Positions 1-64,000 of a DNA stretch of 64,000 nucleotides are shown piece by piece. The translations under genes were made by a program, and so were the position numbers. Origin of the DNA: Nocardioides sp. CFH 31398 (lineage in GTDB: Bacteria; Actinomycetota; Actinomycetes; Propionibacteriales; Nocardioidaceae). Numbering within the stretch: the first letter of the stretch is position 1; each line of letters opens with the position of its first letter. The notes under the pieces were generated by a model that saw only the letters and a program-made list of their open reading frames with translations, was not told where the DNA came from and made no database searches. Location of the stretch: positions 124,001 to 188,000 of the forward strand of contig NZ_JAKUHT010000001.1 in the NCBI RefSeq assembly GCF_022436705.1, given 5' to 3'.

Positions 1-2
1 CG

Positions 3-944
3 TCCGACTACGAGCAGCTCATCAACTCCGAGCAGGTCGACCTGGTCTTCGGGCCGTTCTCGACCCGCCTGGTGGTCCCGGCCGCGCAGGTCGCGCAGGA
101 CTACGGCTTCCTCTTCGTCGAGCCCGCGGGCGCGGCGGAGGAGGTCTTCACCCAGGGCTTCGACAACCTCTTCTACGCCGCCCCGGCCGTGGCGGACGAC
201 CACTACAACCTGCTGGCCGAGCACATCCTGGCGATGCCCGAGGACGAGCGTCCCCGGACGGCCGCGTTCGCCGCGATGGACGACCCCTTCGCGCAGGGCA
301 CGGCCTACGGCCTGCGGGACAAGCTCGAGGAGGCCGGCGTCGAGATCGTCGTCGACGAGGTCTACCCGCCCAACACGACCGACTTCAGCTCGATCGCCGC
401 GCAGATCGCCGACTCGGACGCCGACATGGTCGTGGGCGGCACGCAGTACCAGGACGCGGTCAACATGATCGTCGCGCTGCAGCAGCTCGACTACCAGCCG
501 GACCTCGCCGCCTTCTCGACCGCGCCGACCAACCCGGAGTTCGCCGAGGCCATCGGCGGGGCGACCGAGGGGATCATCGCCCCGACCGGCTACACCCCCG
601 AGGCGCCGTACCCCTCGAACGAGGAGTTCGTCGACTACTACACCGAGGCCACCGGCGAGGCCCCCGGCGAGGACCAGGCCAACGCCTGGACCACCGGCCA
701 GGTCACCGCCGCCGCGGTCGAGGCCGTCGGCTGCGCCGACCCCGACCCGGAGTGCCAGGGCCAGCTGATCGACTGGCTGCGCGAGAACGAGGTCGACACC
801 GTCGTCGGACCGCTGACCTGGGACGCCGAGGGTCGCCCCGAGAGCGCGCACCTCATCCAGCAGTACGTCGACGGCGAGATCCGCATCGTCCTGCCCGAGC
901 AGTCCGCCGAGGCCGACTTCGTCATGCCGAAGCCGGCCTGGTGA
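3..944 (+). CDS. Liv-type ABC transporter substrate-binding protein (5' end missing)
   Basis: Periplasmic-binding-fold receptor of a branched-chain amino acid (HAAT) family importer; it would capture the solute outside the membrane and hand it to the permeases encoded next. The reading frame is open from base 3 and the first visible residues (SDYEQLIN) already lie inside the mature domain, so the signal peptide and start are upstream of the window. Visible landmarks are the LVFGPFST segment and a C-terminal WDAEGRPES-type strand common in type I receptors. The permease gene begins 7 bp after the stop. The ligand cannot be read from sequence; the downstream sugar-type enzymes argue against a simple amino acid. 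Family call is firm, substrate unknown. Confidence 0.88.
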   Translation, partial: SDYEQLINSEQVDLVFGPFSTRLVVPAAQVAQDYGFLFVEPAGAAEEVFTQGFDNLFYAAPAVADDHYNLLAEHILAMPEDERPRTAAFAAMDDPFAQGTAYGLRDKLEEAGVEIVVDEVYPPNTTDFSSIAAQIADSDADMVVGGTQYQDAVNMIVALQQLDYQPDLAAFSTAPTNPEFAEAIGGATEGIIAPTGYTPEAPYPSNEEFVDYYTEATGEAPGEDQANAWTTGQVTAAAVEAVGCADPDPECQGQLIDWLRENEVDTVVGPLTWDAEGRPESAHLIQQYVDGEIRIVLPEQSAEADFVMPKPAW

Positions 945-951
945 GGCGACC

Positions 952-1836
952 GTGAGCGCCTCCCTGCTGCTCCAGGGCGTGATCCTGGGCATCCTCCTCG
1001 GCGGGCTCTACGCCCTGCTCGCCGCCGGCCTGACCCTCTACTTCGGGGTCATGCGGGTGGTCATGATCGCCCACTCGGCGTTCCTCATCCTGGCCGCCTA
1101 CATCGCCTGGTGGATGAACACCTCGCTCGGGCTGGACCCGCTGCTCTCGCTGGTCGTGACCGTGCCGTCGTTCTTCGTCGTCGGCTACGTCATGCAGCGC
1201 GGCCTGCTGTCACGGCTCCGCCCGGCGACGCTGACGATGATGTCGGTCCTGCTGACCTTCGCGATCGCACTGACGATCGAGGGGGCGCTGGGCTACTTCT
1301 TCACCGGCACCCAGCGCCGCATCCAGCTCTCGTACGCCTCGGCGAGCTTCGAGGTCCTCGGGGCCCAGGTCGCGGTGGTCAAGCTCGTCGCCTTCGGCCT
1401 CGCGGTCGTCGCCCTCGTCGCCCTGTGGGCGGTGCTCAAGCTGACGTCGTTCGGCCAGGCGCTGCGGGCGACCATCCAGCACCCCGAGGCCGCCCGGCTG
1501 CTCGGCATCGACACCGACCGCATCGCCGGCTTCGGCTTCGGGCTCGGCCTCGCGACCGCCGCGATCGGTGGGACGGCGCTCTCGCTCGACTCGACGATCT
1601 ACCCCTCGCTGCACTGGCACTGGATCGGCCCGCTGATGGCGATCATCGTCATCGGCGGCCTCGGATCCATCCCGGGCGCCGCGATCGCCGCGATGCTGCT
1701 CGGCGTCTCCCAGGCCCTGCTGCAGATCCCGCTCGGGACCACCTGGGCGCAGACGGTCTTCTACGTCGCGCTGTTCGCCACCTTGATGGTCCGCCCCCAG
1801 GGTTTCTTCGGAGGTCGTCTTGCCCAGCGTTTCTGA
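952..1836 (+). CDS. livH: Branched-chain-type ABC transporter permease, LivH family
   Basis: Inner-membrane permease, 294 aa, usual LivH length, with about eight hydrophobic segments starting near residue 6. It forms the translocation pore with the LivM-type protein encoded next. The GTG start lies 7 bp after the receptor stop, behind a GAGGCG Shine-Dalgarno-like stretch. The conserved cytoplasmic region ATIQHPEAARLLGID, which in this family contacts the ATPases, is present around residue 180. The 3' end overlaps livM by 17 bp, indicating translational coupling. The gene symbol reflects the family, not a proven amino-acid substrate. Confidence 0.9.
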   Translation: MSASLLLQGVILGILLGGLYALLAAGLTLYFGVMRVVMIAHSAFLILAAYIAWWMNTSLGLDPLLSLVVTVPSFFVVGYVMQRGLLSRLRPATLTMMSVLLTFAIALTIEGALGYFFTGTQRRIQLSYASASFEVLGAQVAVVKLVAFGLAVVALVALWAVLKLTSFGQALRATIQHPEAARLLGIDTDRIAGFGFGLGLATAAIGGTALSLDSTIYPSLHWHWIGPLMAIIVIGGLGSIPGAAIAAMLLGVSQALLQIPLGTTWAQTVFYVALFATLMVRPQGFFGGRLAQRF

Positions 1837-3007
1837 CACCCGGCCCGACCGCGCGGCGCTCGCCGCGAGGCAGACCCGCTTCGACCGGGTCGTGCGCGTG
1901 GTGAAGGTCGCCGCGCTGCTCGTGGTGGCCGTGCTCGTGCTGAGCTTCCCGGCCACCGCCGCCAACCCGTTCATCCTGTCGGTCGGCGTCATCATCGCCA
2001 GCTACGCGGCCTTCGCCGTCGGCTGGAACTTCGTCGGCGGCTTCACCGGCTACATCTCGCTCGGCCACGCGGCGTACAGCGGGATGGGCGGGTACGCCAC
2101 CGCCCTGCTGATCACCCGCCTCGAGTGGAACCCCTGGGTCTCGCTGGTCCTCGGTGCGGTGCTGGTGGCCGTCGTCGCGGTGCCGATCGGCATCGCCTCG
2201 CTGCGGGTCCGCGGCGCCTCGTTCGTCATCGTCTCGATCGCGGTGGTGCTCATCCTGCTGCTCGTCTCGCAGAGCTGGGCGGGCCTGACCAACGGGTCCA
2301 ACGGCCTGCGGGTGCCGCGGCCGTTCGGCCCCGAGGTGCTGCGCCCCGAGCAGCACCAGCGCTTCTTCTACCTGTTCGTCGCGCTGATCGCCGTCGCGCT
2401 GCTCGTGTGGTGGCTCATCGACCGGTCGCGCTTCGGGATGGGTCTGAAGGCGATCCGCGAGGACGAGGACAAGGCGCAGTCGCTCGGCGTCCCGACCTTC
2501 GCCTACAAGCTGGTGGTGTTCGTGGTCTCCGCGTTCTTCACCGCGATGGCCGGCGGGCTCTACGCCCTCTGGTTCGGCAACCTCGACCCGGTCTTCCAGT
2601 TCTCCATCCTCGTCGGCTCCTACATGGTGCTGATGAGCCTGCTCGGCGGCATCCGGAGCCTCTTCGGGCCGGTGCTGGGCGCGGTGATCGTCGGCTACGC
2701 CCTGGAGTTCTTCAAGGTGAACTTCGGCGACACCCAGTTCCACCTCGTCGCGCTCGGCCTGATGCTCGCGCTGGTCGTGCTGTTCATGCCGGACGGGATC
2801 ATCCCGGCCGTCGCCGCCGGGGTGAAGCGCCTCGGCCCCCAGGCCGGCTCCATCCGCGAGATGTCGGCCGCCGACCTGCTCGAGGACAACCGTCGCCGCG
2901 ACCGCGAGGCGCAGGAGCGGGCGAGCCGCACCGAGCCCGCGACCTCGCAGGCCGAGGACGACGACACCACCACCGAGCGCGAGCACGTGGGAGGGAGCGC
3001 CCGATGA
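1820..3007 (+). CDS. livM: Branched-chain-type ABC transporter permease, LivM family
   Basis: Second membrane subunit of the importer, 395 aa with roughly nine to ten hydrophobic helices between residues 30 and 345. The TTG start is chosen because GGAGG sits 6 nt upstream and the gene overlaps livH. The typical LivM ATPase-contact loop (GLKAIREDEDKAQSLGV) is present near residue 210. The C-terminal 55 residues are charged and hydrophilic, longer than in many LivM proteins. The stop overlaps the livG start by 4 bp (ATGA). Confidence 0.9.
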   Translation: MPSVSDTRPDRAALAARQTRFDRVVRVVKVAALLVVAVLVLSFPATAANPFILSVGVIIASYAAFAVGWNFVGGFTGYISLGHAAYSGMGGYATALLITRLEWNPWVSLVLGAVLVAVVAVPIGIASLRVRGASFVIVSIAVVLILLLVSQSWAGLTNGSNGLRVPRPFGPEVLRPEQHQRFFYLFVALIAVALLVWWLIDRSRFGMGLKAIREDEDKAQSLGVPTFAYKLVVFVVSAFFTAMAGGLYALWFGNLDPVFQFSILVGSYMVLMSLLGGIRSLFGPVLGAVIVGYALEFFKVNFGDTQFHLVALGLMLALVVLFMPDGIIPAVAAGVKRLGPQAGSIREMSAADLLEDNRRRDREAQERASRTEPATSQAEDDDTTTEREHVGGSAR

Positions 3008-3780
3008 CCGCCACCCGTCACGAGACGCAGACACGAGACGTGGACGTCGAGCCCGGCCTCGCCACCGTCGGCCTCAGCAAGTCCTTCGGCGGCGTCAGGG
3101 CCGTGGACGACGCGACCGTGACGTTCCAGCACGGCAAGATCAACGCCCTCATCGGCCCGAACGGCTCCGGCAAGACGACGTTCTTCAACTGCGTCACCGG
3201 GATGATCCGGCCCGACTCCGGCGAGGTCACCTACCGGGGCCGCCCCATCACCCGGAAGTCCCCGAACCGCATCGCCGCCGCCGGGATCGGCCGCAGCTTC
3301 CAGCTGTGCCGGATCTTCCCGCGCATGACGGTGCTCGAGAACATGCTCGTCGGCGTGAAGCCGGAGGGCCTGGCCCACCGGCTGCGCGGCTCGCGCCACG
3401 CCGCCGACATCGACCGGGCCCGCGAGCTGCTGCGCCGCGTGGGCATCGACCACCTCGAGCACGCCGAGGCGCGCGACATCTCCTACGGCCAGCAGAAGCT
3501 GCTCGAGCTCGCCGGCGTCCTCATGGTCGAGCCCGAGACGATCATGCTCGACGAGCCCGCCGGCGGCGTGAACCCGGCGCTGATCGGCCGGATCGGCACC
3601 CTCGTGCGCGAGCTCAACGCCGAGGGCCGCACCTTCGTCATCGTCGAGCACAACATGGAGATGGTCATGAGCCTCTCCGACCACGTGGTCGTCTTCGACC
3701 GGGGCCGGCCGATCGCCGCCGGCACCCCGGACGAGGTCCAGGGCGACCCCCGAGTCCTGGAGGCCTACCTTGGCGTCTGA
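3004..3780 (+). CDS. livG: Branched-chain-type ABC transporter ATP-binding protein, LivG family
   Basis: Cytoplasmic ATPase, 258 aa. Walker A GPNGSGKTT lies at residues 51-59, the signature SYGQQ at about 160 and Walker B LDEP at about 182-185. The FFNCVTG stretch after Walker A and the PAGGVNP stretch after Walker B are typical of LivG rather than LivF. ATG at 3004 has a strong GGGAGGGAG ribosome site and a 4-bp overlap with livM; longer in-frame extensions upstream run inside livM and are not credible starts. Its 3' end overlaps livF by 11 bp. Confidence 0.93.
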   Translation: MTATRHETQTRDVDVEPGLATVGLSKSFGGVRAVDDATVTFQHGKINALIGPNGSGKTTFFNCVTGMIRPDSGEVTYRGRPITRKSPNRIAAAGIGRSFQLCRIFPRMTVLENMLVGVKPEGLAHRLRGSRHAADIDRARELLRRVGIDHLEHAEARDISYGQQKLLELAGVLMVEPETIMLDEPAGGVNPALIGRIGTLVRELNAEGRTFVIVEHNMEMVMSLSDHVVVFDRGRPIAAGTPDEVQGDPRVLEAYLGV

Positions 3781-4591
3781 CACCCCGTCCCGCCCCGCCC
3801 GCCCGGCCGCGGGCGCCGGCACCCGCCCGCTGCTCGAGCTGACGGACATCGAGGCCGGCTACGGCCGCGCGGCCCTCGTGCTTCGCGGGCTCACCGTGAC
3901 CGTCCACCCGTCCGAGATCGTCTGCCTCGTCGGCCCCAACGGCGCCGGCAAGTCGACGGTCCTCAAGGTCGCCAGCGGGATGCTGACGCCCCGCTCCGGC
4001 TCCATCACCGTCGACGGCACCGACGTCACCCGCCACGGGCCGCAGGACATGATCCGCGCCGGGCTCTCCCACGTCCTGCAGGGCCACTCGGTCTTCAAGG
4101 AGATGACCGTGGCGGAGAACGTCGGGCTCGGCGCCTACACCGTGAGGGACAAGGCCCTCGTCGCCGAGCGCACCGACTTCGTGAAGACGCTGTTCCCCGT
4201 CGTCGCCGACCGGTGGTCCGACCTCGCCGGCGCCCTCTCCGGCGGCCAGCAGAAGCAGGTCGAGTTCGCCCGCTCCCTCATGGTCAGCCCGAAGGTCGTG
4301 CTGCTCGACGAGCCGTCCATGGGCCTCGACCCCAAGACCACCGGCAAGGTCTTCGAGCAGGTCGTGCGCATGCGCGACGCCGGCATCGCCGTCCTGCTCG
4401 TCGAGCAGAACGCCCGCCGGGCCCTCGAGACCGCCGACACGGGCTGCGTCCTCGACCTCGGTCGCGTCCACATCTCCGGGCCCGCCCCCGAGCTGCTGGC
4501 CGACCCGCAGCTCGCCGAGCTCTACCTCGGCGGCCGCCCCCACACCGAAGCCCACGCCCCGAACGAGCACAAGGAAGTCACCGCCTCATGA
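3770..4591 (+). CDS. livF: Branched-chain-type ABC transporter ATP-binding protein, LivF family
   Basis: Second cytoplasmic ATPase of the importer, 273 aa. Walker A GPNGAGKST is at residues 55-63, LSGGQQ at about 156 and Walker B LLDEP with D180/E181. The TTG start is supported by GGAGG 6-7 nt upstream inside livG. The first 20 residues are a proline/alanine-rich extension not usual for the family, so a start further in is possible but lacks an obvious ribosome site. The stop overlaps the start of the oxidoreductase gene by 4 bp (ATGA), tying the transporter to the catabolic genes. Confidence 0.92.
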   Translation: MASDTPSRPARPAAGAGTRPLLELTDIEAGYGRAALVLRGLTVTVHPSEIVCLVGPNGAGKSTVLKVASGMLTPRSGSITVDGTDVTRHGPQDMIRAGLSHVLQGHSVFKEMTVAENVGLGAYTVRDKALVAERTDFVKTLFPVVADRWSDLAGALSGGQQKQVEFARSLMVSPKVVLLDEPSMGLDPKTTGKVFEQVVRMRDAGIAVLLVEQNARRALETADTGCVLDLGRVHISGPAPELLADPQLAELYLGGRPHTEAHAPNEHKEVTAS

Positions 4592-5763
4592 GCACCAGGA
4601 CCCTCCGCATCGCCATGAACGGCGTGACCGGGCGCATGGGCTACCGCCAGCACCTGGTCCGCTCGATCCTGGCCATCCGCGACGCCGGCGGCCTCGAGCT
4701 GCCGGACGGCGACCGCCTCCAGGTCGAGCCCGTCGTCGTCGGCCGCAACGCCGAGAAGCTCGCCGACCTCGCCGCGAGGCACGACATCGCCGAGTGGTCG
4801 ACCGACCTGGACGCCGTCCTCGCCGACGACACGATCGACGTCTACTTCGACGCCCAGGTCACCTCGGAGCGCAAGAAGGCGATCCTCAAGGCGCTGGCCG
4901 CCGGGCGACACGTCTACACCGAGAAGCCGCTCGCCGAGACCGTCGAGGAGGGCCTCGAGATCGTCGAGGCGGGCCACGCCGCCGGCACCGTCAACGGCGT
5001 CGTCCACGACAAGATCTACCTGCCCGGGCTGCTCAAGCTGAAGCGGCTCGTCGACTCCGGCTTCTTCGGCAAGGTCCTCTCGGTCCGCGGCGAGTTCGGC
5101 TACTGGGTCTTCGAGGGCGACCTGATCCCCGCCCAGCGGCCCAGCTGGAACTACCGGGCCGCCGACGGCGGCGGGATGGTCCTCGACATGTTCTGCCACT
5201 GGAACTACGTCTTCGAGCACCTCTTCGGCCGCGTCGACTCCGTCATCGCCAAGGCGGTGACCCACATCGACCGGCGCTGGGACGAGCAGGGCCGGCCGTA
5301 CGCCGCCACCGCGGACGACGCGGCGTACGCGATCTTCGAGATCGGCGACGTCATCGTCCAGATGAACTCGTCCTGGGCGGTGCGCGTGGACCGCAAGGAG
5401 CTCGTCGAGTTCCAGGTCGACGGCACCCACGGCTCCGCCGTCGCCGGGCTGTTCGGCTGCCGGGTGCAGCCGCGGGTGACCACGCCGAAGCCGGTGTGGA
5501 ACCCGGACCTGCCGACCACCGAGGACTTCCGCGCCCAGTGGGACGAGGTGCCCGACAACGCGGAGTTCTCCAACGGCTTCCGCGCCCAGTGGGAGCACTA
5601 CCTGCGCGACGTCGTCACCGGGACGCCGCACCCCTACGACTTCGCCTCGGCGGTCCGCGGCCTCGAGCTCGTCGAGGCCGGCCTCACGTCGTCCGCGGAG
5701 GGACGCCGGGTGGCGCTCGAGACCCGCACCCGAGCCACGGCCCGCGAGGGCGCGCTGCGATGA
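4588..5763 (+). CDS. Gfo/Idh/MocA-family oxidoreductase
   Basis: NAD(P)-dependent sugar, polyol or cyclitol dehydrogenase, 391 aa. The N-terminal Rossmann motif GxxGxxG is at residues 12-18 and the family EKP motif at 112-114, where the lysine normally takes part in catalysis. It is longer than the usual 330-390 range only slightly. The ATG overlaps the livF stop by 4 bp and its own stop overlaps the next start by 4 bp, so it is translated with the transporter. In related clusters such enzymes oxidise a sugar hydroxyl to a ketone; the substrate here is unknown. Confidence 0.88.
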   Translation: MSTRTLRIAMNGVTGRMGYRQHLVRSILAIRDAGGLELPDGDRLQVEPVVVGRNAEKLADLAARHDIAEWSTDLDAVLADDTIDVYFDAQVTSERKKAILKALAAGRHVYTEKPLAETVEEGLEIVEAGHAAGTVNGVVHDKIYLPGLLKLKRLVDSGFFGKVLSVRGEFGYWVFEGDLIPAQRPSWNYRAADGGGMVLDMFCHWNYVFEHLFGRVDSVIAKAVTHIDRRWDEQGRPYAATADDAAYAIFEIGDVIVQMNSSWAVRVDRKELVEFQVDGTHGSAVAGLFGCRVQPRVTTPKPVWNPDLPTTEDFRAQWDEVPDNAEFSNGFRAQWEHYLRDVVTGTPHPYDFASAVRGLELVEAGLTSSAEGRRVALETRTRATAREGALR

Positions 5764-6923
5764 CCAGCGTCGTCCTGCCCGACGCCGGCGGGGGCTTCCG
5801 CACGCGTCGGCTCGCAGCGCCCACCACGTGGCCGGACCACCCGGGGCCGCACCGCACGCGGGTGGCCTTCGCCGCGGCCCACGTCGCCGCCGACCCGCGC
5901 GGCGAGAACGTGCCCGGCGCCCCCGCGGCCATCGACTGGGACGCCACCCTCGGCTTCCGCCGCGAGCTGTTCCGCCACGGCTTCGGCGTCGCCGAAGCCA
6001 TGGACACCGCCCAGCGCAACATGGGCCTCGACTGGCCCGCCGTCCAGGAGCTCGTCCGCCGCAGCGCGGCGCAGGCCGCCGAGCACGGCGCCCGCATCGC
6101 CTCCGGCGCCGGCACCGACCACCGCGCCCCCGGCTCCCTGGTGACCCTCGACGACGTGGTCGACGCGTGGAGCGAGCAGGTCGAGGTGATCGAGGGGGCC
6201 GGCTCGCAGGTCATCCTCATGGCCTCCCGTCACCTGGCGGCCGTCGCCCGCGGACCCGAGGACTACCTCGAGGTCTACGCCCGGATGGTGAAGCAGGTCG
6301 AGCGGCCCGTCGTCCTGCACTGGCTGGGGGAGGCGTTCGACCCGCAGCTCGCCGGCTACTGGGGCGACCACGACGTCGACGCCGCGACCGCCACCTTCCT
6401 GCAGCTCGTCACCGAGCACGCCGACATGGTCGACGGGGTCAAGGTCTCCCTGCTCTCCGCCGAGCACGAGCGTGGCCTCCGCGCAGCGCTGCCCGCCGGC
6501 GTCCGGCTCTACACCGGCGACGACTTCCACTACCCGGAGCTCATCCGCGGCGACGGGACCCACCACTCCGACGCCCTGCTCGGCGCCCTCGCCCTCGTGG
6601 CCCCGGCCGCCTCGGCGGCGCTGACGGCGCTCGACGAGGGCGACCTCGCGGCGTACGACGCGGCGATGGACCCGACGCTGCCGCTGTCGAGGCACGTGTT
6701 CGAGGCCCCGACGTTCCACTACAAGGTCGGCATCGCGTTCCTGGCCTGGCTCAACGGCCACCAGCGCGGCTTCACGATGGTCGGCGGCCTGCAGTCCGCC
6801 CGCAGCGCCCTGCACCTCGCGCGCCTCGTCGAGCTCGCCGACGACGCCGGCGTGCTGCGCGACCCGGAGCTCGCCGCGCGCCGGGTCACCTCCTACCTGG
6901 AGACCGTGGGGATGACGCCATGA
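5760..6923 (+). CDS. DUF993 family protein (dihydrodipicolinate synthase/aldolase-like)
   Basis: A 387-aa protein matching the DUF993 family by overall sequence character, a group placed near the DapA-type TIM-barrel aldolases. Visible segments include EVIEGAGSQVILMASRHLA, PVVLHWLGEAFDPQL and LYTGDDFHYPELI, the last two at positions expected for barrel strands. No member function is firmly established to my knowledge; lyase or aldolase chemistry on a keto-acid or keto-sugar is inference. The start ATG overlaps the dehydrogenase stop (ATGA), and its stop overlaps the next ATG the same way. Confidence 0.82.
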   Translation: MTSVVLPDAGGGFRTRRLAAPTTWPDHPGPHRTRVAFAAAHVAADPRGENVPGAPAAIDWDATLGFRRELFRHGFGVAEAMDTAQRNMGLDWPAVQELVRRSAAQAAEHGARIASGAGTDHRAPGSLVTLDDVVDAWSEQVEVIEGAGSQVILMASRHLAAVARGPEDYLEVYARMVKQVERPVVLHWLGEAFDPQLAGYWGDHDVDAATATFLQLVTEHADMVDGVKVSLLSAEHERGLRAALPAGVRLYTGDDFHYPELIRGDGTHHSDALLGALALVAPAASAALTALDEGDLAAYDAAMDPTLPLSRHVFEAPTFHYKVGIAFLAWLNGHQRGFTMVGGLQSARSALHLARLVELADDAGVLRDPELAARRVTSYLETVGMTP

Positions 6924-7852
6924 CGACGACCACCCGTGAGGACGTCGGCGCGAGGCGCGTCGGGACGCTCGACGTCCCCTCCGGCCTCCCGGCCCGGGCC
7001 CCGACCCCCGGGCCGGGGGATCCACGCCTGGCGCGGCTGTCGCTGAACCAGCGGACCACCGCCGGGTGGGACCTGCGCTCCGCCGTCGACGGCTGCGTCG
7101 CCGCCGGGCTGCCGGCCATCGGTACCTGGCGCGAACCCGTCGCCGAGGTCGGCCTCGACGTCGCCGTCGCGATGGTCGCGGACGCCGGTCTGCGGGTCTC
7201 CTCGGTCTGCCGCGGCGGGTTCTTCACCGGCACCGACGCCGCCGAGCGTCGCGCCGCCCACGACGAGAACCTGCGCGCCCTCGACGAGACCGCCGCGCTC
7301 GGCGCGCCCGTGCTCGTGCTCGTCCCCGGCGGGCTGCCCGCCGGCGACCGCGACCTGGCCGCCGCCCGGGGCCGGGCGGCGGAGGCGGTCGCCGCCCTCG
7401 CCGACGAGGCCCGCAGCCGCGGCGTCCGCCTCGGCATCGAGCCGATGCACCCGATCTTCGCCGCCGACCGCGGGGTCGTCTCGACCCTCGCCCAGGCCCT
7501 CGACATGGCCGCCGACCACCCCGCCGACGCCGTCGGCGTCGTGGTCGACACGTTCCACCTCTGGTGGGAGCCCGGGGTCCTCGAGCGGGTCGCCGGCTGC
7601 GGCGACCGCGTCGCGGTCTACCAGGTCGGCGACTGGATCACCCCGCTGCCGCCCGACGCCCTGCTCACCCGCGGGATGGTCGGCGACGGCCACATCGACT
7701 TCGCCGCCTTCACCCGCGCGGTCGCCGCCGCGGGCTACACGGGCGACGTCGAGGTCGAGATCTTCAACGCCGACGTCTGGGCCGCCCCCGGCGCCGACGT
7801 CGTGGCCACGCTCGCCCGCCGCTACGTCGAGCTCGTCGAGCCCCACCTGTAG
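6920..7852 (+). CDS. Sugar phosphate isomerase/epimerase family (AP endonuclease 2-like TIM barrel)
   Basis: TIM-barrel protein of 310 aa. Metal-site residues expected for the family are present: glutamate in LGIEPMHP, aspartate/histidine in VVDTFHLWW, and a late glutamate in VEVEIFN. Family members isomerise, epimerise or eliminate sugars and keto-sugars. It ends the tightly overlapped run that begins with the ABC receptor. The first 45 residues are a proline-rich extension; an internal start is possible but the ATGA overlap at 6920 favours this one. Together with the Gfo/Idh/MocA enzyme it suggests oxidation followed by isomerisation or elimination. Confidence 0.85.
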   Translation: MTTTTREDVGARRVGTLDVPSGLPARAPTPGPGDPRLARLSLNQRTTAGWDLRSAVDGCVAAGLPAIGTWREPVAEVGLDVAVAMVADAGLRVSSVCRGGFFTGTDAAERRAAHDENLRALDETAALGAPVLVLVPGGLPAGDRDLAAARGRAAEAVAALADEARSRGVRLGIEPMHPIFAADRGVVSTLAQALDMAADHPADAVGVVVDTFHLWWEPGVLERVAGCGDRVAVYQVGDWITPLPPDALLTRGMVGDGHIDFAAFTRAVAAAGYTGDVEVEIFNADVWAAPGADVVATLARRYVELVEPHL

Positions 7853-7894
7853 GACCCGCCCTGCTGTGCCACTCTCGGGAAAGGACCGGCACGC

Positions 7895-8596
7895 ATGAAG
7901 AGAACCTCCCTACGGACAGGGCTGGCGGTGCTCGTCGCCGCCGGTCTCCTGGCCGCCACGCCCGGCCCCGCCACCGCCGCGCCGGACCGGCCGGGCACGG
8001 CCTCCGGCCGACCCGCGCTCGTCGTCCCGGTCCTGCCGCGTCACTGGGACCCGGTGACCGACGCGAAGTGGGACCTCGGGTTCAACGCCGCGACCATGAC
8101 CGAGCGCGGCGAGGCGCCGACCGGTCCCCGCCGGCCGTTCGAGTACGCCGTCGTCACGTCCGGGCCCGAGCTCGGGAGGCTCGACTACCGGGCGCGCGTA
8201 CGTGTCGACGAGCCGGTGACGCGCAACGACCGCGACGTCGTCCTCGTCTTCAACTACTCCTCACCGACACGGTTCTCCTACGCGCACCTGTCGCAGGACA
8301 ACACGATCTACCCGCACAACGGGATCTTCGTCGTGGACGACGCCGACCGCCTCCGCGTCGACGACCAGTGGAACGGCACCGTCGGCGCGCCGCCCGCCAT
8401 CGACGACACCGACTGGCACGACGTCCGGCTCACCTTCGACCCGGCGACCGACCGCGTCGCCGTGTACGTCGACGACCTGCGCCGCCCGCTGATGACCGGC
8501 ACCGACTCCACGTTCGACGGCGGCCGCATCGGATTCGGCTCCTTCGACAACTACGGCCGCGTGAGGAACGTGGTCGCGTTCGGCACCCGCCGCTGA
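7895..8596 (+). CDS. Secreted protein with predicted concanavalin/DUF1080-like fold
   Basis: A 233-aa protein with a clear Sec signal peptide (MKRTSLR, hydrophobic core, cleavage near ATAAP at about residue 29). The C-terminal half reads like a jelly-roll lectin-type domain: WHDVRLTFDPATDRVAVYVD followed by GGRIGFGSF, the pattern seen in DUF1080 and LamG-type proteins. It has a good GGGAAAGG ribosome site and follows the sugar operon by 42 bp, so may be co-transcribed. A role in binding or hydrolysing a sugar polymer or keto-disaccharide outside the cell is inference; no catalytic residues can be assigned. Confidence 0.7.
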   Translation: MKRTSLRTGLAVLVAAGLLAATPGPATAAPDRPGTASGRPALVVPVLPRHWDPVTDAKWDLGFNAATMTERGEAPTGPRRPFEYAVVTSGPELGRLDYRARVRVDEPVTRNDRDVVLVFNYSSPTRFSYAHLSQDNTIYPHNGIFVVDDADRLRVDDQWNGTVGAPPAIDDTDWHDVRLTFDPATDRVAVYVDDLRRPLMTGTDSTFDGGRIGFGSFDNYGRVRNVVAFGTRR

Positions 8597-8663
8597 CCAC
8601 CCAGGCTTCCCCTCCGCCCCCGCTGCTCGTCGCCGCTGCACCCCCTCTCGGAAGGCACCTGCC

Positions 8664-10976
8664 ATGAAGATCCGCCACGCCGTCGCGCTCGTCGCGGCGC
8701 CCGTCCTGGCCGCGGGGCTGATGGCCCCCGCCGTCGGGACCGGCCCGGTCGCCACGCGCGCGCCGGGCGACCCCGTCGCCGACCCCGTCCCCGCCGACGT
8801 GGGGCGCGGGAACCTCGGCCTCGTCCTCGAGCGCTACGCGCGGTTCCCGAGGACCGAGCCGACACCCGCCCCGACCGACTACCGGCTGATGCGCCACGCG
8901 CGGATCAACTACATCGGCCAGCTGCCCGACGGCCGCCGCTACGTCCCCGACCTCAACGGGCCGCTCTACCTGCTCGGCGAGGACGGCACGCGGACCCGCT
9001 ACCTCGACCTGAAGGACGAGTTCGGCGACTTCTTCTCGGGCCGCGGGATGGGGTCGGGCTTCGGCTTCGCCGCCTTCCACCCGCGCTTCGCGACGAACGG
9101 ACGGTTCTACACCGTCCACACCGAGCAGTACGCCGACTGGACCCGCAAGGAGACGACCTACCCGGCGCAGCCCAACCAGTTCCTCCAGAGCGTCGTCACC
9201 GAGTGGACGGCGTCCGACCCCGGCGCGAACCGCTTCCGCGGCACCCGCCGCGAGGTCCTGCGGCTCGGGTTCTCCTCGCAGATCCACGCGGTCCAGCAGA
9301 TCGACTTCAACCCCACCGCCGAGCCGGGCGACGACGACTTCGGGCTGCTGTACGTCGCCGTCGGCGACGGGGGAGCGGCCCTGCGCGACGACTTCCCCCG
9401 CGACCTGGACTCGCCGTACGGGAAGATCTGGCGCATCGACCCCGCCGGGGACGACGGCCCGACCGGCACCTACGGCATCCCCGACGACAACCCCCACGTC
9501 GGCACCGAGGGCGCGCTCGGGGAGGTCTACGCCTCCGGCATGCGCGACCCGCACCGCTTCAGCTGGGACCCGGGCGGGCAGCACCGCATGTACCTCGGGC
9601 ACATCGGTCAGAAGGTCGTCGAGTCCGTCTACGAGGTCCGCGCCGGGGACAACTTCGGGTGGAGCGACCTCGAGGGCCGCTGGGCCTACGACCCGGACAA
9701 CGAGTGCTTCCTCGTCGAGCCCTCCGCCGAGGACCGCGCCGCCGGCTACGTGCTGCCGGTGACGTCGTACGACCACGAGCGGCCGGCCGGCTACGACTGC
9801 TCCGCCGACATCGGCCAGGGCATCAGCGGCGGCCAGGTCTACCGCGGCGCCATCCCCGAGCTGCGCGGCACCTACGTCTTCGGCGACATCGTCGACGGCC
9901 GGGTGATGGCGGCGAAGGCCGGCCAGCTGCGCCAGGAGCGTCGTGGCGAGGCGCCCATCAGCGAGATGCCGCTGTACACGACCGACGGCGAGCGGGTCCG
10001 CATGACCGACCTCGTCGACGACTTCCGGGTCGACCTGCGGTTCGGCACCGACACCGACGGCGAGCTCTACCTGCTGTCGAAGGCGAACGGCGTCGTCTGG
10101 AAGGTCGTCGACGTGGTGCGCGAGCCGTGGAAGGACGACTTCACCCCGGCCCTGGCCCGCGACGTCGTCGCGCACTGGGACTTCGAGCACCCGCTCGGCG
10201 TGAACGGCGGCAAGGAGGAGGACCAGGGCAGCTCGAGGACCCTCCTCGACCTCGTCAACGGCGGCTGGGGCTCACGGGTCGCGGACGGCGCCCACCCGGG
10301 CAGCCGCAACGCGATCCGCACCCGCCAGGTCGACCCGACCAGGGACGGCAACGACGACTGGAAGGCCGGCGTCTGGGACGCCGAGGGCGTCGGTTCGCTC
10401 GCCCCGTTCGCCGGTGCCCGGGGCACGACCGTCATGGGCTGGTTCAAGGTCACCGGTGACCTCCCCGCCCTCGACACCACCACCCCCGACCCGGCGGACC
10501 GCTACAACGCGGTCGGGCTCGCCGGGATCCTGTCCGGCGACTCCGACGGGCACGGGGTCCGCGCCCTGCTCGAGCTGATCGACGTGGACGGCGAGCTGTC
10601 GCTCGTCGCCCTCGGCCGCCGGCTCGACGGGGGAGCGTCGCAGACCTTCGCGGCGAACGCCCCGTGGCAGGAGCTTCTGCCGCGCGGGCAGTGGGTGCAC
10701 CTGGCGGCGACGTTCGACTTCACCACGGGTCGGATGGCGCTCTACAGGGACGGCGAGCGCCTGGCCGGGCGCTACACCACGCCGGGCGACCCCTGGCAGG
10801 TCGACGGCACCGGCACCAGCGACACCCTGCCGCGCGGCATCAAGATCGGCGGCTCGTTCCCCGACGACAGCCGTGAGCGCAACCCCTGCGACTGCCGGAT
10901 GGACGATCTGGCGTTCCTGGACGTCGCGGCCACGCCCGCCCAGGTCCGCCAGCAGTACCGCCGCTGGACCCGCTGA
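8664..10976 (+). CDS. Secreted PQQ-type sugar dehydrogenase with C-terminal LamG domain
   Basis: A 770-aa exported protein: signal peptide at residues 1-25, then a glucose/sorbosone dehydrogenase-type beta-propeller (about 45-480), then a LamG/concanavalin-like domain (about 500-765). Propeller landmarks include GKIWRIDP, SGMRDPHRFSW and GDNFGWSDLEG, typical of soluble quinoprotein glucose dehydrogenases and their relatives. The LamG part shows WDFEHPLG, MGWFKV and WVHLAATFDF. Stand-alone propellers are about 350-450 aa, so the lectin-like fusion is the notable feature. No PQQ synthesis genes lie in the window, so real PQQ dependence is uncertain. Confidence 0.83.
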   Translation: MKIRHAVALVAAPVLAAGLMAPAVGTGPVATRAPGDPVADPVPADVGRGNLGLVLERYARFPRTEPTPAPTDYRLMRHARINYIGQLPDGRRYVPDLNGPLYLLGEDGTRTRYLDLKDEFGDFFSGRGMGSGFGFAAFHPRFATNGRFYTVHTEQYADWTRKETTYPAQPNQFLQSVVTEWTASDPGANRFRGTRREVLRLGFSSQIHAVQQIDFNPTAEPGDDDFGLLYVAVGDGGAALRDDFPRDLDSPYGKIWRIDPAGDDGPTGTYGIPDDNPHVGTEGALGEVYASGMRDPHRFSWDPGGQHRMYLGHIGQKVVESVYEVRAGDNFGWSDLEGRWAYDPDNECFLVEPSAEDRAAGYVLPVTSYDHERPAGYDCSADIGQGISGGQVYRGAIPELRGTYVFGDIVDGRVMAAKAGQLRQERRGEAPISEMPLYTTDGERVRMTDLVDDFRVDLRFGTDTDGELYLLSKANGVVWKVVDVVREPWKDDFTPALARDVVAHWDFEHPLGVNGGKEEDQGSSRTLLDLVNGGWGSRVADGAHPGSRNAIRTRQVDPTRDGNDDWKAGVWDAEGVGSLAPFAGARGTTVMGWFKVTGDLPALDTTTPDPADRYNAVGLAGILSGDSDGHGVRALLELIDVDGELSLVALGRRLDGGASQTFAANAPWQELLPRGQWVHLAATFDFTTGRMALYRDGERLAGRYTTPGDPWQVDGTGTSDTLPRGIKIGGSFPDDSRERNPCDCRMDDLAFLDVAATPAQVRQQYRRWTR

Positions 10977-11009
10977 GGCGGAGCCGAGCACCCGGCGCGA
11001 GCACCCGGG

Positions 11010-11041
11010 CCCGGACGCCGCCCTACCCGGCGGCGTCCGGG
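11010..11041. terminator. Perfect 13-bp hairpin, bidirectional terminator
   Basis: Thirteen perfectly paired bases (11010-11022 with 11029-11041) with a 6-base loop, between convergent genes. The stop codon of the minus-strand gene sits in the loop. There is no U-tract, as is common in actinobacteria. Confidence 0.7.
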
Positions 11042-11475
11042 TCGACGGACTCGGCGACGGCCTCGAACAGGTCGGTGAAGGTGGAGTAGTCCGCGATGTC
11101 GACGGCGGCGAGGAGCTGCGTGACGACATCGTCGTCGTCGGTCCAGGTCCACGACTCGCAGACCGTCCTCAGGTCCGCGGCGGCCTGCCAGCGTCGGTAG
11201 CGCACCGTCCGGCCCTGGTCGTCGACGAAGTCGTCGTCCTCGTCGAGCAGGGCGGGGTCCACCGCGACACCGGCCCGGCCGCGGGCCAGCAGCAGGGCCG
11301 GCCGGGTGCCGGAGGTCGCGACGCGAGGCGCAGCGGCGGCGCAGAGCACGCCGTCGGGAACCGGGACCCCACGGGCGAGGTCGTCGGGCGGCGCGGCCGG
11401 GTCGAGCGGCACCCAGCCGCTCGGCAGGCGCACGGGGCCGGTGGATCGGGGACGGGACAGCGGTGTCGTGGTCAT
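11023..11475 (-). CDS. Uncharacterised acidic protein
   Basis: A 150-aa soluble protein with no family I recognise. It is acidic, with a run of aspartates/glutamates around residues 78-85 and a C-terminal helix-rich part (TFTDLFEAVAES). The start is ATG at 11475; a TAGCGT hexamer ends 7 nt before it on the coding strand, which fits a leaderless transcript. It converges with the PQQ dehydrogenase and its stop codon is inside the terminator loop. Codon bias matches the neighbours, so it is likely a real gene of unknown function. Confidence 0.6.
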   Translation of the reverse strand: MTTTPLSRPRSTGPVRLPSGWVPLDPAAPPDDLARGVPVPDGVLCAAAAPRVATSGTRPALLLARGRAGVAVDPALLDEDDDFVDDQGRTVRYRRWQAAADLRTVCESWTWTDDDDVVTQLLAAVDIADYSTFTDLFEAVAESVDPDAAG

Positions 11476-11605
11476 GCCGCTGACGCTAGGAAGCGCTGGG
11501 CTCGCCCGACAGGGGCCGCCGTCCGGCCTGTGGAGGACGCGGCGCGCGCGACGCCTGTGGAGGCCAGATGGCCATTCTTGGCCGACTCCACGACAATGAG
11601 GACGA

Positions 11606-12247
11606 ATGCCGCGGGGGCCGGACGCCGCGAGCGAGAGACGTCGAGCAACGGGTGGGGTGTCGAGGCACGTGCGGGACGACGAGAAGCGGTCTATCTGGAC
11701 CGGTCTGATCGCCTTGGTCGCCGTGGGCCTCGTCGTGGGCCTGCTCGCGGGCGGCGCGACGTTCTTCGGCGCCCGCGTCCTGGGGCTCGACGACACCTCC
11801 ACCGCCAGCTCCAGCGAGGGCCCGGGAGCCCGTCTGGTGATGCCGTCCCCGGAGGAGACCGAGCCGCCGGACGGCCCGCTGTTCACGCTGCCGGGCGGCC
11901 CGCCGGACGAGGAGGAGTCGACGGAGCCCTCGCCGTCCGAGTCGGAGTCCGAGTCGGAGGAGCCCGAGTCCGAGATCTCCCTGCAGGCCGGCTCCACCGA
12001 GGTCTCGCCCGGCGAGCAGATCGACCTCACCGGCGTCTACCCGGGTGGCGAGGGCGCGAGCCTCGTCGTCCAGCGCTTCGAGAACGGCGGCTGGGTCCAG
12101 TTCGGCACCGAGCCCATCACGGCGACGGTCACCGGCGAGACCTTCAGCACCTTCATCATCACCTCCCAGACCGGCGAGAACCGCTTCCGCGTCCTCGACA
12201 CCGGCAGCGACGAGGCCTCGAACGAGGTCACCGTCACCATCGCCTGA
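11606..12247 (+). CDS. Membrane-anchored protein with acidic Ser/Glu/Pro linker and Ig-like end
   Basis: A 213-aa protein: a short cytoplasmic head, one transmembrane helix at about residues 31-56, a low-complexity linker (residues 65-125, containing SESESESEEPESE), and a C-terminal beta-rich domain of about 85 residues resembling a bacterial Ig-like fold (VSPGEQIDLTG, ITATVTGETFSTF, ENRFRVLDTGSDEAS). Topology is likely N-in, C-out. ATG at 11606 has GAGGA close upstream; an in-frame GTG at 11669 is an alternative that would drop the basic head. Family not recognised; a cell-surface role is inference. Confidence 0.62.
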   Translation: MPRGPDAASERRRATGGVSRHVRDDEKRSIWTGLIALVAVGLVVGLLAGGATFFGARVLGLDDTSTASSSEGPGARLVMPSPEETEPPDGPLFTLPGGPPDEEESTEPSPSESESESEEPESEISLQAGSTEVSPGEQIDLTGVYPGGEGASLVVQRFENGGWVQFGTEPITATVTGETFSTFIITSQTGENRFRVLDTGSDEASNEVTVTIA

Positions 12248-12261
12248 CGGATCGAGGAGCC

Positions 12262-12708
12262 GTGACGGAGAACTTCTCGCTGCCGGACGCAGCGCTCGGG
12301 TATGCCCAGCACTTCACGGACCCGCTGTACGACGACGAGGGCGACGACCTCGCCCCGTTCGGCTCCGACGAGGGCTCGGACCTGCTCTGGACCTGGGCGG
12401 ACCGCCGCGACGAGCTGATCGCGGACCCGACCCTGGCGACGGTCCTCGAGTGCGAGCCCGACGAGGTGCGGGAGGTCGCAGGGCCGATGGAGGGCATCGA
12501 CGGCGTCGACACCGCCGCCCTGGTCGTCGGCGCCGCGTTCGTCCTGCTCCGCCTCACCGGTCGGCTGAACGACGGTGACCGGGCGCTGGCGATCGAGGCC
12601 GTCGACTACCAGCTGCGAGCCCTGCCGCAGATCAGCGAGGACCTCACGGACCCGCCGCAGCTGCTGACGATCCGCCGCGACCTCCAGTCCTGGACCAACC
12701 TCGCCTGA
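12262..12708 (+). CDS. Small acidic protein, possibly YfeS-like
   Basis: A 148-aa soluble acidic protein. The motif LAPFGSDEGSDLL near residue 30 resembles the EFAPFGSDEG signature of the YfeS family, whose function is unknown; the rest shows only weak resemblance. GTG at 12262 is preceded by GAGGAG at good spacing, 14 bp after the membrane-protein gene, suggesting co-transcription. The longer open frame upstream runs through other genes and is not coding. Confidence 0.6.
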   Translation: MTENFSLPDAALGYAQHFTDPLYDDEGDDLAPFGSDEGSDLLWTWADRRDELIADPTLATVLECEPDEVREVAGPMEGIDGVDTAALVVGAAFVLLRLTGRLNDGDRALAIEAVDYQLRALPQISEDLTDPPQLLTIRRDLQSWTNLA

Positions 12709-12717
12709 CACCAGGCG
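12702..12717. terminator. Short hairpin at convergent junction
   Basis: A 6-bp stem (CGCCTG/CAGGCG) with a 4-base loop overlaps the stop codon at 12706-12708. It lies before the convergent CDF gene. Weak on its own. Confidence 0.3.
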
Positions 12718-12793
12718 GTCGAGCAGACGACCTCGCGGACGGAACCCGACCTGGGGTGATGTACGGCGGACACGGCCTCGCAGACGAGGGACC

Positions 12794-13810
12794 TCAGGCG
12801 TCCTCGCGGTACCACTCCGGCAGGGGCTCGGGGGTGAGGGAGGCGGTGTCGTCGGGCCGGGCGAGGGTGATGACCGCGCGGACGACCTCGGGGTGGGACT
12901 CGATCGCGTCCGCGACCTCCCACAGCCTCGACGCGGCCGCCGACTCGGGGACGTCGCCGACGAGGTCCACGGCGGCGACGAGGAAGATCAGGTCGGCGCC
13001 GACCCACTCCATGCGCAGGTAGCTGACCCTCTCCACGGCCGGGTGCTCCAGCAGCCGGGTCAGGGCCTGGTGCCGGGCCAGCGGCGTCACCGCCTCCCCG
13101 GTCAGCAGGTCGAGGTTGCGGTCGATGAGGAACAGCGCGACGAGACCGAGCAGCACGCCGACGACGATCGAGCCCACGGCGTCCCAGGCGGCGACACCGG
13201 TGACCTGGTGCAGCGCCATCGCACCGGCGGCCACGAGGATGCCGACCAGCGCGGCGGAGTCCTCGAGGACGACGGCCCGCAGCATCGGGTCGGAGGTCTC
13301 CCGCACGTAGCGGACCGGGTGGAGCCGTCGGCGACGGGCACCGCGCCGGGTCTGCCCGAAGGCCTGCATGAAGGAGGTGCCCTCCAGGACGAAGGCGACG
13401 GCGAGGACGCCGTACGCCCACCCGTACTGCGACGTCGACGGCTCCGCCTCCGGCGAGACCAGGCTCTGGACGCCGTGCCACACCGACACCGCCGCGCCCA
13501 CGGAGAACAGGCCGAAGGCCGCGAACATCGACCACACGTAGCCGACCCGGCCGTAGCCGAGGGCGTGGGTCTCGTCGGCGGGCTTCGCGGCCTTGCGGGT
13601 GCCGACGAGCAGGAAGATCTCGTTGCCGGTGTCGGCCCACGAGTGGGCGGCCTCGGCGACCATCGCGGCCGAGCCGCTCACGACGGCCGCGACGGACTTC
13701 GCGACCGCGACCAGCAGGTTCGCGAGGAAGGCCACGATCACGGTCAGGGCGCTCTCGCCGCCGGAGCCCTGCTGCTCCTGGTCCGGTGCTCGCGCCCGTC
13801 GGTCCGCCAC
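12794..13810 (-). CDS. Cation diffusion facilitator (CDF) family transporter
   Basis: Membrane antiporter of 338 aa that would export a divalent metal such as Zn, Co, Fe or Mn. Family features are the HSWADTGNE motif in the second helix, HALGYGR following it, a hydrophobic DSAALVGI helix, and a C-terminal cytoplasmic ferredoxin-like domain (from about residue 240). The start is GTG at 13810; it gives a normal N-terminus and lies 17 bp after the stop of the upstream gene on this strand. Metal specificity cannot be read. Confidence 0.85.
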   Translation of the reverse strand: MADRRARAPDQEQQGSGGESALTVIVAFLANLLVAVAKSVAAVVSGSAAMVAEAAHSWADTGNEIFLLVGTRKAAKPADETHALGYGRVGYVWSMFAAFGLFSVGAAVSVWHGVQSLVSPEAEPSTSQYGWAYGVLAVAFVLEGTSFMQAFGQTRRGARRRRLHPVRYVRETSDPMLRAVVLEDSAALVGILVAAGAMALHQVTGVAAWDAVGSIVVGVLLGLVALFLIDRNLDLLTGEAVTPLARHQALTRLLEHPAVERVSYLRMEWVGADLIFLVAAVDLVGDVPESAAASRLWEVADAIESHPEVVRAVITLARPDDTASLTPEPLPEWYREDA

Positions 13811-13827
13811 CTCGTCAGGGTGCCCCC

Positions 13828-14484
13828 TCAGCCTGTGACCACCCGGAGGAGTCCACGCAGCACCAGGTAGGTGCCGGCCGCGGCGGTGAGGACGACGGCG
13901 ATCCGGCGGGAGTGGCGGCGGACGGTGCCCTCGACGGCGCGCAGGGCACGGGCGGCCGGCCCCGGGGCCGCCGCGGCGAGGGCGGGCGGCAGCCAGGCGG
14001 GCAGGGCGACGAGCAGCACCAGGAACGAGGCCAGCAGCACCGTGGTCCCGCCGCCCAGCCCGGCGGCGGCGACGTCCTTCGCCGCCGCGGCCACGAGGGC
14101 CAGCGAGGTGACGTCCGTGACCATCGAGAACACCCCGAACGCGAACGCCCCGCCCGCCCCGTGCTGGTGGGCGGGCTGCTTCCGTGGTCGCGGGGCGCGT
14201 CGCGGCCACCGCTGGACGGCGGCGGCGATGGCGAGCAGCACCAGGCCGATGAGCACGTCGGCGGCGCCGTCCAGCCGGGGCAGCGCCGGCAGCGACACCG
14301 AACGCCCGAGGGCGACCAGGGCGGCGACGTACGCGGCGGCGACGAGGAGCGCGCCGACGGCGTACGCCCAGGACCGGCGGCGTCCACCGCGTCCGGCCAT
14401 CAGGACGGTCTGCTCCGTGAGCATCACGGGGCTGACCGCCGCGGCGAGCCCGAGGGGCAGGACGCCGAGCAGGACGTGCTCCAC
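13828..14484 (-). CDS. GAP/Sap-type membrane protein (LysE-like fold)
   Basis: An integral membrane protein of 218 aa with about six helices. The N-terminal LLGVLPLGLAAAVSPVMLTEQTVLM pattern and overall layout fit the GAP family (Sap, sulfolipid-1-addressing protein), which in mycobacteria is linked to lipid export. It sits 2 bp downstream of the rhodanese gene and 17 bp upstream of the CDF gene on the same strand, so the three are probably one transcript. Substrate unknown. Confidence 0.7.
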   Translation of the reverse strand: MEHVLLGVLPLGLAAAVSPVMLTEQTVLMAGRGGRRRSWAYAVGALLVAAAYVAALVALGRSVSLPALPRLDGAADVLIGLVLLAIAAAVQRWPRRAPRPRKQPAHQHGAGGAFAFGVFSMVTDVTSLALVAAAAKDVAAAGLGGGTTVLLASFLVLLVALPAWLPPALAAAAPGPAARALRAVEGTVRRHSRRIAVVLTAAAGTYLVLRGLLRVVTG

Positions 14485-14486
14485 CC

Positions 14487-14828
14487 TCAGCCCTCCTGGG
14501 CCCTCACGCCGCGGAGCCCGCCGTCCAGGTTGACCACGTCGGTCCAGCCCAGCCGGCCGAGGGTGTCGGCGCCGAGAGCGCCGCGGTTGCCGCCGTTGCA
14601 GTAGGTGACGACTCCGGTGCCGGGGTCGCCGAGCTCGCCCGCACGGTCGGCGAGCTCGCCGAGCGGGATGTTGACGGCGCCGTCGAGGTGGTCCGCGGCG
14701 AACTCCTCGGGCTGGCGGACGTCGACGACGACGCGCCCCGCGGCCAGGGCCTCGTCGGCGGGTTCGTTCCGCACGCGCTCACGGGCGAGGGCGGCTCGGG
14801 CCATCATGTCGTCGGTCGGCTCGGTCAC
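14487..14828 (-). CDS. Single-domain rhodanese-like protein
   Basis: A 113-aa rhodanese-fold protein. [20 protein letters not shown] and the active-site loop YCNGGNRG with its catalytic cysteine are present, so sulfurtransferase activity is possible. GTG at 14828 is selected because GGAGGAG lies 7 nt upstream; an internal ATG-ATG pair (MMARAAL) is the alternative. It leads a three-gene minus-strand run with GAP and CDF proteins, which may imply a role in thiol or metal stress; that link is inference. Confidence 0.85.
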
Positions 14829-14968
14829 GGGGGCTCCTCCAGGGCGTCGGGCGGGGGTGTCGGCCCCAGTCTCACCGATGCGCCCGGACGCGACGACGCC
14901 CCCGGCGGTGGGCCGGGGGCGTCGTGGGGCCGGTGCGTGCGGCCGGTGCGCGTCGAGGACGCGCGGGC

Positions 14969-15814
14969 TCACTCCGGGACGTAGTCGAAGACGTCCGGGT
15001 TGGGGCCGGTGCGGCCGTCCTCGCCCTTGTCGAGGGCGCTGATCGCGGCGACCTCGTCGGGGGTGAGGCGGAAGTCGAAGATCTCGAAGTTCGCCTTGAT
15101 GCGCTCCGGGGTCACCGACTTCGGGAAGATGATGTCGCCCCGCTCCACGTGCCAGCGCAGGGTGACCTGCGCGGTGGACTTGCCGTGCTTCTCGGCGATC
15201 TCGGAGATGGTCGGGTCGTCGAGCACCCCGCCCTGCGCGATCGGGGACCACGCCTCCGTGGCGATGCCGAGCTTGGCGTTCGCCTCGCGAGCGGCCTCGT
15301 TCGTGAAGTACGGGTGCACCTCGATCTGGTTGATCGCGGGCACGACGCCGGTCTCGTCGACGATCCGGCGCAGGTGGTCGGGCTGGAAGTTCGAGACGCC
15401 GACCGAGGAGGCCTGCCCGCTCGCCGCGAGCTCCGCCATGGCCTGCCAGGTCGACACGAAGTCGCCGCCGTAGCGCGACGGGAGCGGCCAGTGGATGAGG
15501 AACAGGTCCATGCGGTCGAGGCCCAGCAGCTCGAGCGACCTGGCGAACGAGTTCTTCACCGAGTCGGGCTCGTGGTTGTTGTTGTTCAGCTTGCTGGTCA
15601 CGTAGATCTCGTCGCGGGGCAGACCCGACTGGCGGATGGCCTGACCCACCTCGTGCTCGTTGCCGTACATCTGCGCGGTGTCGATGTGGCGGTAGCCGAC
15701 CTCGAACGCGTTCAGGACCGCCTCGACGGTGTCGGAGGGGTCGATCTGGAACACGCCGAAGCCGAGCTGGGGGATCTGGTGCTGCGAGTTCAGGGACACG
15801 GTGGGAACGGTCAT
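14969..15814 (-). CDS. Aldo/keto reductase
   Basis: NADPH-dependent aldehyde/ketone reductase of 281 aa, normal size for the bacterial 2,5-diketo-D-gluconate reductase-like group. The catalytic tetrad is visible: D45, Y50, K75 and H108 (in LIHWP). Cofactor-binding features SNFQPDHL and the C-terminal [12 protein letters not shown] are also present. The ATG at 15814 is the first credible start. The gene is divergent from dnaK across 189 bp that contain the HAIR element, so it could be under HspR influence; no experiment is implied. Confidence 0.92.
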
Positions 15815-15889
15815 GCGGGGAGGAACATCCGACCGCCGCCGGACATTCCTCCGAGCGGCAGGACGAGCGTCACTCGACGGCTGAGCAAA

Positions 15890-15910
15890 CCTGAGTTGAG
15901 TCGACTCACC
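15890..15910. promoter_or_regulatory. HAIR-type operator (HspR site) upstream of dnaK
   Basis: CCTGAGT-N7-ACTCACC matches the HspR inverted repeat CTTGAGT-N7-ACTCAAG at 6/7 plus 5/7 positions with the exact 7-base spacer. An overlapping perfect 12-bp palindrome, TGAGTCGACTCA, lies at 15897-15908. It is 93 bp before the dnaK start, and hspR is the last gene of that operon. Confidence 0.7.
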
Positions 15911-16003
15911 TTTCCTGTCAGACTTGGGGCATCGCCTCCGACGACGGAGGCCCACGAACCCGACCGGCACCGATCCGGTCACCCACGAGCACAGGAGGAC
16001 CCC

Positions 16004-17884
16004 ATGGCACGAGCGGTCGGCATCGACCTCGGCACGACGAACTCCGTCGTCGCCGTCCTGGAGGGCGGCGAGCCCACCGTCATCGCGAACGCCGAGGGAG
16101 CGCGCACCACGCCCTCCGTCGTCGCGTTCAGCAAGTCCGGCGAGGTCCTCGTCGGCGAGGTCGCCAAGCGTCAGGCGGTCACGAACGTCGACCGCACCAT
16201 CCGGTCGGTCAAGCGCCACATGGGCACCGACTGGGCCCAGAAGATCGACGAGAAGTCCTTCACCCCCCAGCAGATCAGCGCGTTCGTGCTGCAGAAGCTG
16301 AAGCGGGACGCCGAGGCCTACCTGGGCGAGACCGTCACCGACGCGGTGATCACCGTGCCGGCGTACTTCTCCGACGCGCAGCGCCAGGCCACCAAGGAGG
16401 CCGGCGAGATCGCGGGCCTCAACGTCTCCCGCATCGTCAACGAGCCGACCGCGGCCGCGCTGGCCTACGGCCTGGACAAGGGCGACGACCAGACGATCCT
16501 CGTCTTCGACCTCGGCGGCGGCACCTTCGACGTGTCCCTGCTCGAGATCGGCGAGGGCGTCGTGGAGGTCAAGGCGACCTCCGGCGACAACGTCCTCGGC
16601 GGCGACGACTGGGACTCCCGGATCGTCGAGTGGATGGTCACCAAGTTCAAGAACAGCAACGGGGTCGACCTCGGCGCCGACAAGATCGCCAAGCAGCGCC
16701 TCCAGGAGGCCGCCGAGAAGGCGAAGATCGAGCTGTCGTCGTCCTCCGAGACCACGATCCACCTGCCGTACATCACCCACGGCGAGTCCGGCCCGCTGCA
16801 CTTCGAGGAGCGCCTGACGCGCTCGGAGTTCCAGAAGCTCACCGCCGACCTGCTCGAGCGCACCAAGAAGCCGTTCCAGCAGGTGCTCAAGGACGGCGGC
16901 GTCGCCGTCTCCAACATCGACCACGTCGTCATGGTGGGCGGCTCGACCCGCATGCCGGCCGTCACCGACCTGGTCAAGGAGCTGCTCGGCGGCAAGGAGC
17001 CCAACAAGGGCGTGAACCCGGACGAGGTCGTCGCCGTCGGCGCCGCCCTGCAGGCCGGCGTCCTCAAGGGCGAGGTCAAGGACGTCCTGCTCCTCGACGT
17101 CACCCCGCTGAGCCTCGGCATCGAGACCAAGGGCGGCGTCATGACCACCCTGATCGAGCGCAACACCACGATCCCGACCAAGCGGTCGGAGGTCTTCACC
17201 ACCGCCGACGACAACCAGCCGTCGGTCGAGATCAAGGTCGCCCAGGGCGAGCGCCAGATGTGGAACCAGAACCAGCCGCTCGGCAACTTCGAGCTGACCG
17301 GTCTGCCCCCGGCGCCGCGCGGCGTGCCGAAGATCGAGGTCGCCTTCGACATCGACGCCAACGGCATCGTCCACGTGTCCGCGAAGGACACCGCGTCGGG
17401 CCGTGAGCAGTCCATGACCATCTCCGGTGGCAGCGCCCTGAGCAAGGACGACATCGACCGGATGGTCAAGGAGGCCGAGCAGTACGCCGAGGAGGACGCC
17501 AAGCGTCGTGAGGCCGTCGAGACCCGCAACCAGGCCGACAGCCTCGTCTACACGACCGAGAAGTTCCTCACCGACAACGGCGACAAGCTGCCCGACGAGG
17601 TGAAGACCGAGGTCCAGGCCGACGTCGACGCGCTGAAGGCCACGCTCGAGAACGACGAGGCCACCGCCGAGGAGATCTCCGCGGGCGTCACGAAGCTCAA
17701 CGAGTCCAGCCAGAAGATGGGCGCCGCGATGTACGCCGCCGCCGAGGCCGACCAGGCCGCCGCGGGCGGGACCACCGGCGCGACGGGCGAGGCCGACGAC
17801 GACGTCGTCGACGCCGAGATCGTCGACGAGGACCCCTCCCAGGACGCGGGCACCGGCGACAAGCCCGAGGGTGAGTCCAAGTGA
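16004..17884 (+). CDS. dnaK: Chaperone DnaK (Hsp70)
   Basis: Cytoplasmic ATP-dependent chaperone, 626 aa, close to the usual actinobacterial length. The nucleotide-binding domain begins GIDLGTTNS at residues 6-14 and includes [11 protein letters not shown] and the [11 protein letters not shown] loop; the substrate-binding domain follows the [13 protein letters not shown] linker region; the acidic tail [12 protein letters not shown] is the expected DnaK C-terminus. It acts with GrpE and DnaJ encoded next. ATG at 16004 has a CAGGAGG ribosome site. It is probably repressed by HspR through the HAIR element upstream. Confidence 0.98.
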
Positions 17885-18495
17885 CGGCTGGCGACCAGCA
17901 GCCCGACCCCGCGGACCAGTCGGACCCGCAGGCCCCGGCCGGCTCCCCCGAGGAGCCGGTCGAGGTCTCGGCCGACCCCGGCGACCTCGGTGACCTCACC
18001 GATCCGGTCGGCGAGGCGGAGGGCCTCGACGAGGCCGTCACGGACGGCGACGCGGCGTCCGACGAGCTGACCGTCACGAGGATGGAGCTCGCCGAGCGCA
18101 CCGCCGACCTGCAGCGCCTGCAGGCCGAGTTCGTCAACTACAAGCGGCGCGTCGAGCGCGACCGCGAGCTGCTGGCGCAGAACTCGGCGTACAAGGTGCT
18201 CAGCCCGGTGGTCGAGGTCCTCGACACCATCGACCGGGCCCGCGAGCACGGCGAGGTCGAGGGCGGCTTCAAGTCCGTCGCCGACCAGCTCGAGCGCGTC
18301 GTGGCCCAGCAGGGCCTCGTCCGGTTCGGCGAGGCGGGCGACCCCTTCGACCCCAACCTGCACGAGGCGCTCTCGCACCTCGGGGCGGACGAGGGCGTCG
18401 AGGTCACCTCGGTCAAGACCGTGGTGAAGGCCGGCTACCGGATCGGCGACCGCGTCGTCCGCGCCGCCCAGGTCCTCGTGGTCGACCCGGCCTGA
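17881..18495 (+). CDS. grpE: Nucleotide exchange factor GrpE
   Basis: DnaK nucleotide exchange factor, 204 aa. An acidic, disordered N-terminus (about residues 1-65) precedes the long helix ([22 protein letters not shown]) and the C-terminal beta domain, where [15 protein letters not shown] and the [16 protein letters not shown] ending are diagnostic. The GTG start overlaps the dnaK stop by 4 bp. The order dnaK-grpE-dnaJ-hspR is the classical actinobacterial arrangement. Confidence 0.97.
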
Positions 18496-18550
18496 GGCCC
18501 CGCACCATCCAGCCCCCCACCCTGACCGCGCACCCGAAGGAGGTGTCCCC

Positions 18551-19714
18551 GTGGCGAACGCCGAGTGGTTGAACAAGGACTTCTACGCCGTCCTCGGCGT
18601 CGCCAAGGACGCCTCGTCCGCCGACATCAAGAAGGCCTACCGGAAGCTGGCGCGCGAGAACCACCCGGACTCCAACCCGGGTGACACCGCCAAGCACGAC
18701 CGGTTCAAGAAGGTCGCCGAGGCGTACGACGTCGTCGGCGACCCCGCCAAGCGCAAGGAGTACGACGAGATGCGCGCGGCGGGCCCCGCCTTCGGCGGCG
18801 GCTTCGGCGGCGGCGGGCAGGGTGGGGGCTTCGACTTCTCGGACCTCTTCCGTGGACAGCAGCCCGGCGGGACCGCCGGGGCCGGTGGGCTCGGGGACGT
18901 CTTCGGCGACCTGTTCGGTCAGACCGGGGGCCGTCGCACCACCGGTCGGCCGCGGCCGACCAAGGGCGCGGACGTCGAGACGACGGCCACGATCGGCTTC
19001 ACCGACGCCCTCGACGGCGTCACCATCTCCCTCCGCCTCACGAGCGACTCCGCCTGCCCGACCTGCTCGGGCAGCGGCGGCAAGCCGGGCACCCGCCCGC
19101 ACATCTGCACCGAGTGCGAGGGTGCCGGCTTCGTCTCCGGGCGCCAGGGCGGCGCGTTCTCCATGACCGAGACCTGCCCCGTCTGCGGCGGTCGCCAGCT
19201 CGTGTACGACGAGCCGTGCCCGACCTGCCAGGGCTCCGGGCGTGGTCGCTCCGACCGCTCCGTGCAGGCCCGCATCCCCGCCGGCGTGAAGGACGGCCAG
19301 CGGATCCGGCTCAAGGGCAAGGGCGCCAAGGGCGAGAACGGCGGCCCGAACGGCGACCTCTACGTCACCGTCAAGGTCTCCCCGCACCGGCTGTTCGGCC
19401 GCAAGGGCGACAACCTCACCCTCGACGTCCCGGTGTCCTTCGACGAGGCCGCCCTGGGCGCCGAGATCAGGATCCCCACGATCGGCGGGGCGCCGGTCAC
19501 CCTCAAGATCCCCGCCGGCACGCCCAACGGCCGGACCTTCCGGGTCCGTGGCCGCGGCGGCCGCAAGGCGGACGGCACCAACGGCGACCTGCTCGCCACC
19601 GTCGAGGTGCAGGTCCCGGCCCGCCTCGGCACCGAGGCCCGCGAGGCGCTCGAGGCCTACCGGGCGGCGGTCGGGGAGACTACGCTCCGCGCCAACCTGT
19701 TCGAGAAGGCGTGA
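18551..19714 (+). CDS. dnaJ: Chaperone DnaJ (type A)
   Basis: DnaK co-chaperone, 387 aa. It has the J domain with HPD at residues 38-40, a Gly/Phe-rich linker (about 75-130), a zinc-finger region from C169 to about 233, then the client-binding barrels. Three of the four zinc motifs read CxxCxGxG; the third is CPVCGGRQ, keeping both cysteines but losing the last glycine. GTG at 18551 has the strong ribosome site GAAGGAGG. It lies 55 bp after grpE. Confidence 0.97.
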
Positions 19715-19740
19715 GTGACCGTGAGTGACCGTGAGTGACA
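19711..19740 (+). repeat. Three tandem 10-bp units at the dnaJ-hspR junction
   Basis: GTGAGTGACC occurs at 19711-19720 and 19721-19730, and GTGAGTGACA at 19731-19740. The array carries the dnaJ stop (19712-19714) and offers candidate hspR starts at 19725, 19731 and 19740. Confidence 0.85.
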
Positions 19741-20177
19741 TGGACGCACCCGTGCACCGTCCCGGTGGCCCGCCGCCCGACGCCGCGGTCTACGTCATCA
19801 GCGTCGCGGCGGAGCTCACCGGGCTCCACCCGCAGACCCTGCGCACCTACGAGCGCATGGGGCTCATCACCCCGGAGCGCACCGCCGGCGGCGGGCGCCG
19901 CTACTCGGGTCGCGACATCGAGCAGCTGCGGGAGATCGCCCGCCTGACCGGCTCCGGCATCGGCATCGAGGGCGTGCGCCGGATCATGGACCTGGAGCAC
20001 CACGCGCTCGCGCTGGAGCACCGCAACGCCGAGCTGCAGGCCGAGCTCGAGGCGACCCGCGAGGCGCTGCGCGAGGCGCTGTCCACCCGGCCCTCCCCGG
20101 TGGCGGCGTCCCGCCTGCCCGCCCTGCTCCGCGAGCAGTCGCCCGGGCCCGTCGTGGTCTGGCGCCGCGGCCGCTGA
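19731..20177 (+). CDS. hspR: Heat shock repressor HspR (MerR family)
   Basis: MerR-type DNA-binding repressor of about 148 aa, expected to bind HAIR elements and repress dnaK and clpB, with DnaK as co-repressor in the established streptomycete model. The helix-turn-helix VISVAAELTGLHPQTLRTYERMGL and the winged RRYSGRDIEQLREI are diagnostic; a coiled-coil segment (HALALEHRNAELQAELEATREAL) follows for dimerisation. The start is ambiguous among GTG 19725, GTG 19731 and ATG 19740 inside the 10-bp repeats, all giving an intact domain. Confidence 0.93.
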   Translation: MSDMDAPVHRPGGPPPDAAVYVISVAAELTGLHPQTLRTYERMGLITPERTAGGGRRYSGRDIEQLREIARLTGSGIGIEGVRRIMDLEHHALALEHRNAELQAELEATREALREALSTRPSPVAASRLPALLREQSPGPVVVWRRGR

Positions 20178-20212
20178 CCCCGCTCGACCCGGGTCGCCTC
20201 ACCGGCGGTTCC

Positions 20213-20227
20213 CTGCCGTTCGGGCAG
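20213..20227. terminator. Possible weak terminator after hspR
   Basis: CTGCC-GTTCG-GGCAG, a 5-bp stem with a 5-base loop, 36 bp after the hspR stop. There is no poly-T tract. Confidence 0.3.
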
Positions 20228-20301
20228 TTCCGCCCGAGGCATCGCTGAGGCATCGTGGTGTGACGGGCGTCGCACCCGGCGGGCCCGGTGAGGAGGCGCA
20301 G

Positions 20302-21480
20302 ATGACCAGGAGCATCGACCCGGCCGGCATCGACGCCGTGCTGGAGCGGGCGGTCGCGAACCGCGACCTGCCCCACGTCGCCGCGATCGCGGCCGACGCG
20401 GACGGCGTGTTCTACGAGGGCGGCGCGGGGCCGCGCGTCGCGGGAGAGTCCGACGACCCCGTGGGGACGTCGACCGTCTTCCGCATCATGTCGATGACGA
20501 AGATGGTCTGCACCGCGGCCGCGCTGCAGCAGAAGGAACGCGGCGAGCTCGACTTCGACGCGCCCGTCGAGGAGTACGTGCCGGACTTCGCGGACGTGAA
20601 GGTGCTCGAGGGCTTCGACGGCGACACCCCGATCCTGGTCGAGCCGCGCACGAAGGCGACCGTGCACCACCTCGTCACCCACACCAGCGGCCTGGCGTAC
20701 TGGTTCTGGAACGAGCCCCTCAAGCGCTACGAGGCGCTGACCGGGGTGCCGAACGTCGTCCCCGGGTCGATGGAGGCGTTCAAGGCCCCCATGACCGCGC
20801 ACCCGGGGGAGACCTACACCTACGGCATCAACACCGACTGGCTCGGCCGCGTCGTCGAGGCCGTGGCCGGGACGACGCTCGACGTGGTGGTCCGGGACGG
20901 CATCACCGGACCCCTCGGCATGGACGACACGACCTTCGCCCCCGACGAGGCCGCGCACGCCCGCGCGGTGACCGTCCACGTGAAGGGCGAGGACGGGCAG
21001 TGGGGGTCGGTCGGCAACGTCCTGAACCCCGAGCCCGACTGGTGGGCCGGCGGCCACGGTCTCTACTCGACACCGCGCGACTACATCCGGTTCGAGCGCG
21101 CCCTGCTGCGCGGCGGCGAGCTGGACGGCGTCCGGATCCTGTCGCAGGAGACCGTCGACGCGGCGTTCACGAACCAGATCGGCGACCTCGACGTGCCCGA
21201 GGAGATCCCGACCGCGGACCCGCCCATCACGGACACGCTCCACGCCGGACCGGGGTGGAAGTGGGGCTACGGGCTGCTGCTGAACACGAGGGACGTGCCG
21301 GGTCGCCGACGGGCCGGCACCGGGGCGTGGGCCGGGCTGTTCAACACCCACTTCTTCGTCGACCGGGCGACGGGGGTCTGCGCCTCGATCTACACCAACT
21401 CCCTGCCCTTCATCGTCGCCGACGAGGCGTGGAAGGTGTACGGCGAGTTCGAGGAGGCGCTCTACGACGCCCTCGGCTGA
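20302..21480 (+). CDS. Serine hydrolase, beta-lactamase/class C-like (probable esterase)
   Basis: Cytoplasmic protein of 392 aa (no signal peptide) with the beta-lactamase fold. The nucleophile motif S-x-x-K is S64-M-T-K67, and a tyrosine-containing second motif follows at YTYGINTD near residue 175. Family members include esterases such as EstB and transpeptidase-like hydrolases; the lack of export signal argues against antibiotic resistance or cell-wall work. ATG at 20302 is chosen for its GAGGAGG site; a longer GTG start at 20260 exists but has no ribosome site. Confidence 0.86.
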   Translation: MTRSIDPAGIDAVLERAVANRDLPHVAAIAADADGVFYEGGAGPRVAGESDDPVGTSTVFRIMSMTKMVCTAAALQQKERGELDFDAPVEEYVPDFADVKVLEGFDGDTPILVEPRTKATVHHLVTHTSGLAYWFWNEPLKRYEALTGVPNVVPGSMEAFKAPMTAHPGETYTYGINTDWLGRVVEAVAGTTLDVVVRDGITGPLGMDDTTFAPDEAAHARAVTVHVKGEDGQWGSVGNVLNPEPDWWAGGHGLYSTPRDYIRFERALLRGGELDGVRILSQETVDAAFTNQIGDLDVPEEIPTADPPITDTLHAGPGWKWGYGLLLNTRDVPGRRRAGTGAWAGLFNTHFFVDRATGVCASIYTNSLPFIVADEAWKVYGEFEEALYDALG

Positions 21481-21557
21481 GGCCTCGGGCGTCCGTGGCC
21501 CCTGACGACGAGGGGTCGCCGCGGTTAGCCTGCCCCGAGGACGGGGAGGTGGGGGAC

Positions 21558-22448
21558 GTGTCCGAGCCGACGCTGTGGTGGCACCACCACCGCATGACCG
21601 CGCCGTCGCGCGGACCCCACCAGCGCTTCGTCGTCGGCGCGCACCCGTGGGGAGCGACCCTCTGGGACTGCCCGACCCGGCGCGAGCCCGACCGGCGGCT
21701 CCGCGTCGTCGAGGTGGCCGTCGCGGAGCCCGGAGCGTCCGTCGACGCCGCCGTGCACGCCGCGCTGGACCACGTGCCGTCGTCGCGGTGGCGGGCCGCC
21801 TGGGGCCGCTGGGGCTGGTTCGGCCTCGCCCGCCGCCCCGCCGGCAGGACGGCGAAGCTCCCCTTCACCGGCCGCATCCACCTCGCCGACGCCCTCTCCC
21901 GTCGCGCGGCCTCGCACCAGATGCCGCACGCCCCGGAGGTGACCGCCGCCGTCCGCGCGGCGCTGTGGGGCTGTCGCTCGCAGGACTCGCGGACGTCGTC
22001 CGCGCTCAACCGGTGGCTCGCCGACGTCGACCGCGCCGACGAGGCCGCCACCGGCGTGGTCATGTACGCCCGGTCGATGGCCGGTGCCGCGCCCGGTGGT
22101 CACCGGGCCGTCGTGGACCGGGCGGCCTCGCTGACCCGCGACCTCGTCGCGGTCATGGCCGCCGGGTCCGAGACCACCCGGCGCGAGGCCGTCGCGCAGC
22201 TGCGCGACCTGCGCGACGGCTGCCGCGAGGCCCACGCCGCCCGCGAGGCGCTCGAGGCCGGTCTCGCCCGTGCGGCCCGTGGCCCGGGCGTCCCCGACCT
22301 CCGCCTCGCCGCCGCCGACGCCGAGCGCGACGAGCGCCGCCACCGCGTCGGCGAGGTCCTCCGCGACCTGCGCGCCGAGGCCGTCGTCCTGCGCGAGGTC
22401 GACGCGGAGCTGCGCGACACGAAGGAGCGCCCCACCACCGCCGGTTGA
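21558..22448 (+). CDS. Unrecognised protein, LWWxHHRM family copy 1 (soluble form)
   Basis: A 296-aa protein that I cannot place in a family. It is a paralogue of the gene at 24851: both begin with LWWxHHRM and share PWGxxxW, LPFTGRxxLADA, ALWxCR, VDRAAxLxxDLVA, QLxxLRDxCxEAxAAR and a C-terminal REVxAELR. This copy lacks the central hydrophobic segments of the other. The C-terminal half is helical and probably coiled coil. GTG at 21558 sits behind a GGGGAGGTGGGG stretch, and a TTAGCCT -10-like box is at 21525-21531. Function unknown. Confidence 0.68.
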   Translation: MSEPTLWWHHHRMTAPSRGPHQRFVVGAHPWGATLWDCPTRREPDRRLRVVEVAVAEPGASVDAAVHAALDHVPSSRWRAAWGRWGWFGLARRPAGRTAKLPFTGRIHLADALSRRAASHQMPHAPEVTAAVRAALWGCRSQDSRTSSALNRWLADVDRADEAATGVVMYARSMAGAAPGGHRAVVDRAASLTRDLVAVMAAGSETTRREAVAQLRDLRDGCREAHAAREALEAGLARAARGPGVPDLRLAAADAERDERRHRVGEVLRDLRAEAVVLREVDAELRDTKERPTTAG

Positions 22449-22510
22449 GGTGCGACGAGCGCCGGCGAGGAGCCTCGACACCACGTGAGCCGGACCGGGG
22501 CCCGTCACGG

Positions 22511-22580
22511 GGTCTCGAGGCTCGCTGCGCTCGCACCTCGACCAGCGTGACGAGCGCTCGCACCTCGACCAGCGGTCGAG
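22511..22580. repeat. Intergenic CTCGACC-type repeat
   Basis: A 21-nt sequence occurs twice with no mismatch at 22527-22547 and 22554-22574 (period 27). With the flanking GTCTCGAGG and GGTCGAGG it can fold into stem-loops. It resembles dispersed extragenic repeats seen in Nocardioides-type genomes; it may also end transcription of the preceding gene. Confidence 0.65.
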
Positions 22581-22615
22581 GCCCGCACCGATGAGTCTGC
22601 GGGAGACTCCCGGTC

Positions 22616-23428
22616 ATGAGCACCATGACCCACACCAGCGGCCACGCGCCCGTCGGCGACCTGAACGTCTACTACGAGATCCACGGCGAGCCCACCGGCC
22701 TGCCGCCCGTCCTGCTCCTGCACGGCGGCCTCTTCGACATCGACCTCCAGTTCGGCGGCATCATCGACGGTCTCGCGAGCGACCGCCAGGTCGTCGCCAT
22801 GGACCTGCAGGGCCACGGAGGCACCAACGACGTCGACCGCCCGTTCCGCGCCGCCGACATGGCCGGTGACGCCGTGGGCCTGCTCGACCACCTCGGCATC
22901 GACCGCGTGGACGTCGTCGGCTACAGCCTCGGCGGCAACGTCGCGATCGGCCTCGCCGTCCACCACCCCGACCGGGTCCGCCGCCTCGTTGCCTCGTCGG
23001 TGTCGTACGCCAAGGCCGGCATGCGCGGCTCCGAGAACGCGGACGCCGTGGGCGAGATGAAGGTCGAGATGATCGCCGGCACCCCGATGGAGGCGACCTA
23101 CCTCGCGAAGTCGCCGCACCCCGACCACGAGCACCTGCAGGGCCTGCTCGACAAGCTGGGCGCGATCTTCTCCGAGCCGGACTGGACCGAGGAGCAGATC
23201 CGCGGCATCGCCGCCCCCACCCTGGTCACCGTCGGCGACGCCGACATGGTCTCGCTCGACCACGCCGTGGCGTTCCTGCGCCTGCGCGGCGGCGACGTCA
23301 ACGGCGACTTCGAGGGCGTGCCGGCCTCCCAGCTCGCGGTGCTGCCCGGGACCACCCACTTCGGCGGGTACGCCGACCCCGAGCTCGTGCTCGCGGTCCT
23401 CCGCCCGTTCCTGTCGGCGGCGGACTGA
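22616..23428 (+). CDS. Alpha/beta hydrolase
   Basis: Soluble hydrolase of 270 aa with the complete fold signature: oxyanion HGG at residues 36-38, nucleophile elbow GYSLGG with S104, and a late histidine in TTHFGGYADPE near the C-terminus. The acid is probably the aspartate in VGDADMVS. Esterase, lactonase or haloperoxidase-like activity are all possible. It precedes the homogentisate dioxygenase by 66 bp on the same strand, so it may share a transcript; involvement in tyrosine breakdown is speculative. Confidence 0.88.
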   Translation: MSTMTHTSGHAPVGDLNVYYEIHGEPTGLPPVLLLHGGLFDIDLQFGGIIDGLASDRQVVAMDLQGHGGTNDVDRPFRAADMAGDAVGLLDHLGIDRVDVVGYSLGGNVAIGLAVHHPDRVRRLVASSVSYAKAGMRGSENADAVGEMKVEMIAGTPMEATYLAKSPHPDHEHLQGLLDKLGAIFSEPDWTEEQIRGIAAPTLVTVGDADMVSLDHAVAFLRLRGGDVNGDFEGVPASQLAVLPGTTHFGGYADPELVLAVLRPFLSAAD

Positions 23429-23494
23429 CACCCGACCGGGAGCCTGGAAGAGTCCGACCTGCGCCACACCGTGGTGGCGCGGGAAGGACCGACG

Positions 23495-24691
23495 ATGGCT
23501 CACTACCAGCGCGTGGGCGCCGTACCACCCAAGCGGCACACGCAGCACCGCGACCCGGACGGTGCGCTCTACTCCGAGGAGCTGATGGGGGAGGAGGGCT
23601 TCTCCTCCGACTCCTCGCTGCTCTACCACCGCCACATCCCCTCGGCGATCCGCTCGGCGCGCACCTGGGACCTGCCGGACCAGACGACGCGGCCCAACCA
23701 CCCCCTGGTGCCGCTGCACCTGAGACTGCACACGCTCTTCGAGGGTGACGCCTGGCGCGACGTCGACGCCGTCACCGGCCGGCGCCTCGTGCTGGCCAAC
23801 GCCGACGTGCGCATCTCCTACGCCGCCGTCGGGGCGACGTCCCCGCTCTACCGCAACGCCGTCGGCGACGAGTGCGTGTACGTCGAGGACGGCGCGGGAC
23901 GCGTCGAGACGGTCTTCGGCGACCTCGAGGTCGGCCGTGGCGACTACGTGGTGGTGCCTCGCGCCACGACCCACCGCTGGGTCCCGTCGGGCGACGGCCC
24001 GCTGCGCCTGTACGCCGTCGAGGCCACCAGCCACATCGCGCCCCCGAAGCGCTACCTCTCGAAGTACGGCCAGTTCCTCGAGCACGCGCCGTACTGCGAG
24101 CGCGACCTGCGCCTGCCGACCCCTCCGCGGGTCGTCGAGGACACCGACGTGGAGGTCTACCTCAAGCACCGTGGCCACGGTCCGGGCGGCCTCGCGGGCA
24201 CGATCCACGTCGTCCCGCACCACCCCTTCGACGTGGTGGGCTGGGACGGCTGTCTCTACCCGTACGCCTTCAACGTCGACGACTTCGAACCCATCACCGG
24301 GCGCGTGCACCAGCCGCCGCCGGTGCACCAGGTCTTCGAGGGCTCGAACTTCGTGATCTGCAACTTCGTGCCGCGCAAGGTGGACTACCACCCGCTGGCC
24401 GTGCCCGTGCCGTACTACCACTCGAACGTCGACTCCGACGAGGTCATGTTCTACGTCGGCGGCGACTACGAGGCCCGCAAGGGCACGGGCATCGGTATCG
24501 GCTCGATCTCGCTGCACCCCGGTGGCCACGCGCACGGCCCGCAGCCGGGAGCGGTCGAGGCGAGCCTCGGCGCGGAACGCTTCGACGAGCTCGCGGTCAT
24601 GGTCGACACCTTCAGGCCCCTCGAGCTCGGCGAGGCCGCCCTCGCCAGTGACGACGGTGCCTACGCGCTGTCGTGGGACAAGAACTCCTGA
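23495..24691 (+). CDS. hmgA: Homogentisate 1,2-dioxygenase
   Basis: Fe(II) ring-cleaving dioxygenase, 398 aa, converting homogentisate to maleylacetoacetate in tyrosine/phenylalanine catabolism. Iron-ligand regions are present: histidine and glutamate in YYHSNVDSDEVMFY and histidine in LHPGGHAHGP. The length fits the shorter actinobacterial form (human enzyme 445 aa). ATG at 23495 follows GGAAGGA; an in-frame TTG or GTG further up lacks support. Fumarylacetoacetase and maleylacetoacetate isomerase genes are not in the window. Confidence 0.93.
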   Translation: MAHYQRVGAVPPKRHTQHRDPDGALYSEELMGEEGFSSDSSLLYHRHIPSAIRSARTWDLPDQTTRPNHPLVPLHLRLHTLFEGDAWRDVDAVTGRRLVLANADVRISYAAVGATSPLYRNAVGDECVYVEDGAGRVETVFGDLEVGRGDYVVVPRATTHRWVPSGDGPLRLYAVEATSHIAPPKRYLSKYGQFLEHAPYCERDLRLPTPPRVVEDTDVEVYLKHRGHGPGGLAGTIHVVPHHPFDVVGWDGCLYPYAFNVDDFEPITGRVHQPPPVHQVFEGSNFVICNFVPRKVDYHPLAVPVPYYHSNVDSDEVMFYVGGDYEARKGTGIGIGSISLHPGGHAHGPQPGAVEASLGAERFDELAVMVDTFRPLELGEAALASDDGAYALSWDKNS

Positions 24692-24710
24692 CCGGAGCCG
24701 GCCCCACGGT

Positions 24711-24758
24711 GGTCGAGCGGTGAGCGAGCCCGGGCTCGACCGGCGGTGGTGCCGCCGG
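24711..24758. terminator. Double hairpin after hmgA
   Basis: GGTCGAGC (24711-24718) pairs with GCTCGACC (24734-24741), and CCGGCGG (24740-24746) pairs with CCGCCGG (24752-24758) across a 5-base loop. It likely ends hmgA transcription and belongs to the same GGTCGAG/CTCGACC repeat class as 22511-22580. Confidence 0.55.
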
Positions 24759-24850
24759 CCGTGGGGGGCCTCGCTCGACCGGCGCGGGTGGGACGACGGG
24801 GTTAGTCTCGACAGCCAGCGGGAAGGCTCCCCCTCGGAGGTGATCCGGTC

Positions 24851-25897
24851 GTGACGCAGCCGGCGTTGTGGTGGCAGCACCACCGCATGCAGCCGCCCGT
24901 CATGACCAGCGGCTCGCGGTGGGCCGTCGCCCACTACCCCTGGGGGGTGGCGGTCTGGGAGAAGCCGCTGCACTGGACCGCACCGGCCGGCCCGCGGGTC
25001 GTCGACGTCGTGGTCACCGACCCCGGCGCCCCGGTCGGCCTGGCCCGGGAGCACGCCGTCGAGCGCATGCCCTCGCCGTCGCTCGCCCGGCGGACGGCGA
25101 GTGCGCTGCCCTTCCCCGCCAGCCCCCGGTCGGTCACGGCGGCGGCGGTCGCGGCAGTGCTGACGGCCGTGGCCGCCGCGGCGGCGGACGGGAGCGGCTG
25201 GTTCCTCCTGGTCATCCCCGTCCTCGTCCTCGTGCTCCTCCTCGCCGACCGGGTGCCGCCGCACGAGCACCCCGCGGCCTGGCGGCGCCGCGGTCACCAG
25301 GCGACGGCCCTGCCGTTCACCGGCCGCGTCCAGCTGGCCGACGCGGTCTGCGCGCGCTCCGCCCACCAGCCGTACGCCGCGGCGGTGGTGCACGCCGTCC
25401 GGACCGCGCTGTGGGAGTGCCGCGACGACCACCGGGCGCCCCGCACGGTGGGACGACCCCGGCTCGACGCCTGGCTCGACGACCTGGACGACGGGGACCG
25501 GCTCGCCGCGGAGGTGCTGTCGCACACCACGGGGGCCCGGGCCGGGGCCGCGACCGTGGTCGACCGGGCGGCCGCCCTCGTGCCCGACCTCGTGGCCGGG
25601 TTGGCGAACCCGTCCGCAGGCCAGCGCGGGCAGGTCCTGCGCCAGCTGGCGCAGCTGCGCGACGCCTGCGCGGAGGCGCTGGCGGCGCGGGACTCGCTGG
25701 CCGACGCCGTCGGCTCCGTGGAGGCGGTGGGCCACGACGTCCACGGGCTGGCGCTCCCGGGCCGCAGCGCCGCCGACGAGTGGGTCGCCACCCGCGTCGA
25801 GGACCTCCTGGGGGACCTGCACGCCGAGGCGACGGTCCTGCGGGAGGTCGAGGCGGAGCTGCGCACCCGCGACGGCCTCGACGTCCGCGACGCCTGA
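24851..25897 (+). CDS. Unrecognised membrane protein, LWWxHHRM family copy 2
   Basis: A 348-aa paralogue of the gene at 21558 with the same N-terminal LWWxHHRM and the same ordered blocks. It differs by an insert at about residues 95-140 that forms two closely spaced transmembrane helices (VTAAAVAAVLTAVAAAA and GWFLLVIPVLVLVLLLA), so the helical C-terminal half would face one side of the membrane. GTG at 24851 follows CGGAGGTGA; the TTAGTCT box at 24802-24808 parallels the promoter of copy 1. Function unknown. Confidence 0.68.
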   Translation: MTQPALWWQHHRMQPPVMTSGSRWAVAHYPWGVAVWEKPLHWTAPAGPRVVDVVVTDPGAPVGLAREHAVERMPSPSLARRTASALPFPASPRSVTAAAVAAVLTAVAAAAADGSGWFLLVIPVLVLVLLLADRVPPHEHPAAWRRRGHQATALPFTGRVQLADAVCARSAHQPYAAAVVHAVRTALWECRDDHRAPRTVGRPRLDAWLDDLDDGDRLAAEVLSHTTGARAGAATVVDRAAALVPDLVAGLANPSAGQRGQVLRQLAQLRDACAEALAARDSLADAVGSVEAVGHDVHGLALPGRSAADEWVATRVEDLLGDLHAEATVLREVEAELRTRDGLDVRDA

Positions 25898-25945
25898 GAC
25901 GCGGACTGCGCCCCGGCCGGTGCACACCCGTGCCAGCATGGCGGG

Positions 25946-26707
25946 ATGAGCACGAAGGGACCAGAGGGCGGCCGGCTGGCCGGGGTGCGCGCGGCGGTGA
26001 CCGGCGCGTCGAGCGGCATCGGCGAGGCGACGGCCCGGGCGCTGGCCGCGGAGGGAGCGAGGGTGGCGTTGCTCGCGCGACGCACCGACCTCCTCGAGGA
26101 CATCGCGGCCGACATCGGGCCGTCGGCGACGGCGTACCAGGTCGACGTCACGGACGCCGCCGCGGTCCGCGACACCGTCGCGCAGGTGGCCGAGGACCTC
26201 GGCGGGATCGACGTCCTCGTCAACAACGCGGGCGTCGGCTCGATGAGCCTGGCCGCGGACGCCGACCTCGACGAGTGGCACACGATGGTCGACGTCAACC
26301 TGCACGGCGTCCTGCACGTCAGCCACGCGGCGCTGCCGCACCTGGTCGCCGCCGCCCGGGGCGAGCGCGGCATCGCCGACCTGGTGACCATCAGCTCGGC
26401 CAGCGGCCGGCGGGTCCCGAAGGCGACGTCGAACGTGTACGCCGCGACGAAGCACGCCGTCGGGGCGTTCTGCGAGGCGCTGCGCCTCGAGCTGGGTCCC
26501 CAGCAGGTCCGGGTCGGCATCATCGAGCCCGGTTTCGTCGTCACCGACATGACCAGCGACCGCGACTTCGGCGAGCTCGAGGCGCTCGAGGCGTCGGACG
26601 TCGCCGACTCGATCGTCTTCATGGTCACCCGCCCCCGCCGCCACGGCATCAACGAGATGCTGATGCGGGCGGTGCTGGTGGTGCCGGGTCTCAGCGCGAG
26701 GCGGTGA
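25946..26707 (+). CDS. Short-chain dehydrogenase/reductase (classical SDR)
   Basis: NAD(P)-dependent oxidoreductase of 253 aa. The cofactor motif TGASSGIG is at residues 19-26, NNAG follows at about 93, and the catalytic serine and YxxxK (YAATK) are in place. The N-terminal arginines after the glycine motif (LLARRTD) suggest NADP preference. Substrate unknown. The 3' end overlaps that of the convergent ABC permease by 17 bp. Confidence 0.92.
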   Translation: MSTKGPEGGRLAGVRAAVTGASSGIGEATARALAAEGARVALLARRTDLLEDIAADIGPSATAYQVDVTDAAAVRDTVAQVAEDLGGIDVLVNNAGVGSMSLAADADLDEWHTMVDVNLHGVLHVSHAALPHLVAAARGERGIADLVTISSASGRRVPKATSNVYAATKHAVGAFCEALRLELGPQQVRVGIIEPGFVVTDMTSDRDFGELEALEASDVADSIVFMVTRPRRHGINEMLMRAVLVVPGLSARR

Positions 26708-27575
26708 ACCCCGTCAGGCCGCGGCGGGCGCGGATGGTGTTGGCCAGCGACGAGAAGACGAACGACGCCAGCATGCCCAGGACGAGGATGACGATCATGA
26801 GGGCGAGCAGGTTCGACGACTGACCGTTCGTGGCCGCCTGGTTGAGCTGGGTGCCCAGCGCGGGCACCTCCGGGATCGACACGATGATCTCGCCGGCGAG
26901 CAGGCCGCGCCACGCGAACGCCCAGCCCTGGCTGAGCCCCGCGACGTACGACGGGAGCGCGGCCGGGATGACGACGTACCGGTAGCGGCGCCAGCCCCGC
27001 GCGCCGAGCATGTGCCCGGCCCGCAGGTACGCCGGGGGCACGTCGTCGATGCCGGAGATGATGCCGTTCGCGATCGAGGGGATGGCGCCCATGAGGATCA
27101 CGAAGTAGATCGCGGCGCTGTCGAGCCCGAAGATCAGGATCGCGAACGGGAACCACACGATCGAGGGCATCGTCTGCAGGCCCGTGATCATCGCGCCGAT
27201 GGCGTTGCGCAGCGGCTTCCACTGCGAGACCGCGATGCCGAGCGCGGTGCCGATCACGAGCGACAGCAGGAAGCCCTGCACGCCGCGCATGACGGTGTTC
27301 TGCACGCCCATCCAGAAGTTGAACGGGCCGTTGCCGGTGGCGACGAACCACAGGCGCTCGAAGGTGTCGGCCGGGGAGGCGAACCGGTAGTCCGGCTTCC
27401 AGCCCGACGAGTAGAGCACCTGCCAGATGATCAGCACGATCACCACGGCGGCGACCTTCGGCCAGACGGCGTCGAACACCTCCTTGCCGCGGCTGGGCGT
27501 GGCCGCGCTGCGGGCGCCCGGCTCCTTCCCGACCGGCGGGGTGGTGGTGGGTCGCTCGGTGACGTCAGCGGACAT
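26691..27575 (-). CDS. Sulfonate/nitrate/taurine-type ABC transporter permease
   Basis: Inner-membrane permease of 294 aa with about six helices and the BPD_transp_1 EAA-like loop in the middle third (SIPEVPALGTQLNQAA near the C-terminus). The N-terminal 30 residues are a basic/proline-rich cytoplasmic extension. Its start overlaps the ATPase gene by 11 bp. It is the pore of the SsuABC/TauABC-type importer encoded on this strand in the order receptor, ATPase, permease. Confidence 0.9.
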   Translation of the reverse strand: MSADVTERPTTTPPVGKEPGARSAATPSRGKEVFDAVWPKVAAVVIVLIIWQVLYSSGWKPDYRFASPADTFERLWFVATGNGPFNFWMGVQNTVMRGVQGFLLSLVIGTALGIAVSQWKPLRNAIGAMITGLQTMPSIVWFPFAILIFGLDSAAIYFVILMGAIPSIANGIISGIDDVPPAYLRAGHMLGARGWRRYRYVVIPAALPSYVAGLSQGWAFAWRGLLAGEIIVSIPEVPALGTQLNQAATNGQSSNLLALMIVILVLGMLASFVFSSLANTIRARRGLTGFTASR

Positions 27576-28407
27576 GCCGGGCCACCTCCGTCTTCAGCTC
27601 GTCGGTCATGTGGGCGGCCTGCTCGGTCAGGTGCGGGTCGTCGAGGTGGCGGGGGCGGGGCAGGTTCACCGGGTAGACCTGCTTGACCCGGCCCGGGCCC
27701 GACTCCATGAGCACGGTGCGGTCCGAGAGACGCGCGGCCTCGCGGACGTTGTGCGTCACGAACATCACCGTGAGCCCGAGCTCGGACCACAGCGACTCGA
27801 TCTCGTCGTGCATCGCGTCGCGGGTCATGGCGTCGAGCGCCGCGAACGGCTCGTCCATCAGGACGATGTCGGCGTCCTGCGCCAGCACGCGCGCCAGGGC
27901 GCCGCGCTGACGCATGCCGCCGGAGAGCTCGTGCGGACGGCGGTGGCCCCGGCCGCCGAGGCGGACCTTCGTGAGGAGCTCCTCCACCCGGGGCTTGCGC
28001 TCCGCCTTCGGCACGTTGTTCAGGCGCAGCGCCAGGTCGACGTTCTGCGCGAGCGTCAGCCACGGGAAGAGGGTCGCCTCCTGGAACATGAAGGCGATCC
28101 GCTTGCCGTGGGTGTCGACGGTGCCGGACGTCGGCTTGTCGAGGCCCGCCACGAGGTTCAGCAGCGTCGACTTGCCGCACCCGCTGGCCCCGAGCAGGCA
28201 GACGAACTCGCCCGCGGCGACGGAGAGGTCGACGTCCTTCAGGGCGACGACCTCCTCCGCGCCGCTGCCGAACACCTTGGAGACGCCGCGGATGTCGACC
28301 GCGACGCCGCGGTCCGCGCGCTGCTGGGCTCCGGCGGAGGCGGTGCCGGCGGAGCTGCCGGCCCTGCTGCCGGTCGAGCTCGCCTGGCTGCTCGAGACCG
28401 TGCTCAC
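27565..28407 (-). CDS. Sulfonate/nitrate/taurine-type ABC transporter ATP-binding protein
   Basis: Cytoplasmic ATPase of 280 aa. Walker A GASGCGKST, Q-loop MFQEATLFPW, signature LSGGMRQR and Walker B VLMDEPFAALD are complete. The sequence type is that of SsuB/TauB/NrtD. A Ser/Ala/Gly-rich stretch covers the first 30 residues. GTG at 28407 overlaps the receptor stop by 4 bp. Confidence 0.92.
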   Translation of the reverse strand: MSTVSSSQASSTGSRAGSSAGTASAGAQQRADRGVAVDIRGVSKVFGSGAEEVVALKDVDLSVAAGEFVCLLGASGCGKSTLLNLVAGLDKPTSGTVDTHGKRIAFMFQEATLFPWLTLAQNVDLALRLNNVPKAERKPRVEELLTKVRLGGRGHRRPHELSGGMRQRGALARVLAQDADIVLMDEPFAALDAMTRDAMHDEIESLWSELGLTVMFVTHNVREAARLSDRTVLMESGPGRVKQVYPVNLPRPRHLDDPHLTEQAAHMTDELKTEVARHVR

Positions 28408-29468
28408 GGAGCCGGCACCTCCTCGTCACCGTTCTCCGACAGGACCTCGTTGAGGAGGGTCAGGTCGTAGATGTCGGTGACCGGCGGGGCGTCGTCCAGA
28501 CCGTCGAGCAGCTCGACCTCGCCGGCGTCCACGGCGTCCTGCTCGAGCGAGGGCGCGATCGGGTCGTTGGTGAAGGTGAGGTTGTCCCACGCGTCGGCGA
28601 GCACCTCGGGCTCGATCGGGGCGTCGGTCAGCTCGGTCACGCGCGCGCCGACCTCGTCGCGCGCGGTGTCGGACTCCGTCTCGATGAAGTCGTTGGCGGC
28701 CACGGTGGCCTTCAGGACGGCCTTGACCTGGTCGGGGTTCTCCTCGAGGAACTCGGCGTTGACCAGCAGGTGGGTGGTGACGAACTGGCCGTCGGTCTCG
28801 GGCCAGATGTCGGCCTCGTCGACGAGCACGCGGCCGCCCTCGGCCACGAGGATGCTGGCCCAGGGCTCGGGCACCCAGGCGCCGGCGATGTTGCCGTCGC
28901 GGAACTCGTTGACCGCGACCGGGTTGTCGGTCGGGACGATGTTGATGTCACCGCCGCCCTCGAGGTCGGTCTCGTAGCCCTCCTCGAGGAAGTACGCGCG
29001 GGCCGCGACGTCCTGGGTGTTGCCGAGGCTCGGGGTGGCGACGCGCTCGCCCTCGAGGTCCGCCAGGTCCTGGATGTCGTCCTGGACGACCAGGGCGGCG
29101 CCACCGGAGGCCGCGCCGGAGACGACGCGCACGGAGTCGGGGCCTTGCACGAACGCGGTCAGGGCGGGGCCGGGGCCGATGAAGCTCATGGCCAGCGAGC
29201 CGTCCTGCACGGCCTGGTAGGCGTCCGTGCCGGAGTTGAACTGCTGGTAACCGGGCTCCGCGTCGACCTCCGCGAGCTGCTCGTCGAAGTAGCCCTCCTG
29301 CTCGGCCACGATCGCCGTGGCGTGGGTGATGTTCGGGAAGTAGCCGATCAGCACCTCCTGCGTCGAGTCGTCGCCGTCGCCACCGGTGGTGGCCTCGGCG
29401 CAACCGGTCAGCCCGGCGGCTGCGACGAGGGCGAGGGCCGTGAGGCGGGCGGGCGTGGTCTTTCGCAT
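28404..29468 (-). CDS. SsuA/NrtA-like ABC substrate-binding lipoprotein
   Basis: Extracytoplasmic solute receptor of 354 aa, lipid-anchored: signal peptide with lipobox LTGC and the modified cysteine at residue 23. The start GYFPNITHATAIV and later blocks (GPGPALTAF, AWVPEPWASIL) are typical of NMT1/SsuA-like receptors for sulfonates, nitrate or similar anions. The second of two nearby ATGs (29468) is taken because GAAGG then sits 6 nt upstream; the first (29474) would place it adjacent. The divergent TauE/SafE exporter supports an organosulfur substrate, but only as inference. Confidence 0.9.
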   Translation of the reverse strand: MRKTTPARLTALALVAAAGLTGCAEATTGGDGDDSTQEVLIGYFPNITHATAIVAEQEGYFDEQLAEVDAEPGYQQFNSGTDAYQAVQDGSLAMSFIGPGPALTAFVQGPDSVRVVSGAASGGAALVVQDDIQDLADLEGERVATPSLGNTQDVAARAYFLEEGYETDLEGGGDINIVPTDNPVAVNEFRDGNIAGAWVPEPWASILVAEGGRVLVDEADIWPETDGQFVTTHLLVNAEFLEENPDQVKAVLKATVAANDFIETESDTARDEVGARVTELTDAPIEPEVLADAWDNLTFTNDPIAPSLEQDAVDAGEVELLDGLDDAPPVTDIYDLTLLNEVLSENGDEEVPAP

Positions 29469-29600
29469 GGACATCCTTCGAGGTTCAGACGGCACTGCGC
29501 CGTGCAGGGGACGAGCCGGGCCCGAGCCGGCACCGATAGGGTAAGCCTACATAGATAATGGAGTTACGCCGCACTGTGGTCATTGGCGTGGCGCGATCCG

Positions 29601-30398
29601 ATGGGCAGGGGTGAAGGCGTGGACTGGCAGCGCGATGCGATCGGTCTCGTCGCGGGCTTCCTGATCGCCGTGGTGACCAGCCCCGCCGGCGTCTCCGGGG
29701 CGGTGTTCCTGCTGCCCGTGCAGCTCACGGTGCTCGAGGTGCCCAACCCCCGCCTGACCCCGACGAACCTGCTCTACAACGTGGTGTCGGGCCCGGGCGC
29801 GCTGGTCCGCTACGTGCGGCAGAAGCAGCTCGACCGCCCGCTGGTCTCCGCGATCGTCGCCGGCTCGCTGCCCGGCGTCGTCCTCGGCGCCGTCCTGCGG
29901 GTCCACGTCGCCAGCGACCCGACCGTCTTCCGGCTCATCGCCGCCGCGGTGCTGCTGCCGACGGGCCTGCTGGTCCTGCGACGGCGTGCGCCCCGGCCCA
30001 CGGGCTCCGGCTACGGGCGGCGGACGATCGTCGCCCTCGGCTTCGCCACCGGCACCGTCGGCGGCCTGTACGGCGTCGGGGGTGGCTCGCTGCTGGCACC
30101 CCTGCTCGCCGGCTCCGGGATGGCGATGGCCGTCGTCGCCCCCGCGGCGCTCGCGGGCACCTTCCTCACCTCGATCGCCGGGGTCGTCGCCTTCGCGGTC
30201 CTCGCGCTGGGCAGCACCGACACCATCGCGCCCGACTGGAGCCTCGGGGTCGCCGCCGGCCTCGGCGGTCTCGTCGGCGGCTACTGCGGAGCCCGCCTGC
30301 AGCCCCACGTGCCCGAGCGGCGCCTCAAGGACCTGCTCGGCGTCCTCGCGATCTCGCTGTCGGTGCTGTACGTCGTCCAGGCGGTGCTCGGCCGATGA
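29601..30398 (+). CDS. TauE/SafE family sulfite exporter-like membrane protein
   Basis: Integral membrane protein of about 265 aa with some eight helices in the two-repeat TauE/SafE layout; the glycine-rich segment GGLYGVGGGSLLAPLL in the second half is typical. Members export sulfite or sulfoacetate, or move other organic anions. It is divergent from the sulfonate-type importer, which fits disposal of sulfite released from the substrate. Start alternatives are TTG 29583 and GTG 29619; ATG 29601 is a compromise. It overlaps the MarR gene by 4 bp. Confidence 0.85.
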   Translation: MGRGEGVDWQRDAIGLVAGFLIAVVTSPAGVSGAVFLLPVQLTVLEVPNPRLTPTNLLYNVVSGPGALVRYVRQKQLDRPLVSAIVAGSLPGVVLGAVLRVHVASDPTVFRLIAAAVLLPTGLLVLRRRAPRPTGSGYGRRTIVALGFATGTVGGLYGVGGGSLLAPLLAGSGMAMAVVAPAALAGTFLTSIAGVVAFAVLALGSTDTIAPDWSLGVAAGLGGLVGGYCGARLQPHVPERRLKDLLGVLAISLSVLYVVQAVLGR

Positions 30399-30853
30399 CC
30401 GACACCGTCGACGCCGGGCTCGGCGCGTCGCTGCGGGAGGCGGCCGTCGCGCTGCGGGCCGCCACCGACGCGGTGGTGCGCCCGCTCGGGCTGAGCGTCG
30501 CGCAGTACTCCTGCCTGCTCCACCTCGACCGCGAGCCCGGGTGCTCCGGGGCGGACGTCGCGCGGGCGGCGTACGTCTCGCGCCAGTCGACGCACGTCCT
30601 GCTGCGGTCGATGGAGGCCGACGACCTCGTCACCCGCACCTCCGCCCCGGGCCGCGCGCAGGCGTGGTGGCTCACCCCCCGGGGCCAGGAGCTGCTCGCC
30701 CTCGCCCACCGTGAGGTCGTCCGGCTCGACGCCCGGGTCCAGGCGCTGGCCGACGAGGTGGCCCCCGACGGCGACCCCCGGGCGCTGCGGCGGCTCCTCG
30801 AGGCGTTCGTCGGCGTCCTCGCGGAGCCCGCGGCCGGCGGCGACGTGACCTAG
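30395..30853 (+). CDS. MarR family transcriptional regulator
   Basis: Winged-helix repressor of 152 aa. The DNA-binding core is visible as LSVAQYSCLLHLDREPGCSGADVARAAYVSRQSTHVLL and the wing as LVTRTSAPGRAQAWWLTPRG. The ATG overlaps the exporter stop (ATGA), so exporter and regulator are co-expressed. Its target could be the divergent exporter/importer promoter region at 29469-29600; this is inferred from position only. Confidence 0.88.
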   Translation: MTDTVDAGLGASLREAAVALRAATDAVVRPLGLSVAQYSCLLHLDREPGCSGADVARAAYVSRQSTHVLLRSMEADDLVTRTSAPGRAQAWWLTPRGQELLALAHREVVRLDARVQALADEVAPDGDPRALRRLLEAFVGVLAEPAAGGDVT

Positions 30854-30862
30854 GATCGGCTC

Positions 30863-31126
30863 GTGACCGTGGTGATGGGCGTGCTGCTCGCGCTGGTGCC
30901 GTCCCTGACGGTCCTGGCGGAGCCGACGCTGCCGTCGCTGCCCGCCGCGGTCCTCGCCCTCGCCCTGGCCGCGCTCTGCACCGGCGGGGCCGGGCGCGTC
31001 GTGCTCCACCTGCCGGGCGTCAGCCGCCCGCCGCGGGCGCCGTACGACGATGCGCCGCTGGTGCGCGGGCGGGTGACCGACCCCGACGCCCACCCGCTGC
31101 GCCCGCGTGCTCCCGGGACGGCCTGA
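30863..31126 (+). CDS. Small membrane protein, DUF6412-like
   Basis: An 87-aa protein with two hydrophobic stretches (about residues 3-20 and 26-50) and a basic/proline-rich tail. It fits DUF6412, a small actinobacterial family that I recall often lies beside a YidC homologue, as here (43 bp upstream). GTG at 30863 follows TAGGATCGGCTC, a modest ribosome site. Function unknown; an accessory to the insertase is a guess from neighbourhood. Confidence 0.65.
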   Translation: MTVVMGVLLALVPSLTVLAEPTLPSLPAAVLALALAALCTGGAGRVVLHLPGVSRPPRAPYDDAPLVRGRVTDPDAHPLRPRAPGTA

Positions 31127-31168
31127 GTCACCTCAGGCCCCGTCCCGACCCACCCCTGGAGCACCACC

Positions 31169-31984
31169 GTGTCCCTGCTCGACCCCGTCTCCCATGCCCT
31201 GGCCGCCGTGGTGGCCACCACCCACGACGGCCTCACCGCCCTCGGCGCCGACCCGGACTCCGGCGCCACCTGGGTGCTCTGCATCGCCGCCGTCGTGGTC
31301 GTCGTGCGCACGCTCGTGCTGCCCATCGCGGTGCACGGCGTCCGGCTCGCCCACGCCAACGCCCGCGCCCGGCCCCACCTCGCCGAGCTCCAGAAGCGGT
31401 TCAAGGAGCGCTCCGGCGACCCGAAGGCCGCGCGGGAGTTCATGGAGGAGCGGCGCCGCATCACCGAGGAGCACGGCGTCTCGCGGTGGGGCTGCCTGCC
31501 GCTGCTCGTGCAGATCCCCGTCTGGATCGCGCTCTACCACCTGCTCGCCAACCTGGCCCGCGGCCAGCAGGTCGGCCTCATGGACGCCGCCCAGGTCGCG
31601 TCGCTGCGGGAGGCCACCATCGCCGGGGTCCCGCTCGCGGACACCGGCTACCTCGGCGAGGGCGTGGCGCACCTCGCCGTCGTGGCCGGCCTCGCGGCGA
31701 CCGCCGCCCTGCTGTCGTACGCGACCCAGCGGTGGCTGGTGCGGCAGAACACCGTGCTGACCGACGCCCCCGAGGTCATGGTGACCGTGCAGAACATCAT
31801 GCCGCTCGTCTCCGCCGGCGGGATGCTGCTCGCGGGCGGCGTCGTCCCGGTCGCGCTGCTCGTCTACTGGGTGTGCAGCCAGGTCTGGACGATGGCGCAG
31901 TCGGCGGTCGTGTGGCGCTGGTTCCCCACCCCGGGGTCGCAGGCCGCCGGGCGGCTCGAGGCCAGGACCGCCGCGCGGGCCTGA
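31169..31984 (+). CDS. yidC: YidC/Oxa1 family membrane protein insertase
   Basis: Membrane insertase of 271 aa. The core has a first helix containing the conserved arginine (VVVVRTLVLPI), a cytoplasmic helical hairpin (HLAELQKRFKERSGDPKAAREF), then WGCLPLLVQIPVWIALYHLL and three further helices. It lacks the long C-terminal tail and ribosomal-protein/rnpA context of the housekeeping yidC near the origin, so it is probably a second copy. The GTG at 31169 follows CCTGGAGCACC. It may pair functionally with the small DUF6412-like protein upstream. Confidence 0.88.
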   Translation: MSLLDPVSHALAAVVATTHDGLTALGADPDSGATWVLCIAAVVVVVRTLVLPIAVHGVRLAHANARARPHLAELQKRFKERSGDPKAAREFMEERRRITEEHGVSRWGCLPLLVQIPVWIALYHLLANLARGQQVGLMDAAQVASLREATIAGVPLADTGYLGEGVAHLAVVAGLAATAALLSYATQRWLVRQNTVLTDAPEVMVTVQNIMPLVSAGGMLLAGGVVPVALLVYWVCSQVWTMAQSAVVWRWFPTPGSQAAGRLEARTAARA

Positions 31985-32045
31985 GGCCCGGCCCGGGCCC
32001 CGGGCTTCGGGGTTCTGCCCCGGGCGTGACCGGGGGTGGGGCAGG

Positions 32046-32915
32046 GTGGGGGAGGTGACCTCGGTACGACGCCTCCGCCCCCTCGCCCCCCTCCTCGCCG
32101 TCGTCGCGGCAGCCGGCCTGCTCCTCCCGCCGCCCGCCTCGGCCGCCGTCGGCGTCCCCGCCTCGTCCGGCGAGCCCGCCGTCGACGAGCCGGTCGCGGG
32201 CTCGACGGTCACGTTCCTCGCCCACAACGTCGCCGGGCGCACCCAGGGCAACAACGGCCGCGTGGACCCGGTCGCCGGCGACCTCGTGCGGTCCATCCGC
32301 CGCAACAAGCCGTACGCCGGTGCGCTGAACGAGATCTGCGGCAACCAGGCCCGCGCCGTCGACCGGCGGCTCACGGGCTACCGGGTCGAGTTCTTCGGCA
32401 AGGGCCGGGCCTGCCCCGGCGGGGTGTGGTTCGGCAACGCCGTCCTCATCCGCAACGGGCCGGTCACCCGGCGTCGCGTCGACCTGCCCGCCAGCGAGGG
32501 CTCCCGCGAGCTCGTCTGCGTGAGCCGGCGCAGCTCTCGGATCGCGGCCTGCTCGACCCACCTCACCGCCGAGCGCGACCGGGGCTTCGACCGCGAGGCC
32601 CAGGCGCGTCGCGTCGCCGCGGTCACCCGGGGCTACGTGCGGCGGGGCTTCGCGACGTACGTCGGGGGCGACTTCAACGACCAGCCCCAGGCGGACACGC
32701 TCGACCCGATGTACCGCCCCGCGTACGGCAGCGGCGCCGACGGCATCTACACCGAGTCCGACGGCTGCTGCGGCCGCGACGGCGAGCCCACCCTCGGCAC
32801 GGCGAAGTTCGACTACGGCTTCGTGTCGTGGCAGTGGCGCCTGGTGCGCGACAAGGTCGTCGACGCCCCGCACAGCGACCACGACCAGCTGTGGACGACC
32901 GTCCGCCGCAAGTGA
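32046..32915 (+). CDS. Secreted endonuclease/exonuclease/phosphatase-fold protein
   Basis: A 289-aa exported protein with a Sec signal peptide (cleavage near ASAAV at about 34-36). The EEP fold is recognised from HNVAGR, LNEIC (glutamate metal ligand), CSTHL, GGDFND and the final SDHDQ. These are the catalytic positions of DNase I/sphingomyelinase-like phosphodiesterases, so nuclease or phosphoesterase activity outside the cell is likely. At least six cysteines suggest disulfides. GTG 32046 and GTG 32055 are both possible starts. Confidence 0.85.
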   Translation: MGEVTSVRRLRPLAPLLAVVAAAGLLLPPPASAAVGVPASSGEPAVDEPVAGSTVTFLAHNVAGRTQGNNGRVDPVAGDLVRSIRRNKPYAGALNEICGNQARAVDRRLTGYRVEFFGKGRACPGGVWFGNAVLIRNGPVTRRRVDLPASEGSRELVCVSRRSSRIAACSTHLTAERDRGFDREAQARRVAAVTRGYVRRGFATYVGGDFNDQPQADTLDPMYRPAYGSGADGIYTESDGCCGRDGEPTLGTAKFDYGFVSWQWRLVRDKVVDAPHSDHDQLWTTVRRK

Positions 32916-32973
32916 GCCGCCGACGAGGCGCACGTCACTGTCGGAGCACGACCGTTCACGGTAGGACTGGACC

Positions 32974-34293
32974 ATGAGCCCGGTCGACACCCACCTCCGC
33001 CCGACGGCCCGGTGGGTCCTGGGCCACGCGCTGCCGAGCCGGGCCATGCGCGCCGCCGGCCGGCGGGGTGACCTGCAGGGCCAGCTGCTGGACCACGACG
33101 TGTCCGCCAGCGAGACCCGGCTGCAGGAGATCGCGGAGGCCGCCCGCGCCGACGGCCCGCTGTACCGGGCGAAGTTCGTGACGCTGACGGCCTCCCTGCC
33201 CACGGTCAGGGAGGTGCTCGGCAGCAGCGACTTCGCCACCGGCGTCTTCGACATCGAGCAGGGTCCGTTCCGCCGGGTCGGCGCCTGGGCGAAGGACCCG
33301 AACCAGCTCGGACCGTTGCAGCCGCCGTCCCTGCTGGTCAGCGAGCCGCCGTCCCACACGCGCTACCGCAAGCTCGTCACCCGCGTCTTCTCGGTGAGGG
33401 CGGTCGAGGCTCTCCGCGCGCGCACCGAGGAGATCGCCGCCCAGCTGCTCGACGAGCTCGGCTCGCACGCCGACGCGCGCGGCGAGGTCGACCTGGTCGA
33501 GCGCTACTGCGCCCTGCTCCCGGTGACCGTGATCGCGGAGATCCTGGGCGTCCCGGCCTCCGAGCGCGAGCGGGTGCTCGAGTTCGGCGCCGCGGCCGCG
33601 CCGAGCCTGGACATCGGGCTCGGCTACCGCGAGTTCCTCCACGTGGAGCGGTCCCTCGCCGCCTTCCGCGACTGGCTCGCCGCCCACCTCGCGGCGCTGC
33701 GCGACCAGCCGGGCGACGACCTCCTGAGCAGGCTGGTCGCCGAGCAGGAGGACGGCGTGGGCCTCACCGACGCCGAGCTCGAGGCGACCGCCGGGCTCGT
33801 CCTGGCGGCCGGGTTCGAGACCACCGTGAACCTGCTCGGCAACGGCACCGTGCTGCTGCACGAGCACCCCGACCAGCTCGAGCGGCTGCGGGCCGAGCCG
33901 GACCTGTGGCCCAACGCGGTCGACGAGGTCCTGCGGATCGACCCACCGGTCCTGCTGACGGGACGCGTCGCCGCCCGCGACACCACCGTCGCGGGGCGAC
34001 GCATCGGCCGCGGCGAGGTGCTCACCACCTTCCTGGCCGGCGCCAACCGCGACCCCGACGTCTTCGAGCACCCCGACGTCTTCGACGTCGCGCGCCCCAA
34101 CGCCCGCGACCACGTCTCGTTCTCGTCGGGCCGCCACTACTGCCTCGGCGCCGCCCTCGCCCGGATGGAGGGCGAGGTCGGCCTCCGCGCCCTCGTCGAG
34201 CGCTACCCCGATCTCACGCTCCGCCCCGGCCGCCACCGCCGCCGGACGCGCATCCTGCGCGGGTGGTCCACGCTGCCCGTCGCGCTGGGCTGA
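32974..34293 (+). CDS. Cytochrome P450
   Basis: Soluble bacterial P450 of 439 aa. The heme-binding signature FSSGRHYCLG supplies the cysteine ligand at C390; the I-helix AAGFETT and the K-helix ExxR (EVLR) are present. No ferredoxin or reductase gene is adjacent apart from the flavin reductase at 35125, which is on the other strand. Substrate unknown. It converges with the VOC gene across a long inverted repeat. Confidence 0.95.
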   Translation: MSPVDTHLRPTARWVLGHALPSRAMRAAGRRGDLQGQLLDHDVSASETRLQEIAEAARADGPLYRAKFVTLTASLPTVREVLGSSDFATGVFDIEQGPFRRVGAWAKDPNQLGPLQPPSLLVSEPPSHTRYRKLVTRVFSVRAVEALRARTEEIAAQLLDELGSHADARGEVDLVERYCALLPVTVIAEILGVPASERERVLEFGAAAAPSLDIGLGYREFLHVERSLAAFRDWLAAHLAALRDQPGDDLLSRLVAEQEDGVGLTDAELEATAGLVLAAGFETTVNLLGNGTVLLHEHPDQLERLRAEPDLWPNAVDEVLRIDPPVLLTGRVAARDTTVAGRRIGRGEVLTTFLAGANRDPDVFEHPDVFDVARPNARDHVSFSSGRHYCLGAALARMEGEVGLRALVERYPDLTLRPGRHRRRTRILRGWSTLPVALG

Positions 34294-34314
34294 CCTGGGG
34301 TGTGCGGGCCGCGC

Positions 34315-34402
34315 CGCTCACCACGCTGGGTGGGCCGACCGCAGCCTGGCGGGGTGGGCTCACCGCGCTACCCGAGGGCTCACCTCCCCAGCGTGGTGAG
34401 CG
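34315..34402. repeat. 16-bp perfect inverted repeat with 56-base spacer
   Basis: CGCTCACCACGCTGGG at 34315-34330 is exactly complementary to 34387-34402. The spacer contains further GGGCTCACC-like elements, and the right arm lies inside the last codons of the minus-strand VOC gene. It may serve as bidirectional terminator for P450 and VOC genes or be a dispersed palindromic repeat. Confidence 0.75.
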
Positions 34403-35115
34403 ACGGCGGGCGACACCACGCACAGCTCGTTCCCGCCCGGGTCGGCGAGGCCCACGCCGTCGGGGCACAGGGCCGGGGCGGGGGTCGCTCCCAGCGACAC
34501 CAGCCGGTCGACCTCGTCGGGGACCGTGGACGGCGGACGCGGCACCAGGTCGAGGTGCAGGCGGTTGACGCCGTGCTTCGGTGCCACCGGCTCCCCGCCC
34601 CAGGTGAGCTTGGGCCCGCCGTCGGGGTGCTGGACGGCGGTCTCGCCGTCGACGTCCCAGACCAGCGCCCAGCCGAGCGCGTCGCGCCAGAACCGTCCGA
34701 CCCCGGCGAGACCGTCGCCGGCCAGCGAGCTGAAGAACGGGCAGCCGGCGAGGAAGGAGCCGCCGGGCTCGAGGACGCAGAGCTCGTTGCGGTCCGGGTC
34801 CGCCAGGACGACGTGCTCGGCGTCGGGGCCCTGCCCGACGTCGAGGTGCCGCGCACCCAGCGCGAGGGCGCGCTCGACCGCCGCGTCCTGCTCGGCGAGG
34901 GAGCGGGACTTGAGGTCGGGGTGCATCTGGTTCGGTCCCCGCTTCGGCTCGGCGGAGGCGACGTACCGGACGGCGAATCCGACGCCGTCCGGCCCGGCCA
35001 GCCCGGGGGCGCCGCGCACGGTGGTCACCTGCTCACCCAGCAGACCGCCCCAGAACGCCGCGAGGCGCTCGGGGTCGGGCGAGACGAACGTCAGGGCGGC
35101 CAGGTCGCAGACCAT
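34360..35115 (-). CDS. Two-domain VOC (glyoxalase/bleomycin resistance-like) protein
   Basis: A 251-aa protein with two consecutive VOC domains (about residues 4-120 and 128-240). Each ends in the same kind of strand, ADPDRNELCVLEPGG and ADPGGNELCVVSP, containing the glutamate metal ligand; NQMHPDL and NRLHLDLVP supply the histidine positions. Actinobacterial proteins of this kind are mostly uncharacterised. The C-terminal residues are encoded within the inverted repeat and look poorly conserved. Confidence 0.85.
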   Translation of the reverse strand: MVCDLAALTFVSPDPERLAAFWGGLLGEQVTTVRGAPGLAGPDGVGFAVRYVASAEPKRGPNQMHPDLKSRSLAEQDAAVERALALGARHLDVGQGPDAEHVVLADPDRNELCVLEPGGSFLAGCPFFSSLAGDGLAGVGRFWRDALGWALVWDVDGETAVQHPDGGPKLTWGGEPVAPKHGVNRLHLDLVPRPPSTVPDEVDRLVSLGATPAPALCPDGVGLADPGGNELCVVSPAVAHHAGEVSPRVAR

Positions 35116-35124
35116 GGCCCATCC

Positions 35125-35841
35125 TCACCCCGTCGGCCCGAACTGCTCCACCCGGATGATGTCCTTGCGCACCCCGACCTCCCCGAGCAGCCGCACGCCG
35201 TACGACGCGAAGCCGGGGGAGCCGCACACGTAGGCGCGCTCCACGCCCGCGGCGAGGGGCGCGACCTCGTCCGGATAGGGGGTGGCGGCCACGCGATCGC
35301 CCCGGTTCTCCCGGGTCGTCGCGACGAAGGCGCCGTGGGCGAGCAGCTCGTCGGCGTACGGCAGCTCGGCGAGGGTGCGCGTCACCGCGACCACCCGCAG
35401 CCGCTCGCCCGTCCCGAGCGTGCGGGCGTGCCGGAGCATCGAGACGACAGGGACCACGCCGGTGCCGCCGACGACGGCGATGCTCGGCGTCCGCCCGCCC
35501 CAGGTGAACCAGCGCCCGATCGGCCCGCGGACCTCGACCGTGTCGCCGACCCGCGCCTCGTCGTGCAGGTGGCCGGACACCTCGCCGTCCGGCATCACCT
35601 CGACGCAGAGCTCGAGGTGGTCGTCGCCGGGGGCGGAGGCGATGGAGTAGGACCGCTGGGCGGTGTAGCCGTCCTCGGCACGCAGCCGGACGACGCAGTG
35701 CTGGCCCGCGGCGTGCGTGAACGGGGTCTCGAGGGCGAGTCGCAGGTAGGCCAGCCTCCCGTCGCGCCGGACGTCGACGAGCGTGCCGGTCGTCCACGCG
35801 CCGGGGATCTCCGGGGTCCCGGCGAGCGGGGCGTCAGGCAT
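35125..35841 (-). CDS. FAD/NAD(P)-binding oxidoreductase (ferredoxin reductase-type)
   Basis: A 238-aa flavin reductase. The FAD-binding RSYSIAS motif, nucleotide-binding GGTGVVPVVSML and the C-terminal CGSPGF are the standard landmarks of the FNR superfamily; no [2Fe-2S] domain follows. The start ATG at 35841 overlaps the molybdopterin oxidoreductase stop by 8 bp, so the two are translationally coupled and probably form an electron-transfer pair in the cytoplasm. Confidence 0.9.
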   Translation of the reverse strand: MPDAPLAGTPEIPGAWTTGTLVDVRRDGRLAYLRLALETPFTHAAGQHCVVRLRAEDGYTAQRSYSIASAPGDDHLELCVEVMPDGEVSGHLHDEARVGDTVEVRGPIGRWFTWGGRTPSIAVVGGTGVVPVVSMLRHARTLGTGERLRVVAVTRTLAELPYADELLAHGAFVATTRENRGDRVAATPYPDEVAPLAAGVERAYVCGSPGFASYGVRLLGEVGVRKDIIRVEQFGPTG

Positions 35842-36448
35842 CCCCGACGTACCGCTGCTCGGTCCAGGGGTCCCCGAGGTCGTGGTAGCCGTACCGCTCC
35901 CAGAACCCGGGCCGGTCGACCTCGGTGAGCTCGATCCGCGACACCCACTTCGCGGACTTCCAGAAGTAGAGGTGCGGCACGAGCAGCCGCAGCGGCCCGC
36001 CGTGCTCGGGCGGCAGTGGACGGCCCTCGTGGTCCCAGACCACCCACGCGCGGCCACCGGTGACGTGCTCCAGCGGCAGGTTCGTCGTGTAGCCGGTGAC
36101 CGACTCGGCGACGACGTACGCCGCACGCTCCAGCGGCCCGGCCGCCTCGAGGAGAAGGTCGAGCGAGACGCCGGTGAAGCGGGTGCCCAGCTTCGACCAG
36201 CTGGTGACGCAGTGGATGTCCCCGGCGTACGTCGAGTGCGGCAGCGCCTGCAGGTCGGCGAGCGACCACGTGGTGGTCGAGGTGACGAGGCCGCCGACCG
36301 TCAGCGAGACCTGGTCGTCGCGCAGGTGCGGCTCGGCCTCGGCGGTGAGGACGGGCCACCCGTCGCCGACGTCGTGCTGGCCCGGGGGCAGCCGGCCCTC
36401 GCGGGAGACGGGCCGGCGGCGTCCGGTGAATCCACGGGTGACGGGCAC
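35834..36448 (-). CDS. Molybdopterin-dependent oxidoreductase, sulfite oxidase-like
   Basis: A 204-aa member of the sulfite oxidase/YedY molybdopterin fold. The likely molybdenum-ligating cysteine is C80 in IHCVTSWSK. It carries only the Mo-binding domain, without heme or dimerisation domain. There is no Tat signal, so it should be cytosolic, unlike MsrP/YedY. It is coupled to the flavin reductase gene downstream. The natural substrate of this small actinobacterial type is not established to my knowledge. Confidence 0.88.
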   Translation of the reverse strand: MPVTRGFTGRRRPVSREGRLPPGQHDVGDGWPVLTAEAEPHLRDDQVSLTVGGLVTSTTTWSLADLQALPHSTYAGDIHCVTSWSKLGTRFTGVSLDLLLEAAGPLERAAYVVAESVTGYTTNLPLEHVTGGRAWVVWDHEGRPLPPEHGGPLRLLVPHLYFWKSAKWVSRIELTEVDRPGFWERYGYHDLGDPWTEQRYVGDA

Positions 36449-36496
36449 GGGACCATCCTCCCGTGCCCGGCAACCGTCCGTGCGAGGTGCGGCCGG

Positions 36497-37552
36497 TCAG
36501 GGACTGACCAGGATCTTCACGTTCTCCTCCTTGTTGTCGATCAGCTCGCGGAAGCCCTTCTCGACGATGTCGTCGAGGCCGATGCGTCCGGTGATGAACT
36601 GGTACGGGTCGACCTTGCCGTCGGCGATCAGCGCGATCGTGTCGGTGTGGTCGTCGCAGTAGGCCAGGCTGCCGCGGACGGCGACCTCGTTGAAGACGAG
36701 GTCGTTCATCGCGACGGTTGCCTCGTGGCCCCAGATGGCGACGTTGACGCAGGTCCCGCCGGCCCGGGTCGACCGGATGGCGGTGGCCAGCACCTGGTCG
36801 ATCCCCGCGCACTCGAACGACACGTCGGCGCGGCGCCCCTTCGTCAGCTCGGCCACCGCCTCGACGACGTCCGTCTCCCGCGGGTCGAGCACGTGGTCGG
36901 CGCCGGCACCGTGGGCCTTCTCCTTCCGGGCACGCGCGGGCTCGACGACGATCACCTCCTCGACCCCGACGGCCTTGAGCGACGCGGTCGTGACCAGCCC
37001 GATCGGACCCGCCCCGAACACGACCGCCGAGTGCGACGGCTGCGCCCCCGAGAGTCGGACGGCGTGGTACGCCACCGCCAACGGCTCGACCAGCGCGCCG
37101 ACGTCGGTGCCCAGCTCGCCGAGGGGGTGGATCCAGCGGCGCTCCGCGACGACGTGCTGCGAGAACCCGCCGCCCCCGCCGGAGAGCCCGACGAACCCGA
37201 GCGTGGCGCAGACGTTGTAGCGCCCCTGCTGACAGGCGTCGCAGCGCCCGCACACGATGTACGGCTCGACGACCACCCGGTCCCCCACCCGCAGGTCGGT
37301 GACGCCGTCACCGAGCTCGGCGACGACCCCGGCGAACTCGTGGCCGAGCACGATCGGCGCACCCTCCCCGGTGAGGGGGTGGGGCGCCTCCTGGGTGGGC
37401 GCGAAGATCGGCCCCTCCAGGTACTCGTGCAGGTCGGTGCCGCAGATGCCGCACCACTCCACCTCGACCTTGACGGTCCCGGGCGTCGTCGCGGGCTCGG
37501 GGACGTCGTCGACGCGCACGTCGCCGCGGGCGTGGAACCGGGCGGCCCTCAT
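36497..37552 (-). CDS. Zinc-dependent medium-chain dehydrogenase, 2,3-butanediol/threonine dehydrogenase-like
   Basis: A 351-aa NAD(P)-dependent alcohol dehydrogenase. Catalytic zinc ligands are C37 (in CGICGTD), H71 and E72; the four structural-zinc cysteines C101, C104, C107 and C115 are all present. The Rossmann motif GAGPIGLV follows at about 180. Overall it looks like (R,R)-butanediol dehydrogenase. Its start overlaps the monooxygenase stop by 4 bp, so the two enzymes act in one pathway: the monooxygenase could make an ester, alcohol or ketol which this enzyme oxidises or reduces (inference). Confidence 0.9.
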   Translation of the reverse strand: MRAARFHARGDVRVDDVPEPATTPGTVKVEVEWCGICGTDLHEYLEGPIFAPTQEAPHPLTGEGAPIVLGHEFAGVVAELGDGVTDLRVGDRVVVEPYIVCGRCDACQQGRYNVCATLGFVGLSGGGGGFSQHVVAERRWIHPLGELGTDVGALVEPLAVAYHAVRLSGAQPSHSAVVFGAGPIGLVTTASLKAVGVEEVIVVEPARARKEKAHGAGADHVLDPRETDVVEAVAELTKGRRADVSFECAGIDQVLATAIRSTRAGGTCVNVAIWGHEATVAMNDLVFNEVAVRGSLAYCDDHTDTIALIADGKVDPYQFITGRIGLDDIVEKGFRELIDNKEENVKILVSP

Positions 37553-39378
37553 GAGGTGTGGTGCACTTCCTGCTTGCCCCACACCGGGGTGTCGATGCCC
37601 TCGAAGCGCGCCTTCAGCTGCAGCGCGAGGTAGAGCGAGTAGTGGCGCGACTGGTGGAGGTTGCCGCCGTGCATCCACAGGTTCTCGACCTGCGTCGGCT
37701 TCCACATGTTGCGCTGCTCGCCCTCCCAGGGGCCCGGGTCCTTGGTCGTGTCGGAGCCGAGGCCCCAGCACTTGCCGAGGCGGTCCGCGGTCTCCTGGTC
37801 GACGATCTCGGCGACCCACCCGTTCATCGAGTTGTAGCCGGTCGCGAACACGACGAGGTCGGCCGGCAGCTCCGTGCCGTCGGTGAGGACGACGGCGTCC
37901 TCGGTCAGGTGCGAGATCTGGCCCTTCGCCAGCTTCACGTCCCCGTTCGCGACGAGCTCGGCGGCGCCCACGTCGATGTAGTAGCCGGAGCCGCGGCGCA
38001 GGTACTTCATGAACAGCCCGGAGCCGTCGTCGCCCCAGTCGTGGTCGAAGCCGGCCGCCTCGAGACGGGAGTAGAAGTCCTTGTCCCGCTCGGCCATCTG
38101 CTCGTAGGCGGGGATCTGGAACCGGTGCAGGATCCGGTAGGGCAGCGACGCGAAGGTCATGTCGGCCTTCTCGGTCGTCATCCCCGCCTCGAGCGCCCGC
38201 TCCGAGTAGAGGTCACCGAGGCCGATGTCCATCAGCGAGTCGGACTTCACGATGTGCGTCGAGCTGCGCTGCACCATCGTGACGTCGACGTCGTTCTCCC
38301 ACAGCGCCCCGCAGATGTCGAAGGAGGAGTTGTTGGAGCCGATGACGACGGCCTTCTTGCCCCGGTAGGCGTCCGGGCCGGGGTGGGCGGAGGAGTGGTG
38401 CACGTCGCCGGCGAACACGTCGACGCCCTCCACCTCGGGCATGCGCGGGCGCCCGGACATGCCGGTCGCGAAGACGACGTGCTTCGGGGTCAGCTGGTAG
38501 GTCTGGCCCTCCCGCTCGACCTCGACGGTCCACTCGCCCTTCGCCTCGTTCCACTGCGCCGAGAGCGCCTTGGTCGAGGACCAGTACGGGACCTCCATGA
38601 TCGTCACGTACGACTCGAGCCAGTCGCCGATCTTGTCCTTCGGCGCGAACACCGGCCAGTTGTCGGGGAACTTCAGGTACGGCAGGTGGTCGTACCAGAC
38701 CGGGTCGTGCAGGCAGAGGCTCTTGTAGCGGCTGCGCCACTGGTCGCCCGGCTTGGGGTGCTTGTCGATGACGAGGCTGGGGACGCCGAGCTGCCGGAGC
38801 CGGGAGCCGAGGGCGATGCCGCCCTGGCCGCCGCCGATGACGAGGACGTACGGCTGGGTCGTCGTCCCCAGCGTCTCGGCCTCCTCCTGGCGCTGCTCGG
38901 CCCAGGTCTTCCGCTGCTTGTTGGCGCCGTGCTCGGCGCCCATCGGACGGTGGGTGCCGCGGGGCTCCTCGTGGCCCTTCAGCTCGTACATCGAGGTCAG
39001 CAGCGTGAAGGCCTTGTCCTCGCCGTCCTCCTGGACGAGGCGGAGCAGGCCCCAGCCGCGTCCGACCGAGGTCTCGAAGCCGATCCAGGCGGTGACGACG
39101 CCGTCCGCCTCGGTGGCGGGCTCGGTGGTGGCCCAGCCGGTCGGGCGCGTGTTCTCCAGCGTGCCGTTCAGCAGGTCGGCGACCCCGGCCGGGTGCTCGA
39201 CGGTGGCGATGTTCCAGGTGAAGGCGATCAGGTCGCGCCAGTAGCTCTCGGCGGCGAACATGTGCGAGGCGCGCTCGACGTCGCCGGACGTCAGGGCGTC
39301 CTCGAAGCCCGACAGCCAGGCGTTCGCCCGGTCGTCGGCCGTGCCCTCGCTGGTCGGGCGCTCCAGGGTCTCGGTCAT
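37549..39378 (-). CDS. Flavin-containing monooxygenase with N-terminal NTF2/SnoaL-like domain
   Basis: A 609-aa fusion. Residues 1-135 resemble a SnoaL/NTF2-like domain; residues 175-600 form a class B FAD/NADPH monooxygenase. GGGQGG (about 182-187) binds FAD, GSNNSS (about 345) the NADPH site, and the late FATGYNSMNGW is the conserved ATGY motif. Family members hydroxylate N or S atoms or perform Baeyer-Villiger oxidation. ATG at 39378 has GAGGGAG upstream. It leads an operon with the dehydrogenase and is divergent from the GAF regulator. Confidence 0.9.
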   Translation of the reverse strand: MTETLERPTSEGTADDRANAWLSGFEDALTSGDVERASHMFAAESYWRDLIAFTWNIATVEHPAGVADLLNGTLENTRPTGWATTEPATEADGVVTAWIGFETSVGRGWGLLRLVQEDGEDKAFTLLTSMYELKGHEEPRGTHRPMGAEHGANKQRKTWAEQRQEEAETLGTTTQPYVLVIGGGQGGIALGSRLRQLGVPSLVIDKHPKPGDQWRSRYKSLCLHDPVWYDHLPYLKFPDNWPVFAPKDKIGDWLESYVTIMEVPYWSSTKALSAQWNEAKGEWTVEVEREGQTYQLTPKHVVFATGMSGRPRMPEVEGVDVFAGDVHHSSAHPGPDAYRGKKAVVIGSNNSSFDICGALWENDVDVTMVQRSSTHIVKSDSLMDIGLGDLYSERALEAGMTTEKADMTFASLPYRILHRFQIPAYEQMAERDKDFYSRLEAAGFDHDWGDDGSGLFMKYLRRGSGYYIDVGAAELVANGDVKLAKGQISHLTEDAVVLTDGTELPADLVVFATGYNSMNGWVAEIVDQETADRLGKCWGLGSDTTKDPGPWEGEQRNMWKPTQVENLWMHGGNLHQSRHYSLYLALQLKARFEGIDTPVWGKQEVHHTS

Positions 39379-39400
39379 GGGTCTCCCTCGCGGGTGGTCG

Positions 39401-39416
39401 TGTGGTCGGGCTCACA
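39401..39416. promoter_or_regulatory. CRP/GlxR-like site 1
   Basis: TGTGG-N6-TCACA, one mismatch from the CRP/GlxR consensus TGTGA-N6-TCACA. It lies 23 bp upstream of the monooxygenase ATG. Confidence 0.5.
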
Positions 39417-39445
39417 CAACCCCCCACGGGGACGGGACGGAAGGG

Positions 39446-39461
39446 TTGCAACGCGTTGCAA
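39446..39461. promoter_or_regulatory. Perfect 16-bp palindrome TTGCAACGCGTTGCAA, probable operator
   Basis: Exactly self-complementary and nearly central between the divergent genes. Its centre is about 61 bp upstream of the presumed leaderless start of the regulator gene, a common activator position. Best candidate for binding by the GAF-domain regulator at 39515. Confidence 0.65.
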
Positions 39462-39477
39462 TCCCGGCCCTTCGGTC

Positions 39478-39493
39478 TGTGGTCCCGATCACA
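39478..39493. promoter_or_regulatory. CRP/GlxR-like site 2
   Basis: TGTGG-N6-TCACA again, in the -35 region of the regulator gene, whose TAGGCT -10 box is at 39503-39508 and whose ATG follows 6 nt later. Confidence 0.5.
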
Positions 39494-39514
39494 CGGGCGA
39501 CGTAGGCTCCGCCC

Positions 39515-40720
39515 ATGACGGTGGGCGCGACGGCGGCGGTGGGGCCGGGGGTCGACCTCGACCTGCACGCCCGCTCGCTGCGCCGGGTCCACGACGCGTT
39601 CATGGGCGGCTCCGCGCAGGCCGCCGGGCCCCGGCCGGTCGTGACCCGCTCCTGGCAGCGCGTGCTGGACCTCGGCCTCGACCCGAGCCAGACGAACCCC
39701 CGCGGCCCGGTGGCGGCCGCCGAGCTCGAGCGCCGCCGTCGGACGTCGCCCCTCGCGCTGGTCGTCGACGAGATCCGCTCGGTGCTGACCAGCGTCGCGG
39801 ACGCCGCCCACTTCATCGTCGTCGTCACCGACGCGGACGGCGTCATCCTGTGGCGGGAGGGCTCTCCCGGCGTGCTGCGCCAGGCCGACCGCCTCGGCTT
39901 CCTCGAGGGCTCGGCGTGGACCGAGGGCCAGGTCGGCACCAACGCCATCGGGACCGCGCTCGCCGAGCAGGCGCCCGTCCAGCTCTTCTCCGCCGAGCAC
40001 TTCGAGACCGACCAGCACCCCTGGTACTGCACCGCGGCGCCCGTCCACGACCCCCGCACCGGGGCGCTGCTCGGCATCGTCGACGTCAGCGGCCCCGCGC
40101 TCACCCTGCACCCGGCGCTCGTCGCGCTCGTCGACACCGCCACCCGGCTCGCCGAGGCGCAGCTGCTGCACCGCCACGAGGAACGCCTGCGCGGCCTGCG
40201 CCGTTCCGCCGAGCACGTGCTCGCCGGCGTCTCCGGGCCCCACCTCCTCGTCGACGACCACGGCTGGGTCGCCCACCACTCCGGCGTCACCGTCCGCGAC
40301 CGCATCGCCGTCCCCAGCGAGCACCGCGCCCTCGCCGTCCCCGGCCTCGGGCTCTGCCTGCCCGAGCGGCTGGCCCAGGGCTGGCTGGTCCGGCCCCGCG
40401 GCGAGCGCCTCGCGGTGACCGCGCGGATCGTGCGGCGCGACGGCCGCGCCGTCCTCGAGGTCGACGGCACCGGCGAGGCCGACGGGTGGAGCACCCCGCT
40501 CTCCCCACGGCACGAGACGCTGCTGCGCGCCCTGCACGCGGCCGGGCCGGCCGGTCTGACCGCGGCCGACCTCTCCCGCCGGCTGTACGGCGACGACGAG
40601 CACCAGGTCACCGTCCGCGCCGAGGTCTCGCGCCTGCGCCGCGTGGCCGGCGCGCTCGTCGCGACGTCGCCGTACCGGGTGGCGGACGGTGTTCACCTGG
40701 CGGTCCGCCAGCAGGGGTGA
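39515..40720 (+). CDS. GAF-domain transcriptional regulator with C-terminal winged helix
   Basis: A 401-aa regulator. The N-terminus (SWQRVLDLGLDP) and the following GAF domain (about residues 75-205, with FLEGSAWTEGQVGTNAIGTAL) match the sensor part of AcoR/MimR-type activators. The sigma-54 AAA+ domain of AcoR is missing; instead residues 330-395 look like a winged-helix module (GLTAADLSRRLYGDD, VTVRAEVSRLRRV). It probably senses a small alcohol or ketone and controls the divergent monooxygenase operon. The transcript appears leaderless. Confidence 0.83.
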   Translation: MTVGATAAVGPGVDLDLHARSLRRVHDAFMGGSAQAAGPRPVVTRSWQRVLDLGLDPSQTNPRGPVAAAELERRRRTSPLALVVDEIRSVLTSVADAAHFIVVVTDADGVILWREGSPGVLRQADRLGFLEGSAWTEGQVGTNAIGTALAEQAPVQLFSAEHFETDQHPWYCTAAPVHDPRTGALLGIVDVSGPALTLHPALVALVDTATRLAEAQLLHRHEERLRGLRRSAEHVLAGVSGPHLLVDDHGWVAHHSGVTVRDRIAVPSEHRALAVPGLGLCLPERLAQGWLVRPRGERLAVTARIVRRDGRAVLEVDGTGEADGWSTPLSPRHETLLRALHAAGPAGLTAADLSRRLYGDDEHQVTVRAEVSRLRRVAGALVATSPYRVADGVHLAVRQQG

Positions 40721-40774
40721 CAGACGCAGCCTCGGCGTGATCGGCTTCGCCGGCACCGACCGACAGGAGCCCCG

Positions 40775-43507
40775 ATGAGCCGTCACCCCCGCCCCGGACG
40801 GCTCCGTGCCGCCGCCACCGTCGCCCTCGCCGCGGCGCTCACCCTGACCGCGGGTCCGGTGGCCTCGGCCGAGCCCGACCCGGCCGGTCCCGGGGCCGCG
40901 CCGGGCGGCAGCCGGTGGAGCGTCACCCCGCTCGGTGGTGGGGCGTGGGAGGTGTCGTGGACCTCGCCGCGGCGGTTCCCGCTGACCTCCGACCGGCCGA
41001 CCGTCACGGGCCCCGACGGGCCGGTGGGCGTCCCGACCGTCGAGGCCGACGGCAGGACCGTCGTCGCGTCGGTCCGCTCCGGGGGCGAGCCGGACGTCGA
41101 CGAGCTCGACGTCGTGCTCTCCGGTGACCGGCTCGACGAGCCCGGCGTCGACGCGCTGAGCGAGGCGGCTCCGGGGTCGGCGGCGACCCCGGCCCCCCGT
41201 CGTACGACGCAGACGGCGGTGGACCCGGCCGCGCCCGGTGAGTTCGACGTGGTCACCGACGACTACGAGCTCGACCCGGTGAAGCTGCCGGGGATGCGGC
41301 AGCCGATCGAGATGGTCGGCCACACCGTCGAGCCCACGGCCGACGCGGCCACCGGGCCCCGGCCGCTGGTGCTGTTCCTCCACGGTCGCCACTCGGTCTG
41401 CTACCGGCCGGACAAGCCCGACGCGTACACCGGGCAGTGGCCCTGCCCGGCGCCGTTCGAGGAGATTCCGAGCCAGCTCGGGTACGACTACCTGCAGCGC
41501 CGACTGGCCTCGCAGGGCTACGCGACGGTGTCGATCCGGGTCAACGGCATCAACGCGCAGGACTTCCGCCTCGCCGACGGGGGCGCGGACGCGCGCGCCG
41601 CGATCGTGCAGCGCCACCTCGACCACTGGGCCGAGATGGCCGCCGAGCGCCAGGTCGACCTCGACCGGGTCGTGCTCGTCGGGCACAGCCGCGGCGGTGA
41701 AGGGGTCGACCGTGCGTCGATCCAGGTCCCGCTCGACGCGCCGTACCGGATCGCCGGGCAGGTGCTGCTCGCGCCGACCGACTTCGGGACGCAGACCGCG
41801 CCGTACGTCCCGACCGTGACGGTGCTGCCCTACTGCGACGGCGACGTCTACGACCTCCAGGGCCAGCGGTTCACGGACTCCTCGCGCGACCTCGGTCTCG
41901 GCGACGACACGTCGCTGAAGAGCTCCGTGCTCGTCCAGGGCGCCAACCACAACTTCTTCAACACCGAGTGGACGCCGGGGATCGCCGTGGCGCCCGCGAT
42001 CGACGACTGGTTCGGCGGCGGGAAGGGCAACGAGGTCTGCGGCAAGAGCTCGCCGACCCGGCTGAGCGCGGGGGAGCAGCGCAAGGTCGGGGTCGCGTAT
42101 GTCGCCGGCGCCGTCCAGCTGTTCACCGGGCGCGACGAGGCCGAGGTGCTGCCGCTGTACGACGGGTCGCCCGTGGTGCCCCCCTCGATCGGGGACGCCG
42201 AGGTCCAGTCGCACGCCGTCGGCGGCGGCCGCGAGCTGCGCCGTCCGGCGCTCGACGCCGGCCTGGCGCTCGCGGAGGGGGCCGCGAGCCGCTTCTGCCG
42301 CGGGGTGACCGCCGAGGGGTCCGCGAACGCCTGCGGCACCGGCCGGCGGCTCAGCGGGAACGCGCCGCACTGGTACGACGGCTACGAGTACGCGCCTCCG
42401 CGGACGGCGTTCGAGATGACGTGGGACGCGACGGGGCAGAGCGCCGGCATGGTCCTCCGCCGTCCGCTGGACCTCTCCGAGGACCGGCTCGAGCTGCGCA
42501 CGATCGTCGACCCCACCGTCGGCGACGCCCGGATCCGGTTGCGCCTGACCGACGCCGACGGCGCCTCGGTGGTCGTGACGCCCCAGGGCGGCGGGCTCGT
42601 CCCGGCCCTCCCCCTCGACCGGTACGTCGGCAAGCGCTGGGCGCAGACCGTCCTCGCGGACGCGTCGTCGGCCCCCGGCCTGGACGCGTCGCGCATCACC
42701 CGCGTCGACATCGTCGCACGCAACGGCCGGGGTCACGTGTGGGTGCTGGACGTCGCCGCGGCGCCGACCGCGCTCGCGCCGGTCCCCGAGCGCCGTGCGC
42801 CCACGGTCAGCCTCGGGTCGGTGCGGGTGACCGAGGGTGACGGGACGAGGCCGGCCACGGCCCGGGTGCCCTTCACCGTCGACGGGACCCTGACGCGGCC
42901 CGCCCGCCTGACCGTCGGCCTGGAGTCCTACCTGCAGTCACCGGAGCAGCAGTCCCGCATCCGTCTCGACCTGGCCCCCGGCCAGACCGAGGGGTCGATC
43001 CCCCTGACCTACCGCCCGAACGACCTCGACGACGAGGACCGACGGACCGCCTACCTCAGTGCCTTCGCGGTGCGGGGGGCGATGACCGACGTCTACGACG
43101 GCCGGGTCGTCGTGGAGGACGACGACCCGAGCCCCGAGACGACGACCAGGACCCCCCGTCAGGTCCGGGAGGGACGAGCGATCACCGCCACGGTCACCCT
43201 GTCGGAACCGGTCAACTACCCCGTCTACGTCAACGTTCAGCCCACCCGCGGCCGCGGTCCGCAGCTGGCGGTCGGGGACCTCCCGCCGGCGTGGGTGAAG
43301 CGCCACGTCTTCCGCCCCGGTCCGCCGAGCACCCCGCTCCACACGCGTGAGACCGACATCGGGAACTGGATCCGACCGGGCAGGACGTCCGTGACCGTGA
43401 CGATCCCGACCCGCAGGGACGGGCGGGACGAGGGGGTCGAGGAGCTGACCGCCGTCGTCCGCAGCCAGATCGGGGCCGATCGGCGCACGATCAGGGTCGT
43501 GGACTAG
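40775..43507 (+). CDS. Large secreted alpha/beta hydrolase with C-terminal beta domains
   Basis: A 910-aa exported protein: signal peptide 1-32, an N-terminal beta-like region (about 45-115), an alpha/beta hydrolase domain (about 175-480) with nucleophile elbow GHSRGG at S305 and oxyanion region FLHGRHSV, then beta-rich regions. The last 220 residues contain two Calx-beta-like units (VTEGDGTRPATARVPF and VREGRAITATVTL). A cell-surface or extracellular esterase/lipase-like role is likely. It follows the regulator by 54 bp with a CAGGAG ribosome site. Family not recognised in detail. Confidence 0.78.
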   Translation: MSRHPRPGRLRAAATVALAAALTLTAGPVASAEPDPAGPGAAPGGSRWSVTPLGGGAWEVSWTSPRRFPLTSDRPTVTGPDGPVGVPTVEADGRTVVASVRSGGEPDVDELDVVLSGDRLDEPGVDALSEAAPGSAATPAPRRTTQTAVDPAAPGEFDVVTDDYELDPVKLPGMRQPIEMVGHTVEPTADAATGPRPLVLFLHGRHSVCYRPDKPDAYTGQWPCPAPFEEIPSQLGYDYLQRRLASQGYATVSIRVNGINAQDFRLADGGADARAAIVQRHLDHWAEMAAERQVDLDRVVLVGHSRGGEGVDRASIQVPLDAPYRIAGQVLLAPTDFGTQTAPYVPTVTVLPYCDGDVYDLQGQRFTDSSRDLGLGDDTSLKSSVLVQGANHNFFNTEWTPGIAVAPAIDDWFGGGKGNEVCGKSSPTRLSAGEQRKVGVAYVAGAVQLFTGRDEAEVLPLYDGSPVVPPSIGDAEVQSHAVGGGRELRRPALDAGLALAEGAASRFCRGVTAEGSANACGTGRRLSGNAPHWYDGYEYAPPRTAFEMTWDATGQSAGMVLRRPLDLSEDRLELRTIVDPTVGDARIRLRLTDADGASVVVTPQGGGLVPALPLDRYVGKRWAQTVLADASSAPGLDASRITRVDIVARNGRGHVWVLDVAAAPTALAPVPERRAPTVSLGSVRVTEGDGTRPATARVPFTVDGTLTRPARLTVGLESYLQSPEQQSRIRLDLAPGQTEGSIPLTYRPNDLDDEDRRTAYLSAFAVRGAMTDVYDGRVVVEDDDPSPETTTRTPRQVREGRAITATVTLSEPVNYPVYVNVQPTRGRGPQLAVGDLPPAWVKRHVFRPGPPSTPLHTRETDIGNWIRPGRTSVTVTIPTRRDGRDEGVEELTAVVRSQIGADRRTIRVVD

Positions 43508-43516
43508 GGCTGTCCG

Positions 43517-44266
43517 TCACCAGGTGGCGCCGAGGGCCCGGCTGAGCTCCCGTGCGGCGTCGCGGCAGTCCGTCAGCGTCGCGGTCATCGCGGCCCGGTC
43601 CCACCGCGTCGCGGGTCCGGTGACCGAGAGGGTGGCGTGGACGTCGCCCTGTGCGTCGTGGACCGCGACGGCGAGCGTGTTGACGCCGGCGATGGTCTCG
43701 CCGAGCGCGGCGGCGTACCCGTCGGCGCGGCAGCGCTCCACCAGGCGCACCAGCTCGTCGGGCGAGGGCGGGTCGGCCGGGGTCAGCGTCGCGCCGTCGC
43801 GGGCGTGAGCCACCCGGCGTACCTCGTCGTCGGTGCGGGCGGCGAGCACCAGGCGCGACGGGGCGCCGCACCACAGCGGGAGCGGGCGGCCGATCTCGAA
43901 GGTCCGCCGCAGCTCGGAGCGCGACTCGACCTGCTCGACGTGCAGGATCTCGTCGCCCACCGGCATCGACAGCCCGACCGTCTCGCCGGTGACGTCGCGC
44001 AACCGGGTCATCATCGGGACCGCGACCGCGCGCAGGTCGATGCGGCGCCGGTACGCCGTCCCGAGCGCGAGGGTGCGGGGGCCCAGCGCGTAGGCGCCGG
44101 TGTGGTGCTTCTCGGCAAGGCCGACCTCGACGAGCCCGGCGAGCGAGCGCTGGACGGCGCTCTTCGACAACCCCGTCGTCTCCGCGAGCGAGCGGATCGA
44201 CTGCGACGGCTCGCCGCGGGCGAGCTCGTCGAGGAGCGCGACGGCGCGACGGAGCTGCTCGCTCAT
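43517..44266 (-). CDS. IclR family transcriptional regulator
   Basis: A 249-aa regulator: N-terminal winged helix (SQSIRSLAETTGLSKSAVQRSLAGL, about 20-50) and C-terminal IclR effector domain (about 80-245; ILHVEQVES, LPLWCGAPSRLVLA, GVNTLAVAVHD). ATG at 44266 is preferred over a longer start because AGGGAGGA lies 7 nt upstream. It is divergent from the MHS transporter and sulfatase, which are its likely targets through the GTCCCG repeats between the genes. Confidence 0.92.
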   Translation of the reverse strand: MSEQLRRAVALLDELARGEPSQSIRSLAETTGLSKSAVQRSLAGLVEVGLAEKHHTGAYALGPRTLALGTAYRRRIDLRAVAVPMMTRLRDVTGETVGLSMPVGDEILHVEQVESRSELRRTFEIGRPLPLWCGAPSRLVLAARTDDEVRRVAHARDGATLTPADPPSPDELVRLVERCRADGYAAALGETIAGVNTLAVAVHDAQGDVHATLSVTGPATRWDRAAMTATLTDCRDAARELSRALGATW

Positions 44267-44332
44267 GTCGGTCCTCCCTGCAGGGGTGCGCACGGCGTGC
44301 TTGACGCGGACGGCGGGTGGTCACAGTGTGGT

Positions 44333-44369
44333 GTCCCGCCAGACGATACGTCGTCCCGCTAAACGGGAC
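44333..44369. promoter_or_regulatory. Putative IclR-family operator
   Basis: GTCCCG-N5-CGGGAC is a perfect inverted repeat at 44353-44369, and a further GTCCCGC lies exactly 20 bp (two helical turns) upstream at 44333. It lies 24 bp before the transporter ATG and 67 bp before that of the iclR-type gene. Confidence 0.6.
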
Positions 44370-44392
44370 ACTAGCAGAACCCCGAGGTCCGC

Positions 44393-45742
44393 ATGAGCAG
44401 CACGGCCGCGTCGGTCGACACCGACGGCAAGGGCGAGGCGCCGATCAAGCGCGTTGCGGCGGCGAGCCTGATCGGCTCCGTCGTCGAGTGGTACGACTTC
44501 TTCCTCTACGGCACCATCGCCGGTCTCGTCTTCGCGACGCAGTTCTTCCCGACGTCCGACCCGACGACGGGAGCGCTGCTCGCGTTCACGACGTTCGCGG
44601 CCGGGTTCGTGACCCGCCCGCTGGGTGGCGTGATCTTTGGCCACCTCGGCGACAAGCTCGGCCGCAAGCCGATGCTCGTCGTGACGATGATGATCATGGG
44701 CGGCGCGACGTTCTGCATGGGTCTGCTGCCGACGTACGAGACCATCGGCATCGCCGCCCCGATCCTGCTCGTGGCGCTCCGGATGCTGCAGGGCATCGGG
44801 CTCGGCGGCGAGTGGGGCGGCGCCGTCCTGCTCTGCGTCGAGCACGCACCCGACCACCAGCGCGGCTGGTTCAGCGCCTGGCCGCAGCTCGGCGTCCCGA
44901 TCGGACTGCTGCTCTCGACGCTGTCGGTGCGCGGCCTCGGCTTCCTCGGCGACGAGGCGCTCGTGCAGTGGGCGTGGCGCATCCCGTTCCTCGCCAGCAT
45001 CGTCCTGGTCGGCATCGGTCTGTTCATCCGCCTGCGCATCGACGAGCCGCCGGCGTTCAAGAAGGTCGTCCGCGAGGACGAGCGCGCCGGCATCCCGGCC
45101 TTCGAGGCGCTCGTGAAGCACCCGAAGGCCACCTTCCTCGGCATGGGCGCCCGGATGAGCGAGTCGGTGACGTTCAACATCTACAACGCCTTCCTCGTCG
45201 CGTACGTCGCCACGCTGGCGCTGGCCCCGAAGGTCATCCTCGACGCGCTCATCGTCGCCGCGGTGGTCGGCTTCGCCGTGATCCTCGGCGCCGGCGCGCT
45301 GTCCGACCGGATCGGTCGCCGTCCCGTCTTCGCGCTGGGCGCCGGCATCGCCCTGGTCACGGCGTTCCCGATCATGTGGCTGGTCGACACGAAGGACCCG
45401 CTGCTCATCACCGTGGCCGTCGTCGTCGGGTGGGCCTTCGCGGCGTGCACGATGTTCGGCGCCGAGGGGGCGTTCTTCGCGGAGCTCTTCCCGACCCGCG
45501 TCCGCTACAGCGGCATGTCGACCGTCTACCAGCTCGGCGTGCTGCCCTCCGGCGCCGTCGCGCCGGTCATCGGGACGTCGCTGCTGGCGGCGTACTCCGG
45601 GGCGTCCTGGCCGATCGCCGTCTACGTCATGGCGATGGCCGCGATCACGCTCGTCTCGCTCGCCTTCCTGCCCGAGACCCGGTGGCGTGACCTCGACACC
45701 GAGGAGATCACCGACACCCGCGTGAAGGAGGCCGTGCGATGA
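44393..45742 (+). CDS. MFS transporter, metabolite:H+ symporter (MHS) family
   Basis: A 449-aa 12-helix transporter. SVVEWYDFFLYGT in helix 1, the GHLGDKLGRKPML loop 2-3 motif and LRMLQGIGLGGEWGGA in helix 4 are signatures of the MHS family (proline/betaine, shikimate and alpha-ketoglutarate symporters). It imports an organic anion or zwitterion with protons. Its stop overlaps the arylsulfatase start by 4 bp, suggesting it imports the sulfate ester or takes up the product. Regulated probably by the divergent IclR protein. Confidence 0.92.
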   Translation: MSSTAASVDTDGKGEAPIKRVAAASLIGSVVEWYDFFLYGTIAGLVFATQFFPTSDPTTGALLAFTTFAAGFVTRPLGGVIFGHLGDKLGRKPMLVVTMMIMGGATFCMGLLPTYETIGIAAPILLVALRMLQGIGLGGEWGGAVLLCVEHAPDHQRGWFSAWPQLGVPIGLLLSTLSVRGLGFLGDEALVQWAWRIPFLASIVLVGIGLFIRLRIDEPPAFKKVVREDERAGIPAFEALVKHPKATFLGMGARMSESVTFNIYNAFLVAYVATLALAPKVILDALIVAAVVGFAVILGAGALSDRIGRRPVFALGAGIALVTAFPIMWLVDTKDPLLITVAVVVGWAFAACTMFGAEGAFFAELFPTRVRYSGMSTVYQLGVLPSGAVAPVIGTSLLAAYSGASWPIAVYVMAMAAITLVSLAFLPETRWRDLDTEEITDTRVKEAVR

Positions 45743-47352
45743 CGCAGGCGACCCGTCCGGACATCGTCCTCGTCCTCGCGGACGACATGGGGTTCAGCGA
45801 CATCGGCTGCTACGGCGGCGAGATCGACACCCCGAACCTCGACCGCATCGGTCGCGAGGGCGCGCGGTTCACGCAGTTCTACAACACCGCGCGCTGCTCG
45901 CCGTCCCGTGCGTCGCTGCTCACCGGCCTGCACCCGCACCAGGTCGGCGTCGGCATCCTCAACTTCGACGACTCGCCCGACGGTTATCCCGGGGACCTCG
46001 CGGACGAGAGCGTCACCGTCGCCGAGGCCCTGCGCGACGCGGGCTACGCGACGTACCTGTCGGGCAAGTGGCACGTGGCCTCCGACATGGAGACGCCCAA
46101 CCACTCGTGGCCGACCCGCCGCGGCTTCGAGCGCTTCTACGGGACGCTCGAGGGCGCGGGGAGCTTCTACCAGCCGCGCACGCTGCACGAGCAGGAGACG
46201 AACGTCGAGGAGCAGGGGCTGGAGGACGACTTCTACTACACCGACGCGATCACGTCCGCGGCCGTCGGGTTCATCGACGACCACGCCGCCGAGCGCCCGG
46301 ACGACCCGCTGTTCCTCTACCTCGCCCACACCGCGCCGCACTGGCCGCTGCAGGCCCCGGCGGACGACGTCGCGGCGTACGAGGGGCGGTTCGACGAGGG
46401 CTGGGACGTCCTCCGGGAGCGGCGCCTCGAGCGGCTCGTGAAGGAGGGCATCGTCGAGCCCGACCAGGAGCTGGCCGCCCGCGACCCGCGGGTGCCCGCG
46501 TGGGAGGACGCCTGGGAGGACCCCGACCACCGTCGGTGGGACGCCGCCCGCATGGCGACGTACGCCGCCCAGGTCTCGCGCATGGACGCCGGCGTCGGCG
46601 AGGTGCTCGACGCCCTCGAGCGCCACGGCCGCCTCGACAACGCGATCGTCGTCTTCCTCTCCGACAACGGCGGCTGCGCGGAGGAGCTCGACCACGACTT
46701 CGTCACCGCGTTCGTGCCGATCAAGCCGACCACGCGCGACGGCGAGGAGGTCGTCGCCGGCAACGTGCCCGGGCTGATGCCCGGCCCGGAGTCGACGTAC
46801 CAGTCCTACGGGAGGGCGTGGGCGCACCTGTCGAACACGCCGTTCCGGGAGTACAAGCACTGGGTGCACGAGGGCGGCATCTCGACCCCGCTCCTGGTGC
46901 GGTGGCCCGCCGGGCTCGGCGGGGCCGGCGGGACGCTCGTGACCGAGCCCGCGCAGCTCGTGGACGTCCTGCCGACGTTCCTGGACGCCGCGGGGGCGCC
47001 GTACCCGACCGAGCGCGACGGCCACGTCGTCCCGCCGGCCGAGGGCGTCTCCCTGCTGCCGGCGCTGCGCGGCGGCACGGCGGGGGAGCGGGACCTGCTT
47101 TGGGAGCACGAGGGCAACTCCGCGATCCGTCGCGGCCGGTGGAAGCTCGTGCGCAAGCACGGGCAGGAGTGGGAGCTGTACGACGTCCCCGCCGACCGCG
47201 CGGAGGCCCACGACCTGGCCACCGAGCACCCGGACCTGGTCGCCGAGCTGTCCGCGGCGTACGAGGCCTGGGCCGAGCGGTGCGGCGTCATCCCGCACGA
47301 GCGGACCCTCGCGCTGTACGCGGAGCGCGGCAAGGGGCTGCCGCCGGAGTAG
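45739..47352 (+). CDS. Arylsulfatase (formylglycine-type)
   Basis: A 537-aa sulfatase of the alkaline phosphatase superfamily. The activation motif C53-S-P-S-R followed by ASLLTG marks the cysteine converted to formylglycine; D15 and D16 (LADDMG) and FLSDNGG supply metal ligands, and the SGKWHV lysine/histidine site is present. There is no signal peptide, so hydrolysis is cytoplasmic after uptake by the MHS transporter. The formylglycine-generating enzyme is not encoded nearby. It resembles AtsA-type enzymes in length. Confidence 0.94.
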   Translation: MTQATRPDIVLVLADDMGFSDIGCYGGEIDTPNLDRIGREGARFTQFYNTARCSPSRASLLTGLHPHQVGVGILNFDDSPDGYPGDLADESVTVAEALRDAGYATYLSGKWHVASDMETPNHSWPTRRGFERFYGTLEGAGSFYQPRTLHEQETNVEEQGLEDDFYYTDAITSAAVGFIDDHAAERPDDPLFLYLAHTAPHWPLQAPADDVAAYEGRFDEGWDVLRERRLERLVKEGIVEPDQELAARDPRVPAWEDAWEDPDHRRWDAARMATYAAQVSRMDAGVGEVLDALERHGRLDNAIVVFLSDNGGCAEELDHDFVTAFVPIKPTTRDGEEVVAGNVPGLMPGPESTYQSYGRAWAHLSNTPFREYKHWVHEGGISTPLLVRWPAGLGGAGGTLVTEPAQLVDVLPTFLDAAGAPYPTERDGHVVPPAEGVSLLPALRGGTAGERDLLWEHEGNSAIRRGRWKLVRKHGQEWELYDVPADRAEAHDLATEHPDLVAELSAAYEAWAERCGVIPHERTLALYAERGKGLPPE

Positions 47353-47373
47353 CCCCCTGGGCGCGGACGGTCC

Positions 47374-48156
47374 TCAGTCGGCAGGACGGCAGGGCCCCTC
47401 GCTCAGCCGCCGCAGGCCAGCGAGGTCGCCGGCGCCGAGGTCCAGTGCCCCCGAGGTCGGGTGCATGAGCTGCATCTCGTCGTCGACGTGGTCGAGGCCG
47501 AGGAGGTGCGCCACCTCGTGCATGTAGACGGCGACGCGCGAGACGGCGGTCCCGAAGCCCTCGACGAGGCGCGCGTCGAAGGAGAGGTCGAAGGTGATCT
47601 GCCCCGACACCCAGACCTCCTGACCCCGAGCGTTCACGACATACGTCGGCCGCGCAGCGCCGCCGCGGTCCGCCTGCCGACCCCACAGTGCGCCGTCGCC
47701 GTCCTCGCCCCACGTCACGAGGACCGGCTGGTCGGACCGCTCGCCGTACGTGCGGTAGGCGGGCCGGCTCACGGGACGGTCGAGCCGGAGGTCGAGGCCG
47801 GACGCCTCGGCGACGCGGTCGACCGCCGTCCTCAGGTCGCGCAGCGCACCCTCCGGCGCGTCGGTCGGGTTCCACACCATCTCCACCGGAGAGCACGGGT
47901 CCCACCGGGCCCCGGGTCGCAGCAGGGCGAAGAGCGCCTCGCCGCCCTGGAAGCCCCACCGACCGGGCGGCGAGTCGAGGAGGGCTCGTTGCTCGCGGTC
48001 GGACAGGGGATTGGACCGGGCCGGGGCGTACGACGGCTCCGAGGTCGCTGCCGTCGTGGCGTCTGGCCCGGCGGCCGGCTGCGCGGCCGGGCCGCCCGAG
48101 CAGCCCACGGAGGCGACGAGCACGAGTACGGCCGTGACGACCCCCCGAGTGCGCAT
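47374..48156 (-). CDS. Matrixin-like zinc metalloprotease lipoprotein
   Basis: A 260-aa exported lipoprotein with lipobox ASVGC (lipidated C19), a Ser/Ala/Pro linker and a C-terminal metzincin-type domain. The zinc motif HEVAHLLGLDH places ligands at H213, H217 and H223 and the catalytic glutamate at E214. A methionine-turn candidate (LMHP) follows. ATG at 48156 is chosen because it gives a normal signal peptide; the open frame extends further up without one. It converges with the sulfatase gene. Target unknown. Confidence 0.87.
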   Translation of the reverse strand: MRTRGVVTAVLVLVASVGCSGGPAAQPAAGPDATTAATSEPSYAPARSNPLSDREQRALLDSPPGRWGFQGGEALFALLRPGARWDPCSPVEMVWNPTDAPEGALRDLRTAVDRVAEASGLDLRLDRPVSRPAYRTYGERSDQPVLVTWGEDGDGALWGRQADRGGAARPTYVVNARGQEVWVSGQITFDLSFDARLVEGFGTAVSRVAVYMHEVAHLLGLDHVDDEMQLMHPTSGALDLGAGDLAGLRRLSEGPCRPAD

Positions 48157-48175
48157 GGGGCAGCCTACGGTTGCC

Positions 48176-49039
48176 CTAGCGATCGACCAGTGCGCCGATC
48201 GCGGTGTCGACCGCGACGGGTTCACGACCCAGCAGTCGGCCGAGCGTCGGGTCGACGACGTCGAAATCGCCGCGCCGGGCGGCGGCGTACATGCCGAGGG
48301 TGAAGTCGGCGGCGCCCGGCGGCATGCCGGCGGCGACGGCCTGCTCGCGCCACACGTCGTCCGGGACGACCACCCGGGTCACCGGGGTGCCGCTCAGCTC
48401 GCCCAGCCGGGCGGCGACGGCCTCGAGGTCGAGGGCGGCGCCGGCCGTGAGCGGCGGGGTGACGCCGTCCAGCGCCGGGTCGTCGTCGGTCAGGGCGGTC
48501 GCGGCGGCGGTGGCCAGGTCGGCGTGGGCGGTCCAGGAGACCGGACCGTCGGCGGGGGCCAGCAGCCTGCCGGTGCGCAGGGCGTCGCCCACGAACAGGC
48601 CGAGGGAGCCTGCGTAGAAGCCGTTGCGCAGCGCCGTGAACGGCACGCCGAGGCCGGCCAGGTGGGTCTCGGTGGCCGCGTGGACGCGCTGCGGGGCGAA
48701 GAGCGAGTCGGGCGAGGCAGCCTGGTGGCTGGTGTAGACGATCCGCTGCGCGCCCGCCGTCCGGGCGGCGTCGAGAGCCGCGGTGTTGGCCGCCAGCGCC
48801 GCCTCTCCGCGGATGGCGGCCGAGACGACGAGGACCCGGCTGGCGCCCTCGAACGCCCGCACGAGCGTGTCGGGGTCGGTGAAGTCGCCGGCTCGCACGC
48901 GGACGCCGAGCCGGGCCAGGTGCTCGGCCCGGTCGGGATCCCGCACGCTGACGCCGACCCGGTCCGCGGGCACGCGACGCAGGAGCTCCTGGACGACGAG
49001 CGAGCCGAGCCTGCCGGTCGCGCCGGTGGTGATGATCAT
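48176..49039 (-). CDS. NmrA/QorB-like NAD(P)-binding reductase
   Basis: An atypical SDR of 287 aa. The Rossmann motif TGATGRLG is at residues 5-12 and the IVYTSHQAA segment matches NmrA/QorB-type quinone oxidoreductases. ATG at 49039 is preceded by AGGAG with 5-nt spacing. It is divergent from the TetR-type gene with shared operator arms, the usual design of an oxidoreductase controlled by its own repressor, so it is probably induced by a quinone, aldehyde or other electrophile. Confidence 0.88.
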   Translation of the reverse strand: MIITTGATGRLGSLVVQELLRRVPADRVGVSVRDPDRAEHLARLGVRVRAGDFTDPDTLVRAFEGASRVLVVSAAIRGEAALAANTAALDAARTAGAQRIVYTSHQAASPDSLFAPQRVHAATETHLAGLGVPFTALRNGFYAGSLGLFVGDALRTGRLLAPADGPVSWTAHADLATAAATALTDDDPALDGVTPPLTAGAALDLEAVAARLGELSGTPVTRVVVPDDVWREQAVAAGMPPGAADFTLGMYAAARRGDFDVVDPTLGRLLGREPVAVDTAIGALVDR

Positions 49040-49062
49040 TGCTACTCCTATGGACGGATCGT

Positions 49063-49117
49063 TGCTAACGGCACCAGTGAACCTGTCGTTATCGGCGATC
49101 GCAAGGAGGCGTTAGCA
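49063..49117. promoter_or_regulatory. Divergent promoters with 8-bp inverted operator arms
   Basis: TGCTAACG (49063-49070) and CGTTAGCA (49110-49117) are exact inverted copies. Each arm contains a TAGCAN -10 box reading toward its own gene; on the plus strand TAGCAT ends 7 nt before the regulator GTG, implying a leaderless transcript. Repressor binding to both arms would shut both promoters. Confidence 0.55.
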
Positions 49118-49125
49118 TCGGAATC

Positions 49126-49830
49126 GTGAACGCGGCGACGGAGACCCCGGCCCGGCGGGCCGTGCTCGACGCGGCGGCGGACCTGCTGCGCGAGGTCGGC
49201 GCCGACGGCCTCACGACCCGCGCGATCGCCGACGCGGCCGGCGTCCAGGCGCCGACGCTGTACCGCCTGTTCGGCGACAAGGACGGCCTGGTCGACGCGC
49301 TCGCCGAGCACGTCATGGCGGCGTACGTCGCGGCCAAGACCGAGCGCGCGGCCGACGAGGAGGACGAGGACCCGGTGGTCGCGCTGCGGGACGCCTGGCG
49401 GGCGCACGTCGACTTCGGCCTGGCCAACCCGGCGCTCTACGCCCTGCTCGGGCGCCGTCAGGGCTCGGAGCGGTCCCCTGGCACGCTGACCGGGATCGAG
49501 GTGCTCCGCCGACGCGTGGGTCGGGTCGCCGCCGCCGGTCGGCTGCGGGTCGATGAGGAGCGGGCGGTCTGGATGGTCCACGCCGCCGGCCACGGGACGG
49601 TCCTCGCCCTGCTCGGCGTCCCTCCCGACGAGCGGGACCCCGGCCTGCCCGACGCCATGTACGACGCGCTCGCCGCGGCGCTGCTGCGGTCCGCGCCCGT
49701 CGTGGAGGACGCGACGCCGCAGGCAGTGGCCGTCACGATGGCCGCCGTCCTGCCCGACCTCGACGGGCTCAGCGCGGCCGAGCGGGCGCTGATGGCGGAG
49801 TGGCTGGGGCGCGTCACCCGGGTCCCCTGA
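49126..49830 (+). CDS. TetR family transcriptional regulator
   Basis: A 234-aa repressor. The N-terminal helix-turn-helix is clear: LLREVGADGLTTRAIADAAGVQAPTLYRLFGDKDGLVDAL (about residues 16-55). The ligand domain has an acidic stretch (ADEEDEDP) and is otherwise typical. GTG at 49126 is used without a close ribosome site; the only GGAGG is 16 nt away, which fits a leaderless mRNA. It probably controls itself and the divergent reductase. Confidence 0.9.
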   Translation: MNAATETPARRAVLDAAADLLREVGADGLTTRAIADAAGVQAPTLYRLFGDKDGLVDALAEHVMAAYVAAKTERAADEEDEDPVVALRDAWRAHVDFGLANPALYALLGRRQGSERSPGTLTGIEVLRRRVGRVAAAGRLRVDEERAVWMVHAAGHGTVLALLGVPPDERDPGLPDAMYDALAAALLRSAPVVEDATPQAVAVTMAAVLPDLDGLSAAERALMAEWLGRVTRVP

Positions 49831-49949
49831 CCCCGACGGACACCCTGCGAGACCGGCGGGCAAAAGACTCCCCACCGTCGGAGCCCGGCGCTACTGTGCC
49901 TCCGGCCGCACCGGGGGGTGCGTGCCACCGGTGCGAAAGAGGACTGTGC

Positions 49950-50570
49950 ATGGGACAGCTCAGGGCGGACGGTCGAGTGCTCCACGTCGACCTGCAGGGG
50001 GAGACGATCCGGGCCCGGACCGGCTCGATGGTCGCCTACGAGGGCAAGGTCGACTTCAAGAGCGCCGGCATGGGCGGCGGGGGCGGCTTCCGGGCCGCGC
50101 TCAAGCAGCGCGTGGCCGGTGAGGGCCTGTCGCTGATGGAGGTCAGCGGCGCCGGCCACGTGATGCTCGCCGAGGACGGCCAGTACGTGACGCGCGTCGA
50201 GCTGAACAACGAGACGCTCACCGTCGAGGCCGACTCCCTGCTCGCGCTGACCCAGGGCCTGCAGACCGACGTGAAGTTCATCGGCCTGCAGAACCTCAGC
50301 AACGGCCAGGGTGTCGCCACCACCGTCGTCAGCGGCAGCGGGGAGGTCGCGCTGCTCTCCGACGGGCCCATGATCGCGCTGGGTGTCCAGGGCGACGAGG
50401 TGTTCGTCGACCCGCAGGCCTACGTCGCCTCCCAGGGGAACCTGCAGATGAACCTCATCAGCGGCGTCAGCTGGCGGACCTTCGTCGGCGAGGGCAACGG
50501 GGAGGCGTTCACCCAGCGATTCACCGGCCAGGGCGTCGTGTTCCTCCAGCCGGCCGAGCGGGGTGCGTGA
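49950..50570 (+). CDS. AIM24 family protein, copy 1
   Basis: A 206-aa beta-rich protein of the AIM24 (TerD-neighbour-like, mitochondrial biogenesis AIM24) family. Repeating strands such as GEGLSLMEVSGAGHVMLAED and VVSGSGEVALLSDG, and the VFVDPQAYVASQGN segment near the C-terminus are characteristic. There is no signal peptide or membrane helix. ATG at 49950 has AAAGAGGA upstream. It leads three tandem AIM24 genes. Bacterial function is unknown. Confidence 0.88.
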   Translation: MGQLRADGRVLHVDLQGETIRARTGSMVAYEGKVDFKSAGMGGGGGFRAALKQRVAGEGLSLMEVSGAGHVMLAEDGQYVTRVELNNETLTVEADSLLALTQGLQTDVKFIGLQNLSNGQGVATTVVSGSGEVALLSDGPMIALGVQGDEVFVDPQAYVASQGNLQMNLISGVSWRTFVGEGNGEAFTQRFTGQGVVFLQPAERGA

Positions 50571-50571
50571 G

Positions 50572-51216
50572 ATGGAGAAGATCAACAGCAAGGTCGTCTC
50601 GGTCGAGGTGAACCAGATGTCCCGGTGGGTCGCCCGTCGTGGGGCGATGCTGGGGTACGAGGGCCAGGTGTTCTTCCGCCCCCTCGCCGGGACGGCGGGC
50701 CCGCGCGGCGGCATGGCCGGAGTCATGACCGGCATGCTCAGCGGGGAGGCCAACCCGATGATGGCCGCCGAGGGCCAGGGCTCGGTGCTCTACGGATACC
50801 AGGGCCTGCACGTGGACGTCGTCCAGCTGACGCCGCAAGCGCCCCTGACGATCGAGGCCGACCGCCTCCTCGCCTACGACCACTCCATCCAGCTGTCGCT
50901 GATGCAGATCGGCAGCGGCGGGCTGCGCGGCCTCGCGCAGGGCGCGATGACCGGGCAGGGCCTCGTGACGTCACAGCTCAGCGGGCAGGGCGCCGTCGCG
51001 ATCCTCTCCCACGGCGGGGCGATCCGGATGCCAGTCAACGGCGAGGTGTTCATCGACCCGCAGGCGTACGTCGCGCACCAGGGCAACGTCCAGGTGGAGC
51101 TGACCGGCAAGGTCGGTCTGCGGGACGCGGTCGGCCGGGGCAGCGGGGAGGCGTTCAAGCTGCGTCTCACCGGTCAGGGCGACGCCTACGTCCAGCCGTC
51201 CGAGCAGAAGTTCTGA
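50572..51216 (+). CDS. AIM24 family protein, copy 2
   Basis: A 214-aa paralogue of copy 1, with the same end block EVFIDPQAYVAHQGNVQVELTGKVG and LTGQGDAYVQPSE. A methionine/glycine-rich loop (MAGVMTGMLSGEANPMM) near residue 50 distinguishes it. The ATG is 2 bp after the copy 1 stop; an alternative GTG at 50563 would overlap copy 1 by 8 bp. Translational coupling suggests the products are made in fixed ratio and may assemble together. Confidence 0.87.
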   Translation: MEKINSKVVSVEVNQMSRWVARRGAMLGYEGQVFFRPLAGTAGPRGGMAGVMTGMLSGEANPMMAAEGQGSVLYGYQGLHVDVVQLTPQAPLTIEADRLLAYDHSIQLSLMQIGSGGLRGLAQGAMTGQGLVTSQLSGQGAVAILSHGGAIRMPVNGEVFIDPQAYVAHQGNVQVELTGKVGLRDAVGRGSGEAFKLRLTGQGDAYVQPSEQKF

Positions 51217-51231
51217 GCAGGGGGAGACGAC

Positions 51232-51996
51232 ATGCTGCAGCTCGACACGACGTACACGGCGGCGACCCTGCCGGAGAACGACAACGTGAACCCGTACGCC
51301 TTCAGCGTCGCGCTGAACGGCTCCTGGTTCATCTCCAAGGGCGCGATGATCGCCTACTACGGTCGCATCGACTTCGAGGCCGTCGCCGCCTTCGCGTCCC
51401 GCGAGGCCTGGGTGGCCGCGCAGTTCTCGAGCCCCATCTACGTGCAGGACTGGGTCGTCGCGAACGGTCAGGGCAAGCTCCTGCTCGCCGACCGCGGGTA
51501 CGACGTCAACAGCTACGACATCGACGCCGGCAACCTGACGATCAAGGCCACCAACCTGCTGGCCTTCGACGCCGGCCTCGAGCTGAAGCAGTCGATCGTG
51601 CCGGGTTTCGTGACGCTCATCGGGACGGGCAAGTTCCTCGCCAGCAGCAACGGCCCGGTGATCTTCAAGGAGCCGCCGTTCCGCGCCGACCCCGAGGCGC
51701 TCCTCGGCTGGGCGGACTGCCCCGCGCCGTCCCACCACCACGACGCGGCGTGGATGGCCGCGAACATGATGGCGGCCGCGCAGGGGATGTTCGGCCGGGT
51801 CTCCGGCGAGGAGCGTCAGTTCGACTTCACGGGCGCCGGGGTGATCCTGCTGCAGTCCAGCGAGACGACGCGGTCGGACCCCGCGACGCTGCGGCTGATC
51901 GAGTCGCAGGCCGCCGTCCTGCCGGTGCAGCAGAAGCAGACGCTGGCGCAGCGGCTCGCGGCCGAGGTGCAGCAGAGCCAGCAGCAGAACCGTTAG
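51232..51996 (+). CDS. AIM24 family protein, copy 3 (longer form)
   Basis: A 254-aa member of the same family. It is more divergent: strands such as QGKLLLADRGYDVNSYDID and VTLIGTGKFLASSNGPVIF are kept, but it has an extra C-terminal part including a histidine pair (PSHHHDAAW) and a glutamine-rich tail (QQKQTLAQRLAAEVQQSQQQN) of coiled-coil character. ATG at 51232 has GCAGGGGGAGA upstream. The three-gene order is recurrent in actinobacteria as far as I recall. Confidence 0.85.
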   Translation: MLQLDTTYTAATLPENDNVNPYAFSVALNGSWFISKGAMIAYYGRIDFEAVAAFASREAWVAAQFSSPIYVQDWVVANGQGKLLLADRGYDVNSYDIDAGNLTIKATNLLAFDAGLELKQSIVPGFVTLIGTGKFLASSNGPVIFKEPPFRADPEALLGWADCPAPSHHHDAAWMAANMMAAAQGMFGRVSGEERQFDFTGAGVILLQSSETTRSDPATLRLIESQAAVLPVQQKQTLAQRLAAEVQQSQQQNR

Positions 51997-52042
51997 CGCG
52001 ACGGGCGATGAGTTCCGCGCGCCGCCCGGGTCTGCCCCGCTC

Positions 52043-52399
52043 GTGACTGCCTACATCATCTACTTCAACCAGCAGTGGGTCCCCGACTACCCGGTCGAGG
52101 ACTTCGACGACATCGCGCGGGACTCGCACGCCCTGGTCGACCGCATGCAGGAGGCGGGCATCGTCCGCTTCGCGGGCGGGCTCGAGGAGACGCCACCGCG
52201 CGCGCACGCCGACGCGACCAGCGGTGAGCTCGTGATCGCGGACGGGCCCTACTCGCGTCCTGACGAGTGGGTCGGTGGCTTCACGATCATCGAGGTCGAC
52301 ACCGAGCGCGAGGCGCGGTACTGGACGGGTGCCATCGCCGAGGCGTGCCGGTGGCCGCAGGAGCTCCGCGCCTTCACCGACGGGTGGACCAAGGGCTAG
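52043..52399 (+). CDS. YCII-related domain protein
   Basis: A 118-aa protein of the YciI/DGPF dimeric alpha-beta barrel family. VIADGPYSRPDEWVGGFTIIEVDTEREA is the diagnostic segment, matching the DGPF group often annotated as PhnB-like or sigma-factor-associated. Enzyme activity is not established for this subgroup. GTG at 52043 has no clear ribosome site. It converges with rpsR, leaving 7 bp between stops. Confidence 0.85.
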   Translation: MTAYIIYFNQQWVPDYPVEDFDDIARDSHALVDRMQEAGIVRFAGGLEETPPRAHADATSGELVIADGPYSRPDEWVGGFTIIEVDTEREARYWTGAIAEACRWPQELRAFTDGWTKG

Positions 52400-52406
52400 G
52401 CCCTGG

Positions 52407-52637
52407 TCAGTGCGACGGGCCGTACGGCAGCAGGGCCATCTCCCGGGCGTTCTTGATCGCCTTCACGACGCTGCGCTGCTGCTGCGGGGTCAGGCCGGTG
52501 ACGCGGCGGGCGCGGATCTTGCCGCGGTCCGTGACGAACTTCTGCAGCAGCGTGACGTCCTTGTAGTCCACGTGCGCGACGTCGCGGGGCAGCATCGGGG
52601 GACGGCGCTTGACGCCGGGGCGTGCGGGGCGGGGCAT
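52407..52637 (-). CDS. rpsR: 30S ribosomal protein bS18, cysteine-free paralogue
   Basis: A 76-aa ribosomal protein S18. [26 protein letters not shown] and [10 protein letters not shown] are diagnostic. The cysteines that form a zinc site in the main actinobacterial S18 are all absent (no Cys in the protein), so this is the zinc-independent C-minus type, normally made in zinc starvation under Zur control. It is not with rpsF, ssb and rplI, the normal context. ATG at 52637 with a TACGGT box 6 nt upstream fits a leaderless start. Confidence 0.93.
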
Positions 52638-52656
52638 GGGCCCACCGTAGTCGTAC

Positions 52657-52671
52657 TGAGAACAGTTCTCA
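52657..52671. promoter_or_regulatory. Zur-like operator of rpsR paralogue
   Basis: TGAGAACAGTTCTCA, a 15-bp palindrome with one central base, resembles Zur boxes of the type TGAAAATGATTTTCA (TGAnAA...TTnTCA kept). It covers about -20 to -34 from the presumed leaderless start of rpsR, so binding would block the promoter. Confidence 0.6.
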
Positions 52672-53190
52672 ACTCGGAGGTTGGCTCCCGAAGACGCCCC
52701 AGCAGAGGTGGTCGCGGCGTCCCTGGTCCTCGAGGACGAGCTCCCGCACCTCGTCCGGCAGGAGCTCCCGCTGACGGTCGCGCTCGCGCCGCCCGGCGTC
52801 CGGGTCGTCGGGACGGGCGGCCCGGACGGCCTTGATCGCGTACGCCGCGGCGCCGAGGTCGTGCTCGGCGACGTGCGGCACGCAGGCGGCCTGACCCGCG
52901 GCGTACGCGGCGAACCGCCCGGCCCCCTCGAGCGGTCGCGCCGCCCCCATGGCGTGCCCACCGGCGGCCCGCGAGCGCATCATCGGCATCTCACCCCGGG
53001 TCCACGCCCGTACCGCCTCGACGGCCACCCGGGGCCGCGGGTCGTCCGGCTGCTCGCGTGCGAACAGCGGCAGGACCCGCTCGGCGCAGTCCGCGGCCCA
53101 GAGCGCCAGCAGGCGGTGGTGCTCGTCGGTCAGGCTGCCGCCGCGGCGGATCGTGACCAGGCGCGGGTCGCGGACGGGAGGCAGGATCAC
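52669..53190 (-). CDS. Putative immunity protein (Imm5-like), long partner
   Basis: A 173-aa helical protein. The middle and end ([49 protein letters not shown]) match proteins annotated as putative immunity protein, Imm5-like. GTG at 53190 overlaps the stop of the small upstream gene by 4 bp. No toxin with polymorphic-toxin features is present nearby, so immunity is only a family label. Its TGA stop falls inside the Zur-like palindrome. Confidence 0.65.
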
Positions 53191-53387
53191 GTGCGGAGCC
53201 GCCCGTCGAGCCGGTGCACGAGGCGACTCGCGTCGGTGGTGGTGGCCTCGTCGACAGCCCGTCGCGGCCTGTCGTCGCCCCCTCGCGCGGCCTCGAACAC
53301 CGGCAGCACCCACGTGGCACAGGCGGTGGCGAAGGAGGTCACGGCGCGCAGGTCGTCGAGGCTGAGCTCGATCTCCGGGGCGCGCAC
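53187..53387 (-). CDS. Small protein, short partner of the immunity-like gene
   Basis: A 66-aa protein: ELSLDDLRAVTSFATACATWVLPVFE then RPRRAVDEA. It resembles the first part of the next protein ([19 protein letters not shown]...RPRVAVEA), so it is probably a half-length paralogous domain. The preferred start is GTG 53387 (AGGGTGGGGG upstream); GTG 53396 is the alternative. It is coupled to the downstream gene by a 4-bp overlap. Function unknown. Confidence 0.55.
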   Translation of the reverse strand: MRAPEIELSLDDLRAVTSFATACATWVLPVFEAARGGDDRPRRAVDEATTTDASRLVHRLDGRLRT

Positions 53388-53477
53388 CGCCCCCACCCTA
53401 GGGCTGCGGAATGGTTCTCCACAGATTCCCGCGGAAAGCCTTCTCGGCCTACTCGTTGTCGGTGGTCGATCCTAGAA

Positions 53478-53493
53478 TCGAACACATGAGCGA
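53478..53493. promoter_or_regulatory. LexA (SOS)-like box over the HNH gene start
   Basis: TCGAAC-N4-GAGCGA: the left half matches the actinobacterial LexA consensus TCGAAC-N4-GTTCGA exactly, the right half at 4 of 6 bases. It overlaps the ATG at 53486. Confidence 0.4.
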
Positions 53494-54814
53494 GTCGTTG
53501 GCAATCGAGGCGCTGGTGCGGGATGACCCCGTGGCCGCCGCGCGGGCGTTCGCCCGCGGTCTCGCCGACCTCGCTCCCGAGTCCTTCTGCGAGACCGACC
53601 TGGTCGACGTCCTCGGTGAGCTCGAGACCCTGAAGTGCGCGGCCGAATCGGCGCAGGCGGTCGCCACCCGCGGTGTGTACGCCGCGGCGGTCGCCCGTCA
53701 GCGGGCGGCGGGCTGGCGGTCCTCGCGGCTGGGTCAGGGGGTGGGTCACCAGGTCGCCCTGGCCCGTCGGGAGCCGCCCAGCCGCGGTTCGACGCACCTG
53801 GGTCTGGCGCGGGAGGTCGCGGCGCTGCCGCACCTGGCCGGGCTGTGGGCCGCCGGTCGCGTGTCGGAGCGGAAGGTGTCGCTCATCGTGGGGCGCATCG
53901 TGTGGCTCGACGCCGATGACCGTCGTGGGGTGGACGCCCAGCTCGCCGGCGACCCCGAGCGTGCGGAGCGGCTGTGCCAGATGAACGACTGGCAGGCCCG
54001 CGGCGCCGCCGAGGCCCTCGCCTGCGCCGCCGACCCCGCCGGCGCGGTACGCCGTCGTGCCGCCGCCGAGGCCGACCGCCACGTCACCTCACGGCCCGCA
54101 CCGGACACCATGATGCGGCTCTCCGCGTTGCTGCCGGTCAAGGACGGCGTCGCCCTCATCGCCGCGCTACGCCTGGCCGCGGACCAGGCACGCGCCGCCG
54201 GCGACGACCGCACCCGCGGGCAGGTCATGGCCGACACCCTCGTCGGACGCGTCACCGGCCGCGACCCCCTCACCGACCCCGCGCCCGTGACCGTCGACGT
54301 CACCGTCCCCCTCGACGCGCTGCTGCCCGACGGCTCCCACGACGGGCAGGCGCCGCACGCGTTCGGGTGGGTCGACGGCTACGGCGAGGTCCCCGCCGAC
54401 CTCACCCGGTCGCTGGTCGCGGATGCCGTCGAGACCCTGGGGGTGTTCCGGCGGGTCTTCACCGACCCCGCCACCGGACAGCTCGTCGCCATGGAATCCG
54501 CCGCACGCCGCTTCCCCGCGCTGCTCGCACTGCTGCTGCGGCGCCGCGACACCTACTGCCGCACCCCCTGGTGCGGCGCCCCCATCCGCCACACCGACCA
54601 CGTCCTCCCGGCCGAGGAGGGCGGGCCCACCTCCGCCGACAACGGCCAAGGCCTGTGCGAGGCCTGCAACTACGCCAAACAAGCCCCCGGCTGGCGCTCC
54701 AAGACCCGCACCGACCCCGACGGCACCCACGTCGTCGAGACCACCACCCCCACCGGCCACACCCACGAGACCCGACCACCACCCGCACACCCACCCAGGT
54801 CACCCCGGGAGTAG
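53486..54814 (+). CDS. DUF222/HNH endonuclease (13E12 repeat family)
   Basis: A 442-aa protein with an N-terminal DUF222 domain (about residues 20-300) and a C-terminal HNH nuclease (about 345-400): CRTPWCGAPIRHTDHV, then EEGGPTSADNGQGLCEACNYAK with the usual zinc/HNH residues. The type is abundant in actinobacteria and relates to the M. tuberculosis 13E12 genes. ATG at 53486 is preferred to an upstream GTG that lacks a promoter; the open frame to 53411 would cross the LexA-like box. The tail is Thr/Pro-rich. Confidence 0.93.
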   Translation: MSESLAIEALVRDDPVAAARAFARGLADLAPESFCETDLVDVLGELETLKCAAESAQAVATRGVYAAAVARQRAAGWRSSRLGQGVGHQVALARREPPSRGSTHLGLAREVAALPHLAGLWAAGRVSERKVSLIVGRIVWLDADDRRGVDAQLAGDPERAERLCQMNDWQARGAAEALACAADPAGAVRRRAAAEADRHVTSRPAPDTMMRLSALLPVKDGVALIAALRLAADQARAAGDDRTRGQVMADTLVGRVTGRDPLTDPAPVTVDVTVPLDALLPDGSHDGQAPHAFGWVDGYGEVPADLTRSLVADAVETLGVFRRVFTDPATGQLVAMESAARRFPALLALLLRRRDTYCRTPWCGAPIRHTDHVLPAEEGGPTSADNGQGLCEACNYAKQAPGWRSKTRTDPDGTHVVETTTPTGHTHETRPPPAHPPRSPRE

Positions 54815-54826
54815 ACCCCCGGGTGG
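54801..54826 (+). terminator. Hairpin over the HNH stop codon
   Basis: CCCGGG at 54804-54809 pairs with 54818-54823, extended by flanking CAC/GTG with one bulge. The TAG stop (54812-54814) is in the loop. Confidence 0.45.
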
Positions 54827-54908
54827 TCGGGCAGTGAGCGGGCCCCGGCGGGCGAACGCCCGTCGAGACCGGGCGCGCCCGCACCGGGAGCCGGGCGAGA
54901 CTGGGGCG

Positions 54909-55559
54909 GTGAGCGACACCCGCGTCCTGCGCGAGGAGGACCCCGAGGCCGCCCGGTTGCTCGGGGAGGGGTGGACGGTCGTCGCGGAGTCCTGGGGTGC
55001 CCGGCTGCGCGACCCGGACCCGCAGCGGCTGCGGGCGCTGGTGGACGTCGCCACCCTCGCCGGGTACGACGTCCGCGAGCTCGAGCGCCACGAGCTCGGC
55101 GCCGTCGCGGGGCTGGAGGCGGTGACGGCCGGTGACTACCCCAGGACGCCGGCGACGGACGTCCCCGCGCGCACGCGCGCCGTCCTGGAGGCGATGGACG
55201 CGCGGTTCGTGGGGGCGTGGGCCGGCGACGTCCTCGCCGCGGTCACGGCGGTCGAGCCGGGGGAGGGACTGGTCGAGACGTCCTTCACGTCGGTGCACCC
55301 CGAGCACCGGCGGCGTGGGCTGGCGGCGGCGGTGAAGGCGGCGTCGGTGCTCGTGATGCTGCCCGGTGGTGCGCGGGTGTTCGGGACCGGGGGAGCGGCG
55401 GTCAACGCGGGCAGCCTGGCGATGAACGCGCGGGTCGGGTACCTCGTGGAGGAGCGGTGGCTCAGCCTGCGCGCGCCCGCGGCCCGGCCCGCCGACGACG
55501 CCGCCGGCGGGTCGACGGGTTTGGCGAAAGCCCCACGCCGGGGGCCCTCGGATTTCTAG
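54909..55559 (+). CDS. GNAT family N-acetyltransferase
   Basis: A 216-aa acetyltransferase. The acetyl-CoA-binding stretch TSVHPEHRRRGLAAAVKAASV is present (R-R-R-G-L-A in motif A), with a conserved asparagine segment GAAVNAGSLAMNARVGY characteristic of motif B. The C-terminal 30 residues are poorly conserved. GTG at 54909 sits after GACTGGGGCG. The function is unspecified; small-molecule acetylation is most likely. Confidence 0.83.
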   Translation: MSDTRVLREEDPEAARLLGEGWTVVAESWGARLRDPDPQRLRALVDVATLAGYDVRELERHELGAVAGLEAVTAGDYPRTPATDVPARTRAVLEAMDARFVGAWAGDVLAAVTAVEPGEGLVETSFTSVHPEHRRRGLAAAVKAASVLVMLPGGARVFGTGGAAVNAGSLAMNARVGYLVEERWLSLRAPAARPADDAAGGSTGLAKAPRRGPSDF

Positions 55560-55619
55560 AATCGGGTGGTCGCCCATGGGGAGGCGACCCTGCATCCTTC
55601 CCCCGTTCTCGAGGTCCTC

Positions 55620-57251
55620 ATGTCGTTCCGTCCTGCTGTGCGCCCACGTCTGCTCGCCGGGGTCGGTTCCCTGGCCGCCCTGGCGCTGCTGGCGGTCCCG
55701 GTCGTGCCCGCTGTGGCCGCCGACGAGGTCGAGGCCACCGTCCCCGGCGCCGAGGGCGCCGTCGAGCCGACGGAGCCGACGGAGCTGACGGAGCCGGGTG
55801 AGCCGAGCGCACCCGTCGAGGGCCTCGAGGACACCGAGCCGAGCGCGCCGACCGCGCCCGGCGAGAGCACCGAGCCGACCGGGAGCGTCCAGCCCGCGGA
55901 GCCGGTGGCTCCCGTGCCGGCGGGCCCGTCCTGCGTCGGCGGTGGTCTCGGTGACGGCCCGGTCGGGGGCGCGAGCAACCCAGTCGACGGCACCCGATGG
56001 GTCGCCGAGCAGGTCGCGCCCGGACGGCTGGTCCTCCGCCGCGCCCTCGACGGGGGCACCACCGCGCCGCTGGCCACCCTGGAGCTGCCCGGGGCGCCCG
56101 GGGCCGCGGGCGGCCTCACCTTCGGGGCCGACGGGCGGCTGTACGTGGTCGCGGCGGCCGACGCCGGTGGCGAGGCGGTCCTCTTCCGCACCGCACTCCC
56201 GCTCCGACCCAGCACGCGTCCCCTCGAGGTCGCGGAGGTCAGCCGTGCGTCGACCGACGCCCCGGTGACCCGCATCGCCTTCACGCGTGACGGTCTCCTC
56301 CACCTCGTCTCCGACGGCTTCTCGACCGCGATCGACCCGGTCACCGGTGAGACGGTCGCGACCTACGGCGCCGCCGCCGGTCAGGCGCTCGCCTGCGGCC
56401 GGCCGAGCCAGCTCACCGTGCGCGTCGCGCTGCCGCGGGGCCGGGTGGCACCCACGGACCAGCTGGCCGTGACCCTCACCGGCGCTGCGTACGACGGCTC
56501 GCCTGTCGCGCCCCGCGGCGTCACCGCCGGCGACGACACCGGCCGCCAGGCGAAGCTGGGCGAGTACGTCCAGGTCCTCGCCCTGCCGGGCGCCACCTAC
56601 GACGTCGTCCTCACCACCGCGGACGGCCTCGCCCCCACCGCGTACGACGTGGCCCTGGCCTGCGACGACGGTCCGACGCGCCTGGTCGACACACCCGGGA
56701 CGAGCGGGACGGTGACCATGCCCGACCGCTCCTCGTCCCCCACCTGCACCTTCACCGCCGTGCCGGCCGAGGCGGAGCCCACGGAGCCCACGGAGCCGGA
56801 CGGCGACCGGGGCGCCGGGCCGCGGGCGTCCGGCCCGGCGGTCCTCACCCTCGGCCGCGACGACGGGCTGCTCGGCGGTGGCGTGGGGACGGACCGCGAG
56901 AAGGGCCGGGAGAAGACGGAGGAGCCGGACGACTCCGGGGACGGCGCGCGGCGCGACGCCTCGGGCGCCGGCCTGGGCCGCGACCTCGGCGACCAGATGC
57001 GCCAGGACGGGGCCCTGGGCGGCGGCCTGGGCGACCTGGGCGGCGGCATGCCCGGCGCCACGGGCACCGGGACCGACACCGAGACGGGTGCCGACCGGAC
57101 GAGCGGCGCCCGGGACCCGGGTCCGAACCTGCCGAACACCGGCGGTCCGCCGGCGGTGGTGCTCCCGGTGGCTCTCGGGGCGATCGCCCTGGGCAGCGTG
57201 CTCGTCGCCCGCCGCCGGCGCCCCACGGGTCACCACCGCGCCCGGGCCTGA
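55620..57251 (+). CDS. LPNTG-anchored surface protein
   Basis: A 543-aa exported protein. It has a signal peptide at 1-33 ([14 protein letters not shown]), an acidic Pro/Glu/Thr-rich stretch ([14 protein letters not shown]), a beta-propeller-like central part ([31 protein letters not shown]), a second EPTEPTEPD stretch, a Gly/Asp-rich part, and an LPxTG cell-wall signal: LPNTG at 504-508, hydrophobic helix, RRRRP tail. A sortase should attach it to peptidoglycan; none is in the window. ATG at 55620 is used; its ribosome site is weak (CGAGGTCC). Confidence 0.85.
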
Positions 57252-57281
57252 CGGGGACGCCGGCGCCCACGCGGGGACGGC

Positions 57282-57821
57282 TCAGAGGCCCCGGGTGGCC
57301 TCGCGGTGCGTGTCGCGGAGCGGCAGGTAGGACTGGGCGTTGCGGTGGACGCGCGTGAGCTCGTCCTCGGTGAGCTCGCGCCGCACCTTGCCCGGCACGC
57401 CGACGACGAGGCTCCGGGCGGGGACCTCCTGGCCCTCCCGGACGACGGCCCCGGCGCCCACCAGGCTCTGGGTCCCGACCACGCACCCGCTGAGCAGGCG
57501 GGAGCCCATCCCGATCAGCACGTCGTCGCCGACCGTGCAGCCGTGCACGAGCGCCTGGTGGCCGACCGACACCCGCGCGCCGATCTCGACGGCGTGGGTC
57601 GTGTCCGCGTGCACGACGGTGCCGTCCTGCAGGTTGCTGTCGGCGCCGAGCAGGATCGGGTTCACGTCGGCGCGCAGCACGCAGCCGTACCAGACGCTGG
57701 CACCCGCCTCCACGCGCACGTCGCCGACGAGGATCGCGCCGGGCGCGACCCAGGCGTCGGGGTGGACGACGGGACGGGTGTCGCCGAGAGGGATGAGGAG
57801 GGGTCCGGTCACCCGCGTCAC
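57282..57821 (-). CDS. Gamma-class carbonic anhydrase-like hexapeptide protein
   Basis: A 179-aa left-handed beta-helix protein. Hexapeptide turns and the metal-site histidines ([18 protein letters not shown]) match the gamma carbonic anhydrase/PaaY/YrdA group. Trimeric, cytoplasmic. Either CO2 hydration or an unassigned metal-dependent hydrolase activity is possible. It is divergent from clpB by 104 bp and converges with the surface protein gene. Confidence 0.9.
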
Positions 57822-57859
57822 CCTGCCACGACCGGGACGGCGGTCGTCCAGGAATACAC

Positions 57860-57880
57860 CTTGAGTCGAGTGCGCTAAAG
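57860..57880. promoter_or_regulatory. HAIR-type operator (HspR site) upstream of clpB
   Basis: CTTGAGT-N7-GCTAAAG: left half identical to the HAIR consensus, right half 5 of 7, spacer exactly 7. A TAAAGT hexamer (57876-57881) in the right half could be the -10 box, 45 bp before the clpB start. Confidence 0.7.
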
Positions 57881-57925
57881 TTTCTGTAGTCGACCACCGG
57901 GCCGAGACGACGCGAGGAGGCGGGC

Positions 57926-60538
57926 TTGAGCCAGTTCAGTGCGGAGAAGTTCACGACCAAGGGCCGTGAGGCGATCGAGGGCGCCCAGATCCTCGCCACC
58001 ACCGAGGGCCACACCGCCGTCGAGCCGGTGCACCTGCTCGTCGCCCTGCTGCGCGACGCCGAGGGCAGCACCCAGAGCCTCGTGACCCGCTCGGGGGTCG
58101 ACCCGCAGGCGCTGCTCGGCGCCGCGAAGGCCGAGACCGACCGGCTCCCCAGCGCGAGCGGCAGCACGGTGCAGCGCCCCGGTCCCAGCGCGGCGTTCAC
58201 CCGCGTGCTCGCGAAGGCGATCGACCTCGCCGGGTCGATGAAGGACGAGTACGTCGCGACCGAGCACCTCCTCGTCTCCCTGGCCGCCGTCGAGAGCGCC
58301 GCCCAGCGGGTGCTCACCGCCGCCGGGCTGGACCAGAAAGGCCTGTCCGAGCAGCTCGTCGCCCTGCGCGGCAACCGCCGCGTGACGAGCCCGGACGCCG
58401 AGTCGACGTACGAGGCGCTCGAGAAGTACTCCGTCGACCTCACCGCGTCCGCCGCCGAGGGCAAGCTCGACCCGGTGATCGGGCGCGACGCCGAGATCCG
58501 CCGCGTCATCCAGGTCCTCTCGCGCCGCACGAAGAACAACCCCGTCCTGATCGGCGAGCCCGGCGTCGGCAAGACCGCCGTCGTCGAGGGCCTCGCCCAG
58601 CGCGTCGTCGACGGCGACGTCCCCGACTCGCTGAAGGGCCGGCGCGTGCTGAGCCTCGACCTCGCGGCGATGGTCGCGGGTGCGAAGTACCGCGGCGAGT
58701 TCGAGGAGCGCCTCAAGGCCGTCCTCGAGGAGATCAAGGACGCCGGCGGGCAGGTCATCACCTTCATCGACGAGCTCCACACCGTCGTCGGAGCGGGCGC
58801 CGGCGGCGACTCCGCGATGGACGCCGGCAACATGCTCAAGCCGATGCTCGCCCGCGGCGAGCTGCACATGGTCGGCGCGACCACGCTCGACGAGTACCGC
58901 GAGCGCATCGAGTCCGACCCGGCGCTGGAGCGCCGCTTCCAGCAGGTGTACGTCGGTGAGCCCACCGTCGAGGACACCGTGCAGATCCTCCGCGGCATCC
59001 AGGAGAAGTACGAGGCCCACCACGGCGTCCGCATCACCGACGCCGCCCTGGTCGCGGCCGCGCAGCTCTCCGACCGCTACATCACCGGCCGCCAGCTGCC
59101 CGACAAGGCGATCGACCTCATCGACGAGGCCGCCAGCCGGCTGCGCATGGAGCACGAGTCCTCCCCGGAGGAGATCGACGTCCTGCGCCGGCAGGTCGAC
59201 CGGCTGACGATGGAGCAGTTCGCCCTCGAGAAGGAGTCGGACGACGCCTCCGTCGAGCGGCTCGCCGCGCTGCGCGCCGACCTCGCCGACAAGCAGGAGG
59301 AGCTGCGCGCCCTGGAGGCCCGCTGGGAGCGTGAGCGCCAGACCCTCGAGGGGGAGGGCGAGCTCCGCAAGCAGCTCGACCAGCTGCGCATCGACGCCGA
59401 CCGGCTGCAGCGCGAGGGCGACCTCGGCCGCGCGAGCGAGATCCTCTACGGGCAGATCCCCGTGCTGGAGAAGCAGATCGCCGAGGCGGCCGCGCAGGCC
59501 GAGCAGGCCCAGCACGAGGGGGACCTCGAGCCGCTCGTCGGCGAGGAGGTCGGCGCCGAGCAGGTCGCGGACGTCGTCGAGGCGTGGACCGGCATCCCCA
59601 CCGGCCGTCTGCTCGAGGGCGAGACCGCGAAGCTGCTGCGGATGGAGGACGTCCTCGGCGAGCGCCTCATCGGCCAGCGCCAGGCCCTCACCGCGGTCAG
59701 CGACGCCGTTCGTCGCTCCCGCGCGGGCATCGCCGACCCCGACCGCCCGACGGGCTCGTTCCTCTTCCTCGGTCCCACCGGCACCGGCAAGACGGAGCTG
59801 GCGAAGGCGCTGGCGGACTTCCTGTTCGACGACGAGCGCGCGATCGTCCGCGTCGACATGAGCGAGTACTCCGAGAAGCACTCGGTGGCCCGTCTCGTCG
59901 GCGCCCCGCCCGGCTACGTCGGCTACGACGAGGGCGGCCAGCTCACCGAGGCCGTCCGGCGCCGCCCGTACGGCGTGGTCCTGCTCGACGAGGTCGAGAA
60001 GGCCCACCCGGAGGTCTTCGACATCCTCCTGCAGGTGCTGGACGACGGTCGCCTGACCGACGGCCAGGGCCGCACGGTCGACTTCCGCAACACGCTGCTG
60101 ATCCTCACGAGCAACCTGGGCTCGCACCACCTGGTCGACCCCACGCTGTCGCCCGAGGCGCGCCGCGAGGCGGTCATGGGCGTGGTCCGGGCGTCGTTCA
60201 AGCCGGAGTTCCTCAACCGGCTCGACGAGATCGTCACCTTCGACGCCCTCACGCCCACGGACCTCACCCGCATCGTCGACCTGCAGCTCGGCCTGCTCGA
60301 GCGGCGCCTCGCCGTCCGGCGGATCTCGATCGAGGTCTCGGACGCGGCGAAGCGGTGGCTCGCGGACGTCGGCTACGACCCGGCGTACGGCGCCCGCCCG
60401 CTGCGGCGCCTGGTGCAGTCGGCGATCGGCGACCCGCTGGCCCGGCTGCTCATCGGCGGGGAGGTCACCGACGGGGGCACCGTGACGGTGGACGTCGCCG
60501 ACTCCGACGACGGCGGCCTGGCGGTGCGGCCCGGCTAA
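57926..60538 (+). CDS. clpB: Disaggregase ClpB (Hsp100)
   Basis: ATP-dependent disaggregase of 870 aa, full length. It has the Clp N-domain (1-150), a first AAA+ module with Walker A GEPGVGKT at 210-217, a coiled-coil middle domain (about 410-530), a second AAA+ module with GPTGTGKT at 616-623, and the C-terminal D2-small domain. It acts with DnaK to rescue aggregates. TTG at 57926 is supported by GAGGAGG. HspR control via the HAIR element is predicted, matching the known clpB regulation in streptomycetes. Confidence 0.97.
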
Positions 60539-60591
60539 TCGCCGGCCCTCGCCACCGGGGCGCTCCTCCACCCTCATGGGAGGATCACAGG

Positions 60592-61758
60592 GTGCCTCAG
60601 ACCACCGACGCCCGGCCCCAGCAGGCGACCCTCGGCGGCTGGATGATCGTCTCCGGCTCCGTGCTGCTGGTCGCGTCGTTGTTCACGACGATGGCCGAGC
60701 TGCGGTCCCTGGACACCCGCCGCTCCGTGGAGGAGACCCTCGCCGAGCCGCCGCTGGACACCTCCGGCATCTCGGTGGAGGGCTTCCTGCAGCTGCTGCA
60801 CGCCAGCGCGCTCGTGGCCGGCGGGTGCGCGGCCGCGATGGCGGTGCTCGGCGTCTACGCCCTGCGCCGCCACCGCCCGGCCCGCGTCCTGCTCAGCGTC
60901 CTGGCCGTCCCGCTGTTCCTGGCCGGGATCGTGGCCGGCGGCCTGCTGTCGTCGGTCGTCGCCGTCTCCGTCGCGCTGCTCTGGGTCAAGCCCAGCCGCG
61001 ACTGGTTCGACGGCACCCCGCGCGCGGTGCCCGAGGCGCCCGCCCGGCCGACGCCCGGGGACCCCGCCGCGCGCCCGGACCCGTCGCACGACGGCACCGG
61101 CGGACCCACCGGGACCGACGGGCCCGCCGACGGCCCGTCGGCCCCCGACGCCCCGTGGTCACGACCCGTCGCCGACGGCGAGGCCACCGGCGCCCGGCCG
61201 TACGCCGGGTTCGGGACGCCCCAGTCCGGCCAGCCGGGTCAGGCCACCGACACCCTCCCGCGTCCCTGGGGCGGCACCGGCCCGGCGGCCCCGGCCCGCG
61301 GCGACGCCCGCACGCGGCCGCCCGCGGTGCTCGTCGCCTGCCTGGTCACCTGGCTGGTGTCGGGCCTCGTGGCGCTGCTGATGGTCGCCGGCGCGGTCGA
61401 CGTGCTCCTCAACGCCGACCCGCTGCTCGACGAGGTCCGCCGCCAGCAGCCCGAGGCGTTCGAGCAGAGCGGTCTGACGCGCGGCGCGCTCGTGGCGACG
61501 ATCGCGGTCATGTGCGGCCTCGTCGCCGTCTGGGCGATCGGCGCGATCGTCGCCGCCGTCCTCGCCTTCCGGGGCTCGCCCGCCGGGCGGACGGCCCTGG
61601 TCGTCTCCGCCGCGGTGTCGGGAGCGCTGGCGGTGCTGGCGGGCCTGCTGCAGCCGGTGCTGTGGGCGCTGTCCCTCGCCGCCCTCCTCACGGTGCTGTG
61701 CCTGCTGCGCCCGGAGGTCCGGGCCTGGTACGCCGGTCGCGGTGGGACGGGTCGATGA
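60592..61758 (+). CDS. Multi-pass membrane protein with Pro-rich loop
   Basis: A 388-aa protein with about three helices at the N-terminus (17-150), a hydrophilic Pro/Gly/Asp-rich middle (about 155-245), and four helices after residue 250. The ending WALSLAALLTVLCLLRPEVRAWYAG resembles the ends of the next two proteins (xWF/Wx near the membrane). GTG at 60592 follows GGGAGGATCACAGG. Family not recognised. Its stop overlaps the next ATG by 4 bp. Confidence 0.7.
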   Translation: MPQTTDARPQQATLGGWMIVSGSVLLVASLFTTMAELRSLDTRRSVEETLAEPPLDTSGISVEGFLQLLHASALVAGGCAAAMAVLGVYALRRHRPARVLLSVLAVPLFLAGIVAGGLLSSVVAVSVALLWVKPSRDWFDGTPRAVPEAPARPTPGDPAARPDPSHDGTGGPTGTDGPADGPSAPDAPWSRPVADGEATGARPYAGFGTPQSGQPGQATDTLPRPWGGTGPAAPARGDARTRPPAVLVACLVTWLVSGLVALLMVAGAVDVLLNADPLLDEVRRQQPEAFEQSGLTRGALVATIAVMCGLVAVWAIGAIVAAVLAFRGSPAGRTALVVSAAVSGALAVLAGLLQPVLWALSLAALLTVLCLLRPEVRAWYAGRGGTGR

Positions 61759-62402
61759 GCGACGAGGAGCCCACCCGGGCGGGCTGGTCGAGCCCCAGCG
61801 GCGGCCAGCAGCCGCCGGCCCCGCCGCAGCAGCCGCCGTACGGCCAGCAGCCCGCGTACGGGCAGCCGCCGTACGGCCAGCAGCCCGCCTACGCCCAGCA
61901 GCCGGCGTACGCCTACGGGCCGACCTCGGCCGCGGACGTGCGGCGACCCCTGACGGTGTCGGTCGCCGGATGGCTGGGGATCGTGTCCTCCGGCGGCTGG
62001 ATGCTGCTCGGCGTCATGGTGACGTCGTTCGCCCTCGCCGGCTACGACGACTTCGTCGACGGCCTGGACTCCGACACCGGCGGCGCGGTCGTCGTGGGGG
62101 CGTTCGTCCTCATGGTCACGCTCGGCGCGGTCGGCGTGCTCGGCGGCGTCCTCACGCTGCGCCGCAGCGTCGCGGGTCGCGTCCTGCTGACCGTCATGTC
62201 CAGCCTGGCCGCGGTGTTCTGGCTCTTCACGATCACCGCGATCGTGACCGTCGTGCCGCTCGTGGCGTCCGTCGCGACGGTCGTGCTGCTGTACGTCGGG
62301 GGCGCGAACGACTGGTTCGCCCGCCGCCTCCCGGCGAACGCCGGCACGGCGCCGGGACCGTACGGCGGACCGCCGTACGGCGGCCCGCCCCAGCGCTGGT
62401 GA
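61755..62402 (+). CDS. Membrane protein with YGQQPAY-repeat N-terminus
   Basis: A 215-aa protein: a Pro/Gln/Tyr-rich cytoplasmic head (residues 17-55) with an 11-residue repeat QPPYGQQPAYG/A, then four transmembrane helices (about 70-195) and a short PYGG-rich tail. Proline/glutamine/tyrosine heads of this type are frequent in actinobacterial membrane proteins and may bind partners or phase-separate (inference). It overlaps both neighbours by 4 bp and belongs with them in one operon. Confidence 0.75.
   Translation: MSDEEPTRAGWSSPSGGQQPPAPPQQPPYGQQPAYGQPPYGQQPAYAQQPAYAYGPTSAADVRRPLTVSVAGWLGIVSSGGWMLLGVMVTSFALAGYDDFVDGLDSDTGGAVVVGAFVLMVTLGAVGVLGGVLTLRRSVAGRVLLTVMSSLAAVFWLFTITAIVTVVPLVASVATVVLLYVGGANDWFARRLPANAGTAPGPYGGPPYGGPPQRW
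61830..61888 (+). repeat. 26-nt perfect direct repeat with 33-nt period
   Basis: The same 26 bases occur at 61830-61855 and 61863-61888, encoding the 11-residue QPPYGQQPAY units. Since they match at the DNA level, the duplication is recent or is kept identical by slippage. Confidence 0.85.
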
Positions 62403-62920
62403 CGACACCCGGCCCGCCCTGGCCGGTGCCGCGGTCGGTGCCCGCGCGTCCGGGGGCCGTGACGACCGCGGGCGTCCTCACGATGCTGTTCGGGATCTTC
62501 GGGGTGCTCGCGTCCTTCGTGGTCGGCGGCCTCGTCGCCGTCCTCGGCCTCGTGATCGACGCCCTCGCCGGCAGCACCGGCGACGGCCCGCCGGAGCAGG
62601 GCGTGACCCCCGTGCTGGTGGTCGCGGCCGTGGTCGTCGTCGCGGTGGGCGTGCTCCTCAGCGGCCTGCACGTGCTGCTCGGCGTCCGCGTGATGCGGGG
62701 CGGGGCCGTCGCGCGGGTCGTCCTCACGATCTGGGACGCGCTGCTCGCCCTGGCCGGGGTCGCGGTGGTGGTCCTGACGCTGGTGGCCGCGCTGGACGGC
62801 GGCGGATCGGTGGAGCTGGTGGTGCTGCCTCTGCTCGGCGCCGCGGTGCCCGTCGCCGTGGTGGTGTGCCTCTGGGTGCCCGCCGCGAGCGCCTGGTTCG
62901 CCGCGGGGCTCAGGCCGTGA
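62399..62920 (+). CDS. Four-helix membrane protein
   Basis: A 173-aa integral membrane protein with four hydrophobic helices and a short proline-rich N-terminus. GTG at 62399 overlaps the preceding stop (GTGA). The final LWVPAASAWFAAG parallels the VGGANDWF end of the gene before, so the three genes probably share origin. It overlaps the convergent aminotransferase by 11 bp at the 3' end. Function unknown. Confidence 0.72.
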   Translation: MTTPGPPWPVPRSVPARPGAVTTAGVLTMLFGIFGVLASFVVGGLVAVLGLVIDALAGSTGDGPPEQGVTPVLVVAAVVVVAVGVLLSGLHVLLGVRVMRGGAVARVVLTIWDALLALAGVAVVVLTLVAALDGGGSVELVVLPLLGAAVPVAVVVCLWVPAASAWFAAGLRP

Positions 62921-64000
62921 GGTCGGCCCGCGCGAGCCGCTCGAGGCCCTCCTCGATGACCGGGCGGTCCTTGGAGAAGGTCCACCGGACGAGCGTGCGG
63001 CCCCCACCGGGGGCGTCGGGCCGGTCGTAGAAGATCGGCAGCGGGATCGCCACCACGCCGGCCCGCTCGGGCAGCGCGGCGCAGAAGGTGTCGGCGTCGT
63101 CCCAGCCCAGGGGAGCGACGTCGGTGAGCTCGAAGTACGTCCCCTCGGCGGGTCGCGCGGGCAGCCCCACGGCGGCGAGACCCTCCACCAGCAGGTCGCG
63201 GCGCGAGGCGAGGTCCGCGGCGAGCGCCTTCGGCCAGTGGTCGTGGGAGTCCAGCGCGACGGCGACCGCCGGCTGCAGCGGCGCCCCCGAGGTGAAGGTC
63301 AGCCACTGCTTGGCGTCGAGCACCGCCCGCACCAGGGGGGCGGGGCCGGTCGCCCACCCGACCTTCCAGCCGGTCAGCGACCACGACTTCCCGACGCTGG
63401 ACAGCGTCAACGTCCGCTCCGCCATGCCGGGCAGGGTCGAGATCGGGACGTGCTCGTGGTGGTCGAAGACCAGGTGCTCGTAGACCTCGTCGGCGATGAC
63501 GAGGACGTCGTGGCGACGCGCCAGCGTCGCGATCGCCTCCAGCTCGGTGCGGGTCAGCACCGTCCCGGTCGGGTTGTGCGGCGAGTTCAGCAGGATCGCC
63601 CGGGTGCCGTCGCCGACCGCCGCCTCGAGCTCGGCGACGTCGAGCCGGAAGTCCGGGGCCCGGAGGGCGACGGGGCGGCGCACGGCGCCGGCCATCTGGA
63701 GCATCGCGGGGTAGGAGTCGTAGAACGGCTCGACGACGACGACCTCGTCACCGGGCTCGACGAGCCCGAGGACCGCGGCCGCCACGCCCTCGGTGACCCC
63801 CGTGGTCACCACGACCTCGGTGTCGGGGTCGAGCTCGATGCCGTAGTGGCGGTGCTGGTGGGCCGCGACGGCCTGCCGGAGCGCCGGGAGGCCGATGCCG
63901 GGCGCGTACTGGTTCGCGCCGGTCCGCAGCGCCTCGACCGCGGCCTCGCGGACCTCCGCGGGCCCGTCGGCGTCGGGGAACCCCTGCCCCAGGTTGACCG
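62910..64000 (-). CDS. PLP-dependent aminotransferase class I/II (5' end beyond window)
   Basis: Fold-type I aminotransferase; 363 codons are visible and the start lies outside the window. NSPHNPTGTV, ADEVYEHL and the PLP-lysine site SVGKSWSLTGWKVGW are all present, the last in the pattern of kynurenine/methionine (KAT/YbdL-like) and DapC-like aminotransferases. The beginning of the visible part, NLGQGFPDADGP, is close to the true N-terminus. A cytoplasmic enzyme; substrate uncertain between succinyl-diaminopimelate and aromatic or sulfur amino acids. Confidence 0.92.
   Translation of the reverse strand, partial: VNLGQGFPDADGPAEVREAAVEALRTGANQYAPGIGLPALRQAVAAHQHRHYGIELDPDTEVVVTTGVTEGVAAAVLGLVEPGDEVVVVEPFYDSYPAMLQMAGAVRRPVALRAPDFRLDVAELEAAVGDGTRAILLNSPHNPTGTVLTRTELEAIATLARRHDVLVIADEVYEHLVFDHHEHVPISTLPGMAERTLTLSSVGKSWSLTGWKVGWATGPAPLVRAVLDAKQWLTFTSGAPLQPAVAVALDSHDHWPKALAADLASRRDLLVEGLAAVGLPARPAEGTYFELTDVAPLGWDDADTFCAALPERAGVVAIPLPIFYDRPDAPGGGRTLVRWTFSKDRPVIEEGLERLARADLTA

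Follow-up and report, generated by a model that had tools for sequence, protein, structure and literature searches.

What is the operator in the control region between a monooxygenase gene and a divergent gene for a GAF regulator in Nocardioides sp. CFH 31398, and what does it control? We analysed a stretch of 64,000 nt containing this locus, referred to as the window. A first-pass annotation had described the intergenic DNA as a divergent control region in which a fully symmetric 16-bp palindrome is flanked by two CRP-like sites. The motifs were found as described, all of them between the two genes: TTGCAACGCGTTGCAA is present at 39446–39461 and its symmetry is perfect, its centre lies about 61 nt 5′ of the regulator ATG at 39515, and TGTGG-N6-TCACA occurs exactly both at 39401–39416 and at 39478–39493. 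The locus has the following features.

36497–37552, minus strand: gene for a zinc alcohol dehydrogenase of the (R,R)-butanediol dehydrogenase family, 351 aa (PDB 6ie0, E 7.8e-88).
37549–39378, minus strand: gene for a type II flavin-containing (Baeyer-Villiger) monooxygenase (FMO), 609 aa (PDB 8acs, E 3.2e-260).
39401–39416, no strand: FMO-side CRP/GlxR-like dyad TGTGGTCGGGCTCACA, suggested by TGTG-N8-CACA enrichment.
39413–39419, minus strand: candidate -10 of the monooxygenase promoter, TTGTGTG, placed by register only and overlapping the FMO-side dyad.
39439–39445, minus strand: GNAAGNG box (CNCTTNC on the minus strand) with conserved columns, candidate -35 of the monooxygenase promoter.
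39445–39460, plus strand: direct repeat GTTGCA-N4-GTTGCA (consensus RTTGCA-N4-RTTGCA), predicted site of the GAF/OmpR-type regulator.
39478–39493, no strand: regulator-side CRP/GlxR-like dyad TGTGGTCCCGATCACA, suggested by TGTG-N8-CACA enrichment.
39503–39508, plus strand: candidate -10 TAGGCT of the regulator promoter, 6 nt 5′ of the ATG; a leaderless transcript is predicted.
39515–40720, plus strand: regulator gene, 401 aa, with a predicted DhaR(N)-like GAF part (residues 40–240) and a predicted OmpR/PhoB-type winged helix (residues 301–393).

Within the window TTGCAACGCGTTGCAA was the sole match at up to three mismatches (0.06 expected). In the 4.4-Mb genome it was the sole match at up to two mismatches, with one further place at three. 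We compared the regulator regions of 80 genome-collection loci (80 kept of 93) and of further loci, 111 regions with the window included, which were thinned at 85% regulator identity to 73 non-redundant regions. The anchor for this comparison was TGCA-N6-TGCA, which is symmetry-neutral, being compatible with inverted and direct repeats alike. It was present in 60 of the 73 regions, while any other spacing from 0 to 20 was found in at most 5, and dinucleotide shuffles gave a mean of 0.34 and a maximum of 5. All 60 anchored sites carried the direct repeat RTTGCA-N4-RTTGCA, and a palindrome was seen in a single one of them, the copy in the window. When one mismatch was allowed, the repeat was found in 71/73 regions. 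G at position 0 and T at positions 1 and 11 were invariant (60/60 each), and position 10 was G in 48 and A in 12 sites. The palindrome partners varied, with A in 5 sites at position 6 and in 15 sites at position 16. The locus nearest to the window is L033 of an uncultured Nocardioides; its regulator is 94% identical, and a G at position 6 already breaks the palindrome there. On the monooxygenase side the repeat is adjoined by the CNCTTNC box, of which columns -6, -3, -2 and 0 are conserved; minus-strand column 3 was T in 66/66 regions.

Because positions 6 and 16 vary while T1 and T11 are invariant, the alignment identifies the direct repeat as the conserved unit, and RTTGCA-N4-RTTGCA together with the GNAAGNG box on the monooxygenase side as the conserved element. 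The same comparison makes the palindrome a chance feature of this genome within the conserved direct repeat. The proposed operator was thus conserved in relatives as a site but not in its symmetry, and the palindromic operator was rejected by the symmetry-neutral test. It is very improbable that TTGCAACGCGTTGCAA is an inverted-repeat operator, bound by the regulator in the form of a symmetric dimer. The perfect symmetry in this genome would fit such binding, but the symmetry is confined to the window's own copy among the 60 sites, its partner positions vary, L033 breaks it, and the predicted fold of the DNA-binding domain is of the OmpR/PhoB type, normally a binder of tandem repeats. We replace the misleading palindrome by a predicted operator with a defined register of two half-sites, -35 and -10. 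A perfect-looking palindrome can arise by chance inside a conserved direct repeat.

The regulator matched GAF in Pfam with 34.5 bits, above the cut-off. Its AlphaFold2 model had a mean pLDDT of 89.8 (67-row alignment). Residues 40–240 superposed on E. coli DhaR(N) (4lrz) with Z 27.5 and rmsd 1.8 over 199 aligned residues. Residues 301–393 superposed on VicR (Z 10.6, rmsd 2.0, 85 aligned), followed by PhoP (Z 9.8) and the DNA-bound structures of AdeR (9.6), PhoB (9.4) and GlnR (9.2). Trans_reg_C was the top C-terminal Pfam match in all six regulator members tried, at scores below the Pfam cut-off of 26.2 (16.7 bits for the window protein and 23.5 at best, for L035). When the 106-residue C-terminal domain was searched alone, no Foldseek match fell below E 0.001 (PhoB and PhoP ranked first, at E 0.02–0.03), and phmmer with the single C-terminal domain against the PDB gave no match at E 1. 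A 67-row profile gave weak matches only, to the response regulator 7lz9 (E 0.017) and to AfsR (E 0.029). The NCBIfam DhaR model matched residues 40–191 only, with 72 bits against a cut-off of 551. Neither a receiver domain nor a sigma-54 AAA+ domain was found in the 401-aa protein, for which Pfam (E up to 0.001) yielded GAF only, and a Fis-type HTH was absent from the C-terminal Pfam matches up to E 10. A sigma-54 promoter, prompted by TTGCA and by AcoR-like GAF proteins, was dropped because the AAA+ domain was not found. Many residues of the VRAEVSRLRR segment are invariant. As modelled, the regulator joins a GAF sensor resembling DhaR to a winged helix of the OmpR/PhoB type. Domains of this type normally bind tandem half-sites spaced by roughly one turn; 1gxp is PhoB with pho box DNA. 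The conserved site that adjoins the regulator gene, a direct repeat in 60/60 cases, is predicted to be bound by the regulator.

The 22-bp site GNAAGNGTTGCANNNNRTTGCA was also run alone on 394 genomes of the class, which returned 13 sites in 13 genomes. A homologue of the regulator (E 1e-50) was present in 86/394 genomes overall and in 11 of the 13 genomes with a site, a co-occurrence with a Fisher p of 1.7e-6 (6.5e-6 without the window genome). Regulator and site were on the same contig in all 11 genomes, 55 to 6980 bp apart. The site in genome G627 precedes a monooxygenase gene, yet no regulator was found there at E 1e-50. Another copy (L129), in the 1.4-Mb genome G544, falls within an open reading frame; G544 is also without the regulator, and this copy is probably due to chance. 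The sites adjoined a monooxygenase gene in L121, L122, L123, L125, L128 and L131, a butanediol dehydrogenase-like gene in L124–L128 (L124 matches 6ie0 with E 9.8e-75), an E1alpha gene in L132 and L133, and the regulator gene in L122, L123, L130 and L131. At L130 no enzyme gene was recognised on the far side of the site from the regulator. The oriented form TGCAAY-N4-TGCAACNCTTNC pointed to an enzyme gene at 11 of 12 sites (L129 excluded).

The position of the site relative to the promoters was similarly regular when columns were counted from repeat position 0 towards the enzyme gene. All five butanediol dehydrogenase-like promoters had TAGAAC or TAGGAA at column 27 (four promoters) or 26 (one), and both E1alpha promoters had TACCAC at column 27. 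Of the monooxygenase promoters, 38/66 had TGTG[CA]N starting at column 26 or 27. TANNNT occurred four times in the 66 FMO-side segments (4126 positions), three times at columns 26–27 and once at column 3. A -10 of the monooxygenase further downstream of the dyad was rejected, since no TANNNT was present there in the 66 segments. The window's own monooxygenase -10 candidate is weak (TTGTGTG). With -10 candidates at 26–27 nt, CNCTTNC would therefore occupy the -35 position with the repeat just upstream, as for a class II activator. The regulator promoter was clearer: TANNNT followed the dyad by 9–10 nt in 18/22 regions (control, 1.0% of positions), and the start codon followed TANNNT by 6 nt in 7 of these 18 loci. 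In the butanediol dehydrogenase-like genes of L124–L128 a -10-like hexamer lies a few nt before the ATG, and leaderless transcripts are predicted.

The two CRP-like sites are unsurprising in the window alone, as at least two matches to TGTGG-N6-TCACA with one mismatch allowed were obtained in 55/100 shuffles of the window. Genome-wide, 18 sites matched TGTGR-N6-YCACA and 2 matched the reversed pattern. The window dyads account for two of the 18, and the sites are mostly close to gene starts (judged by eye, 15 loci). A divergent monooxygenase gene and the repeat were present in 66 of the 73 regions, and two FMO-side segments of ≤20 nt were omitted from the shuffle test. The counts for TGTG-N8-CACA were 32/64 regions on the FMO side and 16/66 on the regulator side, against shuffle means of 0.08 and 0.105; on the regulator side TGTGG-N7-CACA within one mismatch occurred in 22/66. 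The FMO-side dyad ended 23–26 nt from the repeat in 31/32 regions, the exception being the window with 28 nt. N6 spacing matched in 11 regions, 10 of which also matched N8 owing to CACACA runs. At the butanediol dehydrogenase-like sites a dyad was located 9–10 nt from the repeat in 5/5 cases, and at the E1alpha sites no dyad was found. Exact dyads were present on both sides in 5/66 regions and on neither side in 25/66; the exact two-dyad layout of the window is rare.

Outer letters (TGTG/CACA) and spacing of both window dyads fit TGTGA-N6-TCACA, and one half of each is TGTGG. The genome has a CRP homologue gene (L117) that matches 3i54 with E 8.6e-76, and 3d0s and 4cyd were also among its best matches. 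3i54 and 3d0s are CRP of M. tuberculosis, and 4cyd is GlxR. In total, the genome gave four cNMP-binding matches. The three further ones (G000:C17:29258-29524, C43:107259-107522 and C30:250860-251096) might each compete for the dyads. The dyad overlaps the -10 candidate at the monooxygenase promoter, lies between repeat and -10 at the butanediol dehydrogenase-like promoters, and precedes the -10 by 9–10 nt at the regulator promoter. Because the dyads overlap or adjoin -10/-35 candidates in three promoter types, repression is expected. We infer that CRP uses the dyads, where it most likely serves as a repressor, or brake, on the core promoters. The consensus of GlxR is TGTGA-N6-TCACA, and GlxR activates ldhA in C. 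glutamicum and represses aceA (PMC7999487). It is possible, though rather doubtful, that the dyads are instead activator sites or belong to another protein: GlxR can activate, as for ldhA (PMC7999487), the genome holds four cNMP-binding matches, and both window dyads have TGTGG rather than the consensus TGTGA in one half, but a protein bound over or near the -10 candidates of three promoter types should block the polymerase. The earlier picture of a switch that combines a pathway regulator with carbon-status control held in part. A conserved site beside the GAF regulator gene occurs together with dyads, and carbon-status control is plausible; the position of the dyads on core promoters makes repression the expected effect.

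Residues 21–609 of the window monooxygenase match the type II FMO 8acs (E 3.2e-260), which is JsFMO with a SnoaL-like N-terminal domain (PMC10028610). Homology searches with the dehydrogenase were run with 343 of its 351 residues, the first 8 being absent; 6ie0, an (R,R)-butanediol dehydrogenase, was the best PDB match with 298 bits, and the next best had 172. The ATG of the dehydrogenase gene overlaps the monooxygenase stop as ATGA (37549–37552, minus strand). This arrangement is kept in L033, which has a 95% relative of the dehydrogenase in the corresponding place. Because of the ATGA overlap, the two genes are assigned to the same operon, and their translation is probably coupled. A monooxygenase was found in 76/80 genome-collection regulator loci, and the tight operon of the window is not general, because just 9 of these 76 also had an ADH-type match (flank ≤3.5 kb). 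At L099, L105 and L013 a dehydrogenase (79–80%) was near the regulator, and no monooxygenase was seen in the flanking DNA examined (short for L013). Downstream of the dehydrogenase gene, at 35125–36448 (minus strand), the window has two overlapping genes. One encodes a 204-aa protein of the sulfite-oxidase/MsrP-like kind, the other a 243-aa flavoprotein that is ferredoxin-reductase-like; L035 has relatives of the MsrP-like (52%) and ferredoxin-reductase-like (39%) proteins beyond its regulator.

Other site-bearing loci hold related enzymes. At L142 (G278) the monooxygenase and the regulator are clustered with a dehydrogenase gene that carries the site, with an acetoin reductase (340 bits to TIGR02415, cut-off 304) and with the acetaldehyde dehydrogenase ExaC (969 bits, cut-off 900). 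In L140 and L141 E1alpha and E1beta genes are at the site, and the regulator is 5.5–7 kb off. The best models for E1 at the L132 and L133 sites were those of pyruvate dehydrogenase E1 (alpha 319 bits, cut-off 394; beta 334 bits, cut-off 321), and pyruvate dehydrogenase was also the top PDB match. Since the E1 proteins score as pyruvate dehydrogenase-like, a role of E1alpha/E1beta as acetoin dehydrogenase is only a guess. The gene company suggests, as the probable ligand of the regulator, acetoin, 2,3-butanediol or another C4 ketone or alcohol of this kind.

Taken together, we consider it likely that a PhoB-like activator on the tandem operator drives an acetoin/2,3-butanediol-type regulon, and that CRP most likely represses both promoters. 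RTTGCA-N4-RTTGCA would abut the -35 region of the operon that encodes the monooxygenase and the butanediol dehydrogenase. We infer that with ligand present the regulator binds as a head-to-tail dimer to the two half-sites, which are spaced by one helical turn, and would then activate transcription from a class II position beside the -35. Dyads lie on both core promoters, that of the operon and that of the regulator gene with its predicted leaderless transcript, and CRP bound there would repress both.

More distant homologues bear on the direction of control. We scanned 450 bp upstream of the regulator at 41 further homologue loci, mostly of 41–50% identity. The repeat was exact in 16, had one mismatch in 6 and was not found in 19; at three of the 19 (L167, L171 and L173) an exact site instead precedes a butanediol dehydrogenase-like gene. 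In 46 homologue loci an exact site was present in 25 and the control pattern in none, a count that includes L140–L143, chosen for having the site. With the enzyme queries used, the neighbour genes of homologues below 50% identity were mostly unrecognised. At L169, L183 and L188, three loci with the repeat that were read closely, the regulator and the gene upstream of it are co-directional, and an enzyme gene in divergent orientation was not seen. The argument from polarity fails there, and the repeat may autoregulate the regulator gene, either in addition or at these loci only. In two loci of one genus (L162 and L163), 50%-identical regulators have the variant repeat TTGCA-N5-CTGCA and are divergent from a 606-aa open frame in place of the monooxygenase. 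We regard it as improbable that the tandem repeat is mainly autoregulatory in general, with a secondary or repressive effect on the divergent operon, although some distant loci do have it upstream of the regulator with no divergent enzyme gene recognised. The spacing to the FMO-side dyad is nearly fixed (23–26 nt in 31/32), the offset from the repeat to the regulator-side dyad ranges from 0 to 69 nt (22 loci), and sites are also present 2 to 7 kb away from the regulator, in front of butanediol dehydrogenase-like and E1alpha genes. These points count against a mainly autoregulatory role.

An extension of this activator model, which we regard as unlikely, assigns a reaction to the monooxygenase. 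Type II FMOs in actinobacteria would be oxygen-dependent Baeyer-Villiger enzymes that cleave acetoin (or diacetyl), and the regulator would be an actinobacterial AcoR in which a PhoB-like domain replaces the sigma-54 machinery. The butanediol dehydrogenase would produce acetoin, oxygen insertion by the FMO would give an unstable hydroxyethyl ester that yields acetate and acetaldehyde, and ExaC would oxidise the acetaldehyde. Genomes with E1alpha/beta under the same operator would cleave by a dehydrogenase complex instead. A distant echo of such a pathway comes from mice without FMO5, itself a Baeyer-Villiger FMO, for which 2,3-butanediol is a marker in urine (PMC9393927); acetoin is not proposed as an FMO5 substrate in the available text of that study (PMC9393927).

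Compared to known systems, the regulator is closest in its sensor to the sigma-54 dependent activators DhaR and AcoR. Its approximately 200 N-terminal residues superpose on DhaR(N), and its gene company likewise includes acetoin/butanediol-type enzymes. In contrast to DhaR/AcoR, the sigma-54 AAA+ domain and the Fis-type HTH were not found by Pfam, and the DNA-binding part is OmpR/PhoB-like. Residues 301–393 share the fold of the OmpR/PhoB family (1gxp; 8hig, GlnR-DNA; 5x5l, AdeR-DNA) with Z 9.2–10.6. PhoB promoters have tandem half-sites one turn apart beside the -35, the same layout as the RTTGCA repeat beside the candidate -35. Unlike in OmpR/PhoB response regulators, no receiver domain was found here, and the half-site is TTGCA with a period of 10. 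The dyads have the spacing of actinobacterial CRP/GlxR sites, and a CRP homologue is present in the genome; they differ in the TGTGG half and in their position over core-promoter candidates.

The CadC1 domain is presumably OmpR-like. An AcoR-like regulator with a CadC1 HTH is located near the smo monooxygenase genes of M. chubuense NBB4 and was named without experiment (PMC8784404). It apparently follows the same idea of an AcoR-like sensor with a CadC/OmpR-type HTH, and no operator is given for it in the available text of that article (PMC8784404). The operator was not found in the open-licence literature searched, including a search with the exact motif letters, and absence there proves little. 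Each part is of a known kind; the literature searched showed no case in which a DhaR-like sensor, an OmpR-type domain, a tandem TTGCA operator and this regulon come together. The predicted operator assigns a predicted regulon to GAF/OmpR-type regulators, a group that has been little studied. Type II FMOs are known mainly as biocatalysts. JsFMO (8ACS), a close relative of the window monooxygenase, was studied as such, and the word 'physiological' is absent from the main text of that work (PMC10028610). The predicted regulon offers type II FMOs a possible physiological setting, and the shared operator would give them a natural job if the unlikely acetoin-cleavage reading were true.
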